Made by a program: the position numbers and the translations under genes. The notes beneath the pieces were generated by a model. The model had not been told where the DNA came from, ran no database searches, and saw only the letters and a list, made by a program, of their open reading frames with translations. From Cokeromyces recurvatus (Eukaryota > Mucoromycota > Mucoromycetes > Mucorales > Mucoraceae): a stretch of 64,000 nucleotides of DNA. Within the stretch, counting starts at the first letter, position 1, and each line of letters begins with the position of its first letter. Positions 1 to 64,000 of the stretch are shown here, in pieces. The DNA lies in contig NW_026251395.1 of NCBI RefSeq assembly GCF_025118155.1, positions 558,001 through 622,000 on the forward strand, read 5' to 3'.

Positions 1-1
1 A

Positions 2-766
2 GATGAAAAGCAACTTATGGAATCTGAAATACTCGTACATAGAATAACTGAATCATGCAATAATATCCCTTCATTTCACCTCGTCAACATTGCTCAACAC
101 TCTAAAAATAGCAAAGTCTCTCTATGTTTAAAGGAAATCCTCTACCATATATATATACATATATATATTAATTTTAGATTGGGTTCATAGTGTGTTCTAA
201 TTGAAGTTCGAAAAGTGTTCCAAATTAAGTTCAAATTTTGTTCGGATTTAATTGGTGAAATGTTCCTTTTTATTTTCGAAAAAACGTACCACCCAGTTCA
301 AAAAAATACTTGATTTGAGAGTGGAAGCACTGTAACTGTAATGGTCTCTAGAAAAATGTCTAATATTAGTTCACAAAATTTTTTATTTTGTCTAATTTGG
401 AAGTCTGTGATAGTTTCTAGAAAAAAAAAAACGATTTTGTCTAATAAAAAAAATGGACTACATTTTCCAAATATTGACCTTTGGAATAAAAAACCCCCCC
501 CGCCCTTTGGCGTTAGAACGACCATGATGCGACACACTTTTTTTTTAGTATAGCTCCCACAATAGAAGAAGAAGCTTCCATTTTTAGTGGGCTTGAGTGC
601 TTTACGTCATACATATCTGGTATCTGATGCAGACTATGCTCAGATAGGAATTGCAAGCGTTATAGGATCTTTAGCTTTTGTCACTAAAGAGACAAAACAA
701 ACAGGAATCATTCATGAAGTTTCCCAAAAAAAATGGATTAATAATAATACTATTTATATAAAATGA
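2..766 (+). CDS. 3' end of an unidentified protein-coding gene (partial)
   Basis: An open frame runs from the left edge (from base 2) to a TAG at 188-190. It contains a plausible helical stretch (LMESEILVHRITES). A second open stretch follows a good acceptor (CCATTTTTAG, ending at 587) and reads GLSALRHTYLVSDADYAQIG through to a TGA at 764-766. The two could be exons of one gene, with the repeat-like DNA at about 189-538 sitting in the intron between them. I could not find a convincing donor after the first exon, so the join is inferred. The second stretch looks like an alpha-helical repeat protein, but I do not recognise the family. The gene starts outside the window. Confidence 0.35.
189..538. 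repeat. possible degenerate Tc1-type MITE or transposon remnant
   Basis: The left end reads AGTGTGT and the right end ACACACT, which gives a 7-bp terminal inverted repeat about 350 bp apart. The interior is non-coding and has internally repetitive motifs (GTTCTAATTGAAGTTCG, TTCCAAATTAAGTTC) and a C8 run near 494-501. A clear TA target-site duplication is not visible. It interrupts the coding exons of the partial gene. Short terminal repeats are weak evidence, so this is tentative. Confidence 0.25.
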
Positions 767-959
767 AGACTTTGACTTGTATAAAATAATATTTATTAAA
801 CTTAATCATTTTCCTCCTTTTTTTCTTTCCCAAAATAACAAATAAAAATTATGGGATAAGCCATCCTGAAGATACCAGTTTTTCATTATTTTCATTTTTT
901 CTTGATATAAACGCCTGTAATTCAATAGCAATGAATAAAATGTTTATAAAATACTTGAT

Positions 960-1045
960 TTACATTATTACCTTTGGGTTCTTACATGTACTCGTCATAT
1001 ATCCTATTCCCTATGTACAGTATTTAAATTAACCCAAAGAACATG

Positions 1046-1077
<32 letters not shown>

Positions 1078-1309
1078 TGTACGTACCATTGCATCAGTGG
1101 TATGACCATACCAAAACTCTAATCCTAAAAAGAAATAATAAAATGAGCGAAACAAAAGTAGATACACTTGTATATAAACCTACTTGTTTTATTATTTGAT
1201 TTTTGGGACCTCAAAGCTATTATTCCTACTGACTTTTGATCATATATATCCAAGAATGGAGATTCTAATAAAGAAATATAATTTCTAAATGAATAAATAT
1301 TAAATATAA

Positions 1310-1348
<39 letters not shown>

Positions 1349-2593
1349 CACTCTACCCAAAAAGTCTTTAGTTAAAGTATTTGTCATAGCTACTTGGATA
1401 TCATCTTCTTTTAGTAAACGTTGAACGCATTTATACGTAAACATGGTTCGCATAATTTGCTCTCCAGTACCTAGCCATTTTTTATTTATTTAATAATATA
1501 TACGTGAGTTTATGTATAGATAATGTCATCTACCTGTTGTACTACATGCTACGCCAGGTAAATCACCTTTTTCATCTTGAGCCCAACAACCACTGCCATA
1601 AATTGCAGCCTATTATTATTAAGGATAAGAAATTGCGTCCATACTTTGTGTCGTATGATTATTGATTCTAATCATCTTCTTTACCTCACCTACTCTTCCT
1701 GGAAACTTCAATGATATACCACCACTACTAACACCAGCTGCAATATTACCATTAATATCGATTGCAATAGCACCTACAGTATCATGACCTAAAAGATCCG
1801 AGTTTTGAGCTTCCTGATCTTCTAAAAGCATCTGGATATGTTTAAGATATGTCTGATAAGAAGTTGCTAACGATGGGAATTAATAAAATCGTATGATTTT
1901 TTTTCTTTGAAGATAACACTTTAATTTACGTTCAATTAAATCTTCATTGTTTATAATAGAATGACCGCGTAACTTTGCCCATTCTTTCGCACCTTGTCCC
2001 GTCAATAACCTATGCATTTAGTTTAAATATGTATATATGTACATAGAGCTTCTTTTTTTTTTCCATAAATATTTACATAGGCGGTATTCTTCCTAATGAT
2101 AATAGTCCCTTTTCTGCCTCTATGACCATCTGGTAGGCGGTTTTAATTGGATTTTTTATGCCACACACAGCACCTACAGCACCAAAAGTGCCATACTCTC
2201 CTGACATTAAACTTGCATCGCATTCTACTGTACCTGTTAATGTCAAATTAGATCCATAGCCTGCATTAGTTACAGGATTATCCTAAAAGAAAGAAAGAAA
2301 GAAAGAAAAAAAAAGATTAGGTTGTCTATAATTAGTAAAGTGTGTTTATTCATTTTTACTTCTAAATGCTGAATTGCTTTTGTAACTGCTTCAATAGCTG
2401 TACCATTCTCTTGTTTTAATATGCTCATACCAATACGACATGCTCTTTAAACAAAACAAACAATAAAAAAAAAGCGTATATGTGTACTATTAGTGCATGT
2501 CGTTTTGATTCAATCTATTTGAAATTACTTTGAACAAGCAGATCTATATTTTGATTCCTTTGATCGTGATAAAATGCCTTTTATATACGAAAT

Positions 2594-2632
<39 letters not shown>

Positions 2633-2740
2633 CAGTAAGATTAGATTTAAATCAAAATCAAGAATGAAAAGAATAAAAAACACAATCTCTTCATTACCTG
2701 CACCAATATGAACCGCAATGAAGATAGAATCTGTTGACAT
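960..2740 (-). CDS. TASP1: threonine aspartase 1 (taspase-1), asparaginase type 2 / Ntn-hydrolase family
   Basis: Eleven exons join in frame to 334 aa: complement of 960-1010, 1087-1124, 1184-1264, 1357-1470, 1534-1609, 1685-1866, 1930-2009, 2077-2282, 2360-2444, 2529-2577 and 2698-2740. The N-terminal motif (IFIAVHIGAG) and the NAGYGSNL segment are typical of the alpha subunit. The autoprocessing nucleophile lies in GHDTVGAIAID, where the proprotein is cut before the Thr to expose it. Conserved downstream segments include SSGGISLKFPGRVG, IYGSGCWA, TGTGEQIMRT and FWYGHTTDAM. By family knowledge, taspase-1 cleaves after Asp in large nuclear regulators; its fungal substrates are not evident here. 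The protein is shorter than animal taspase-1, mainly in the linker before the Thr. Several introns contain T or A runs of 35 nt or more. Confidence 0.85.
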
Positions 2741-2854
2741 TATTTAAAAGAAAGGAATATGTGTATATTTATAAATATTTATATATTTGTATGTATGAAT
2801 GTATGTGTATTTACAGGTATGGCAGCATACAAAAGTAGCACAGATTTTTTTTTT

Positions 2855-2858
<4 letters not shown>

Positions 2859-2898
<40 letters not shown>
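2859..2898. repeat. 40-nt poly(A) homopolymer
   Basis: An uninterrupted A run lies about 120 bp upstream of the TASP1 start. Comparable runs of 35-43 nt occur at 1312-1348 (T), 2596-2630 (T), 22528-22570 (A), 38781-38823 (T) and 44605-44639 (A), several of them inside introns. Confidence 0.9.
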
Positions 2899-2899
<1 letters not shown>

Positions 2900-3558
2900 G
2901 GGGAGTTTAACTTTTAATTATAAAATAATTTCTGCATGATCTGCAAGTATATAAGACGACGCGATTTAGCAAGAGTATAATAGACGCGTCGAAATATAAT
3001 ATGCATTGACTTGTTGTTGTATATAAAGCTTATTTCTTTATTAAAGTTGTACATAGAAATCACTTTTTTTTTTATATATATATTACAATAAGTTTGTCAG
3101 TTGTTATTGAATGATGCTATTATTAATAGAATTCTTTAATATAGTAACAATCTATATTCATATATATCTTAGATATCATGGCATACTACTACTAAATGAG
3201 ATGTCATATCGAATTGATTACATAATAAAAAACTTTATTTTCCTTATTATCTTGTCAGATGAGAATATTATTTCCTGCAGAAAGAAAACAAACAAACAAA
3301 AGGAAGGGAAGGGAAGAAATTGTCATTCAGTTAAAAATGAAACAATCATAATAAATAGTACACACGCCATATAAATTAAATTTTTTAATTATATTATTTT
3401 ATTTTATGTTGTAATAAGTAAATAATAAACAGTAGTAAATAATAAAAAGTAGTAAATAAGAAGAGAATAGTAATAATAATATAAAATTAAGAAAATAGAA
3501 CAAACAATCTATTTTTCTTTTTCATTTCTTTCTTTCTTTCTTTCTTTCTTTTTTTTCT

Positions 3559-3586
3559 GGGGGGAGGGAGAAGGGGAGGGGAGTGG
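3559..3586 (+). repeat. G-run cluster, candidate G-quadruplex
   Basis: Five G runs of three or more follow each other with 1-4 nt spacers on the + strand (G6, G3, G4, G4, G3), in otherwise AT-rich DNA. The cluster lies about 170 bp past the stop of the minus-strand CaaX flavodoxin gene, so that gene's transcript would carry the C-rich complement. Confidence 0.6.
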
Positions 3587-3759
3587 GAAGAATGTCTTGG
3601 TTTAGATTTAAAGGGAGATGTAAAAAAAAAAAAAATCAAGTTCTTCTCTAATGTACACACATTTTATATATAAATATATGGGTAAAGAAAGAAAGAAAGA
3701 AAGAGAAAGAGAAATGATTGCTTGCTATAAGGAATTATTATGAATTAAAGTAAACTCTG

Positions 3760-5003
3760 TTACATACAGAAACATTTTGATTCTTTCTTTTCTTCCTTCT
3801 TAGGAGTAGGTTTAGATGCTGTTGTAGGCTTAGGTGTGGTTGTGGTTGTTGTAGTAGGTTTATTTTCTTTTTCTGCTGTTGTAATGGATGGTTTCTTTTC
3901 TTCAGTTTTAGGTTTAGATTCGGACTTTGGTTCTTCCTTGTCGACGGGAGTAGGTTCAGCTGTTGCTGCTGTTGTTGTTGTTGTTTCTGCTGCTGCTACA
4001 ACTTCTTCTTTAATAGAAGGTTCTTTTGCATTTACAGTATCATCAACTTCAGTAGATGGCTTAACAACAGGTGCTTCCTCAATCTCAATGTCATCATTTT
4101 CAGAAATTTCTTTATCGACTGTTTCATCGTTTGCTACTTCAACTATTTCATCAGTAGTTTGATCATAAACCATTTCTAAACCACGATGATAAATATTCAA
4201 AAGTTTGGCGAAATTTTCACCTTGAGTTCTAGCAATTTCAAGTTCCTTTTCTGTTGGTTCACGAGATCCATCTCCATTTGCTAGTAATTTAAAAATTGAT
4301 TGATAAGAATTCTTCAAATCAACATGTATATATATATATATATATCAAACTTACCAACTGTACCAGCTCCCCAAGCAGAGCCACCCACCACTTCAGTATT
4401 ATCAAAAAGATTACTATTCGTAAAACCCAAAGGAACATAGTTAAGACCATAATGAGCGAAATAGGTCATTAAAGTATAAGCAGTCGTTTCTTGTCCACCA
4501 TGTTGAGAGGCAGTAGAGAAGAAGGTACCAGCAAACTTACCAGCAAGAGCACCAGTAGCCCAAAGGGCACCAGTAGCATCCAAAAAGGATTTCATTTGAG
4601 CAGGGAAAGTACCAAAACGAGTGGGAACACCTTTTTTTTTTGTTATTATTATCATCAGTCACCACAAAAAAAAATACCAATAATAATAATATATGCATAT
4701 ATACTTTACCAAATAAAAATGCATCTGCTTTAATGAGAGCATCAACTGTAATGATGGGAATATCAGGTTTAGGAGGTGCATGTAATTTTTCGAGAATTTC
4801 TTCGGACAAAGTCTCGGGGACCTGTTATTATTACGAAATTAGAAACTTGCTCGATTTCGTCATGCAAAAATAAATAAATAAATCAATTTTACCTGAAAGA
4901 GTTGAACGGTTACACCCTCTGATTCAAGACCCTTTTGAATATCTTTAGCAATCGTATAGATGTGATGATAAAGAGAATAAATAATAATATAAACAGTAGG
5001 CAT
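3760..5003 (-). CDS. WrbA/Pst2/Ycp4-type flavodoxin-like NAD(P)H:quinone reductase with acidic tail and CaaX box
   Basis: Four exons (complement of 3760-4280, 4355-4630, 4710-4821, 4893-5003) join to 339 aa. Residues 1 to about 200 are a WrbA-type flavodoxin domain: the FMN-binding IIYSLYHHIYT start, PTRFGTFPAQ, GKFAGTFFSTASQHGGQET and the LG...HYGL..VPLG region are all present. Family members reduce quinones by two electrons with NAD(P)H and FMN, which limits oxidative stress. Unusually, about 130 residues of Glu/Thr/Pro/Lys-rich low-complexity sequence follow, ending in KCFCM. The last four residues (CFCM) fit a CaaX prenylation signal, with Met favouring farnesylation. That suggests membrane tethering, as reported for some fungal Ycp4-like proteins. 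It is transcribed away from a closely related paralogue across an 869-bp gap. Confidence 0.88.
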
Positions 5004-5011
5004 CTTTGGGG

Positions 5012-5042
<31 letters not shown>

Positions 5043-5872
5043 AAGTTAAAGGAAAAGAAAGAAGAAGAAAAAAAAAAGGAAAAGAAATGACAAAGTAGCT
5101 CTTTTTTTTTTTTTTCTGCGCTTGAAAAAAAAAATTTGATTATGAAAAGTGTATCTGGTTAAACAATGATAAACTTTTGATTGGCTAAAAATGATCTATA
5201 TTATTCATTGCTTATCAAATTACAAGTCATATTTAACACCTTTCAAATACATATTCTAAAAAAAAAAAGAGGGGCGGAAATAGGAACCTTTTATTCAAAT
5301 TAGAAGGGTCAAAAAGGGACTCGAATTAAATGAAAGAATAAGGAGAGATTATTAAAAATAGGAAGAATTATGTCATATATTTTATTTTATTCTTAATATA
5401 TATATAAAAAAAAAAAGAAAAGTCTTTCATATTAGATTTGGATTAAGAAAAAAAAGGGTAGAGAGAGAGACGCGTACCCCCAAAAAAAAATTAAACGCGA
5501 AAATAAAAGATTATTAATTTTAAAGCATTGCTCTTAATAATACACAGTAGTAGTAGTAGTAAGCAAGCTTAGTCAAATATTAATAATTTAAAGCAGCCAC
5601 GATTATTAATATAGAGTTGCGGAATTTGTATTTGAAATCATGACAAAATAATCGCTAATCAAATTATTGTTACTTAGTTACTACTGTTAATCCATTTTTT
5701 TTTTTTTGTTAATTTAGTTTCCGAAGTATTATTTTTTTTTTCTCTTTCATATAAATATTCTAAACTTTTTTTTTTTAAATCCATTCTTCTCTCCACCTTT
5801 TTTTATTTTCTTTTCTTTTTTTAAAAAAAAAAATAATTGTTATTATTAAATTCTAAATATATCAATTCAATT
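5004..5872. promoter_or_regulatory. bidirectional promoter region between two WrbA-type genes
   Basis: The 869-bp gap separates divergent start codons and must carry both promoters. It is very AT-rich, with abutting T and A runs next to the minus-strand gene (about 5011-5044), a CT-rich/T-rich stretch just before the plus-strand ATG (5696-5820), and a short AGT microsatellite near 5548-5562. I could not identify a specific transcription factor site with confidence. Confidence 0.5.
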
Positions 5873-6487
5873 ATGGCTGCTAAGGTTTACATTATTATTT
5901 ACTCTCTTTACCATCACATCTACACTCTTGCCAAGGAAGTTCAGAAGGGACTTGAAGCCGCTGGTGTAGATGCTAAAATCTTTCAAGTTCCCGAAACACT
6001 CTCTGAAGAGATTTTGACCAAGATGCACGCACCCGCTAAGCCTGATGTTCCAGTGATTACAGTGAAAGATTTGAATGACGCAGATGGTTTCTTGTTTGGT
6101 ATTCCTACTCGTTTCGGTACTATGCCTGCACAAATCAAGGCCTTCTTGGATGCTACAGGTGGTCTCTGGGCCTCTGGTGCTCTTGCTGGTAAGTTTGCTG
6201 GTACCTTCTTCTCTACTGCCTCTCAACATGGTGGACAAGAGACGACTGCATTTACAACCATTACCTATTTCGCTCATCATGGCATGATCTATGTTCCTCT
6301 TGGCTTTAGCTCTCCTCATCTCTTTGATAACTCTGAAGTGGTGGGTGGCTCTGCTTGGGGTGCAGGTACAGTTGCAAATGGTGATGGTAGTCGTCAAGTA
6401 ACTCAAAAGGAACTTGAAATTGCTCATACTCAAGGTGAAAACTTTGGTAAGATCGTCTCTACCTATGTCAATGGTAAGACTGCTTAA
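5873..6487 (+). CDS. WrbA/Pst2-type flavodoxin-like NAD(P)H:quinone reductase, intronless paralogue
   Basis: A single 615-bp open frame encodes 204 aa. I chose the ATG at 5873 (MAAKVYIIIY) because it aligns with the start of the neighbouring paralogue; an upstream in-frame ATG at 5837 adds twelve unconserved residues. The flavodoxin fold motifs are complete: FMN loop SLYHHIYT, PTRFGTMPAQ, FAGTFFSTASQHGGQET, FAHHGMIYVPLG and the terminal GENFGKI helix. Unlike the divergent neighbour it has no introns and no acidic or CaaX tail, so it is probably the soluble form. The coding sequence uses more C and G at third positions than the surrounding genes, as in highly expressed genes. Role: FMN-dependent two-electron quinone reduction in oxidative-stress defence, by family knowledge. 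Confidence 0.92.
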   Translation: MAAKVYIIIYSLYHHIYTLAKEVQKGLEAAGVDAKIFQVPETLSEEILTKMHAPAKPDVPVITVKDLNDADGFLFGIPTRFGTMPAQIKAFLDATGGLWASGALAGKFAGTFFSTASQHGGQETTAFTTITYFAHHGMIYVPLGFSSPHLFDNSEVVGGSAWGAGTVANGDGSRQVTQKELEIAHTQGENFGKIVSTYVNGKTA

Positions 6488-7250
6488 AAACCACCACCAC
6501 CATCACCATCACCATCACCACCTCTACGCCTTTCTTTTCCTTTTTTTTTTATCCTACCTTTCATCATCTTTAATTTCAAGTTATTATCATTTAAATAAAC
6601 CTATTTTAGTATTGTAATATCTAGTAAAACAGAAAAAGGGGAAGTTGACTTTTTGAGAAACATTGAACTCGATATTTAGAGATGTGTTGTAATAGTAAAA
6701 CTAAATAGCTTAGCATGGATTTTTAAAAAAAAACGGAAAAGATAACCCTATTTTTTTATTATTATTGGTTGCTGATGATAGTAATAATAATTAGAAAACA
6801 GCCTATTATTATCTTCATTTTATTAAAAGAAAGAAAAGTGAAAAGTGAAAAAAAAATACATGTTGATTAGGGAAATTTGCATATTATATTATTGGAGAAG
6901 ATGTGTATAGTATTCTAAAACTATCTCTTCGTTTAATATGTATGTTTCACCCACGTATAATCTTCTTCTTTGTTTCAGAAAGAAGATCTGTAAAGATAGT
7001 AACAATTTTTAGAAAAAAAAAATTGCATACATTTTCATAATACAACGAATAAAATAGTATAGCAACAAAGACCGAAGTCAGTTATTAGCTGTTTGTGTAT
7101 GTTATAGAATACTTTTTATTAGGTAATGAAGCGAAAAAATAAGACGAAGAAAATAAATGAAGAAAGAAAGATAAAAGGAGGAAAAAAAGAAAAATATAAA
7201 TATTTGTGGTATATGTATATAAATAATTTCTGTACATTCATATATATAAT
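6488..7250. other. convergent intergenic region
   Basis: This lies between the stop of the + strand flavodoxin gene and the stop of the minus-strand GATA gene, so it should hold both 3' ends. It begins with a CAC/CAT-rich repeat (6493-6522). AATAAA-like signals are visible (for example near 6593). No gene is seen. Confidence 0.6.
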
Positions 7251-9304
7251 TTAAATGGGTTGTTGATGTGCTGCCAAAGTTAATTTAAATGTATTCTTGT
7301 TTAAATCATTCACAGAGGATGAAAAAGAAGGTAATGAAGCTAAATTAGAAGATAGTCTCATATCTTCCATATATTCATATTTAGTATCAAATGTTAAAGG
7401 TTCATCTATAAGCATGATTGGATCCTTTTTCTTATTACGGTTATTTGATATGATAGAAGTAATCATAGTAGATGATCTGTTATTATTATTTGAATTATCG
7501 CATCTTTGGCGTTTTTTAATATTATCAGTCTTCATCGATAACGGTCGCTTTTCATGATGTAATTTCAGACTATTTTTTTTTTTTTCGTTAAATAACCTAA
7601 AGTCATTCTTAATATTAGATACACTTACTATAAACCACATGCATTACATAAAGGTGTTCCATCAACATCACGTCTCCAGAGAGGTGTTGTAGATGTACCA
7701 CAATTCGAACAAATAGGTTGAATTGTATTTTCATTTTCACCTTTCACTTCTTTCTTTGAGGATTGAGGCTTGAAATGTTTAGGTCTAGGTATATTATGTA
7801 ACTTTAAGCTAAAAGAAAGAAAAAAAAAGAATGAATAATGATTAAATGTAATATTTATACCGAATCAAGATGTTTTATAATTTTACTATAAACCACATGC
7901 ATTACAAAGTAATTCATCTCTTGCAGATCTTCTCCAAAGTGGAGTCGTTGTTGTTTGACAGTTACTACAGATTGGAGTCTTTATTCCTTTTTCTTCGATT
8001 TCACAGTTATTATCTTGTTGACTTTTATTAAAAGTGGTAACTGTCTTTTTAAAGGAAGGCATAGATAAAGAAGTAAATGCTATGTTTTTCATCTTTTGAG
8101 AAGAAGGATTTAATGGTGGTGAAGATGCTCTAGATGAAGGTAAAGATTTTGATTGATGACGATAGACTAATTTTGTATCTTTTGTAAAAATCACGTTAGA
8201 ATCTTGTTGTGGTAGACATAAGAAGGAGTTCAGGTTATTATTATTATCTATAGAAGATGACTCTTGCTGATTAACTAAGCATGAAGAAGAAAGAGATAAA
8301 TTACTGTTACTAGTATATGTAAATAGTGAAGATGATGGAGTTATATAGGGTGTATTTGGCGTAGATTGAATAAGGGAGGGAGAGGAAGCAGAAGAAGAAG
8401 TAGTAGTAGAAGAGTATAGATGATTCATAATACCTTGAAGATGCTTAGTATCACTTTGGTTGTCATTGTTTATATGGGATACTTTTACTATTTCTTTTGA
8501 AGAAAATGGAGTCAATAACTTATTTTGTAATGTACTACTAGGAATAGGTGGCATAGTTTCTGCAGAAACATATAAGGCTGACCCTTGAAGCATGTTATTG
8601 GTTGTTTTTGTAGGGCCAGTAGAAAATAAATTTTGTTGAAAAGAAGAAGGAGGAGGAGGAGGAGGAGGTAATGATAAGGATGGTGGTTGCTGAAGGACAT
8701 TATAATTCAAGTGAGTAGAAGGTGAATAAGGTTGCCCTAACCTATTTTCACACTCATTAAAATAATGAATAGGTGAAGTTATATTATTATTGTGAGGAGT
8801 AGTGGTAGTAGTAACAGGCCAAGCTTCATTGATAAGATTATCTAATTGCTGCGAGCTAAGCCTTTCTTCTTCTGTAGTAGGATTTAAATAAGTCTGCATA
8901 TCATCATTGAAAGATTTAAAAATATCATCCAACTCGATAACTTGATCATCTGTTGTATTATATTGATTATGATCTTGAGTTGCGGAAGGATTAAATAAAG
9001 GTAGTATTACTTCTTTTGTTTGTAAGCGTTTATTGCACTTCTTTTTTGCTTCTAATAATTCAGCTTTCTTTTTCTTTGTTGCTTTTATAAAATCGAAATT
9101 ATCTGGTATCTTGAAATTACGAATTAATGTTGTATTATTTGCAAACCATAATCGCCATGATAAGTTTTCTAGTCTAGAACCATTTTCAAGTGCGTCTTTT
9201 ACTTTTGTACATACTTTCCAAGTTTCCGAAAGATCGTCTATAGAGTCATTACCAAATGGTAAAGTATGTAATTCACCTTTTACTTTCAACACAATAGGTG
9301 CCAT
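7251..9304 (-). CDS. GATA-type transcription factor with two zinc fingers and DUF1752-like N-terminus
   Basis: Three exons (complement of 7251-7569, 7629-7808, 7887-9304) join to 638 aa starting MAPIVLK; an ATG five codons upstream is also in frame. Residues about 43-58 ([16 protein letters not shown]) match the DUF1752 motif of AreA/Gat1-like nitrogen regulators. A long Ser/Asn/Pro/Gln-rich disordered region follows, including a poly-Pro run. Two GATA fingers of the C-X2-C-X17-C-X2-C type occur at about 446-470 and 506-530, both with TTPLWRR and CNACGLYLKLH. Each is split by an intron at exactly the same codon position, so the second finger probably arose by exon duplication. Expected role: DNA-binding regulator at GATA sites. 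The two-finger layout resembles fungal iron regulators (SreA/Urbs1), but the N-terminal motif points to nitrogen control, so the physiological role stays open. Confidence 0.85.
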
Positions 9305-9957
9305 TGTGTACATTAACAAAATAAAGATATTTATTTATTTATATTTTTCTCTTGAAAGATTCTTTTTTCTAAAAAAAAAATAAAAAAAAAAATAAAAAAA
9401 AAATAAAGGAAAATAAAAAAAAAAAAAGAAGAGAGGAAAGAAAAGAAATATAATAAAAGTAGTGTATAATAATTTTTAACAATGATAATAAAGCCGCTTT
9501 ACTACAGTAATGCGGAGAAAGAATACAAACGCAAGGGGAGAAAATGAAAAAAAAAATTATTTTATTTAATGCTTGTTGTAATGGTAGTTAGTAGCAATAG
9601 TAGTTAGTAGTGATAGTACTTAGTCAGTTAGTAGTAGTAGTAGTAGTAGTTGTTGTTGTTGTAGTAGTAGTAGTAGCGGTAGTTGTAGTAGTAATTGTAT
9701 TATTGCAATCTATTCCTCCAATCAATTCATACAATTTTATCATAGTAAATTGTAATACATTAGATATAAATAGTGAGACTTTATTCTACAACACTTGAAT
9801 ACGAAGAACTTTAACATGACCATATACACACACCCCATCCTTTTATTTAATTTACCCCTGAAATATGTGTGTTGCTATAAATATATTATGCATGACATGC
9901 ATTTGCGCACAGACAAATCATTAAGTAGATGGATCAATAATAATAGTAAACAAATAT
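9305..9957. other. intergenic region with AGT/TGT microsatellite
   Basis: This is the 5' region of the GATA gene and the 3' region of the uridine kinase gene. It contains A-rich blocks (9370-9430) and a trinucleotide microsatellite of AGT/TTG units at about 9628-9690, which gives a spurious poly-Val open frame. No gene is seen. Confidence 0.6.
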
Positions 9958-11078
9958 TTATTTAGGAATGTGTTTATATGAACTATTGACAGTTTGGGCT
10001 AATATTTCTGCAGCAGCAGGATTGATAGTTTCCTTTTTTTCTTCTACTAGACGTGATTTAAGATATTCTTCAACTCGATTTGTTAATACTTGAAGTGCAA
10101 TTAAATTTTCTGCACCTCTTGGAATAATAATATCTGCTACCTTTTTCGACTATTAAATTAAAAAAAAAAGTTAGCTATTATCATGTATATAGATTATAGA
10201 CTGCATTTAATATTACCGGTAAAATAAATTCTTCATACATTGGCTTAACTCGACCCACATAATCCATTAAAATTTCTTTAATAGACAATACACGACCATT
10301 TCTTATTTTTGTCTTGCGAACTCTTCTAGCTAAACGTTCATCACTATCTTCATCAATAAATACTTTCATGAACATTAAATCACGTATTTCTTTTGGATAT
10401 AAGACTAGTGTGCCTTCGATTAAAAGAACATCGACAGGTTCAAGAATACGTGTTCCTTTTCTAATTTAAAATGAATAAATAAATACAGTATTGTTACTAC
10501 ACGTTTTAATCTATTTTACCTTGTATGAGTAGATGAATCCCATTCAGGGACAGGAGTAGGCTTACGAGCTAACAAAGATTGGATTGTTTTTTTTAACAAA
10601 TCCATATCAAAAGCATCTAAATAAAATGTAAATAACAAATAAAATGTATATCATCGTAAATCTAATTACCTGGATGATCAGTATAAAATTCACCAGCTTC
10701 ATATTGAATTCTCTCAGTTGGTGTTAATTCACGGTAAAACTGAGTTAAACTAATTAGTGCAACCTTGGTAGCATAACTTTTATTCAACCGAGAAGTTAGT
10801 GCCTCACAGAATGCTTTCTAATATGATATTCAAAATAAATTTTACACTGGTATAAATAAAGCAGTCCTTTTTTTATTATTTTATTTTTTACTGTACTTTA
10901 CTTTTCCTGAGTCTGCACCACCAGCAACAGCAATAGTCATGGGTGTTTTTAAAGATACTTTAAAATAACTAATTCAAGATGAATAAACGATCATTAATGT
11001 TAATTACTATTTTGTTGTTGTTGTTTATTATCAATGCATTTACTTTGGATCAGTATATTTCGTATGATCAATAGACAT
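9958..11078 (-). CDS. uridine kinase (uridine-cytidine kinase family), without a UPRT domain
   Basis: Six exons (complement of 9958-10149, 10217-10460, 10520-10616, 10670-10817, 10902-10968, 11044-11078) join to 260 aa. Family marks are the P-loop region (IAVAGGADSGK), the FYRELTP...HPDAFDMDLL segment, EGTLVLYPKEIRDL, FIDEDSDERLARRV, VKPMYEEFILP and the KKVADIIIPRGAENL substrate-site strand. The enzyme phosphorylates uridine and cytidine in pyrimidine salvage in the cytosol. It ends after the kinase domain, so unlike the long Urk1 form it has no uracil phosphoribosyltransferase-like half. Oddity: across the exon 2/3 junction the Walker A reads GGADSGKKAF, with Lys where Ser/Thr normally binds Mg-ATP. 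No alternative splice pairing I could see restores Ser/Thr while keeping frame. Confidence 0.82.
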
Positions 11079-11579
11079 TATGCTTTATATGTATTATAGA
11101 ATAAAAAAAATTTTTTTTTTTTCGTTTATACTTTTCTTTCAAAAGCGGTATAGTATATGTTTATAAAAAAAAGCTTATTTAAACCAAAAAAAAAAAAAAA
11201 AAAAAAAAAGACAGTCAAGCATACAAGTGCTCCAATCAAAATTCAAGTTTCAATTATTTATAAACTGTTTTCAACATTCTCGTTCTTTTCCATTGCATTT
11301 CTAGCAAAAGTGTAATATTTCTTTTTTTTTTATCAACCTTTTTATTATTATTATTATTTAAGAAAAAAAATAAGTAGTTTGTTTTAAATATAAATAACAT
11401 AATTTTTTTCCTTCTTTTTGTTCTTCTTTCTTTCAGTTGTTTTCTCTCTTCTTCTCTCTCTCTTTTTAAATACAAAAAACCCTTCTTTTCCATACCCCTT
11501 AACAAAAAAAAAAAAAAAAATCTTTCTCCCCCACACATTTATTACATAAAAAAAAAATTTTTTTTCTAAAAATATTTAA
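11079..11579. promoter_or_regulatory. divergent promoter region between uridine kinase and Whi3-like genes
   Basis: The 501-bp gap lies between divergent ATGs. It carries an A run (11187-11209) and, before the plus-strand gene, a strongly pyrimidine-rich block (about 11405-11470, CTTCTCTCTCTC) and A runs. No specific operator can be called. Confidence 0.45.
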
Positions 11580-13121
11580 ATGATGATTACAGAGACAACA
11601 GCATTTAGTCATCCTTTTAACTTTAATGACATTCAAAGGGTACATCCTCTTTCAGCTTCCCCTGCTCCTTCTGCTTTTTTTCGTACAACATCCCCTGTTC
11701 AATCTACAAATACTATGGATGATGTTACAACAATTTTCGTAGTTGGATTCCCAGATGATATGTCTGAAAGAGAATTTCAAAATATGTTTACTTTTTGTCA
11801 GGGCTTTGAAGCTGCTTCATTAAAATGGCATTGTAAAGAACAAGAAGAGGAGAATATAGGAGGAAAGAAACAAATGGTAAATAGATTCAGAAATAAAAAT
11901 ATATAATTCCTATCTTAATTCTTTCCTTTCTTTTATTATTCTATATAGATTGGATTTGCTAGGTTTCGTACTCGTTTAGAAGCACTTGAGGCAATTGATG
12001 TTTTAAGCGGGAAAAGGATAGATCAAGAAAAGGGAACAATGTTAAAAGCAGAAATGGCCAAGAAAAATTTACATATTAAAAGAGGCTCAACTACTCAAAC
12101 TACATCATCCTCTTCTTCTTCTTCCTCATCTACAAGTACAACAATAGCACCACAGTCACAACTACAACTACAACCACCACCTCCACCACCCCCACCACCA
12201 CCACCTATCTCTTCTTCTTCTACTACAACAACCACTTCTTCTTCCAACAATAATAATAGTAATACGTTCATGATGACTACTTCTCTTACTATGCCTGATT
12301 CCTTAAAGAATATGCATCAACGTAATTATCCTCCTCATTTACCAAGTGATTTATTTTCTCCTCAAGACTATAAAAATGACTTGTTCATTGAACCTTCTAT
12401 TATATCACCTACTTTAAATGATTCCTTTTTCGGCATTCGATCCTCTTCCTTTGATCATCATGACTTGGGGTTCATTTCTTCTAATCGTGCATTTGGCTTA
12501 ATTCCAACTAATGAACAGCAACATAATCATCTTCATTCTCATTATTATCCTCCTCATCATCATCATTTTATGAATGAACAAGAAAATAGGATAGATTCTA
12601 ATTCTTATCATTATCTTTCAAAATTGACACCTTCTATTCATGACAATAAAATTTTAGAACAAGAATTACTTCGATTATCTCTCTTATCTAGTAATCAACA
12701 AGAACTACGTTTAAATCCAAAATTAACTGCTAATCCAGCAGATCAAAACCCTCCATGTAATACCCTTTATGTTGGCAATTTACCTTTAAATACCTTAGAA
12801 GATGAATTAAGACATCTATTTTCAAATTGCAGAGGATATCGTCGTATGTGTTTTCGCACTAAATCTCAAGGGCCCATGTGTTTTGTTGAATTCGAAGACA
12901 TTGGTTTTGCATCTCAAGCTTTAAATGATTTACAAGGACAAAAATTATCGAATTCAATTAAGGGAGGCATTCGATTATCTTTTAGCAAGAATCCATTATT
13001 TATTAAACCCAACAAGGAAAATAATATGATGACCCATTTTAAACCAATGGGAAATATCTTAATGACTGATCGACGTGGTAGTAGTAGTAATAGAGATTTA
13101 ATGTTTGATCCTCAACTATAA
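11580..13121 (+). CDS. Whi3-like RNA-binding protein with two RRM domains
   Basis: Exons 11580-11876 and 11949-13121 join to 489 aa. The first RRM spans the intron: [17 protein letters not shown] in exon 1 and [17 protein letters not shown] in exon 2. Residues about 165-270 are Ser/Thr-rich low complexity with an 11-residue Pro run. A His/Asn-rich stretch follows. The C-terminal RRM ([52 protein letters not shown]) is closest to the Whi3/Mde7 type. Such proteins bind mRNAs and, in yeast and Ashbya, Whi3 forms condensates that control G1 cyclin mRNAs. The disordered linker here fits that behaviour but does not prove it. Confidence 0.85.
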
Positions 13122-13275
13122 TAGATTTATTATAACATTTATATACACTCACGCATACAACATTAATCTTTTTCTGTCTTAATAATAATAATACATGTAA
13201 CACATTTTATATAATCCATACACACACACACACACACACACTTTTTGCACTGTTATTATTTACTTAATTGCACTA
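13122..13275. other. 3' flank of the Whi3-like gene up to the mariner target site
   Basis: A short non-coding stretch contains a CA dinucleotide repeat (about 13219-13240). It lies directly before the TA target site of the transposon. Confidence 0.6.
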
Positions 13276-13277
13276 TA

Positions 13278-14983
13278 CAGTGCGTCCGCCGTCAATTGGA
13301 CAATTTTTTGAAAAAGCTGGTCAAATTTTTGAATAAATTTGCCCACTTTTTTGAAACTCAATTGGTCATTTGTTTGAAATTCATTTGGTCATTTTATTTA
13401 AATTCAATAGATCATTTTTTTGATCATTTTATCTGAGGTATATTTTGTTACTTTTTTTTTATACCATTATTTCGAGATTATTTTTCAAATGAGCATGAAT
13501 ATTTTTATGAAGATGGTGCTGGTAATCTCATTGATGAACAGGGCGAGCAAGCAAAAGCATATGTTGAAGAGAAGTCATTTCGTTTGAAAAGATTAACAGA
13601 TCTACGAAAATACATTAAGAACAAGGATCTCCAATTTGAAACGATCAGTTCAGACGATACAGTCATGAAAGAGGCTAGTCCAAAGAAAGAAAGACCTCTT
13701 GAGTATAACATTTATACAATGGAAGACCGTAGACGTTACTTTTATTTTTTGAAAGAAAAACTCATGAGACCAAAAGATGCGGCCATAGCCGCAAATGTAA
13801 ATTATAACACAGCGCGCAAATGGAAAAAGGCTTACGAGGATGATCCGGAAAGGAAGATTCCTATCAAAAAGACGAATCTGAATCCCAACAGACCAGTCAG
13901 TCAACTGAACGAAGCTCATAAAGTTTATCTAACCAGTTTTTTTGATGATGACTCAACTGCAACAATCCAGGACGCAGTTGAAAGCTTGACAGCCAACTTT
14001 GCTGGCTTACAAATAAAAAAAACAAGAGTAGCCGAGTTCATGAAGGAAGAATGTAATCTCAGCATCAAACTTATTAACCGACACCCTCTTGCCAGAAACG
14101 ATGATAAAAATCTTAAAGCTCGTGCTGAGTGGGTTGAGAAATTGATCAGCAATGGCGTCAATTATCTCGACAATTGTATATTTGTTGATGAGTCCGGGTT
14201 TGACATTAATATGCGTCGTAGTCGTGGTTGGTCACAGCGCGGTACGAAAGCAACTACCACAACTCCCTCCACCAAGGCTACCTCACATACTGTTCTTGGT
14301 GCAATATCAGCTAATGGTGTCGTCAATGTGAGTATGCGAGAATCTGGAAATGTTAAGAGAAGGAAAGTTGTAGGGGCCAAAAAGAGAAAGGCTCCTAAAG
14401 ATAAATTAACTATTCCCAGTGGCACTACTGGCGATCATTATCTTTTGTTTCTTAACGATACTATGGATATTATGGATGAGTTCCCAGAAATGAAAGGATT
14501 TTTTATTGTTATGGACAATGCACCAATTCATGTTCCTGCTATAATTGACCCTGTAATTGTAAGTCGGGGCTATAAGCCATTATACCTTCCTCCCTACTCG
14601 CCCGAACTCAACCCAATAGAACAATTTTGGGCCATTCTTAAGGGAAAAGTAAAGCGAAGTAAACTTAATGATGTTGAAACGCTTACTTCAAGAATTATTG
14701 AGGCTAGTGAAGAAGTACCTGTTGAGCATCTTCGAAATATTATTCAACATTCCATAAACCAATTTAGTAATTGCTTAAATAAGGTCCCTCTATAACTTTC
14801 CCTTAACATTATATAAAGTATAATAATTTTCAAAAAAAAAAAAAAAAGATCAATTGAATTTAAATAAAATGACCAAATGAATTTCAAACAAATGACCAAT
14901 TGAGTTTCAAAAAAGTGGGCAAATTTATTCAAAAATTTGACCAGCTTTTTCAAAAAATTGTCCAATTGACGGCGGACGCACTG
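13278..14983 (+). mobile_element. Tc1/mariner-superfamily transposon with 136-bp terminal inverted repeats
   Basis: The element is 1706 bp and begins CAGTGCGTCCGCCGTCAATT. Its terminal inverted repeats (13278-13413 and 14848-14983) are 136 bp each and differ at one position by my reading. A TA dinucleotide flanks both ends (13276-13277 and 14984-14985), as expected for the target duplication of this superfamily. One transposase frame fills the interior. The near-identical repeats indicate a recent insertion. It sits between the Whi3-like gene and the SAP kinase gene without breaking either. Confidence 0.95.
13584..14795 (+). CDS. Tc1/mariner-type DD34E transposase
   Basis: The frame from 13584 gives 403 residues. 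A helix-turn-helix region (about 70-130, with AAIAANVNYNTARKWKKAY) precedes a DDE catalytic core. The first Asp is in IFVDESGF, the second in VMDNAPIH, and the Glu in SPELNPIEQFW; 34 residues separate the second Asp from that Glu, the Tc1/IS630 spacing. The codon at 13584 is TTG. The same frame is open upstream to a TGA at 13434-13436 and reads protein-like sequence (EYFYEDGAGNLIDEQGEQ), but has no ATG; the first in-frame ATG is residue 28 (MKEASPKK). So the N-terminus needs an unseen intron, a non-ATG start, or this copy has a start-region mutation. The catalytic core is intact. Confidence 0.9.
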   Translation: MKRLTDLRKYIKNKDLQFETISSDDTVMKEASPKKERPLEYNIYTMEDRRRYFYFLKEKLMRPKDAAIAANVNYNTARKWKKAYEDDPERKIPIKKTNLNPNRPVSQLNEAHKVYLTSFFDDDSTATIQDAVESLTANFAGLQIKKTRVAEFMKEECNLSIKLINRHPLARNDDKNLKARAEWVEKLISNGVNYLDNCIFVDESGFDINMRRSRGWSQRGTKATTTTPSTKATSHTVLGAISANGVVNVSMRESGNVKRRKVVGAKKRKAPKDKLTIPSGTTGDHYLLFLNDTMDIMDEFPEMKGFFIVMDNAPIHVPAIIDPVIVSRGYKPLYLPPYSPELNPIEQFWAILKGKVKRSKLNDVETLTSRIIEASEEVPVEHLRNIIQHSINQFSNCLNKVPL

Positions 14984-14985
14984 TA

Positions 14986-15513
14986 ATAATAAAAAAAAAT
15001 ATATATATATACATATTTTTAACTAACCCCCTCTCTCATCAAAGTGGTTGTTGTACCCACCCTGGTATATTAAATCTCAGACAATTTGAGTTTAATTTTT
15101 TTTGTTGCTGTACCTTTTTTTTTTAATTCCACCCCTTGTTTATCCGACTAATATCCAATCAAAGGGAAAGATGAGTTTAAAAAAAGAAAAATTGCATTAA
15201 TAATTTGAAATAGAAATGATCAAAGCAAGAAATAAGTCGGTTTTATACTACTATTACTACGGATTTCTTCCCTTTTAAAATAGATATTAATAAATAACAT
15301 GTATAAAATAAAGAGTAGAATATAGGATATTCTTAGTGTTGGCGTAATAAATTAACAATGACATGATATTATCACATGATATTCTCTCTCTCTCTCTCTT
15401 TCGGGCAATATGATGTCTGTGTACTCATCATATGATGCTATTTTGTATTTCTATTTTGTTTTTTGATCTTCTCCTTTCTTTCTTTCTTATTTTCTTATTT
15501 TCTTTTTCCAAGT
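14986..15513. promoter_or_regulatory. 5' region of the SAP-domain kinase gene
   Basis: The stretch between the transposon and the kinase ATG has T/A-rich blocks, a CT dinucleotide run (15383-15400) and a pyrimidine-rich block (15466-15510) just before the ATG. No gene is seen. Confidence 0.45.
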
Positions 15514-17793
15514 ATGATTTTTGAAACCATTAAACGACATATTGATCCATCTTTAGAGGTAAATGATGTGCTTACTTTATTGCATGCACTATTCTTATAT
15601 ACCTATTTGTGTTATTATTAGATGATAAATAGAGACTCTTTAGACAAATTAATGTTAGCTGATATCATTGAATATTGTCAAGAAAGAGGTAAGAAAATAA
15701 TAGAGATGAAGGATGATAAAGAAAGAAGATACGCGTGATATTCAAGTTGGGAATAGGTTTAAAAACAGAAGGTGACAAATCAGAATTAATTGAAGATTTA
15801 ATTAGTTGGGTATGTATGATAAAGTAAAGTAATATCTATCTATCTTCTCACACACACACACACACACAACTAGAAAGAAAATATTCAACTTGTACCTGCT
15901 CCTTCAACACCAAGGTTATTTACAGCACTTGAATTATTGCCTGATTCTTCTTCTACTTTACCTCCACAACAGAGATTAGAACTTAATTCTCGTGATTTGT
16001 CTTTATTATTTTTAGATGATAAAAACCCTGATTTTGACATACCTTATCATACTCTTGTTATTGGTAAGAAATTAGGCAGTGGTGGTTTTAAAGATTGCTA
16101 TGCAGGTAAATGAATGAATGAATGAAAGCAAAGTAAAAAAAAAAAAAATAATGCCTCAAAATTGAACTTGTTCATAGGAATATATAAAGGAGTAATTATT
16201 ATCAGATAAACAAAAACCCTCTATTCCATTATTTAACATACATACATTTCTTTAAAAAAGGAACCTGTAGCTATTGGTGAATTAAGACTAACTCACTTTA
16301 ATCAAGTCGATCTGGATGAAATTAAACATGAAATAAATGTATTAAAGTAAGTCTAATATATACTTTGAAAGAATAGAATCTATTTTAATAATGGTTATAG
16401 ACAACTTCGACATGAAAATGTGATACGATTCATTGGCGTTTGTACACATCCTGAGCATTTATGTATAATTACGGAACTATGTTCTAAAGGAGATTTATTT
16501 GATGTTATTAGAAACTATAAAAAGCCGAATTTTTCACAATTAGTACGTGTACATGTATATGTATATATTGTTTTTAACTGTTGAATGATACATATATATA
16601 TATATATATATGTATATTTGTAGGTTATGTATATGTATGATATTGCATTAGGTGTATCTTATCTTCATACAAGAAGGTAAATAGATACAATTTAAAGTAT
16701 ACGATATATATATATCAAACTAATATAGAATTCATATAGACCTTCTATTATACACAGAGTATGTTGTATCTCAATAATTGCCCTCTCCCTCCACACATTA
16801 TTATTATTATTTACAATGAATTCCTTCTTTTTATTGATATATATATATAAAAAAGGACCTGAAATCAATGAATATATTGGTATGTATACATATAAATATA
16901 TTTGCAAACAAAATAGAGATCTCACATACACACGTACACACACACATATATATATATATATATTTTACTTACTTGTCATAGATCTCGGGAGATGATAGAG
17001 CTAAAGTAAATGATTTTGGATTAGCTAGAATAAGACCTAAAGCAAATATTCTTATGCATACACATTGTGGGACTCCAAACTGGTACATAATATAATATAA
17101 TATATATAAAAAAAAAGGTACATCAAACTTATTTATTTATTTTTCCTTTTTTAGGCAAGGTAAAAATAAAATAAATAAAAGTAAAGAAATTTGATTCTAG
17201 AATAGACTTACACATATAATATGATTCATTAGCTCCTGAATATTGGTCCTCAAATCCTAGTTATACAGAAAAGGTAAATTTATAGATATATATATATGTA
17301 TATATACAGAATAAAAGAATGTATACTCAACATGTATTATAGGTTGATGTAAGTAGCAAACGAGCAAATGTGAAGAGACATTATACATGTATATGTTTAT
17401 TTTATTTTATTTTAGGTCTATGCTTGTGGTTTGATATTTTGGGAAATTCTGAGTTGGGGTGAATACGGCTATCCATTTCAAGGTAATTAGACTTGTATTT
17501 TATACTAAAATTATTCAATTAAAAAATAAAATAAAATGGAAATAGATTTAGCAGAACATGCATTGTATATTGCAGTGAAAGAGCACCGAAAGAGACCTCC
17601 TCTAGGAAAATTAAGTCAGATCTATCCACATCAGCTTTTAATACTTATCATGGGGATGTGGGAAGATAAAGCTCATTTAGTAAATATGCAGAGAGTATAA
17701 TAGAATAGATACATATTTTAATGTGATTCTTATTTATAATAGAGACCTTCAATGAACCAAGTAGTTGACGTATTAGCTGCTTATCTTACATAA
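15514..17793 (+). CDS. SAP-domain protein kinase (TKL-like) with WNK-like lysine placement
   Basis: Seventeen exons join to 379 aa: 15514-15558, 15622-15688, 15757-15809, 15874-16105, 16178-16191, 16261-16346, 16401-16542, 16624-16676, 16740-16758, 16856-16879, 16982-17082, 17155-17159, 17233-17273, 17343-17348, 17416-17482, 17546-17679, 17743-17793. Residues about 20-55 match a SAP motif (LADIIEYCQERGLKTEGDKS), usually a DNA/chromatin-binding helix pair. The kinase domain follows from about 115: glycine loop GSGGFKDCYAG, HRDLKSMNIL, NDFGLAR, CGTPNWQAPEYW and a full C-lobe. The beta-3 strand reads EPVAIGELRL, with Gly143 where the ATP-anchoring Lys is expected; Lys128 in the glycine loop is where WNK kinases carry theirs. 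Catalytic Asp238 and Asp256 are present, so it may be active. Exons of 5, 6, 14, 19 and 24 nt are striking. Substrate and pathway are unknown. Confidence 0.82.
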
Positions 17794-17838
17794 TAAAAGT
17801 ATACAAAAATTATTATTATTATTATTATTACTATTATT

Positions 17839-18714
17839 CTATTCATCTTTTAAAGTAGATGCAATATATGTATCTAATGAAGTATTAGCATATGTTCTTG
17901 TCCATAATTTCGCTTCTTCTATAAATCCTGCATTGTCATTAGTATAGACTTTGGCTACTTGATAATCTTGAGGAGAAGAAGCATCAGGTGAATCTAATAA
18001 GGCTTGAATGGACATAAGCATAGTTCTTAATGTCATAACAGGGGACCAATTGGCATTTAAAACATCCTATATATATACGGTATATTGAGTTGAATCAAGA
18101 CAATACATGTATATTTATTCCTATAAATACATACCAAACAAATGGCGCCCTACAAGTAGAATAAATGCTTTAGAATTAGTTGCATAATAAAATTAGATGT
18201 ACTTACAGTTTGTGAGCTCACATTTGGATGATAGACTTTAGTTATAAATTTAACTTTTGGTGGAGAAAATGGGTGATTAGCCTATTATAATATTTAGCGT
18301 ATATTATAACATTTATTTCTTCTTAAAATTGTGATGTTTTACGCTTAATTGAATATCTAATAAAAAGAGGCCACCTATATATATGCATATATTATTATTA
18401 TTATATAAGATTTCAATTCTTATTTATATTGAAGATATGTGATATAATTTTAGAGTACTTTTTTTTTCTTTCTTTTTTTTCTTTTTTTTTTTACCTTCAT
18501 AAGGCGTATCGCGTGGTCCAGTAATAGATCCAATCAAATGATCTACACAAAAAGATAAAAATGTCAATGACTTGTATAATCTCGATGATTTATATGAATG
18601 TATATTACAAATGTTAGATTCGTCTAGAACATGCACTGCTAAAGGCGCAGTATTATCCTCACTGACATCTTTTATTTCATTTAAAATACGTCTTTGCATA
18701 GCGGGAGGCGCCAT
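17839..18714 (-). CDS. ubiquitin-conjugating enzyme E2, Ubc1/UBE2K class without UBA domain
   Basis: Six exons (complement of 17839-18066, 18135-18149, 18207-18281, 18343-18374, 18495-18542, 18609-18714) join to 167 aa. The UBC fold is complete: LIGSITGPRDTPYEGGLF, HPFSPPKVKFITKVYHPNVS, then GAICLDVLNANWSPVMTLRT with the catalytic Cys in GAICL. The tail (SIQALLDSPDASSPQD and the Lys/Trp helix) matches UBE2K/Ubc1 rather than Ubc4 or Ubc13. Unlike Ubc1 it stops soon after the fold and has no UBA domain. Role: accepts ubiquitin from E1 and passes it to substrates with an E3. The exon with the catalytic Cys is only 15 nt. The stop lies 46 bp beyond that of the convergent kinase gene. Confidence 0.9.
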
Positions 18715-18940
18715 TGTTGATTTTTACGATTATATTGAAAAAAATAAAAAAATAAAATGAATGAATAGGATTTTTTTTTTTATGAACAAAGACATTATAT
18801 ATTACTCGGTTTTTACTGGTTGAATTAAAATTTAATTCTCAGCTGCAATGCTTGTAAAAAAAAAAAAAAAAAGAAAAGTAAAAGGCTTGAAGACACAAAG
18901 AAATTCATTATTTTTTAGAGACACCTTGCATGTAACTACT

Positions 18941-18971
<31 letters not shown>

Positions 18972-19516
18972 GAAAAGAAATAGACTGTTTATAATTTAGC
19001 AATAAAGAGGGATTATTGCTTGTGGGAGATTTTTTTTCTACGACGAGTGCTAGAAGCCTGCCAGCAACTTTCCATGTCGAGATGGATTTGACCAACATGT
19101 TCACATCTCACTGTCAGAGTTTGAAACAAGTTTTGGATATTTTTAAGTGATATAAGAGCAATAAAAATAAAAATAAAAAATGCAGACTTAAGAGGTGTTG
19201 ACATTTTGCTTTTAACCTTGTCTAATTCGATTTCTTTCTTTCACTTTTGTTGATTAGGCCGAGTATAAACGAGAGTATCCCTTAATTGTGCAATGCATCC
19301 AATTTATGATCTTTAATGCTCAATCTACTCGCTGATTAATAATAATAATAAAACTGATTTTCTATCAGAATCAAGGAACACGGGCTTATACCTCTCTCTC
19401 TGTGTTCAAAAGTCTGCAAGATCAAGTTCACAGTAGCTATCTGTCAACAATACAAAGAGCAACAAAATAATACTTTTTTTTTTATTTATAGTAAATAGAG
19501 TATGTCTATTTTACAC
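18715..19516. other. upstream region of the E2 gene and downstream region of the surface-protein gene
   Basis: About 0.8 kb that should include the E2 promoter. It contains A and T runs (18854-18870, 18943-18971) and one small open frame listed separately. No other coding signal is seen. Confidence 0.5.
19013..19204 (-). CDS. small hypothetical open frame with an N-terminal hydrophobic segment
   Basis: The frame encodes about 63 residues. A hydrophobic stretch near the start (SAFFIFIFIALISL) could be a signal anchor, and a basic RRRKK cluster lies near the end. It has no family match I recognise, and lies in AT-rich sequence where chance frames of this size occur. A splice continuation is possible but not evident. 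It may not be a gene. Confidence 0.2.
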   Translation of the reverse strand: MSTPLKSAFFIFIFIALISLKNIQNLFQTLTVRCEHVGQIHLDMESCWQASSTRRRKKISHKQ

Positions 19517-20073
19517 TTAAGCAAGATATGCCAATAAAGAAACAATAGCAACTATACTACCCATTGAACAATAATCTCTAGACAAGGTATAATGACTAGC
19601 AGCAGCAGCAGCAGAGGTGAATGTAAAAGCACCTCCATTGTATTCAGAAGCAGAATTAGGTCTAGGAGCATTCTCACTCCAAGAACAATTTCTTTCAGAT
19701 GTGTACTTGATAGGCTCACCTAATGCTATATTACGAAGCCACTGGCGTTGATAATTACTACTAGGGGCGCTAGGATTGATGGCATTAATCATATCTTCTA
19801 ATAAAGCATCTGCCATAACAACAGGTGTCTCAAACCAATCATAACCGCCCGCTAATGTTAAAATACCGTCTTCACGATACACTTTCTTATTTGTTAGGAA
19901 TTTATATTTGGATTGATCAGTGCTACTTATGTTGTAGTTTCGTAAAAATGCAGTCATGTTAGATCCAATGAAGGCTTCATCAATTAAAATATCTACATCT
20001 TTAATAGCCTCAAAAAGATCTGATGGAGATGTATATGTCATGCTTCTTTCAGGATTTAACATAGTAGCGCCTG

Positions 20074-20108
<35 letters not shown>

Positions 20109-21221
20109 AAAAAAATAAAAACTTGTTGAGCAAATATGTACACACACACACACACACACACATGTACTTTTACATATATATACATATACTGACCTGCATC
20201 TTGTGTAAGCACAACCTTGAAGGCAGCATTGCTAAGCATATATGAGGCAGTGTTATTATTGTATTGATTAGGAGCATCATAACGAATCCAAGCAACAACA
20301 GGTTTTGTCTTGTAATGAGAAGCAGCTTCTTTTAATCGATTGTAATTGTCAATCATCGTTTTTGTAAGATGGTTAGCTACTGCTTCAAGATTATAGAATG
20401 CTGCATAATAGGAAATCCAAGAAGAACGCTTATATGTAAATCAAGTTTAATAAATAACACACACAAATTTCATAGTAGACTTACACCTAATACATCAGGT
20501 TCATAAGCTTGAGCTGTTGCTACGGTATTGTTAATATCTGGATGAACGATGGTATAAGGATTGGCACCAAATTGGACTTGAACGTTCTTAAGTTGTGCAG
20601 CTTGTAAAGTTACATTGGTAGAAGATAATTGACTGATGTCACCTGAATTCAAGTATTTTTGAAAGCAAGGTGATGAAACCAAGCTACCATCAGCAATAAG
20701 TGAAATTGTTTTAGCAGCTCCTATCATCTAAAAAAAATCAAATCAAATCAAATCAAATCAAATCAGTTTATATACATGCATTTATTTGTATAATTACCTC
20801 TAAATAAGGAACAATTGTCGTTTCCAAAATACCTGCTTTTGTAATAGGAATTTCATATATTTCGGTATCATTAGTGACATGAGTGGGAACAGGGGTCCCA
20901 CATTGAACAAGAACATAAGTATGTCCAGTATTGCTGTTTTTAACAATCTTATAGTTATTATGATATTCAATCGAGAAATACTGTCCTTTATCATTAGCTG
21001 TAGTAAGAAAAGGTAAAAAAAAAAAAAATGAATACATTCAAGTGTCAAATTTGTATATATCTAACTTTACATGTCTCTACTTTTTCGGGAAAATAATCAA
21101 TAGAAGCATCATAGTTTTGAACACATTGGCCATTTATCAGATTTGTTGTTGGTGCTTGAGCAGAAATACTAGAGATAGTAAAAGTAGCAATAGCCAAAAG
21201 ACTTAACAATTTAGACCCCAT
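19517..21221 (-). CDS. secreted, probably GPI-anchored protein with a periplasmic-binding-protein-like (FepB/TroA-type) fold
   Basis: Five exons (complement of 19517-20070, 20194-20428, 20485-20727, 20798-20997, 20998-21221 region with donor after 21071) join to 460 aa; the first exon is 21071-21221. A signal peptide is clear at 1-21 (LLSLLAIATFTISS). The core has YFPEKVET, FSIEYHNNYKIV, YVLVQCGTPVPT and a string of IPITKAGILETTIVPYLEMI and YEPDVLG segments. These resemble bacterial iron-siderophore/cobalamin substrate-binding proteins, a fold also reported in some eukaryotic microalgae and fungi. The C-terminus has a small-residue Ser/Ala stretch then a hydrophobic tail (SIVAIVSLLAYLA), typical of GPI attachment. 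Several Asn-X-Ser/Thr sites support secretion. Inferred role: surface capture of a metal-chelate or similar ligand. The ligand is not shown by the sequence, and the family assignment is from motif memory. Confidence 0.6.
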
Positions 21222-21371
21222 TCTTTTTTATGTCAAAAAGAGAGAAAAAAAAAAAAAGAAAGGAAATGTATTTTTTATTTATTAAACTATGGTATAATAA
21301 AGTACCGATTTAAAGTTATATTTTAGATGAAAGATGAGTTACACGACCAGTAATCTGTGTATTTCATCTCT

Positions 21372-21607
21372 TTATTCAGATTCCAATAAACCTTCTTCTT
21401 TCCTTGATTGAATTATCTTGTTTTGTTTCTCAATCAATATAGTTAAAATATCTTTATTAAAAAAAAAGTAAGTATATATACGGAAGTTTTTTTTTCTTTC
21501 TTTTTTTTTTTTTACCTTTAATTTTCATCTTTTCGAATCCTTTAATATTAGCTCGATTCTTTACATAAAAAAGCCTGTGCCTAGTAACAAAAGTTAACAT
21601 TTTCAAA

Positions 21608-21643
<36 letters not shown>

Positions 21644-22211
21644 CAGCATTATACTTACACAAAACCTCTATCTTTTGTAAAATCTAGTTGTGATTCCTCT
21701 ATTAAATTATGTTTCTCTACTTGTTGTAAAAGTCTTTATTTTATTTTATTTTATTTTGTAAGTAAAAAAGTAACTAGCAAAGTTTAATTCTTTATACACT
21801 TACGATTTTAAATATCTTAACTCTTCATATGGTGTTGCATTTCTGCTTTTAGCCAATGTTCCATCAGGTTGAATAAGGTGACGGATTGTATAATATCTTG
21901 CATATATTTGCTTTTGAGACCTTTCTCCCTTAAAAAGCGGTACAATAGAGAGAAAGGATACCTTTCCATCTTGCACATTTTTTTTGTTTACTACTGCTTT
22001 TGCAAGTAATTCATCTTCTTCTCGAGACCAACGTTTTGCCACTAAAAAGAAAGGAATTATTAATCCTATAATAAATAAATAAATAAAATAAAATTACATT
22101 TTTTAGTTGCATGTCCATGTCCAAAGAGAAAATCATTAATGTTTTTTGGTGATCGATCCATATATTCAGATAAAAGTACTGCATTGTTGCCATGAATCTT
22201 TAATAGTCTAT

Positions 22212-22242
<31 letters not shown>

Positions 22243-22525
22243 GAATGCATTAAATAAGTTTTATCTATCAGAATTCTCTCTCTCTCTTTTCTTTACTCTT
22301 CTAATTTTTTGATTTCCTCTGGTGTCCAGGGAGCGTTATTTCTTTTCGTATGATACATCTCTTTGCACTGCTTTGCTATTGAAGCAAGAGAACGATTTGG
22401 AAAGGCTTTTCCAATTTTTTGAAAAAATCGTAAATATTCCTTACGATGACTACTTGAAAATATTTCACAAGCTTCAGAGAATGATATATTTTCACGCTTT
22501 AAAGAATATTAAAATAAACATAAAA

Positions 22526-22572
<47 letters not shown>

Positions 22573-23997
22573 CTAGTTTCTGTACACTTACTCTACATAT
22601 TTTTTTAATACGTTTTTCTAATTTCAGCTTGTCAGAGTAGCCAAACTTTCTTTGCTTTGGCCATTTTATCTCATCTGGTTTTGTATTCCAGCTTAAAGTG
22701 CGTTGCCATGGAGGATATTCTCTTCTATCATAATCCTCTCCAGAATCTGTTTCTGAGTCAGAATCCGAAACAAAATAATCTGGATTGACGTTAGTTACGA
22801 ATGCATCAGAAAGTCGAGTAGCATAATTGATAGCAGCTGATTTGCTAGGATCAATTTCGCGTTTAGCTCTAAAAGAGATACGATTCGAAGTTAGATGATT
22901 TCGTTTCCTAATATATCCCCTAAGTTTTGTAAAGTTTTCCTCATTATTGTTTGAATCTGATTCATCACTTGATGAAGAAGAATAGGAAGAAGGGTCAGAA
23001 GAATCATGAATATATTCTGATGTTCTAGGTTTAATACGTGAGGCTGTTTGTCCCCTTTGTTTATACTGTCTATTCAACACTGCCTTATCATTTACCACAT
23101 CTGAATCTGATTCATCGCTAGATGATGACGATTGTTCTGAAGAACTTATTTCGGCCTTTGATTTATTCATAACCTTCTTAATATTTGCTGGTGCCTTTGA
23201 TTCACGATCTGTTTCATCAGAATCTGAATCGGACAATGGCTGGACAGAGGACACTTTTTTGGATGGGGTATATTTTTTATTCATTGGAATATCTTTATCA
23301 GTTTCATCAGAATCCGATGCAGACAGTGTGTTTTGAACATGCATTTCTTTTTGTTTTGAATTAGATGATCGCTTTTCAACATCTGTCTCATCAGAATCCG
23401 AAGCAGACATTTCATTTATGTATGATTTTTTTTGAGCTAATGAAGAGATTCGTCTTTCATATTCTGTATCCTCTGAATCGGAACTATATACTTTAGGTGT
23501 AGGTAAAGACGTCTTTGGTATTTTTGCTATCTATGAAAAAGATGTGAATATTATTTCTATTTTACAAAAAGCCCTTCTTTAAGATTTTTCTTTCTTTCTT
23601 TTTCTTTTTTTTTACTTTCTGAATATCATCAACTCTTTTCCTTTTTTTATTCTCTTTTAATTCTATCGATTCAGTTCCCTTTTTACTGCTATCTTTTTTG
23701 TTCTTCTTTTGTTCTTTAGTTGCCTTTTTGGATTTCTTCCTTTTTTAATTTCTCTTTTATCTGATTTACTTTTTTCATTTTCTTCTCTTTTCTTGGCTTC
23801 TTGTTGCTCTTTAATCATCGATTCTACTTTTGCTCTTTCAATAGCAATAGCATTATTAGGACGCATCTATAAAATGATCAACGGATAGAATAAGTAAACA
23901 GTCCCAATAAAAAGAAAGTAGCTGTTAAAGCTCGGTTAATAATAATAATAATAATAATAATAAAAACCTTTCTGCGTTTTATAGGTTGATCCGACAT
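21372..23997 (-). CDS. Reb1/TTF-I-like Myb-domain protein (RNA polymerase I termination / DNA-binding factor)
   Basis: A multi-exon gene runs from ATG 23997 (MSDQPIKRRK) to TAA 21372-21374. The N-terminal half is basic and acidic by turns: Lys-rich segments, then six acidic repeats of the SDSDETD or SSSDESDSD kind, which are CK2-type sites. The C-terminal half has tandem Myb/SANT modules: GKAFPNRSLASIAKQCKEMY, NNAPWTPEEIKKLEE, then AKRWSREEDELLAKAVV with KQIYARYYTIRHL. This order matches Reb1/TTF-I proteins, which bind rDNA terminators and arrest Pol I. The last exons read LFYVKNRANIKGFEKMKIK and a helical tail. One intron contains a 43-nt T run (22528-22570 on this strand's complement). A reading-frame change near 23700-23760 is explained by a 56-nt GTAAAT...CTAAAG intron. 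Exon limits in the middle were not all verified. Confidence 0.7.
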
Positions 23998-24530
23998 GGC
24001 GAATAATTAAGGAACTGAACGTTCAAGTTGCAAGATACAGGTTTATTTTATTTATTTTATTTTATTTTTTTTTACTTTTTATTTTTTATTTTTTCATCAA
24101 AATAAGGTGACTGTGAAAAAAGAGAGCCTTTTTTAATTGCATTTATTTTTGTTGACTTTTCTAAATCAACGACAGGCAGATAAGTGGAAGATTCAGTTTG
24201 ATCTCTCCCGCTTCTTATAGACTTTCTAAGCTTATTTTGATTTCTATATCATGAATATAAAGACTTTTCACCATTTTTTAAATACTTGCCTTTTTTATTA
24301 CTAGCGGCCGTCTTCAAGAGTGAAAGTGAGAAAGATCACGTTAGATTTTCCACATAAACATTTGTTACCATTATCATTTTCTTTTTGGGTGAAAAAAAAA
24401 ATAGAAAAAGAAAGAGAAAAAAAAAACCCCCAAGACATGTAAATAGTTCTTCGATTTTCCTCAAGATAGATACAGAATTTTTCTCAATTTAGGAGCTCTT
24501 CAAACTCGCATTTTATTGAAAAATTTTCTT
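23998..24530. other. intergenic region
   Basis: This is the 5' flank of the Reb1-like gene and the 3' flank of the SPC25 gene. It shows T-rich and A-rich tracts and a TTTTA-type repeat (24040-24090). A NotI-like GCGGCCG occurs at 24304. No gene is seen. Confidence 0.55.
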
Positions 24531-25471
24531 TTACAGTTCTTTAAATGCTGCTCTTATACGTCTAATGAAAGCATATAGATCACGATTCTTATTTAGTGTG
24601 TCTAAAAGTGATTGAACTGTTGGTATCTGTGGCTCACATTGTGTCACTAATAATAAACGGCATTAACCATATAAAATATGCATAAAGCTTACTTCTTTAT
24701 ATTACCTGAATATAAGCCACTTGATTCATTGAATTTGATTGTACAGCAATATAGTCTTTTAGGATATTCATTATTAATATATCTAAATATAAGCTTAATT
24801 TCATCCTCTATAAATAAATAGAAAGTGAGTACAGATGTTTGTATCATTTAATTTCATTTTACCTCCTGTATTAACAATATCTAATTGAGTACATTGTATA
24901 TCTGCATCTAGTTCAGCACTTACTAGTTGTGCTTGTTGCTCTTGGTTTAATTTATTTTGCTCAATTTCTTCTCTTTTTTTGTGTAAAGTGGCTATTAATT
25001 GATCTCGTTTCGATTCTAATGTGTGATTGTGTTGAATTAGAGCATCTGATTTTAATTTAAGTTGTTGTATATAGATGGGTAAATTGTTGTCCTTTATATC
25101 AGGTGCCTCTAAATTGATATTATTTGTTAGTAAGATAACCGACTTGTATTAAAGATTTTTTTTTTTTTTTTTTTACTTTGTTCGTATTCTGCAATATGTA
25201 ATGATGTACGTTCTATTTCTAATTTTAACTTTTTTCTTTGTTCTTTATATATAATTAGAAATCCTGTAGCAATAATAAACTTGTTATCTGTCCATGTACC
25301 TGCTAGTTTAGTTAAATCCCTTTCTACTCTTTGATGTAGTGAAGCTATTGAATTTTGATCCTTTCTTATAAATGTAACAAAGTTTTTCTCAATTGTTTTT
25401 ATTGCGTCCATGCTTTCTTCAATAGTTGAGTGAATAAGTTGAAATTCATCACTGTTAATTGTAATATTCAT
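24531..25471 (-). CDS. SPC25: kinetochore protein Spc25 (Ndc80 complex)
   Basis: Four exons (complement of 24531-24646, 24706-24807, 24863-25108, 25177-25471) join to 252 aa. Residues about 20-180 are rich in heptad-like helices (KKLKLEIERTSLHIAEYEQ, RDQLIATLHKKREEIEQNK), as in the coiled-coil shaft. The last 75 residues form the globular head: DEIKLIFRYINNEYPKRLY, YSVTQCEPQIPTVQSLL and DLYAFIRRIRAAFKEL, which closely fits Spc25. Spc25 pairs with Spc24 and anchors the Ndc80 complex to the inner kinetochore in mitosis. Length is normal for the family. The first intron begins GTAAAAAAAA and contains a T run. Confidence 0.82.
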
Positions 25472-25745
25472 ATTGTAAGTAGGGGATATGTTTAAATAAA
25501 AAAAAAAAATAAAATAAAATAAACAACAACAACAATTAGAATTGATTGCAACTTTAAAGAAAGGCTCGAGACTGTTATTTCCATTTTTGGTAAATCGTAC
25601 CTTCAGTAAAGTCCGGTACGAAACAGAAAGTGAGATGAGTTGTTGTATGATTGTGGGTGGGCATTATGTGGTGAATACACTCAGTTTGAGAAAGGCTAAG
25701 TTTGAAAGATCCCTCTTTACTTTAGCTGTCAAAACTTATATCACA

Positions 25746-26589
25746 ATGGTAAATTATAGCTTCTACAACAACAACAAATAATGGATGGATGGGGTTAGGA
25801 TGGATTCATTTCGATATTTGAAGCAAAGATAGAGTGTGTTGTCAGTTACCACTATTTTGTTTTTGTCACTCTTCCCATTCGAAATTTAATTGTTGTTGTT
25901 GTTGAATTGTGTATATATAATTGGACATTGAATAGGGAAACTAATAACAAATTGTAGGGTATTGACTTGAAGAAACACCACGTCAAGAACACCAACCGTA
26001 CAGCTCCCAAGTCTGACAACGTCTACTTGGCTTTGTTGGTTAAGGTAAAAATAAAATAAAATAAAATACAAAGTCAATTGGCATGATTTCCCCAAAAAAA
26101 AAAATAAACAAACTAATTAAAACTATTGAATAGCTTTACCGTTTCCTTGCTCGTCGTACTGATGCCAACTTCAACAAGGTCGTCTTGAAGCGTCTCTTTA
26201 TGTCTCGTATCAACCGTCCTCCTGTTACTGTCTCTCGTATTGTCAAGAACAACAAGGAAGGTAAGACTGTTGTTGTTGTCGGTACTGTTACCGATGACTC
26301 TCGTCTTCTTGATCTTCCCAAGCTCTCTGTTGCTGCCCTTCGTTTCACCAAGACCGCTAAGGCTCGTATCTTGAAGGCTGGTGGTGAAGTCTTGACTTTG
26401 GATCAATTGGCTCTCCGCGCCCCTACTGGTTCCAACACTATCCTCATCCGTGGTGCCAAGAACAGCCGTGAAGCCGTCAAGCACTTTGGTTTCGGTCCTC
26501 ACAAGAACAAGAAGCCCTATGTTCGTTCTAAGGGTCGTAAGTTCGAACGTGCTCGTGGTAAGCGTGCTTCTCGTGGTTTCAAGGTTTAA
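25746..26589 (+). CDS. RPL18: 60S ribosomal protein eL18
   Basis: Exons 25746-25748, 25958-26044 and 26134-26589 join to 181 aa. The first coding exon is only the ATG; the donor GTAAAT follows it, and the acceptor TTGTAG leads into GGTATTGACTTGAAG. The protein reads [40 protein letters not shown] and ends [10 protein letters not shown], nearly complete eL18. Third positions are rich in C and T with few AT-only codons, as in highly expressed genes. It is a structural protein of the large ribosomal subunit. The 209-nt first intron holds no other gene that I can see, though introns of ribosomal protein genes often host snoRNAs. Confidence 0.97.
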
Positions 26590-26806
26590 GTTGAACTAGA
26601 GAGGAAAATAATCATATGCATTGCATAATAAGCATAAATAAATTGACAGCCAAATTATTATGTGACATATACAATAAAACTGACAAAGTTCACAATTTAT
26701 ATACATTTTTATATACATATAAAAAAAAAGGGTGATTTATTAATGTACGTATAAAAGGGAGAAGGAAAAAGAAAAAAAAAGAGAAGCGTTATAGATGTTT
26801 AGGAAT

Positions 26807-27228
26807 TTATTTCTTTGACTTTTTCTTCTTGGGCTTTTCTTCCTCTTCTAAATTGTGTAATTTAGTATTATAAATGATAAAACCTCTAATTTATGCTTCA
26901 TTTTAAATTACCTTCAGACTCATCTTCAGAACCAAGTTCAATTTCTTCATCTTCATCTTCATCATCGTCTTCAGGACCTTGGAAATATTCAATAGCATTA
27001 GGGAAGATATCTTCACTAAGAATGATACCAGGACGAACATCGTCATCACTGAACCATTCAAGGAAAGAAACAGCAAAATCATCATCATCATCGTCTTCGT
27101 CAGCTGCCTTACGCTTCTTGTTGGGAGCCTTACTTTCATGATATTCAATAGTAGTCTTGGAAATAACAGAGCCGTCACTTTCAGGATCAATTGAATATTC
27201 CTACAAAGTTGATTATTAAAATGTGCTA

Positions 27229-27260
<32 letters not shown>

Positions 27261-27783
27261 TATTTATTTATTATTATATGAATTTGTCCTATTTTTACCT
27301 TGGTTAAAGTTTCATTTTTGAAGATATCATTCTTCTTGAAAGTCTATTGAGAGAATATTTTATTTTGTTTTTTTAGTTTCTCAAAATGCATATAAATTTA
27401 TATATATAAAAAAAAAAAGTAAAACTTACAGCTGAAACCTTACGATAATCAGGCTTTTCATGATCATATTCAACATGGAAATCAACCAAATTTTCTAAAG
27501 CTTCAACATCATTTTCAGAAGGATCAACACCAAACAAGGGTGAATTACCAAGCTACAAAAATAATTACAAACAAGTTTATTTTTATTTTTATTTTTTTTT
27601 TTATGTATATGCATATATTACCACTTGTCCCCAGAAACCAGGAATTTTCTTAACCATTTCACGACGCTTTTCCCAAATAGGAGTCATCAATTTACGTTGA
27701 TAAGCTTGAACTTGCTCAGCAACTTTCATAGTTTCTTCTTCAAGAACCATAAGTTCATCGTTAAGAACGTCTTCAGCTGACAT
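26807..27783 (-). CDS. SET/NAP-family histone chaperone
   Basis: Five exons (complement of 26807-26847, 26912-27200, 27299-27343, 27430-27552, 27622-27783) join to 219 aa. The N-terminal helix is the dimerisation helix (EEETMKVAEQVQAYQRKL). The NAP earmuff domain follows (PLFGVDPSENDVEALENL, VDFHVEYDHEKPDYRKVS, FKKNDIFKNETLTKEY, FAVSFLEWFSDDD). Short acidic tracts (poly-Asp near 150) and the end EEEEKPKKKKSKK form the charged tail. It is closest to SET/TAF-I rather than NAP1, since it lacks NAP1's long N-terminus. Role: histone H3-H4/H2A-H2B binding and nucleosome assembly. Exon 3 is only 45 nt. It is convergent with RPL18, with 217 bp between stops. Confidence 0.88.
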
Positions 27784-29527
27784 TTTTATATGTATATAGT
27801 AATGTGAAGGAGAAGAAAAGAAAAAAAAAAAGGACTTTTAAGCGAGGGTTTTAAAAGTGCTAAATGCGCATTTTTTTTTTCTTAGTTTCGAGTTTATAAG
27901 CCATCTAAATGTGACCATTTATACGCGTCATTAAAGATCTATAACTACGTACTTTTTTTTTTTTTTTTGACAACAGCGAATATCAAGTCTAACAATAGAT
28001 TTTTTTACTTTGTTTATTTTATTTTATTTTTTTTTTAAAAAAAAAGAAGAAGGAACGAGTACATGTATGTAGAGAATTTGTACTCTTTTATCTTTTTTTT
28101 TATTGGTATTTTCTATAATTATAAACTTCATGGCTTTTTTTTTTTTTTTTTTTTTTTTTTACTAGATTTTCGGAATTTGAAAATGCAATCGTCCTCCATT
28201 CAACAAAGGAAGAAAATGCCACTCTAGAAGGAAAATGGAATACGCATTCTAGGGTTACAAGAGAGTAGTACATCCATAGAATGGCCTGTTACTTCCAGTG
28301 GATCAGCAGTAGCAGCAGCAGTAGTAGTAGCAGTAGTTATTAACAAGCCGTTTACAGCGTTTAACAACAAGCGCCGCTATAATCATTCAGGGGGGGAGGA
28401 AGAGAAGAATTGAAATGCTGCTACATGGTAGAGTAAACATATAAGAAAGTAAATAATAATAATATGAGAATGACAAAAAAAAACGGAGTCTTTTTATATT
28501 TTCTCTTCTTTTATATTTTCTCAATATAAAACTATTTTTTAAAGTATGCTTCAACTATAACCGTTTTCATCTGGGTTTAAGTACTAACAGTATGTACGAA
28601 ATGACGCGTCATATTATACAGAAATTGTATCAAGAAAATGAAGAGAATTATTTATACTATTTTTACAAGACAAGTGATAGGATGAACTTTGACGAGTAAT
28701 AAAGAGTCATATATGTTATAAAAAAGACATATAGACTGCAAAGATGACTAAGTCTTGTATAAAGATGAAGACAGAGTATTTTATTTGTACCTAAACTAGC
28801 CTATTTATAGTTGAACTCATCATAAGTATCACTGAATATCCCACACATGTTGTGAGATAAATCGTAAGACCTTAGGATCTTTAGGGACCTTGAAACCGTA
28901 AGTTTTTTTTTGATCTCAGGCTTAAGAATTATGAATTAAGGATTTGTAACTTATATTTAAAGGGAAAAAAAAAGAAAACGATACATTCCCCCCCTTTTTG
29001 TTACTTTATAGTTACCTTTTCTCTCTACAATCACATCGAATTTGTTAAATAATATGGATTGTGTCTAACTAGTGAAGGAGACATATATGATTGTAGTATC
29101 TATAGATGAACCAATCAGTAGCTAGTATTATTCATATAATAGAAGGAATAATAGTGATCTCAAAGATACATTGTCAAAGAGATTATAGAAATACCTTATT
29201 CCATGATAGTAACATAGAATCCAATGTTTAGTATTTAAAGTCTTAATGATAAGGGAAATAGTAATGGCCAAGAAGGATGAGTAACATCATAATAATAGCA
29301 GTGAATTCATAGATACCAAAAAGTTGATAATTCGAAATCTTAGTTTTTCTCCACTAATTATTATTATGCAGCACCAGCAAATATTTTACATGTGAGTTAT
29401 AGTAGCTAGCAGCGGTGCTGAATAATTATTATGATATCTTATCGTTATTTTAATTCAAAAAAAAAAAAAAAAAAAAAAAAAAATAGAAAATAACTTTTGT
29501 CTATTTTGTTTTGTATTTAATAATAAT
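27784..29527. other. 1.7-kb intergenic region between divergent SET and VPS55 genes
   Basis: No coding signal is seen. It holds T runs (28138-28160), an abutting T/A run block (about 28028-28045), an AGC/AGT repeat (28306-28336) and an A run (29458-29483) shortly before the VPS55 ATG. It should contain both promoters. Confidence 0.5.
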
Positions 29528-30262
29528 ATGGCAGCAGGTTTAAGAAGTAAGTTATAAATTACATGTTGTGAATTATGATAATCCTTTATTAATAGTATAT
29601 ATTAGCGTAAGTTATTATTATTAAACAAAAAAGAAAGAAGAAAAAAAGTTGCTAATTTTTAATAATTAACTCTGTTATGGAATCCTAATTTTTGTCAATT
29701 AGTATCATTTCGTTAGCTTTTGTATTAGCTATAGGATTTTTATTAGTCATTTTATCTTGTGCACTTTATTAGTAAGTTGACTCAATTTCAGTTGTGCTTC
29801 TAATTGAAATAACTTGTGTCATTTTATGCGATAGTAATTGGTGGCCTTTATTAGTTGGTAAGTATGAAGTTCTTTTTATTGTTATTATTCTAGAGATCTA
29901 AATTCTTTTTTTTTTCTACAAGTTGCTACATATATATTAGCTCCTCTACCTAATGCATTATGTACAAGATGTGCAGGTGAAGATGATGTTATGTCGGGTT
30001 ATTATAATAGGTAAATAACAAGCTTGGCATATATTTATTTATATGTAATAAAATGATTAACATGTACATATTCAAATATAGTGGTATTATTGATGCAGGT
30101 CATTTCATAACAGGCATTTTTATTGTAACTGGCTTTTGTACGTATTTATAAAGTATCTGATTGTATCTATCTATTATTAACTTTTATATGTATTAGGTTT
30201 ACCTCTTGTTTTGGCTCATGCTGAAGTTGTAAGTTTACGTTCCTTTTTTATTTATTTATTTT

Positions 30263-30296
<34 letters not shown>

Positions 30297-30476
30297 TATT
30301 ATTATTTTTTAGATTACAGTTCCTGCTATGATAATGAGTATCGCTGGTGGTCTATTAGTTTATGGAACAAGTAACGTAATTTATATGATTGAATTACTGT
30401 TAGAGAACTAACGCTGTTATTATTATTAGTTATTACATATACACATTTTTTTGCTCATCAAGACGATAGCTTTTGA
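29528..30476 (+). CDS. VPS55: Vps55 / OB-RGRP (LEPROT) family endosomal membrane protein
   Basis: Exons 29528-29546, 29606, 29703-29771, 29835-29857, 29923-30010, 30082-30137, 30197-30228, 30313-30370 and 30430-30476 join to 130 aa. Four hydrophobic segments fit the family: IISLAFVLAIGFLLVILSCA, NWWPLLVVATYILAPLPN, ITGIFIVTGFCLPLVLAHAE and VPAMIMSIAGGLLVYGTI. The protein ends FFAHQDDSF. Vps55 acts with Vps68 in late-endosome-to-vacuole sorting. The start MAAGLR corresponds to the MAGIK start of animal homologues. To keep frame between exon 1 and the IISLAF exon, one extra nucleotide is needed; the C at 29606 sits between a TATATTAG acceptor and a GTAAGT donor and supplies it. A weaker alternative uses a GTTATA donor at 29551. 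Exons of 23 and 32 nt also occur. Confidence 0.9.
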
Positions 30477-30523
30477 TATCCACAATATAAATAAAATATG
30501 ATAAATAGCGTTTATTTTATCCA

Positions 30524-32067
30524 TTATTCTTGTTCAAGAGATGATGAAGTATGAAGCTGTTGAATAATAAATCCTTTACATTCACGTAAACTGCGAGGCA
30601 TAGCAATGGAAGACTACATAATAGACATTTGTGAATAAGTAATTCATGATATATTTTATATCGTTACCTCTTTACTATTGTTGGGAATAGGTAAATATAA
30701 CATTTCAACATCAAAATTCCCTACTACTTTTAAAACATCATTTTCAACATTATGTAATCGTTTCTTTTTTATCATCTTTGCTCGTTGACATAATGACTTT
30801 GAATACCAAGCATTGAAACAGTGAAAGCCTGCAGGATAAGGTGTCTCTATGCAGGCAGGTATCATATGAGCCAAGGCAAATCTTGCTTGTCCAATTGCCC
30901 CGTCTTCTTTATTAACATAAGTCGATAAACATTCCTCTTTCATCATCCTCTTCTTCTTCTTCTTCTTTTTCCCTTTTTCATTATTATGATAGGATATAAA
31001 AGTATTAGATAAGGAAAGAAAGCGAGAAAAGAAAAATGGTATAATATGATTGCTGCCTTTATAATAATGACGTGACTTCTTCATAACATAATCAGGTCGA
31101 ACATGAAGTGAAATAGTAATGATCATATCGGGATGGGTATCAATAACACATTCATAATCGAATTGAATGTTTTGTGTTAGAATCTCGTATCGTGACATAT
31201 ATTCAAATCGGCCATCGCTTACTACGCAACGTACATAAGCGCGTTCTTTTGGTATAGGGAGTAATATATCTTGAACTCCATTCACATGTAAATAGAGTTT
31301 ACCACGACTTGTTGACATGGCTTTCATTTTAACCGTTGGAGGCCTATTCGTATTATTATAGGAAAGAGTAGAAGGTGCAGATGCGGCAGACATGGTATTA
31401 AAGTTTTGTTGTTGTTGTTGTTGTTGTTGTTGTCTTAAATAGATAGTACTAGATACACGAGGAAGAGAAGCTGAAATTGATTTACGCTGAATCAATGATT
31501 TTGAAGAATGTATCATGGATATTTCTCCAATTTGCGGTATGTCATTTAACGTCTTCTTTTTCTGGTCTTCCTCTTTCCTATTTTCGATTTTTAAAGCAGA
31601 TTCTAATGAAAGTACACTAGTTTCATGGCTATTATTAAAAATTCCATCTGAATTCTGCATCTCTTGCTTTTCATCTAAATCAAAATCATACTTATTTTGC
31701 TGCTTTCCTTCTTCTATAAATTCATCCAATACTTTTGATGAAAAACTTGCCACTGATGTAATAGAGGATATAGTTGAAGATGATGTTGATCCTTGTTGTT
31801 GCTGTTCCTTTTCCTCATGTTCAACTTCCTCCAACTTAAATTCTTTATCCAGAATAGCTGCCCAAGAACTTAGACTCATTGTCCAGGAAGCTTTCTGACT
31901 GCCACTCATTCGTTTCGCATCTTTTCGTTTTTTAGGACCTTCATCATTACTTGATTTTTGCGAGATATTAGGGTTATTTTCATTTTCACGTAATATAGAT
32001 TTTGGTGGACGTACGGGTGAGCATAACTGTACTTCAGTAGCTGATGATGTCGTATTATCCTCTATTG

Positions 32068-32104
<37 letters not shown>

Positions 32105-33537
32105 AATTAGTTAAGCATTATGATATATTTATATTATTACTCAATACCTTTTTCTTCAAATTCTATACCAGAATCATTTGAAAGTTGCTTTGTTTTATTT
32201 CTATCTTTAAGGTTGTTTTGTTGTTCGGACAGTTTCTCATCACTACTACTGTTCAAAATAATAGCAGTTTTATAAGTAGGTAAAACTAAGCGAGTAGCAT
32301 ATTGAATTGTGACTGTTTCTTCTTCCTCTTCTTCTTCTTCTTCCTCGTCTTCTTCTTCCTCTTTCTCCTCTTCCTCTTTCTCCTCTTCCTCTTTCTCCTC
32401 TTCCTCTTTCTCCTCTTCCTCTTTCTTCTCCTCTTCCTCTTCTTTTCCTTTTTTTTCTATTTCTGCTTCTGTTTCTATTTCTACTCCTTCTTTTTCTTCT
32501 TCTTCTATTACTACTGCTGCTTCCTCTTTACCATGTTGTTCTTCTAGTGTAAGCTCTTTTGCAATTGGATCATTAATAATCTTATTATTGGGGTATAAAT
32601 TGTCTATGGTAGTTATGCTTTGCTGCAAGTCATCATCCTCAGTAAGTAATAACATATTGTCTTTGTTCATTTCTTCATGATTTAATTTGTTACAAATGGA
32701 TGATGACTCTCGACTATTAGGAAATGGTTCAGATATGTTTGTATCCTTGTTAGTTTCTTGAAGAAGGTCAACTTCAGTAGTAATCCTAGACCTTCCCGCT
32801 GACTGGTCTTCTTCTTCTTCTGTTTCCTTTTTATTACATGACGATAGTAAGTTTTGCTCAGATTGGCTGATAATAGGTGTACTTTCATGATTGACAACTG
32901 AGGTATTAGTAGTAGGATGAGGCACAAGTGCAGACATACTTTTCTTTTTCTCCAACTTTTTAAATAAGGGGTTATTTTTGACAGCGGATTTTTTAACTAG
33001 TTGAGCCACCTCCAGTTGTCTTTTTTGCTTTCCTAATCCAACTACGACTTCTTCTGTCAAAAGTACTTTTTTTTGTGTCTCCTTAACCCTCCCCTTTCGG
33101 AAAAAACGGCCGTCTGACTTTTGTCGGTCCAAGGTAATATCTAATAATTTTTTATTTTTATAATCGTTGTTTGAAGTTACTACAATATTGTTACTACTAT
33201 TACTAGAGGAGGCTGATTCTTCTGCTAAATTTCGAAGTAACTGAAATTGATCTGGTGTACTATAGTTAGGCCTAATCGTTGTTTGTGATAGTTTTTGCTT
33301 TTCTGATGGTCGATGTAGATGATCAAGAATTGTTTGTGATGATGTGACATTCTTCGGTTCAAAGCCAAGATCATTAACAGGTGTAATAGATACACCTCTT
33401 TCAATTAATAATCGAATCATGGGTACATACTCTAGAAAGCAAACTAAATGTAAAGTTGAATTATTGCACTCTCCCCAAAATTGAGTATTGAGATCATGTA
33501 AAGAAGATCGCTTTTCATCATGTCAGTTTCCAAAAAA

Positions 33538-33574
<37 letters not shown>

Positions 33575-33894
33575 GAAAAACGTGTATAATACAATTTTCT
33601 TACCTTGACTAAATAGGTTAATAATTCTGATTTTTTTATTTCCTGACTATCCTCTCGATGATAAAGACAAATAAATTGAATAGCACTAAGAGGATAAAAG
33701 GATGAACCGAGATGCTTTATTTGTGTTAATTTTGTTTGTAGATGATTAATGTCATCCAATGTGTGGGGTATAGGAGTCCATAACAATTCAGGCTCTTGTT
33801 TTAAAAGTAAACGAACTTGAGTAAGGTTAATTTCAATAATGGCGCTTGTCCATTCAGCAAGTAGCTCTGACAGCAATTTGTTGGAAGTTACCAT
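30524..33894 (-). CDS. large protein with N-terminal ankyrin-like region and C-terminal anillin/Bud4-type C2 region
   Basis: Four exons (complement of 30524-30613, 30668-32067, 32148-33510, 33604-33894) join to 1047 aa. Near residues 100-150 an ankyrin-like unit is seen (STLHLVCFLEYVPMIRLLIE). The middle is disordered, with a 42-residue Glu/Lys tract of EEEEK units (encoded at 32324-32446) that may form a single alpha helix, and a short Gln run. The C-terminal part reads RGKLYLHVNGVQDILLPIP and later NFDVEMLYLPIPNNSKESS with PRSLREC. That fits the C2-like anillin homology region of Bud4/Int1/anillin scaffold proteins, which organise septins and the cleavage ring. In those proteins a PH domain follows; here the frame stops 20 residues later. 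The stop is 47 bp from the convergent VPS55 stop. Assignment rests on motif recall. Confidence 0.6.
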
Positions 33895-36800
33895 ACTACT
33901 TGTAGTACAAGCAATATATAAAGAAGAAAGAAAGAAAGAAAAAAAATGTAGCTGTAGTTTGTAGCAATGAAATAGATTTATAAATTAGTTTTTTTTATAT
34001 TCATATGTGTATGTATTATCGGACTTTGAAATTAGAGTAGCATTTAAAGCTTGTCCAGTCAATTTTAATATATTTCATCAAATTTGGGCAATTTCTTGAC
34101 TCCTTTATCATTCTTCTTAAAAAAAGAAATGAAAACATATATTGTTCCTTGGTTTCTCCTAAAAGAATTTCTATAGAGACGTTTTGCTTGGGAATTCTAC
34201 CTTTTTTTTTTCATGGTTAATCATAACAATGAATGACAGTATTCTTCATGATTACATTTTGTTAACTCTGTCTTTCAAATCTTCCCCCTTTTTTTTTTCT
34301 TTAATTTCTCTTCTATTTTTATCGGTAAGCCCTCATCGTAATGTCTTAACCACTCTTAGAGAATATTTAGAAGCCTTTTTCTATATGTATTTTATAAGTT
34401 TAGTTCATTTTTCTTTCTTTCTTCACACTTGTAAACTTTTGTCCTGTCTGGCGTTAGAAACATGTATCTATTTATAGTTTTATTAAATATATACCATTAT
34501 TTGATAATAAAAAAAAAGAGCTTTTGTCACGTTAGATATGTCTTGATAATTAAGTTATAAAAGACTTGTATTTAGGCCCTATTGTAGTAATATTTATTGC
34601 CTAATTAAATAATAAATAAAAAAAAACAATCTTTTTTTTGCTAATTCAATATAGTATGAAGTTTATTATTTAAAACTATTTGCCAAAGGAGAACTACAAT
34701 ATGAACAATGTTATTAGAGTAACAAGATGATTATCTCTTATAAGCTACTATATACGTTTATATGAATGCAAACAATAACATACGTTCGGATTGGCACTAA
34801 TGATGAATAATGCTTTGGGCCAATAATTCTTAGTCTTGATGACAGTTCCTGAAGAGTAAACTCCTAACTGTTAAATTCTAGCTTTTATTCATAACAAAAT
34901 AGAATATTAATCACATATGTACAGAATCTCATGGCCCTTTAGCATTTTACACAGACAAAAAGTACCAGTAAATAGATATACTTACATAAACTTAACAACC
35001 ACTAGTAGTTGTATACAAATATAATTTCATGATACATAAGAACGTTAACTATCAGAAAAATAGTTAACTAAATTATCAAGCTAGAATTTGTAAATCTTTA
35101 GTTAACAAGAAGGATAAAAACAATTCATATTATGTAATATGTGCATTCGGTATTAGACGCTGTATGTATCAGTGATTAAGCTATGGTTCATAATCTTAAT
35201 GACTTCCATAGTAGCCTAGCAAAGCGTAACTTGAATAAGAATGTCTAATAAAGAGATCGAGTAAAATTGTCTTTACTATATACATATATATGTATATGTG
35301 AATAGCCAGTATTTAATAATTAATCATCTTTATTTCTGAAACATACATTATGAAATTTTCGAAAATAAACGATATAGGTATTATTTGCAGATTTTCATAC
35401 TACTCAACAACTCCTAAGGTACGTGATCTAGACGACAAATCTACTACCTACGCTTTCACAATCAATTTCAGACCCTGTTTCCTTATCTCCGCCTGTAGAA
35501 CTTTATCAATCTGCTATCTTTTTTAGAAACTGATTATGGAACAAATACGATAACAAGCAGCTTTCAATATCATCTCTTGATGGCGACCAAGAATACTCTA
35601 GTTTCTAATAATTCAATCATCTAGTCCAACTCTACCCATACTACAAGCCTTACAAGAGAATACCCACACTAATTTGAAAAAAAAAGGGGGAGGAGGCAAA
35701 TCATATAAATACATTATGCTTGTTTAGAAAATATCTGTTTATGATATAGTAAACTTCTAGATTCATAAAAAAAATAGATTTTATGAATCATTGTGTGTTT
35801 ATTGATAAGGCTAGATTCAATAGAAATATGCACCTCTCTTATGGTTGGTGTAAAATAGGATAGGAACACCTTGCAAAATCAAAGTTGAAATAAAAAGTAC
35901 CAAACGTCAGTAACCTAGATGCCATTTGCAAAGATGGTTTTATTACTCTTTCACGAAAGGAAAATATCACTACAGCAACAACAAACTGATGATATGCTAG
36001 CTGTAAAAAAAGAAAAGGCACAACTAGTAACGACTTTTTTTGGAATCCATAGAGCAAGTCCTTACTACGCTTGATGTAGCTACTATGAATGATAAGTATC
36101 TGATGCTTGATAACACATCCATTCACAAGGCTAGCCTTGTTATCATGATCATCATAAAAAAGAGCTCAATTACCATAATACAGTAATAAGAAAGCGTACA
36201 ACCTAACTATTTAAAATGCATAAACTGCCAAAAAAAAAAAGCATTCCACAACAAAGCTAAAAGGGAACATTTTGTAAAATTGTAAGAAACAAAAAGCGTC
36301 TAGATTATGTGTGTGTCTAAAAGTAAAAATAAAACTGTTATATAAAATGACATTTTTTATATTATTGATAGCTTATCTACTCTTATTCTTTTGGAGAATG
36401 TATGAACATCATGCTCTTTCGTGTAACTGCATTTAACTAGTTTTGGCTTAATTACTTTACAAGAATGCTCAATATATTCACATGAATATTTATACATATA
36501 AAAAAAGTAAACACACTTCTTACTTTCTTACTTTCTTGCTTACTTTCAAAGAAGACAGTAATGCTTTACTACATTCAAATAAAAGGCAAAACTTATCTCT
36601 AAAGTATTAAAAAGAAAAGAGAAAAAAAAAGAAAAGGAGAAAGGCAGGAGAGAAGATTTAACGCAAAGTGAATTAAAAACAAAAAAAATATGCTAAAATT
36701 AAACTTTAATAACTTCTCCTTCTTTTCGTTTATTTTTTTTCTCCTGAATTTTACTATAAAAAAAAAGTACATTTTTCGTTTTTTTTCCCTTTTTTTCTCT

Positions 36801-38779
36801 TTTCTTTTCTTTAGCTTTTTTTTATTTTTCCTATTCTTCTTTATTTTTACTTGAAACTATGGGTAGACATTGTCAGGGTTATGAAGTGTGCTCAAGTCAC
36901 ATAGCTTGGCTTACTTGAGTTTGTAGAACTGTCCGTTTATAACATGGCTAAAGGAGAGGGCCTAGACTCTCTTTTGGTTACTACATGCATATCCGCCTTC
37001 ACCTTGGGTTATTGCAACCTTAGATAATTGATGGGACCTTATCGAATTTTGACTGCTCAAGTTTGATTTATTTCCAAAGGAGGAGGGAAATAAAAAGGAT
37101 ACTTGGGGTTGGAAATTGTAAACCTGTTCCTTTTTTAGGGAGATTAGCGTACTCTTTGTCTGCACCATTGAAAGGGCTTATCTCAAGGTTTAGTTTTTCT
37201 GTTTTTCTTTTTGGAGGTTTTTCCTTCTTTTTATTTTTATCTAGTTGCTGTTTATAAAATAAAAATAGATAAGGATGCACAGCTTACGTTTCTGACCGTG
37301 GTTTTTTCATCTATTCATTTAGGTGAAGAATCCCAACTTGTATTTACTGTTAAGTCAAAAGTAGATGCTAGGGGTCAAAGAAGGGACATTCTCAGGTAAA
37401 CAATAGTCAGGTCGTGCACTTTATATATCTGGATTCCTTCCACTTCGCCACGCTACAGGTCAGAATGTTTAGCCCGGCTTCCAGTAAAACTTACATCCAA
37501 CTGTATTTTTTATTGGGGTAGGAAGTGAGGAATCCTATCTTTTTCTTCTAGCAAGGCTTGGGCCAGGTTGGTACTTTGCCAAGTGTCTACTAGTTGAAAT
37601 TGGACGTTTATCTTTCAAGTAGAAATTTAGAGGGAGAAGAAAAATTACAGCCCGTATCAATTTGTGTATGGGTTGTAATATTATTTTTGGGATTAGATAT
37701 GCTTTCACCTTCTCGTGGTTAATCCTGTTAGTATCAAGTCTCTTTTAAAGAGATTTGAGAACTAAGAAAAGCATCTTTTTTTATAATATCAATAAAAATG
37801 AAAAAAAAAAAATAATTTAATAAAATCGTGTTCTATAATAAAGTTGATTCTCTAATAATATTTAATAATTAAGCGTATATAAAAAAGTGGTGAAAGACTA
37901 TAATAGCACAGTGTATAAATATTAAAAAGATTATTGTATATTTTTTTCTAAGATTTCTTTCCTCTCAAGGTAAATTCTATATGGTTAAATAAATCCAGCA
38001 TCACTAGAATGTACATTGTCAGAATAAGACTAAAACTAGCCAACATTCATAATGAGCATTCATAATCTTATTGCTGTACAAAAGACTGTTCATCTTTAGG
38101 GTATAACTTGAAGTTGTTTCAAGCCTTGCCATCATAAATATCCATTATTTAAACTGGAAATAAACTAACTTTAGTGTTTTTTTTTTAACATAATTTTCTC
38201 CAAGGAAAATTTTCTTTGGGTATTGAGTAGTAAGGACTGAAGGGAGGTTTGACCGATTCATCGAAAAGAAGTTGTTGAAATATCTCAGCCTTTGCAAAGG
38301 AACCTTATTTTTTTTTAATTATAAAATTTTCCATAAAGATAAATCCTTTACTCCTCCATATCGTATCTACGGATGGTATAATGTCACTTGATACAAGAAA
38401 CGTATTCTTGAAGTCTATCATGAAAACAAAAAAAGGTTGCCATTTGACATCACTTGTAAAACGTAACAATACTGTTAGATACAGTCTTTTAGTGCAATAT
38501 TAATGAAGGTCATTATTGTTTTGAGATTCTTGTCGATTATATATTGCTCTTGGATGAGCATTGACTTCATCATAAAGAATATAAAGGGTAATTGCTCCTT
38601 CAGTGAATTTGTCTCATTATATGGATTATTTAGAGGAAAATACAAATGATGTGAACATACATTTAATAAGAAACTACTGCCATCTTTCATTATGTACGAT
38701 GCTTCTTACTATTCGATAATTTATATGTTAATGCACTCACTATTTATTGCTAACTTAAACCCTTCTATGATACTAGACT

Positions 38780-38823
<44 letters not shown>

Positions 38824-41027
38824 CGGCAAAATTGATCTGTGACAGCTTCAACTGTTATGGTTGGTTCATTAGCTAACATTTCAAAAATAAAGACAGTATG
38901 TATGTCCTCAAGTATCAATTTTCGGCCCTTGTGCTCTTTGGGTATCAGGGATACCTACTTGGTCAGAATTGTTTGTCGTTTTGTTTCATTTTTTTTGATC
39001 TTGCTTACGACTTTTAACTTTGAAAGTTCTACCTTCATAGCCGCTTCTCTAATGAATAGGTGTTCAAATTCCTGCATTAAATTAATCAGGTTCACCACCT
39101 TTAGTTCATTTTTTTTTGTTATATATGATCCTTACATTTTTGTAACAGTTGTCGAAGTTCTTTGGGAGGTACACTGTTTTGTTTTTTTTCATTTTTTCTT
39201 GAAATGGCCCACTTTTTTTTATGGTCCAACCTATTTTCTTTAGCTGTAAATAAAGTAATTTTTTTTCTGTTGTGTGTATGTTGGTCTCCTTCACATTTTT
39301 TTTTTTTTACAATTGTTATATGGCCATCATAACTAGAGAGCAGGCACGCTATATGCTTCATTGTGCACCCTACAATGACGAAAATGTCAAAAAGTGCACT
39401 CAAATGGTTGATAATTTAGAAGACTTAGAAATCTGTTATATGGAAGATCCGATGGAGTCTATAATTATTTCGGATTTCAAGATCAATAGCTAGCCTTTCC
39501 GTCATTAAAAGATAAGATTATACTAGCAAAAGAGGATTGGAGTCTGTTGTTATAGTAAATGAAGATAGCAATCGTTCTCTTCTTGGTAAAAGCTTAACTT
39601 TTATTTCTTTTTAAAGCAGAAATATTCGATCTTAATTTGTGTAGTTAACTGTGTTCAAGCAATTGAGTTCATAAATTCAGTGTACCTTCCATGTGATCCA
39701 ATAAACCCAGAGGTTTATGAGTGCCGGAAAGTCAAAATGAAAGATATACTAGCGTTGTTACAGAAGAACTCCAATTAATTTGACGAAGAAAAATGTAAGC
39801 AGTTTAGGAAAGTGGCTCAAATCACCAACGGTCAGTCTTTTGGATGCCCTAGACATTAAAAAGGACACTTGATACGAATAGTGATGAAAGCGAAATGTCT
39901 CGATTTCGAAAACTATATGTAATCCAAGTCCAAGAATGAATTCATAAGTAGGTCCAAATTTAACTTTAAAACTTAATAAAATCGACAGTCCTAAAAAAAA
40001 AAAGAAAACTGTTGTATAATCGGCTATGCACACAAATCAAATGGGACTGAACATATAAAAGAAGTTGGGGGGGTAAGCTTGCTGAAGCAAATGGGTATCA
40101 GATTAAAATCAAGGTCACTAGTAGAACGTGTTCTTGTTTCTTACAGTTGTAAAGCCAACAACTGTCTTCATGAGCACGATCTAATAAAACAAGAAAGGAT
40201 AATAATAGAATTACAGGCTGATGGTGGTACAGCAGGTAAGATTATTTAAACCTGTTTAACATTCAAGAATCATAACCTCCTCTAGACATGTTACAATTTG
40301 TGAATACCTCCTCCAAAAAAAAAAAACTTCTCTAACATTTACTCATTGTTGATAGAATAAAAATAAGAAAAGACTTGGAAGTTCTGTTGTGCAAGAGTAT
40401 GCAAATATGATTGATAATATTGCAAATGAGGTATGTACAGAGTTCAAAAACAAAGAAGTTATGTTCACGCATCTTCCTTCCTTGTTTGTAGTCTTAAAGA
40501 TCAAATTAAATCTCACAATTAACTAATTCTTATTTTCCTTATCAATACACTTTTTGATAATCCTTTTTTTTTTTAAGTGCAAAAGATAAGGAAAGAGAAA
40601 ACAGAAAAGACGAGTATGTGAAAACTCTGTATAGTTTATATGTTGTTTTTGCATGGTGAGTGATATTAATAGAAGTATGATTTAGATACATGAATACTAG
40701 TATAATAAAGTATTATGTGTAAATATTGTCTATAAATATATGGTAAGTCTTCATATTACCGGCGCAGTTCACTTGTAACTAACACTATGTCTTCTGATAT
40801 CTAGATAATACTTTTTTACATGTACAGACTTTCAGCAACAAACAATATGTGTTTGTAAAGGGAAAGGTGCCTTTTGCCGTTATATTTCAACGCTACCAAT
40901 TCGTTTGTGAATCCTTTTTTTTTTTTTTTTTGATTCTGTTAAAGATTTTAATAACATCATGGAAGTGCGTACTTTATTGTATTGTTCAATGTAGTTCATA
41001 CTGTTAATTCTGAAGTGAGGAAAAGGG
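33895..41027. other. gene-poor, repeat-rich region, part 1
   Basis: No intact gene is supported over about 7 kb. Short frames exist (34184-34477, 35839-36126, 39316-39493), but none shows a recognisable domain. A moderately less AT-rich patch lies at 36860-37680 and contains no identifiable RNA or protein gene. A 43-nt T run occurs at 38781-38823, and transposase-like coding debris lies around 38840-39100 on the minus strand. A small hairpin with 11-bp arms is seen at 35760-35789. Confidence 0.5.
38826..39080 (-). pseudogene. possible decayed transposase N-terminal fragment
   Basis: On the minus strand the sequence reads PKEHKGRKLILEDIHTVF and then LANEPTITVEAVTDQFC, which resembles the second helix-turn-helix region of Tc1-like transposases. 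It is interrupted by stops upstream and runs into the long A/T homopolymer at 38781-38823 downstream. No catalytic DDE motif is visible nearby. The similarity is from general pattern memory and is weak. Confidence 0.3.
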
Positions 41028-41256
41028 TGTCGTGAGCTAACCTTATAATGTTATATTTCTTATTTAAACAAGTAGAACATAGTATTATTATTCAAGAAAT
41101 TTTATCTAGATTCCCTTGAAACTGTCGTAATTTACTTTATCAAATAATATTAAAAGCTTCTAACACTTCATTAACTGTAACATATTGTATTCGGTCGTTA
41201 ACTAACACTTTTCTGATTCACATCTTATCTTAGACCTCTTTAACAATTCTTATAAA
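41028..41256 (+). repeat. interspersed repeat copy A, possible solo LTR
   Basis: The sequence starts TGTCGTGAGCTAACC and shares blocks with copy B at 43287-43504, including TATCTAGATTCCC, TTCTAACACTTCATTA and AGACCTCTTTAACAATTCTT. The two copies are in the same orientation and clearly diverged. A TG start fits an LTR, but no certain CA end or target duplication was found. Confidence 0.55.
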
Positions 41257-41790
41257 GAATGATTTTAAGCACAACATCAGGGAGACTAGGCTTATCAAAT
41301 ACCCCTTTGTGGGGAAATAGTAGTATTTTGTACAAATGAAATGCAAATTAGTTGCCTAAATAGGAAAAAGAAAGTTGATGAGAATATAAACAAAAAAGTA
41401 AAAAGAAAAGACATTTATCTTATTTACTTTTCTTTTCTTTTCTTTAACATAAACACATTTTATATAGTCATAAAGAAGATATAAAATTGACAACATTTTA
41501 CTATTCTACACATTGTTACTTTTTATAAGAAAGGAAGAAAATTAAATAATGTAACTGTATTAAATGTGGGGTAACACATATTCTTATCGATTTCATATGA
41601 TTGTGACTGTAATTTACAACAACAACCTCCTTATTCTTATAAAAAAGTAGATATTCAAAGTTATTTTTTCTTCTTTTTCTTCTTTATTATTACTATTTCT
41701 TTTGTAGGTAAGTCATTAAATAATACTATTTTATTCTTCTTCTTCTTCCCTGCCCTAGGAGGAAATTCTTTTTCTCATAGTTACCACTTA

Positions 41791-41884
41791 TGTAACGCCC
41801 TCTGAATCAACAAGATACCCTACAATGTCCTCCTAATTCAAGGAGGGCAAGATAGGGTGTCTTGTTGATTCAGAGGGCGTTACA
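41791..41884. mobile_element. 94-bp palindromic MITE with TA target duplication
   Basis: Arms at 41791-41822 and 41853-41884 are 32 bp each and match as inverted repeats with one mismatch, beginning TGTAACGCCCTCTGAATCAA. The centre also pairs in part (CCTCC with GGAGG). TA flanks both sides (41789-41790 and 41885-41886), the signature of Tc1/mariner-type insertion. The element has no coding capacity and would fold into a single hairpin. Confidence 0.75.
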
Positions 41885-43286
41885 TATTGTGCTAGCTATG
41901 GGTTTTTTCTAACCTCCTAGTAAAAATAAAAAATACAAGAACAAAGAAGGTGCAACGAATCCTAGCCTCCACGCGGCCACCTTTGGACTGCAGTAAATAT
42001 TATTATTTTTACTGTTGACGAATTGGGGATTCACTTTTTTTATATGAAATAAAAATGAAAATAAAATACAATAAATAAATATCTCTTTTCTTACGCGTCT
42101 TTTAATAATCTTGTGCTTTTTCTTTTTTCTCTAAGAAAATATATTAACTATTGTTTGTATAATAAAATACCTTTTTGCTCTAAATTGACTTTAAGAAGTA
42201 TAAAAACAAGTAGAGAAGTTATAACATAAAAAATAGAGGAAATATAAAATGTGGTGTAGTAGTGACTATGTAAACTATTAACTAATATCTTATCAGAGAA
42301 ACTATCATGATTATTTTTCTTCCTTTACAATCAAATTATTATTTTTTTAAATTAACTAAGATGAGTACTAAATATTAAAGATATTGAGTACTTAATAGAA
42401 AACTTATATTTCTTTTATGTATACATATTTCTTTTTTTTTTTTGAAATCCCATTCATTTAAAGCTTTTAAATGATTTAATAATGAAAGGTTTTTTTTTGG
42501 TTCTAGTGAAACTACTTCAAAATGGGGGGTGGATATTTTAAGCAAGCTATATCGAATGTAGAAACAATTTTTGATTCTTTTCTCAAGCGACCTATTTCTC
42601 AATGACAGTCATCAGCAAACGAAGGTAAATGATGTTCTAATGTCCCTTATTAATCTTCTTCTTTCTTTCTTTATTATGATAACGAGCATTACTTTGCACT
42701 AGATTTCTACTGAAAAGAAGTATGAGTATATTAACATCATTAGGATTATAAAAAAAAAGAATCTGCATATTTAATTGTTAAACGACTTTAATACCATTAC
42801 TGAAATACAGTGTACATAAAAGAAAGAAAGAAAGAGAACGCTACAGCAAGAGTACTTTAAAGAAGATGTATTTGATATACCTAATAATAATGTAAATTTA
42901 ACGTGCCAAAGAATTTAAGTGTGTTTGATATTTCTGCTATGCTCTCTAAGAGAAAGTAAACAAACATAATAAGTAGCCCATTACCTGTACATATATACAC
43001 ATATACTCTTCGGTAATGACTATATAAACCTTTCTTTTTTTTTCTTTTCTGACAAGCATATGAAATATGTTTGATCCAAACAATATGACAGAAATCAATC
43101 TAAATACGATGTGCTATAATTAAGCTGATAAGATGACTAATCATTGTATGAAATGGACGCATGCAGTTAGCTTTTGTTATAACCAATTAGCAAATATTAT
43201 TCATGGTAACCCTTTTGAGAGAATAGACACTTTCAATAGCGGTAATGTGCACTTTGTTTCCTTTCTAAAAAAATAATAATACATAT
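41885..43286. other. non-coding stretch in the gene-poor region
   Basis: AT-rich DNA with no supported gene. One minus-strand frame at 42375-42602 has no recognisable features. GAAA-type microsatellites occur near 42821-42836. Confidence 0.5.
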
Positions 43287-43504
43287 TGTCATAAGCTGAC
43301 TTATAATGTCATGTTCCTTGATTAAACAAGCGGGTCAAGGGATTCTATCTAGATTCCCCTGAAACTCTCTTGATCCACTCCATCAAACAATATTAAAACT
43401 TCTAACACTTCATTATCTATCTTTAACATATCTTATTTGGTCGTAACTAACATTTTTTTCTTATTCATATCTTATCTCAGACCTCTTTAACAATTCTTAT
43501 AAAT
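43287..43504 (+). repeat. interspersed repeat copy B, possible solo LTR
   Basis: The sequence starts TGTCATAAGCTGAC and is the second, diverged copy of the repeat at 41028-41256. Conserved blocks include TTAAACAAG, TATCTAGATTCCC, CTTCTAACACTTCATTA and AGACCTCTTTAACAATTCTT. The two copies are about 2.2 kb apart in the same orientation. They could be the two LTRs of one decayed element, but no gag or pol remnant was recognised between them. Confidence 0.55.
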
Positions 43505-43639
43505 ATTCATCAATTTAAATTCATAAATAAAAATGATTGACTTTAGAACCATTGTTCGCTCTCATTGACTTTTTTTTTTTTGTCTTTTTATTAATTTTAT
43601 TTGATATTTTACAAGTAATATCACACACCTTTACCCTCA

Positions 43640-44047
43640 ACAAATCAAGACAATACCAGAGGCAACGAGGACAGCAACAACGACAGTGAATGAACATTCA
43701 ATGGTACCAATGTGACAAATCTATTTAGACAATACCAGCATAAAATTACAACCCAAGTAGTGGACAAGAGTTCATTTCAAGCAGAATCTGACCTCCAAGA
43801 ATTATTTGCCCCGTCCAACATTCTCTTTCTAGCATCCAATCAACATAGCGACTTGAAAGTGCAAGTCTTTGGATGCCAGATTATCAACTCTCTTTGCCAT
43901 GCTATCATCAATCGATTTATGAACAATTTGGAGGTGGATTTCTCAACGCAAGAGGTATCTGATTTAGCGGTCATTGTGGATAATATTCAAACCGTAAAGA
44001 AGTTGACCATTGATGCCTGTTATAATTGTAGTAGTCTATACAACTAA
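43640..44047 (+). pseudogene. fragment of an unidentified protein-coding sequence with an in-frame stop
   Basis: An open stretch from 43712 (a GTG codon) to the TAA at 44045 encodes about 110 residues with normal composition (QESDLQELFAPSNILFLAS, VFGCQIINSLCHAI, VDFSTQEVSDLAVIVDNIQ). The same frame continues upstream as NTRGNEDSNNDSE but is cut by a TGA near 43690. There is no ATG. It lies in the repeat-rich region, so it is more likely decayed mobile-element or duplicated gene DNA than a live gene. I do not recognise the family. Confidence 0.35.
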
Positions 44048-44602
44048 GTTTATAGAAATCAATTATCATCTATTTAATGATAAATAGGTTATTCAGATAA
44101 AACTAGTGTATTGTACTTCACAGCATAATATTCATTCTATATTCATTTTTTGATAACAGTCATTGTTAGAGTGTTTGAGCATTAAAAAACAACTATATAC
44201 ACTGTATTATGTAATAATAAGAATTCAATAGGTTTATGACTGTTATATGAAGTTACATAATTATTTATACAAGTCATACATATTATATATACATCTATAA
44301 TATTAACTACTGTTATGTAATAACATCTCAGAGGATGGTAATAACAGTAGCATATAAATAATTGGTAGTGGTTATAGCTGGAATATTCACCATGAATTAA
44401 TTTTAACGCGTTGCTTACCCCAGAAATAATAATTAGGTATATTTTTTAGTAACAGCGACAGCTCAGAGAGAATAAAGATAAAAATAAATCTTATTAAAAG
44501 CAGAATTGTTCAGAGACAAGATTTACACTGACAACATTTACACATAATGCTTTATTATACCAGTATTCACTTATCCAAATCATACTTCTATTAATATCAC
44601 TT

Positions 44603-44643
<41 letters not shown>

Positions 44644-45391
44644 AGCTTAGCTGAACTGAGCTGGGCGGCAATTTACAAACAATGTCTGAAAGGTTTTACT
44701 GAGGCACGTAATGCTGTACCTGCTGAAATTTTACACAACTTTTTCTAGGTATTCTAAAGTCTAATGCAATATAAATAAGAATAGGCATCATTTTTAGGAC
44801 AATTTGGTTTAACCTCTTGTGACCTTTCTATTTCTTCAAAAGGACAAAATCTCTGCACACAAAGGGGCAAATTATTATTTTCGGTAAAGTGACATTTATT
44901 TTTGGTTAAAGGACATTTTTTTTTTTCAAAGTGACAAAAGTTAATCGTTTTCACTGTAAATAGATATCAATTTAACGATTTCAATAAGCTATACAAAAAG
45001 GTATTAAATTGTATATGTATATATATAAAGACTTGTCCTTTTATATATGTATCTATATTCCAATTTGTAACCCCTTTAAGAACAAAGTTTACATTCATTT
45101 TAAAGAACTTTTTCCATATCAGTTTTATCTTTTATTAGATGGCAATAAAAGGAGAGGGAGAGAGAAAATAGTGCGAAATGAATGAAAAAGGATATACTGA
45201 AATCTTTATGACGTGGTTTTGGTAAAATTGTTTCTTATGACACCATGCAATAATATCTTTGTGTTATGTATGTAAAATAAGGTGAGTGATTTTGTCTATT
45301 CATTTTTTTTCCTTTTTGGAAACTAAGTATGAATGACTCTATGTTTGTATACAATTAAGGCTTTTAAACAGGAAAATAGATCGACGTAAAC

Positions 45392-45422
<31 letters not shown>

Positions 45423-45588
45423 TAAACTTTATATTATTGTGTGCCATTATTATCCAAATGTAGTGAAATATGGGTGGGGTTTGAATTATTAAAAAAGAAA
45501 AAAAAAAAATTAAGGGAGAAAAGAATAGATGTATGTATTTTTTTTTTTTTTTTTTTCTTACTTCATTACATAAATTTATAATCAACAG
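44048..45588. other. gene-poor region ending in the MAPKK promoter
   Basis: It contains a 35-nt A run (44605-44639) followed by GCTAAGCTTAGCTGAACTGAG and a short protein-like stretch at about 44666-44750 (YKQCLKGFTEARNAVPAEIL), which may be coding debris. The last few hundred bases, with T runs at 45540-45556, are the likely MAPKK promoter. Confidence 0.45.
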
Positions 45589-47115
45589 ATGCTTTCCAAG
45601 GCACCATTAAGAAAGAAACGTAATTTTAAAAATCTAACACTTCAAAATTCACCAGTCGTTGTAAGTCCTCCATCAGCAACTGGATCAAACACTGCAAACG
45701 ATTTAAAAAAAAATAATAATAATAGCAAGTCAACAATGACATTAAAAAAGGCATCTGTCTCTGGTCTTGGTCCACCTGATTATTCTGAATTATGTGAACA
45801 ATTAAGTGAATTGGAGATTGGTCTCGAGTTAAGATTGGATCTACGTCCAGAAGATTTCAAGTCAATAGATGAACTCGGTAGAGGAAACGGCGGGACCGTA
45901 TCGAAAGTATTGCATGTAAGAACAAACACAGTAATGGCAAAAAAGGTAAGACATGGAAATCCACCTCCTATCCACAGTTCATTTATATATTTTCAAAATA
46001 ATAGATTGTTCACGTTGATGCAAACATGACTGTAAGAAAGCAAATAATGCGTGAATTACAATTTATGCATGACTGTAATTCAAAGCATATTGTCAGTTTC
46101 TATGGAGCTTATATGAATGGAGGCGATATTTCGATTTGCATGGAGTATATGGATGCTGGGTAAATATGAAACTATTTCGATTTTATATTTGGTTTACTAA
46201 CATTTAGCACAAAAGTTCACTTGATCAAATCTATAAGAAGCATGGACCCTTTCCATTTGATGTATTAAAAAAAGTTGGATACGCTGTAAGTAGTATTTAT
46301 TTATTTATATATTTATTTATTACTTCAAAACTAAACAAGTAGAGACTACATAGATTGTAGATGGATTAATATATCTTTATGATGAACATCGTATTATTCA
46401 TAGAGGTTTGTTATTCTACATTGTATGTCTACATGACTATTTTACTTACCATCATTTTATAGATTTAAAGCCTTCCAATGTTTTAGTTAATTCTCAAGGT
46501 CAAATTAAACTATGTGATTTTGGTGTATCAGGGCAATTAATTAATTCTGTTGCAGACACATTTGTTGGTACAAGTTCTTATATGAGTGTAAGTAGATATT
46601 ATAAAAAGTAGATTAGATATTTATATATATGTGTATTTTTCTAGCCTGAAAGAATTATGGGTTCACCGTATTCTGTAAAGTCAGATGTTTGGTCTCTAGG
46701 TATTACTTTAATGGAATTAGCATTTGGAAGATTTCCCTTCCCTCCTGAAGGAACACCCTTATCTATTTTCGAGCTTCTTCAACATATTGTTCATGAACCA
46801 GTTCCTGAATTTCCACCTAATAAAGACTATCCTTCTGACTTGAAAGATTTCGTTGCAAAATGGTAATGTTAAGAAAATACAAGTTTTATTTATTTATTTA
46901 GTACTTTATTTTAATCTATATACATGTATTTAGTTTAACTAAAGATGTTCAATTAAGAGCAACGCCTAATGATTTAATGGTAACTAAATAAATATCTATA
47001 AACATAGACTTTATTACTAACATTTATAATCTAGAATCATCCATATTTAGTATCTGCTGCAACAGAAAAAGTAGATCTTGTAAAATGGGTGTCAAAGATA
47101 ACTAACAAAGAGTAG
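45589..47115 (+). CDS. MAP kinase kinase, Ste7/Byr1 type
   Basis: Eight exons (45589-45945, 46005-46159, 46216-46285, 46354-46405, 46463-46587, 46645-46862, 46934-46979, 47035-47115) join to 367 aa. The kinase domain starts near residue 86: glycine loop [11 protein letters not shown], Lys in [58 protein letters not shown] and [20 protein letters not shown]. The Ser and Thr in SVADT are the expected MAPKKK phosphorylation sites. The short basic N-terminus ([13 protein letters not shown]) may be a MAPK docking site. By similarity it belongs to the mating/filamentation-type MAPKKs rather than Pbs2 or Mkk1. All motifs are intact. It is preceded by a gene-poor tract and followed by about 1 kb of non-coding DNA. 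Confidence 0.92.
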
Positions 47116-48109
47116 TATCCATATTGTAAATCAGGGCAATAAAAAAAAACATATACCTTGAATCAAATAATCATAATAGTTTTAATGTTATAATATAAAA
47201 TAATATACATAGAATGGAAAAAGAAAATATAAGTTTTATTATAAAACTACAAGCTGTAAAATAAATACAAATATGTGTTTATTATTTTAACTCTGATTGA
47301 GTAAATGCTTTGTGTAAGATAGTAAATGAATATAAAGATTTCTCCAAAGTAGATCTTCTTTAAGCTGATATAAAATAAGGCCTCATGAAAGAATGACAAG
47401 ACAAGACTTGGACATCATAGTAGATGTTTACTTTAGATTGCTCTTATCATTTACATAATTGATTCTATATGTCTCACATCAATAAAGATTCCCTTTATTA
47501 TTATTATTATTGTCTTTACGTCGATAACCCCTATAAATTTTCTTGCATGAGATACCTTATTCTGGCTCACAGTGAAATTCCCTTTTTGCTACTCGATTCT
47601 GTTTATAAAAATTAATTCAATTGACTTATCAAAAAAAAAAAAAAAATGTTTAAATCGTATATATGAAAATAAAGTTTTTATTTACTTTTTATCATATCAT
47701 AAATATTAGATACGTGGGCAGTAATAAAATCACGTATTATAGAAGAAGAATATTTTGTTCATGAATAACATTAAATAATGATAATACTGTTGAAAACAAG
47801 CCAGTCTGAACTATTCTTTTTTACTATGTTTCATTTCCATAGCAACTAAATAAATGATGACAGTTGTAATAAAAGCAAATAGATTCACAGTAAAAGAAAC
47901 ATTCATCGAATTTCAAATTGATCTTATACAACAACAACAACAATAATAATAATAATAATAATAACAACAATAAAAGCTAAATATTTTTTTTTGTACCTTA
48001 TAAATAGTTAATATAAAATAACTGATTTTCTTCTTCTTCTACTTTCTTTTTTTTTTCCTGTTATTGTTGTTTCTATATAACAAATTAATTAATTCTCAAA
48101 ATAAAAAAA
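47116..48109. other. intergenic region between MAPKK and the secreted acidic protein gene
   Basis: No gene is seen. It has an AAT/AAC trinucleotide microsatellite (47931-47972) and a pyrimidine-rich stretch (48030-48060) before the downstream ATG. Confidence 0.55.
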
Positions 48110-48769
48110 ATGCGTTTCATTCTTTCTTTAATCTCTGCTGCTTTATTAGCTTCTTCTTTTGTTAATGCTGCTCCCGCTTCTGTAGAAGAAGTTAACTCTC
48201 TTGCTTCTGATGCCTTCTCTATGCAACAAGCATTATCTGTTGCTGCTGCTGCTGAATCATCTGCTGATGGTAATGATGTCTTCGTTTCTGCCCTTGCTCG
48301 TCTTAAGGCTGAATACGGTGTTCTTTCTGATGACTCTGCTGTCTCTGCTGCTGCATCTGCTTCTGCTTCTGAAGCTAATCTTTCTGTCAGTGAATACCTT
48401 GCCTCTGCAAATATCTTAGAAAAGCGTCATAAAGACTGGAAGGATGACGAGGATGACGAAGATGACGAAGATGACGAAGATGACGAGGATGATGATGAGG
48501 ATGATGATGAGGATGATAAAGATTATAAAAAGGAGGATAAAAAGGACAAAAAGCAAAATAATAACAATTTAGAAAATAAAAAGATTTACATCTATCACAC
48601 CATCACTGCTGATGGAACTACTGTTACTGCACCTGCTATTCCTACCGTTACCGTAACCACAACTACTGCAACTACCACTCTTTATGAAACTGAGGTAATC
48701 ACTTCTAGCGTTACTGACACCGTTAGTGGTACATATCTTCTTTCACTTCCCTTCTTGACTGTTGCTTAA
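48110..48769 (+). CDS. secreted, lineage-specific acidic protein with Kex2-type site
   Basis: A single exon encodes 219 aa. A signal peptide is clear (ILSLISAALLASSFVNA, residues 4-20). An Ala/Ser-rich region follows (AAASASASEANLSVSEY), then a dibasic site LEKRHKD near 104-106 that fits Kex2 processing. Beyond it is a 32-residue Asp/Glu tract of DDE units, a Lys/Asn-rich basic stretch, a Thr/Val-rich segment (TVTVTTTTATTTLYE) and a hydrophobic end (GTYLLSLPFLTVA). That tail could be a weak GPI signal. I know no family for it. Composition suggests a cell-wall or spore-surface protein, possibly metal- or cation-binding through the acidic tract. Codon use is biased like that of strongly expressed genes. 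Confidence 0.75.
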   Translation: MRFILSLISAALLASSFVNAAPASVEEVNSLASDAFSMQQALSVAAAAESSADGNDVFVSALARLKAEYGVLSDDSAVSAAASASASEANLSVSEYLASANILEKRHKDWKDDEDDEDDEDDEDDEDDDEDDDEDDKDYKKEDKKDKKQNNNNLENKKIYIYHTITADGTTVTAPAIPTVTVTTTTATTTLYETEVITSSVTDTVSGTYLLSLPFLTVA

Positions 48770-49029
48770 ATTATATACCTAAATTAAATGCTTTAAAAAT
48801 AAATACATACACACGTACTAGATTGATTAGATATATGAAAAGATAAAAAAAATAAATAAATAACTATTTTCCCCCTCCCCTCTCCACACACACACACACA
48901 CACACACACTTAACTCAACCCATTCCTTCTTATATAATAAAATAAAGTTATCAAAATTGTTTGTTTGTTATATGCAAATTCTAGTATTCTTTAAAACTTT
49001 TTTTTTTTTATTATTATTATTATATAAAA

Positions 49030-50686
49030 TTAATAAACATAAGGGATAAAAATATATGGAACACGACGGCAATATTCTTCCCAATCAGCACCGTATTTTT
49101 GAGCACAACGTTCCATATCTCTAGATACACGATGAACTAAAACACAAAAGAAGAAGCAGAAATAAAAGTATGGCAAGAAAGAAGAGAATCCAGTGATGAG
49201 ACCCCAAGAGATAGACATCATTAAATCAGCAGTGTAATGAGGCTTTCTAGCGATACCCCACCATCCAGAGGTGAGTAATAAATTACCATGCTTTGTTTCA
49301 ATAAATGTAGGATTCTTGATATGACCCCAAGGTAATTGAGGGAAGGCATTACGAGTGATAAATGAACCATTTTGTTCCATACGGAAACGATTCTTTTGTG
49401 AATTACCAGTATCAAAGATATAATAACCCACTAAAAGTAATGTAAAGATAGCAATGGTGTATGGCCAATTATGTGTAATGGCTTTGCCCGTAGTTAATTG
49501 ATATTTCATTAAATAAATAGAGGAATAGCAATAAGTAAATGGGACACCTGCCATATTCCAGAAAATAAGCATAAAACCTATATATAAAATAGCCAACACA
49601 TTATTAATATCTATTATCTATTATCTATTATCTATTATCTATTATATATATAGATATACTATTTACCATCACACTCATAAAATATATCCCAAGAAGTGGG
49701 AATACATTCTTCTCCCTTTTGACAAGCATTCGCATATAAAAAGTGTGCCAATACCATAAAGACAGCAGGTGCGGTAACGGTACCATATGTTTCATATTGC
49801 TTCAATAAACAAGAGAGTGATAAATAAAATAAAACTGGCCAAGGAAGTCTGATTTCAGCCCACATCTTAAGATCTACATGGCCAATCCTTGGATTCAAGC
49901 AAGCACCCATAAAGTAATCATAAACGAAATTACCTGACATACGATGTGTTTTACCCATAAATGCACTTATAACATAGACAAGTGTAGACATTGTAAATCC
50001 CCAAAGCATAGCTACTGTCATCAATTCACCAAAATGATCAATGATTTTACTTAATCTGAATATGCCTGTGACGTGACAAACAATAGAAAAGGCCAAGGTA
50101 AAATACCAAGATGAAAGGCCATTACAAAGATATTTCAACTAAAACGAACAAAAAAAAAACATGATAAATAAATACTAGCTTGAAACACTCACTCACTCTC
50201 ACTCTCACTCTCACTCTCTCTCTTTTTCTTTCTTTCTTTCAAAAAAAAAATCCCTTTTCAACATACTCTTTTACCGTTCAATGAAGGGATAGGTAAACCT
50301 TCCACAATAGGACCAGGCATGACATAAGCAAGAATGAAGGAAAACACAACATAACCCATATACGTTTGAATAGCCCAACGCGTAGGATAAGCATCTTGAA
50401 CAATCTTTGTCCAAATCTCTTGAATAAACCAAGGCTTGAATTCTGAGAGATGAGTTGGATAAATTAAATGGCCTTGATGATACTCTAGACAAATCCAAAA
50501 ATAATACATTAAACATGGGAAACCTAACATCATGGCCGTTACACCTAAGGGACCCCCAAACTCATATTTCACTTGCTTGTCCAACTCGACATCTAATTTA
50601 GTAACCTTTTGTTTAAATAAAGGTACGCCGTTTTTATTTATCTTGTTGCTCTCCGTAGTCGTCCTCTTCTCCTCTTTTAGTGACAT
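49030..50686 (-). CDS. ERG4: delta(24(24(1)))-sterol reductase Erg4 (ergosterol biosynthesis)
   Basis: Three exons (complement of 49030-49577, 49667-50138, 50267-50686) join to 479 aa. I chose the ATG at 50686 ([10 protein letters not shown]) over one 12 codons upstream, because the upstream extension is an unconserved hydrophobic run. The protein has eight or more hydrophobic helices. The sterol-reductase marks are [76 protein letters not shown] and the end [17 protein letters not shown]. Erg4 uses NADPH to reduce the C24(28) double bond in the last step to ergosterol, in the ER membrane. Length and motifs are normal. The second intron has a TCTAT repeat. Confidence 0.93.
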
Positions 50687-52667
50687 GATAAAGATAAAGG
50701 AAAGGAACAAATAATTATCCACCTCTTATTTATTTATTTATATATACATATATACACATATATACATACATATATTAAACAGCAATTATTATTGTTTATC
50801 GTATATTAAAAATTTATTCTCCTCTACTATTTTATACGTACATACATACATACATACATACATATACGTACATAATATAAAGTAGAAGAGACTATCTTCA
50901 CTTTCTTTTCTCTATTAATATAACCTTATAACGCTATGAAGGACCAGATTAATTGCAGATATGTTAAGGGGATAAATAGATAATTCCTTCGCTTGATATT
51001 TAAGCCATGAAGTAATACAACGGCGTTTAAAAAAAATAAAAAAATAACAGTAATATTAAAAAATCCGAATACATGGATTTATTACCAAACCTTGTGTAAT
51101 GTAAGTAGTATTATTAAAAGAGCCCTAATAGCTTCTTCTAATCTTCTCTTTCATATACATACATCGACATACAAACATATACTTACCTTAATACTAACTA
51201 AAGTCAGTGTTCATGAATGGATCAACAAACTTGTTAAGAAAGTAAATATCAACCGATTACCTTTTGTTTTCGAATATAATGAATTTTTGGTCAATATATG
51301 GACATCAATCCTCATCAGTTTGAATAGAGACTTTTCTAACTCCCAATCTTTACAAAAGCTTTAAAAAAGAAAAAAAAAAGAGAGAAAGAGGATAAGAGAG
51401 AGACTACTGTCAGAAATTGTAATCTAATTGGATACAAAAAAAAAGATGTACTTTTATTCTTAATAAAACGAAAGAGAGAAAATCATATACAAACATCAAG
51501 AACAGGCAATTAAAGGAAGCAAAATAAATCGAGACTTTTCAAACTAATTTTTTGATTGATTAATAAGTCTGGAATTTTTTTTTTTTCTTCGACATGTATG
51601 AAAAAGAAAAGAAGCCATAACAGAGCTAAAGAAAGAAACACACAAGTTCAGAAGAAGGGTTTAATCCATGATTGGAAACCAAAACTACACTATTTTATGT
51701 TCAATGGATGGGTCAAGACAAATATAAAAAAAAAAAAAAGACTGTTGGTATTTTAACAAAGAAAAAGGAGAGAGAGAGAGAAAAAAAAAAGTTAAAGTTC
51801 AAGGGTATGGGAAGACTTTTTGGACGGTCATAAATCAGGACTTATTTGCTTTATACCTTACACCTTCTAGCTAACATTCAACTCAGTGCTTTCCTTTATG
51901 TATAACATCTTTATTAAGCATTACTTTCAAAGCCCTTGATGGTCATAGTATAATTGCATAAAAAAAAAGAAGTATAAAGTGGTTTCTACAAGCTTTGGAT
52001 ATAAAACACGATAATAGCATCATATCACCTATCACATGGATGGTGCAGAATAAGGATTAGTAACTCACCATAATTGGGACGCTCTTTATAATATTAGTAA
52101 ATATTATGTAATTTGTAGTCAGAAGTCAAATTAATCTTAATAAAAAAGAACATCATCCCTTCTTTTGAAACCACTGCTGGGTATCTAATTCAATAATAAT
52201 GACTGAATTATTTATTTTATTTTATTTTTAATGACTCAGAATGTAGTTTTATAAGCTAAAATAGGTTGCATTATATGTCAAGGAAAGACTATATACACTT
52301 CATTTATATTAAGAAATTAGATAGATGTAATATAGAGGAAGAACATGGCTGATGTATTTACTTATTCAGGATATAATATTACTTAAAATAGTCTAACAAT
52401 AAAGTAGCTTTCTCAAATGTTTTACTTTTGTTTCAGGATTATCACAGCTGTCAGGAATACCGTTATTATTATAATAAACTTATTGCTTATGAAAAGCAAA
52501 AGTATCATTAAAAGCTATATTTTGCGTCATCGTACATAATTCTTTTTTTTTTTTTTTTTTTTTTTTTGTAAGAGAAAAAGGATAGTGCAGGAACTGAATT
52601 CTTCTTTATTTTACTATCCTTTTTTGTCTAAGATTTTTTTTTTTTTGAGTAGAGTTAATTCATCAAA
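50687..52667. other. 2-kb intergenic region between ERG4 and the R3H gene
   Basis: No supported gene. It contains TACA tetranucleotide repeats near 50838-50862, which fall in the ERG4 promoter. Short frames at 51092-51364 and 51556-51756 have no recognisable features. The region between 51400 and 52660 has A- and T-rich tracts only. Confidence 0.5.
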
Positions 52668-53602
52668 TTATACATTTTTTTGATTAAATAAATATTCATA
52701 AAAAGACTTTTCTGGCATAGTCCAATTAGCTGCATCTATATAGTCTATTGATTCTACATCTTGTTTTGTCACATAATTAATATATGCTGGATGACAAATG
52801 TATGTTATTCGATTATTTTGCTCATCCGTTTTACCTAAATAAGATTCAACATCGTTAACAATAGAGATTTTCTATAACTATAACTACAACTACTTTACTG
52901 AATGAATAAAGTCCATAGTATCGACACATTGTATGTAAAATATATCTTTCAAACTGATTATTTGAAACAACTTTAATTTCCAAATAAGCTTTATCAAGAC
53001 ATTTTAGATCATCTAACCAAAGATTAATGAATTGCATCAACTGAGATTCATAATTACTAACAAGAATTTTAGAGACATGAGTTTTTTTCAAGTTGTATCG
53101 AACATTTCTAGATAACGCATGCGGTAATAATACATTGTTGTCTTCTAATCCTTCTCCATCAAATAATAAATTATCATCATCTGTTGAACATAATACACTT
53201 GCTGCAACATCTAATTCATATTTATCGTAATCTTGGTTATTATATCCAGGAGGTCGTAAATCTTCAGCATAAAGTACAGCAGAAGGATGATTTAAAAAAT
53301 TATCTAATAAATGTACAATTTAATACATATTAACCACATTTTAGATTTAAATCAATGACTTAACTGTTTAGCCAACGTTGTCTTCTTCGGCTACCCTCTT
53401 TTCCAATCCACTGAGATCGTCTAGAGCTTGTGTCTTTTTCTTTTGACGTTGGTTTTTTATTAACGTTGACTGAGGAGGTTTGAGGTCTTTCTGGCTCGGA
53501 TGATGGCTTGATTCCAAGTAGTTGGGCCTTTTGTCTTTGAATAGCTTCCCAGTGAGCAGTAGATTGAATAAAAATAACAGTGGATTGCTGTTTGAATGTC
53601 AT
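52668..53602 (-). CDS. R3H-domain protein (R3HDM4-like, with R3H-associated N-terminal domain)
   Basis: Exons on the complement of 53365-53602, 52894-53303 and 52668-52871 join to 283 aa if a 22-nt intron (52872-52893) is removed. The N-terminal part (IQSTAHWEAIQRQKAQLLG and the basic SRRRQRWLN) fits the R3H-associated domain. An R3H-like core follows (SNNQFERYILHTMCRYYGLYSF), a fold that binds single-stranded nucleic acids in other proteins. Then comes a tail ITYICHPAYINYVTKQD that only appears after the short intron or frameshift. Without it the frame stops at 52855, right after the R3H core. The first intron starts with the weaker donor GTTAAG. Family assignment is from motif recall, and the function of this class is poorly known. 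Confidence 0.6.
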
Positions 53603-53845
53603 GTTTTTTTTTTTTATGAAAATGGAAAAAAAAAAGAAGTTTTTTTTTTTAGAAAAAGTTTAATGATATGTTGCCATGGTAACGTCTGTCCCCCTTTTTT
53701 TTATTTATTTATTTTAAATCTATTGGACCTATTTGTAAGGAAAGATTATAAATTAAAATTCAATTGGTCTTTTTCGTCCAATTATAGTTTTTACACTTCA
53801 AACTCAGACAAAAAGAAAAAAAAATCTGTATGTAAGCTACCTACA

Positions 53846-55210
53846 TCATACATTTACTCTATCAGTATTTCCTACCTCAGGAGAACCGTCGTCGGGAGGC
53901 ATAGAGCGGACTTTTTTGGAAGTGGAGGTGGTGGTGCTTGTTGAAGTACAGTTTGATGTTTCCCTTTTGAATCTAGAAGGGCGACCAAGGGCTTGCCTGT
54001 GGCTTAACACAATATCTCTAAAATTTAAAACGGCAGTCAAGTCTCTGTTCCAGAGTCGAGAAGGCACTAAACATTTTTGATTTGTACATCTAGCGAAAGA
54101 AAATATAAGAAACTGTCTTTTTTTCTTAAAAAAAAAAATAAAATAAAATAAAATTGATGTTTACCGTAACAGGCCGTGGCACTCAACTACTGGATACTTG
54201 CCTTGAATATGCGGTCGAGGGTTCTTGACATAACATGATGTATGAGTTCGCCTCAATGGGAAGCATGCAAATGATTTGGATTCTAAACTTTCACACGAGT
54301 CAGCTAATTTATAATATGCAATAGGATTCGCTTTGCAGTCATAATAAATGTCGTTGTTCTTGAATTTATATTGTGAACTATAAGTGCCAAAAAAAAATCT
54401 CGTATGTGTGTGATCGCTTCTTCGGTTAACTGATCCACAGATAAATTTTGGATATTTCCTGAAGCAACTGATAACTTCAATTGAGTGCAAGGTTGTGTTA
54501 TCTTGTTTTTAATGACTTTTTTAATCTCTTCTTCAGCCATTTTTTGCTTTTTTAATATTTTTCTTCTTGCCGCTGTTCTGTCTTTTTGCTGTGTCACTAA
54601 ATTAACGAACATCCTAAGCTTATTGCCAAATTGCAGCATGATGTCGTTTTTGTAGGCAGTATCTATCTTTGCACACTTGTATGCAGCAATTTTGCTGAGA
54701 ATATTTCAATTCTATGAGGAGGTATAGCCACATAATCTACAATATTCGTTCAAGTATTTCTTAATCAAATTTCTAAACTCTGTGGTTTTAGTTGATTTTG
54801 TAGGTGGTAACTTCTTCGTATGTTGTACAAGTGACGAAAAAAACTTGTATGTAGAAGTCTTTTTCAGCATATTTTTCGATATCGAACGCTTCACATCTTT
54901 TTAATTCACTGATGAATATAAATTTGATTAGAGCAAAAATGTGAATCATAAGCGTGTTTATGGTATGCACGAGTTTTTCGAGCCTTGGGAGGTATTCAGG
55001 TTTCCACCCTATCTCAGATATAGAGCTTTTAATCGTTATTAATTTTAAAGGATCCACTTTTATTTGCTTATGATAAATAAAAAGAAGAAAGGGTAAGAAG
55101 AGTAAAAAAAAAAAAAAATAAATAAATAAATTGACAACTGTCTTATTTGAGATTTGGTTATCTCTTGGTAAACCCCAAGCCTGCCCCTTCCATCCAAATG
55201 AACTCTTCAC
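53846..55210 (-). pseudogene. broken OrfB/Fanzor-like (TnpB-related) transposon gene
   Basis: Minus-strand fragments in several frames line up in the order of a known Mucorales repeat family. From 55210: GWKGQAWGLPRDNQ and KPEYLPRLEKLVHTIN, then EFRNLIKKYLNEYC (54712-54894), then FGNKLRMFVNLVTQQKD (54304-54639), then YKFKNNDIYYDCKANP with FACFPLRRTHTSCY (54161-54490). After a short intron (about 54091-54165) the end reads CHGLLRCTNQKCLVPSRLWN and RDLTAVLNFRDIVLSHRQ, which is the OrfB/TnpB zinc-ribbon with the final Asp motif. Frames change at homopolymers. The part between SCYVK and PRPHIQGKY, where most of the RuvC nuclease core should be, is missing. So it is a deleted, frame-shifted relic. 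Fanzor affiliation is an inference from the C-terminal motif. Confidence 0.6.
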
Positions 55211-56817
55211 ACGCTCACATAGTTTTTCTTGTTTGTATATATGAATAACTGTCTTCAGATGCCCAAATCTATTGAAGATCCATTCTCTTATCTCTTGAAT
55301 CTATTACCATCAACATTCCTTACTAAGAAAGTGTGAAAATCAATTGATGCCTGGCTTATATGCTGGCCTTCTATATATGTGCAATTCTGCTTGGAGATGG
55401 ACTATCTAGCTTCACTCCCAAATTCCTGAATCCTCTGACCATCTTGGTGAACCCTTTGTCAATCATCTTCTTTCAATACAACAACGAATTTCTGATAGTT
55501 AATTATCATCACTTATACATACACTTCAACATTTTCCCTTTTATATCCCAAAAGGGGTTTTTCTTTCCTTTCCTTTTTTCCATAGCGATCTGACCAGGGC
55601 AAAACAGCATATAAATGCTATGTGCTCATTAGTCATTTTTTAATTTTTAAATAAAATTCCTCTTCAATCGTATTATAATTAATAGGAACTTTACTTTGCC
55701 AAATGCTTCAAATTATTCGTTACGCGAAAATAAGTTGCTTTACTACTGCTTATATGAATTTATAAATATAACATTGATTATATACTACATATATTCTAAT
55801 TAAAGACAATAAAGAGGCTTGTATACGTTAAACAAGTAATAAGTAGAATCGCTTAGTATATTTCATGCTGTTTATAAATGAATTCTGTTTCATTTTTTTT
55901 TTTTTTTTTTTTGTTGCTTTTGTTTAAACTTATCAATTATTATAGTGAAAAAAAAAAAATGTAGCAGCTCAATACACATTTGTATACTTTGAAAACATAA
56001 TAATTCTGAAAGTCTTTGACTGCAACTTTTGTGTACAGTTCTGCAATTTGAGGAATTGTAGTGTATATAGCTTTTATTGTATTATCCAGATAATTCAAGA
56101 ATATTCTACTCTTGTAAGTTTTGTTATTATTACTGTTAAAATAACAGGCTTATTTGAAAATATTTTAGTACTTCTTAATTAAAGACTGTGCCTGTCATGG
56201 TGGCTATTAGCTCTTCAGTTTTTATTAGTTCATTGGCTTTTAATTTGAATGTTACACATTTAATATGGATAGGAATGATATTCTTCTCGAAAATTAATAT
56301 TCGTATTGTTTAACAATGGCTGGACTTTTCTTTGTAAGAAGTCTTTTTTTTTCTTCTAGTTATTAATATGCTTCAAATACCTTTTTGATAACATTATTAC
56401 TCTACTTTTTCATTTTTTTTATATAAAAAAAAGGTTAATGACATTCAACGCGTTTTTAAATTATTATGCTTATTTCTCCTTTAATACTTACGTTACTACT
56501 AGAGTATTCAGTGCATTTGTTAATATTGATTATGGTTATCACAAACGTATCCTTTTTACCAAACACTATAATTATTCAGTATCTCCAAGTGTATTGCTAA
56601 CCATAAATAACATACATTATTGAGAACCTAGCTAATAGTTTTATTCTAATAGGCTTTATCCACTTGATTAGAAAAGAGCATGACCTTTCTTATTAATGCA
56701 TGCATCAATCAATGAAACTATAATCTATAAATATATAATAAATGAAAGGCCCTCTTTTCCTACTTTTGACCTAATTATCTACCATGAAATCTTCTTTCCC
56801 CCCCCTCCAACATAAAC

Positions 56818-56854
<37 letters not shown>

Positions 56855-57352
56855 TTTATCAGATGAATCGGTATCTATCCTATTTTATATCACTTCTAAC
56901 TGATTGTTGATGCTTAAAATGAATCTAAATTGACATGAAAATTACCATTTGTGTAGCTAATATATATGATTACAATGTTTATAAATATAGGCTCGTTTTA
57001 TTCACTTGTCTCTCCCCAACCACCACCACCGCCAACACCAACACCAACACCAACACCAACACCAACACCATCCTTTTATTTTTAATATTCAACAATTAGT
57101 TTATTTTATACATATTACACTTTTGAACTGATTCAATTGCTAAATTCAATGTATCATACATATATGTATAATACTTGCAGAAATCGGATATATTAAACAA
57201 GAAACAAAACAAAAGATTATATTAAATAATTACTTAGTCTATGTACACCAAAATCAAATATCTTGAAAGAAGTTTCATTATTTCTTATTAGAAAAAAAAA
57301 AGTTAGTAGAAAGTTTTTTTTTTTTCTAATTTAATCTTATTTTTTTTTCTTT
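55211..57352. other. 2.1-kb gene-free region downstream of CDC4
   Basis: No gene is seen. It has a 33-nt T run (56820-56852), an ACCAAC repeat (57031-57069), and short frames without features (55360-55593, 56438-56623). The stretch 55211-55620 is somewhat less AT-rich and may be decayed mobile-element DNA. Confidence 0.5.
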
Positions 57353-59317
57353 TTACTTTTGAATTGCTGCAATGCATCGACGACCATCAAATACAACTCG
57401 CCATATACCATCTACATCCGTAATCAAGTCCCGAATAAAGCGTCCAGTTTTAATATCCCACATCTTTAAACCACCTTCTGAGCCTGAAATAATTTTATCA
57501 TTATCATGCTGAAAACATGTAATCGAATTAGCATGTCCTGCTAACGCATGTTGGCAAACACCTGTATCAGGTGACCAAATTCTCAAAATTGAATCTGCAG
57601 CAGCAGAGACGAGATAATTTTTACTTAATCCTAGTAACCCGACCAGGACAGTATGACCCTCTAGTTTCTTGATACAATCACCTGTCTTTAAATCCCAAAT
57701 ACGTATACTTGAGTCCATACTGCCACTCATACAACGATTCCTTTCTGAATCAATTACGACTGAATAAACTCTGTTTGTATGACCTTCCAAGACATGAACT
57801 GTATGACCTGTTCTGATATTCCAGACACGAACGGTATGATCATAACTACCGCTTACGAGTGTATCACCATGTGCTGCAATGGCTCGAACAGACTGACCAT
57901 GACCAACTAAAGCACGTACAAAATACGGATTTGGTTTAGTGGATGTATCTCCAAAATAGTGTCCCTCCACATCCTTTGGATTAGGTAACCTCCAGATTCT
58001 TAAAGTAGAATCACGCGAGCCAGTAATGATTAAAGATGGATCATTCCCTTGAATAGGCTTCGTGATCAGTAAACATCTTACAGTGGAGGTATGTCCATTA
58101 AAGATATGTGTACATTTGCCAGTTTCCATGTCCCAGACACGTACCCGTCGATCAGTAGAGCCAGTGACCAGAGTATTATCCAGATATTGAAGAGCCCATA
58201 CACCCCCTTCATGACCCTCAAGCGTCATTCGTTTCTTGCCTGTTGCAGTAGAATAAATATTAACATGAGCATCGTCTGCTCCAGATACAATTTTATCATC
58301 ATCAAACTGTAAACATGTCACTACAAATTTTTCATGACCCCTAAACGTCCTTTCCTCTGCTCTTCCCTTTCTCCAATTTTGTCTTAATGTATGATGTATC
58401 GCATATAATTTTTTATAATAACTATAGTTTGTAGTGATTGATACATTCATAGATGGTAATGGATTAACAAGTGAATAGCCATCCTTTATTAAAAGTTGTT
58501 TCCATACTTTATCATCCGTATCTATGATGGATTTCCATTTCTTACATACACATGAAGCTGTACTTAATGAAAATGCATCCAAATAACTTATAATATATCT
58601 TGAAATCTCTAAGGGTAATGTAGATAATAGATCATGCTTTAAAACAGGGACAATGGCTGAGTTTATAAATTGAAGGGTATCTATTGATGATCGTTTTAAT
58701 AATTGAAATAATAGACGAGACTTGAGATTAGCTGGTATCGAATCAAAGATGCTTATCATGGAAGGTATTTGCTGTAAGGCCTTTAATGTATCATGATCGT
58801 CCATAGTAAGTTGTCGACTTGAAAATAAATTGCAATTATCTGCTTTTAAAATCCTCGGTTTCTTTTTATAGCTTGTAAATAGTTTATCATCATGTGTGAC
58901 TGATCTCTTTTTTGAAAAAGAAGAGCCATCGAGGAAAGCGGTTATATCATTTATAGTAGTAGTCATAGTAGAAGAAGAAGAGGAAGATTCAGTTATCATA
59001 TTTGTAGTGATCATAGATAATGGAGAAGAAGGGTATCCGAGTTTATAAGTGTGAGGACTTTTTATACAAAATTGAGTTAACTCGGTATTTTTATTACTAG
59101 TATGGTTTAACTTTTTTTTTTGTTTTTTTAATAATATAATAATATTAGTTGTAAGACTTCTTTATCCATACTTTGAGAGCTTTTTTTTTCTATTTACCTC
59201 TTTTGAATAATTATTGTCCATGTCATTTTTATTTGATTCTAGAACTTTAAATTGTACAAGATTTGAGTTTATTTCGGTAGATGAATGAATCGGTAGTGAT
59301 GAATCTTGATTTTGCAT
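57353..59317 (-). CDS. CDC4: F-box/WD40 protein Cdc4 (FBXW7-like), SCF substrate receptor
   Basis: Two exons (complement of 57353-59096 and 59172-59317) join to 629 aa. The first exon gives a short polar N-terminus (MQNQDSSLPIHSSTEIN). The F-box lies at about 210-255 (LPLEISRYIISYLDAFSLS, CVCKKWKSIIDTDDKVWKQL). It is followed by the RTFRGHEKFVVTCLQFDDDK linker and seven WD40 blades (LEGHEGGVWAL, VRVWDMETGKC, FNGHTSTVRC, LVGHGQSVRAI, YDHTVRVWNI, LEGHTNRVYSV, LAGHANSITCF). Cdc4 recruits phosphorylated degron substrates such as CDK inhibitors to the SCF ubiquitin ligase. The second exon alone already holds the domains; an internal ATG at 59014 could start a shorter form. Confidence 0.9.
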
Positions 59318-60638
59318 TTTAAATGAATGTGTTGAAAAAAAAAAAAAGAAATGTATATAAAAAGTAAGCTTAAAGAAAGGAAACACAAGTATATAATATA
59401 TAAAAAGATAAAGAAAAATAATAATAACAATAACAATAATAGGAGATAAAGGGGATGGGGGGATTTATCGAAAAGACCGAAGAAAAAAAAAAAAAAGAAT
59501 AAAAAATAAAAAGATTTAGTAATTCATTATTATTCGTCTTGTCTGTTAATGTACAATAGAATATAGAATTTTCGGGTTATAAAAAAAAAAAGTTTTACTG
59601 CTAATAGCGTTGTTGGAAGCTCTTTTTTTTTTTTTTTTTTTTTTCTTTAGCAGTGGTCATGATAGTCTTCTTCTGTTTATACTACAAAGCTATAAGAAAA
59701 AAAGAGTTTGTATTTAGTTTGATTAAAATAAAACTTAGAGTCTACTTTTATTATATTTTGGGTAATAAAGGAAACATAATAAAATGTAAATTTATATATT
59801 CAATAATTACATAATCATTTAAACTCTACTTTCTTCTTCTTCTGCATTCCCGCCTACAAGTGATAATAAGAATAATCGTATACATTCATCTAGAAGGAAT
59901 CATATTATAATAATGTATATTTTAATACTATTTGCACGTAGAATCATAATAATAAAGAGAAACATAATTTTTTATCTTGTTGTACAAGTAAGCATGCATT
60001 ATATACGTCTATATACTGATTTATCCAGGGACTATTATGTACAACTACGTACTAGTATTTATTAACATTATGCATTTAAGTCTACTATGAGCTACTATTA
60101 AAAAATGAAGTCTTTATTGTAATAGGACAGTGAAACAGCATTATGCGTTGTAACACCTCTAAATAATTCTCTTAATAAATGACTCTGCTTTTCTTTTTCT
60201 GGAATTTTTTTTATTTTATTTTATTTTTTTTTTTAAAAAAAAAAAGGAATAATTATTCTATACTTATTTGCATCTGCCTTCATTAGTCATCTGGTGAAAA
60301 AAAAAAAAAAAAAAGTTATTATTATTTAACAAATCGCTGTTTTATTTGCTTTGCTTAGTAAAATTAAATTTAATATAAAATATCAGGTTATCATCTACTT
60401 CAAAAATTCAAATCCAAAAATAAATGGTTGAGATTCATTCTGTTAGTAATCGAATTTTATTTTAATTTGATTGGCTGAAACATTCATAAGCAAAACTAAG
60501 ATTCTGTATTTGAAGTTTTAAAACCAAAATGGTCAGAAATATATAAAAAGGGCGCATAATTCTTGATCGTGAATAAACCATACACTTCTTTTATATTTTA
60601 TTTATTTATTTATTTACTCTTAACTTATATAAACAATA
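59318..60638. promoter_or_regulatory. divergent promoter region between CDC4 and catalase
   Basis: A 1.3-kb gap separates divergent starts. It holds several A/T runs, including an abutting T/A block at about 60225-60246 and a 17-nt A run at 60298-60314. A TATAAAAAG box occurs at 60541-60549, about 90 bp before the catalase ATG, and is a good TATA candidate. Confidence 0.5.
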
Positions 60639-62258
60639 ATGACTAACCTTCCTGTCTTGACCACCTCTAACGGTAACCCTGTTGAAAACGATCAAACCTC
60701 TATCACTGCTGGACCTTGGGGACCTGTTCTTCTTCAAGACTTCAATTTGATCGACAAGCTTTCTCACTTTGATAGAGAACGTATCCCTGAACGTGTTGTC
60801 CATGCTAAGGGTGCAGGTGCTCACGGTGAATTTGGTAAGTAGTAGTAGTAGTAGTAGCAGTCATTTTTTTTTTAAAAAAAATGAACATGCTTTTAATCAT
60901 TATTATCATTGTAGTTGTCACACACGATATTACTCACCTTACCAAGGCCAAGTTCCTCAGTGAAGTCGGTAAGAAGACTCCTTTGTTTATCCGTTTCTCT
61001 ACTGTAGGTGGTGAAAAGGGTAGTGCTGATACTGCTCGTGACCCTCGTGGTTTCGCTGTTAAGTTCTACACTGAAGAAGGTAACCTTGATATTGTCGGTA
61101 ATAACACTCCCATTTTCTTCATTCGTGATCCTTCCAAGTTCCCCGACTTTATCCATACTCAAAAGAGAAACCCTCGTACCAATCTTAAGGATCCTAATGC
61201 TGTTTGGGACTTCTTCTCTAATGTTCCTGAATCTATTCATCAAGTTACTATTCTTTACTCCAACCGTGGTACCCCTGATGGTTACCGTCACATGCACGGT
61301 TTCGGCTCCCACACTTTCAAGATGGTAAATGAAAAGGGTGAATTCAAGTACATCAAGTGGCACTTCCTTACCAAGCAAGGTATTAAGAATTTGAGACCTG
61401 AAGAAGCTAATTTACTCGAAGGTGCCAATCCCGATTATGCCACTCAAGATTTGTTTGAAGCTATTGAACGTGGTGATTACCCCTCTTGGGATGTCTACAT
61501 TCAAGTTATGGATCCTAAGGATGCTCAAACTTACAGATGGAATCCCTTCGATGTTACTAAAGTCTGGCCTCATAAGGTAAATATTTGTAATAGAAATCAA
61601 ATATATATATATGTATGTACATGCTAAATAATATATATCTATATATAATCAATAGGACTATCCTCTTCAACCTGTTGGTACTTTCACTTTGAACAGAAAT
61701 CCTGAAAACTATTTCGCTGAAGTTGAACAAGCTGCTTTCTCTCCTTCTCACTTGGTCCCTGGTATTGATGCTTCCCCTGATCGTATGTTGCAAGGTCGTC
61801 TCTTCTCTTATCCTGATACTCAACGTCATCGTCTCGGTGTTAACTATAAGCAAATTCCTATTAACCAACCTTTGTGTCCTGTTAACAACTATCAACGTGA
61901 TGGTTTCATGGCTGTTAACGGTAATGGTGGTAGAGGCCCCAACTATGGTCCTAACTCCTTCAATGGTCCTGCTCAAACCAACATTGTCAACTCTACTTTC
62001 ATTGCTGAAGAAGTTATGGGTATGACCGGTAGATTCACTTATGAAGTTACTGATGATGACTTTGTTCAAGCTGGTATGCTCTTCCGTCTTTTGAGTGAAC
62101 AAGATAAGGATGACTTGACTAGAACCATCGCTAAGGACTTCCTCAAGGTTAACCAAGACATCGTTGATCGTCAACTCGGTCATTTCGAACGTGCTGACCC
62201 TGAATATCGCAGACGTATTGAAGTTGCCTTGGCCAAGTTGAAGGCACAAAAAGCTTAA
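60639..62258 (+). CDS. catalase (heme-dependent, small-subunit type)
   Basis: Exons 60639-60834, 60915-61576 and 61656-62258 join to 486 aa. The distal-side His is in [13 protein letters not shown], the Asn in [12 protein letters not shown], and the proximal heme-ligand Tyr in [30 protein letters not shown] and DARDPRG-type motifs are intact. It disproportionates hydrogen peroxide to water and oxygen. The size fits small-subunit catalases. The C-terminus ends KAQKA, which is not a standard SKL-type peroxisomal signal, so it may be cytosolic. Codons are strongly biased to C/T endings, as expected for abundant expression, and a TATA-like box lies about 90 bp upstream. The first intron has an AGT microsatellite next to its donor. 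Confidence 0.97.
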
Positions 62259-62937
62259 AATAATTTTTCCTTTTTTAGTCATTATTCTTTTTGGAAGATC
62301 AATTTTATATAAATTCATATTTGTATTTTTATATTTATTTATTGTAATAAAAATAAAAAAAAATTGTGTGTAAATAACAGAAATCTGCTCTTTGGATATT
62401 ATTTTTTTTTTATTTTATTTTATCTCATGCCACATACATATAGTTTCTAATAATTAAAATCTATTATATGTGTTTACTGGTTTAGTTATTACAGTTTGCT
62501 TAGCTACTATTAATTACTGAAGTATAATAATGATGAACCCCAACTTAGTTCAAAATATGGATAGTAATATCATCATAATTTGTAATTATTATATTTCCAG
62601 AATGTGGCGTTATAAAATAAAATGAAACAAACAAACAAATAAATGAATAAATAAATAAATATTTGAAATTAAGAGGTTTCATTTTTTTTTTTTAATGCAT
62701 AATGTTAAAAAATTGCCCTGTCATTTTTTTGAATAGCTTTCTTATATATCATAATTAAGTCACTGTTTACAAAATAGACGATCATCTTTTATTCGTTTCG
62801 TTTCAATTATTTTAGAATTCAGTTTATTAAAATAAGAAGAAAACTGTTTTTATTTATATTAGGATATAAGAGAGTGAACATACAAATAGGTTATTATAAA
62901 GCGACAAAAAAAAAATAATGATACAAGAATAAAAAAT
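62259..62937. other. convergent intergenic region between catalase and pirin genes
   Basis: This should hold both 3' ends. AATAAA-like signals are seen (62346-62351). There is an AAAT tetranucleotide repeat (62636-62663). No gene is seen. Confidence 0.6.
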
Positions 62938-63980
62938 TTAAAAAGTCCAACGATCTCTAATAGATGAAACCCATTCAGGGGCACCTTCAAAGCCATTTTT
63001 GCCTTGTTGATAGTCAGCAAAGGCTTGCTCTATTTCACGCCTAGTATTCATTACAAAAGGACCATGCTGAACTGTAGATTCTTTAATAGGTTCACCAGCA
63101 ATAATAACAAAATGACAATCATCCGAAGTAGATTCAATAGGAATAAAGTCACCTTCATTATCACTTAAAACTAAGGTATGATGTGCTTCTGATGAATGAT
63201 GATTACCACCAAATAAGCCCGTACCTGAAATTGTATAAATAAAGCCTGCATAGCTCTTGGGAATGATTTGTTCCATCTTTTTCCCCTTTTTCAATTTAAC
63301 ATCAATAAACATAGTAGGTGTTCTAGTCATGACAGGACTTTTAACACCATAGGATTCACCTGCAATGACTTTAATCGTCACACCTTCTTCAGGAATAACT
63401 TGAGTTACTTTTTCTTTAGGATATTCTTGATAATTGGGTTCTGACATCTTGTCTTTGCTCGAAAGATTAACCCAAAGTTGAAGACCATGTGACCTCTTAT
63501 TACTTGCAGGGATCTCAGCATGAACGATACCACGAGCTGCAGACATCCATTGTAAATCACCAGGACCAATTCGACCTTTATGACCTTTAAAGTCTTCATG
63601 TAAGAATTCACCTTCCAACATATAAGTTACCGTTTCTATAGATCCATGGTCAATATTCAATATTCATTTACTCTATTATTGTATTTATTTAGTTATTTAC
63701 CAAATCCTCTATGAGGATGATCTGGGAATCCTCCAGGAGCATGAACATCAAATTCATCCAACATTAAGAAAGGATCCAAGTTACGAAGAGCATTGCTGCC
63801 AATAGAACGATACACTATTATTATATAAAATAAAAAAAAGTTAGTATTATTTATAATAATATTTATATGTATGCTTATATTAATACCTTTAGCACCCACT
63901 CCATCCATTTGTTCTCTTGAAAGAACAGCCTTTGTAATGGTTCTAGCAATCTTAGTAGCAGTAGTTATAGAGGATATCAT
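62938..63980 (-). CDS. pirin (cupin-superfamily protein)
   Basis: Three exons (complement of 62938-63635, 63701-63814, 63887-63980) join to 301 aa. The first cupin barrel is complete: RNLDPFLMLDEFDV, HPHRGFETVTYMLEGEFLHED, PGDLQWMSAARGIVHAE. The three His and one Glu that bind the metal in pirins (HPHRGFE and the later IVHAE) are present. The second barrel (PKSYAGFIYTISGTGLFG) lacks a full set, as is usual. Pirins have been reported as quercetinases and as transcriptional cofactors; which applies here cannot be told. The N-terminal MISSITTATKIARTITKAV has a basic amphipathic look and could be a mitochondrial leader. Confidence 0.93.
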
Positions 63981-64000
63981 AATATTTTTAATTTTGATTT

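Follow-up and report, generated by a model that had tools for sequence, protein, structure and literature searches.

Among the known kinases with a displaced ATP-binding lysine are the WNKs, represented here by mammalian WNK1 and by four WNKs of the genome under study, which carry a Lys at the third glycine of the glycine-rich loop and none in beta-3, while the helix-C Glu and HRD are kept. Passages of two papers on WNK1 report that its beta-2 Lys is required (PMC10211241, PMC4718504), and a 2007 survey, in an excerpt, names WNK as the only functional ePK family lacking K72 (PMC1821047). POMK (SGK196) has since been described with a lysine moved to beta-2, and the same excerpted source presents it as a sugar kinase with DFG, HRD and helix-C Glu also altered, a description that sets it apart from the proteins reported here (PMC10211241). 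WNKs have been reported as far afield as microsporidia, according to part of the source (PMC4280135), and the fungal TKLs in the available portions of three kinome papers are reported without a lysine swap (PMC2838846, PMC5030230, PMC3777111). The fungi-specific FslK kinases lie near tyrosine kinases and are, like the present family, fungal, near TK and TKL, and numerous in Agaricomycetes; no lysine shift is mentioned in the excerpt that describes them, and they are reported to have been lost in Ustilaginomycotina and Pucciniomycotina (PMC3937382). CAK-chloro, a bacterial ELK subfamily, is likewise set apart by its description, since it uses Arg rather than Lys and is kinase-like but outside the ePKs.

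Here we describe a gene in a 64,000-nucleotide window of the Cokeromyces recurvatus genome that joins an N-terminal SAP motif to a kinase domain with a WNK-like lysine swap, and we refer to the family that it represents as SAPK. The sequence-only reading had supposed such a fusion to be undescribed, and we found no description of a SAP-kinase family with a relocated Lys among the matches listed from the open-access literature. GT..AG splicing of the window gives one reading frame from ATG to TAA over 17 exons, and this yields exactly the 379-aa protein proposed earlier for 15514-17793. Its features are as follows, with exon boundaries taken from the splice model and any further basis in brackets.

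15514..17793, + strand: SAP-kinase gene, 17 exons, 379 aa (GT..AG splicing, ungapped P0001 alignment)
15514..15558, + strand: exon 1
15622..15688, + strand: exon 2, start of the SAP motif, which spans residues 22-50 (Pfam SAP match)
15757..15809, + strand: exon 3, end of the SAP motif (Pfam SAP match)
15874..16105, + strand: exon 4, linker, beta-1 and glycine loop
16090..16092, + strand: Lys128 codon AAA, the relocated lysine (splice model, family alignment, P0001 model)
16178..16191, + strand: exon 5, 14-nt micro-exon (alignment)
16261..16346, + strand: exon 6, beta-3 and helix C
16276..16278, + strand: Gly143 codon GGT, the usual VAIK Lys site (splice model, family alignment)
16330..16332, + strand: Glu161 codon, helix-C glutamate (family residue counts)
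16401..16542, + strand: exon 7
16624..16676, + strand: exon 8
16740..16758, + strand: exon 9, 19 nt
16856..16879, + strand: exon 10, 24 nt, whose first residue is Asp238 of HRD (DLKSMNIL; residue counts)
16856-16858, + strand: HRD Asp238 codon (splice model, residue counts)
16982..17082, + strand: exon 11, holding DFG (residue counts)
17012-17014, + strand: DFG Asp256 codon (splice model, residue counts)
17155..17159, + strand: exon 12, 5-nt micro-exon (alignment)
17233..17273, + strand: exon 13
17343..17348, + strand: exon 14, 6-nt micro-exon (alignment)
17416..17482, + strand: exon 15
17546..17679, + strand: exon 16
17743..17793, + strand: exon 17 with the stop codon

The frame across every exon junction is supported by P0001: this frame of 379 aa, found on a contig of 1,266 bases, aligns with the window protein over its full length without a gap (344/379 identical). 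This also bears on 16191-16261, flagged earlier as a place where a different splice might undo the swap: the stretch is the intron behind the 14-nt micro-exon at 16178-16191, and a different splice is not supported, given the ungapped alignment. Two other models broke the frame, one with the exon 3 acceptor at 15747, for which another GT..AG site was used, and one without the 5-nt exon. The gene packs 17 exons into 2.3 kb, two of them as short as 5 and 6 nt (17155-17159 and 17343-17348). We also observe that the public gene models of five homologues (P0011, P0066, P0076, P0102 and P0118) omit the eight residues encoded by the 24-nt exon with the HRD Asp and for this reason look kinase-dead; the cause is probably an overlooked micro-exon, with in-frame exon skipping as a possible alternative.

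In the window protein, Lys128 occupies the third-glycine position of the loop (KLGSGGFKDCY) and Gly143 that of the VAIK Lys (PVAIGEL), as the sequence-only reading had noticed, and both codons are read inside exons. Three queries were used to find homologues, namely the window protein, the divergent member P0110 and a profile built from eight distant members. The best 120 matches of each search were kept, and the window protein plus 219 proteins from the matches listed form a family alignment of 220 rows. The loop Lys is present in 191 rows, whereas 23 are canonical, with Lys in beta-3 and G (16), A (6) or S (1) in the loop; in the other 6 the loop position is empty. None of the 220 aligned rows has Lys at both places. 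At the beta-3 site, the 191 loop-Lys rows show G in 123, A in 48, S in 11, C in 2, Q in 1 (P0062) and a gap in 6. Among the matches listed, a VAIK Lys at position 143, which would have spoken against a real swap, is seen in 0 of the 185 family rows where that site is filled. With this many loop-Lys rows and no beta-3 Lys in any, the swap is attributable neither to chance nor to sequencing error and, judging by the aligned sequences, is a family trait. A functional relocation predicts just this combination, a constant loop Lys and a beta-3 site free to change between small residues. In P0115 (Furculomyces) the beta-3 strand reads VAVAKFKG, with Ala at the site and a Lys one residue on; the loop Lys is kept.

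The same counts bear on whether the swap might be a mis-splicing or annotation artefact, the true protein having a normal VAIK. Several micro-exons, and five homologue models that miss exactly the residues of one short exon, would be in keeping with such an error, but the Gly143 codon lies within an exon and not at a junction, and the family rows without a beta-3 Lys include some from contigs of 1.0-1.5 kb, so that we regard an artefact as extremely improbable. Because the class is defined by the Lys itself, the tree was built without columns 122-146; in this FastTree analysis, which carried long-branch warnings, a single branch with an SH-like support of 97 separates the 191 rows from the 23. 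Likewise, without the trait columns, a branch supported at 100/100 sets 30 chosen SAPK members apart from the other sequences.

The remaining catalytic residues are kept across the family. The helix-C Glu161 is E in 189/190 family residues, the HRD Asp is D in 180/182 and the DFG Asp in 185/188, and the exceptions at HRD and DFG (P0009, P0108, P0116 and P0119) seem to come from damaged or incomplete gene models; the earlier statement that both Asp residues are intact is borne out by Asp238 and Asp256 in the window protein. In an AlphaFold2 model of P0001, made from a 70-sequence alignment (mean pLDDT of 82.4), beta-2 (128-135) begins with Lys128, and residue 143 falls within beta-3 (138-145). 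From the retained HRD and DFG Asp we read the protein as an active Ser/Thr kinase that would use its loop Lys, and it is likely, as far as sequence can tell, that SAPK is an active kinase of the TKL group with the ATP-positioning Lys moved from beta-3 to the beginning of beta-2 (GxGGFK). Kinases that have lost the VAIK Lys are usually inactive, as part of one source has it (PMC4280135), and SAPK could accordingly be a pseudokinase, a SAP-linked scaffold or nucleotide sensor that kept its loop Lys for some other reason. We consider this quite improbable, as family-wide conservation of HRD, DFG, the helix-C Glu, DLKSxN and APE is unlike a decaying active site, and an excerpt of PMC10211241 describes WNK and POMK as active kinases whose lysine lies in beta-2. 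A simple VAIK/HRD/DFG rule would nevertheless label SAPK proteins kinase-dead.

With respect to the placement of the active kinase read here, trees without the trait columns set SAPK and TKL apart from WNK with supports of 98/97 and 97/97, and a residue comparison of 30 SAPK rows with 4 WNK, 16 TKL and 10 other kinases points the same way. At positions 241, 305, 357 and 365 the WNK rows are unlike SAPK and TKL wherever a residue is present. All 30 SAPK rows have F257 and W279, and 29/30 have S241, at which the 4 WNK rows carry M/L, F and C, respectively; since F257 and W279 also occur in other kinases (10/10 and 6/10), these two of the six positions separate SAPK from WNK but give no argument for TKL. 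The W(x)6RP motif, described as common to TK and TKL in part of PMC3937382, is kept in the family (W357 in 165/166 and P365 in 157/164 residues), with W357 also found in 2/10 other kinases. In motif terms, WNK rows show DLG or DMG, HRDxKCDN and GTPEF and lack W(x)6RP, whereas SAPK has DFG, HRDLKS, GTPNW and MW(x)6RPSM; the window protein also differs from WNK in ending directly after the kinase domain. The TKL kinases (plant CTR1, which is Raf-like, and TNNI3K) share the TKL residues and the tree position with SAPK but have Gly, Ala or Ser in the loop and a beta-3 Lys in 16/16 rows. Of the single-domain PDB chains, CTR1 matches best in sequence, and it is also the best fold match; no WNK chain is among the 50 fold matches listed, which by itself does not show that WNK is absent.

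Membership in WNK was weighed because the best non-self matches in the same genome are four WNKs (35-38% identical); trees and residues favour TKL. We kept as a rival the reading that SAPK is the sister of WNK, the Lys having moved once in a common ancestor, with TKL-like residues later lost by WNK or gained on the SAPK branch. The loop Lys holds the same position as in WNK1, a beta-3 Cys is found in WNK1 and in two SAPK rows, those four WNKs are the best own-genome loci, and an AU test did not reject a joint SAPK and WNK clade (P = 0.40 and 0.205); against these stand the tree supports and the four positions given above, and a mean identity outside the trait columns that is only slightly higher to TKL (33.3%) than to WNK (31.6%). 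On balance a sister relationship to WNK appears unlikely, and SAPK probably groups with TKL, with an origin of the swap independent of WNK. The earlier proposal, convergence or a new family, is supported: SAPK forms its own clade with TKL, with common descent with WNK formally unrejected. The grouping with TKL, anticipated as an argument against the earlier reading should the loop Lys prove unconserved, is indeed seen, but within a separate clade in which the loop Lys is invariant.

The four WNK loci (L029-L032; G000 C11:349325, C23:363516, C34:892110 and C63:487884) are 52-55% identical to the mammalian WNK1 domain, and in the two whose N-lobe is complete the loop Lys is present, the beta-3 residue is Asn and the motif reads DMG. 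This genome holds the WNK and SAPK kinds side by side. Outside the SAPK gene, no own-genome match exceeds 46% identity (a value reached over some 50 residues, with the top scorers at 35-38%), and no second copy of the gene is among the 100 matches, scored candidates only, in this 28-Mb, 64-contig genome.

SAP motifs usually tether proteins to nucleic acid. The Pfam SAP profile aligns to residues 22-50 of the window protein with 23.1 bits, slightly short of its 23.9 cut-off, and is found at E<=0.01 in 48/70 chosen members. Where the motif is aligned, Lys45 is present in 159/163 and Leu48 in 161/163 residues, and in the P0001 model the segment forms helices at 19-23, 27-36 and 45-58. By analogy with the usual role of SAP, the N-terminal motif is probably the kinase's tether to nucleic acid or chromatin.

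The nearest named relatives of the window protein, among the matches listed, are from Choanephora, Mucor and Cokeromyces. Named members further include Mucorales, Mortierella, glomeromycotes, Endogone, Coemansia, Basidiobolus, Dimargaris, Furculomyces and Massospora, with Kickxellomycota also represented; the Basidiomycota are represented by Meredithblackwellia, Rhodotorula, Phakopsora, Kalmanozyma, Heterobasidion and Mycena, and the aphelid Amoeboaphelidium is a member as well. P0126, labelled Partr, we take to be the aphelid Paraphelidium. No Ascomycota or chytrids are found among the named matches listed (best 120 per search, many rows nameless). The beta-3 residue is Gly in most early-fungal rows and Ala or Ser in most basidiomycete rows, with Gly in Mixia and Cys in Rhodotorula as basidiomycete exceptions. 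The distribution argues against membership in FslK, since SAPK is present in Ustilaginomycotina and Pucciniomycotina, where FslK is reported lost.

For the mechanism we lean on WNK1, by analogy with which the loop Lys128 would anchor the phosphates of ATP and pair with Glu161, the conserved glutamate of helix C, leaving a small residue (G/A/S/C) at the beta-3 site, while the SAP motif would tether the kinase to nucleic acid or chromatin. The Lys move probably took place once, before the split of aphelids, zygomycete-type fungi and Basidiomycota, and probably independently of WNK. WNK chloride sensing relies on Leu residues of the DLG motif, as reported in part of PMC5346417, and because the site of that Leu is Phe in 185/188 SAPK residues, little chloride sensitivity is expected. 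A bolder version, in which a WNK-type swap fixed independently in fungi and aphelids emptied a back pocket that now acts as a direct ion or metabolite sensor gating a SAP-tethered chromatin kinase, in parallel to WNK chloride sensing, strikes us as a long shot. A TKL family with the same relocation in every retrieved member that has the region would make the swap repeatable rather than a one-off, and SAPK would then serve as a natural control to tell which properties of WNK (chloride sensing, for example) stem from the lysine position itself.

The kinase gene is flanked just upstream by an open frame with a DDE_3 transposase domain (13437-14795, + strand) and just downstream, in convergent orientation, by frames at 17839-18724 (- strand) that resemble exons of a ubiquitin-conjugating enzyme. 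Elsewhere in the window are frames with GATA (7886-9334, - strand), RRM (11949-13121, + strand), F-box and WD40 (57353-59161, - strand) and pirin (62938-63663, - strand). Among the own-genome kinase matches, some on different contigs have the same score (C26:81707 and C31:31339; C18:196640 and C27:202005), and the translations of L002 and L003 are identical in the part compared; such same-score pairs reflect either a duplicated stretch or redundant contigs.
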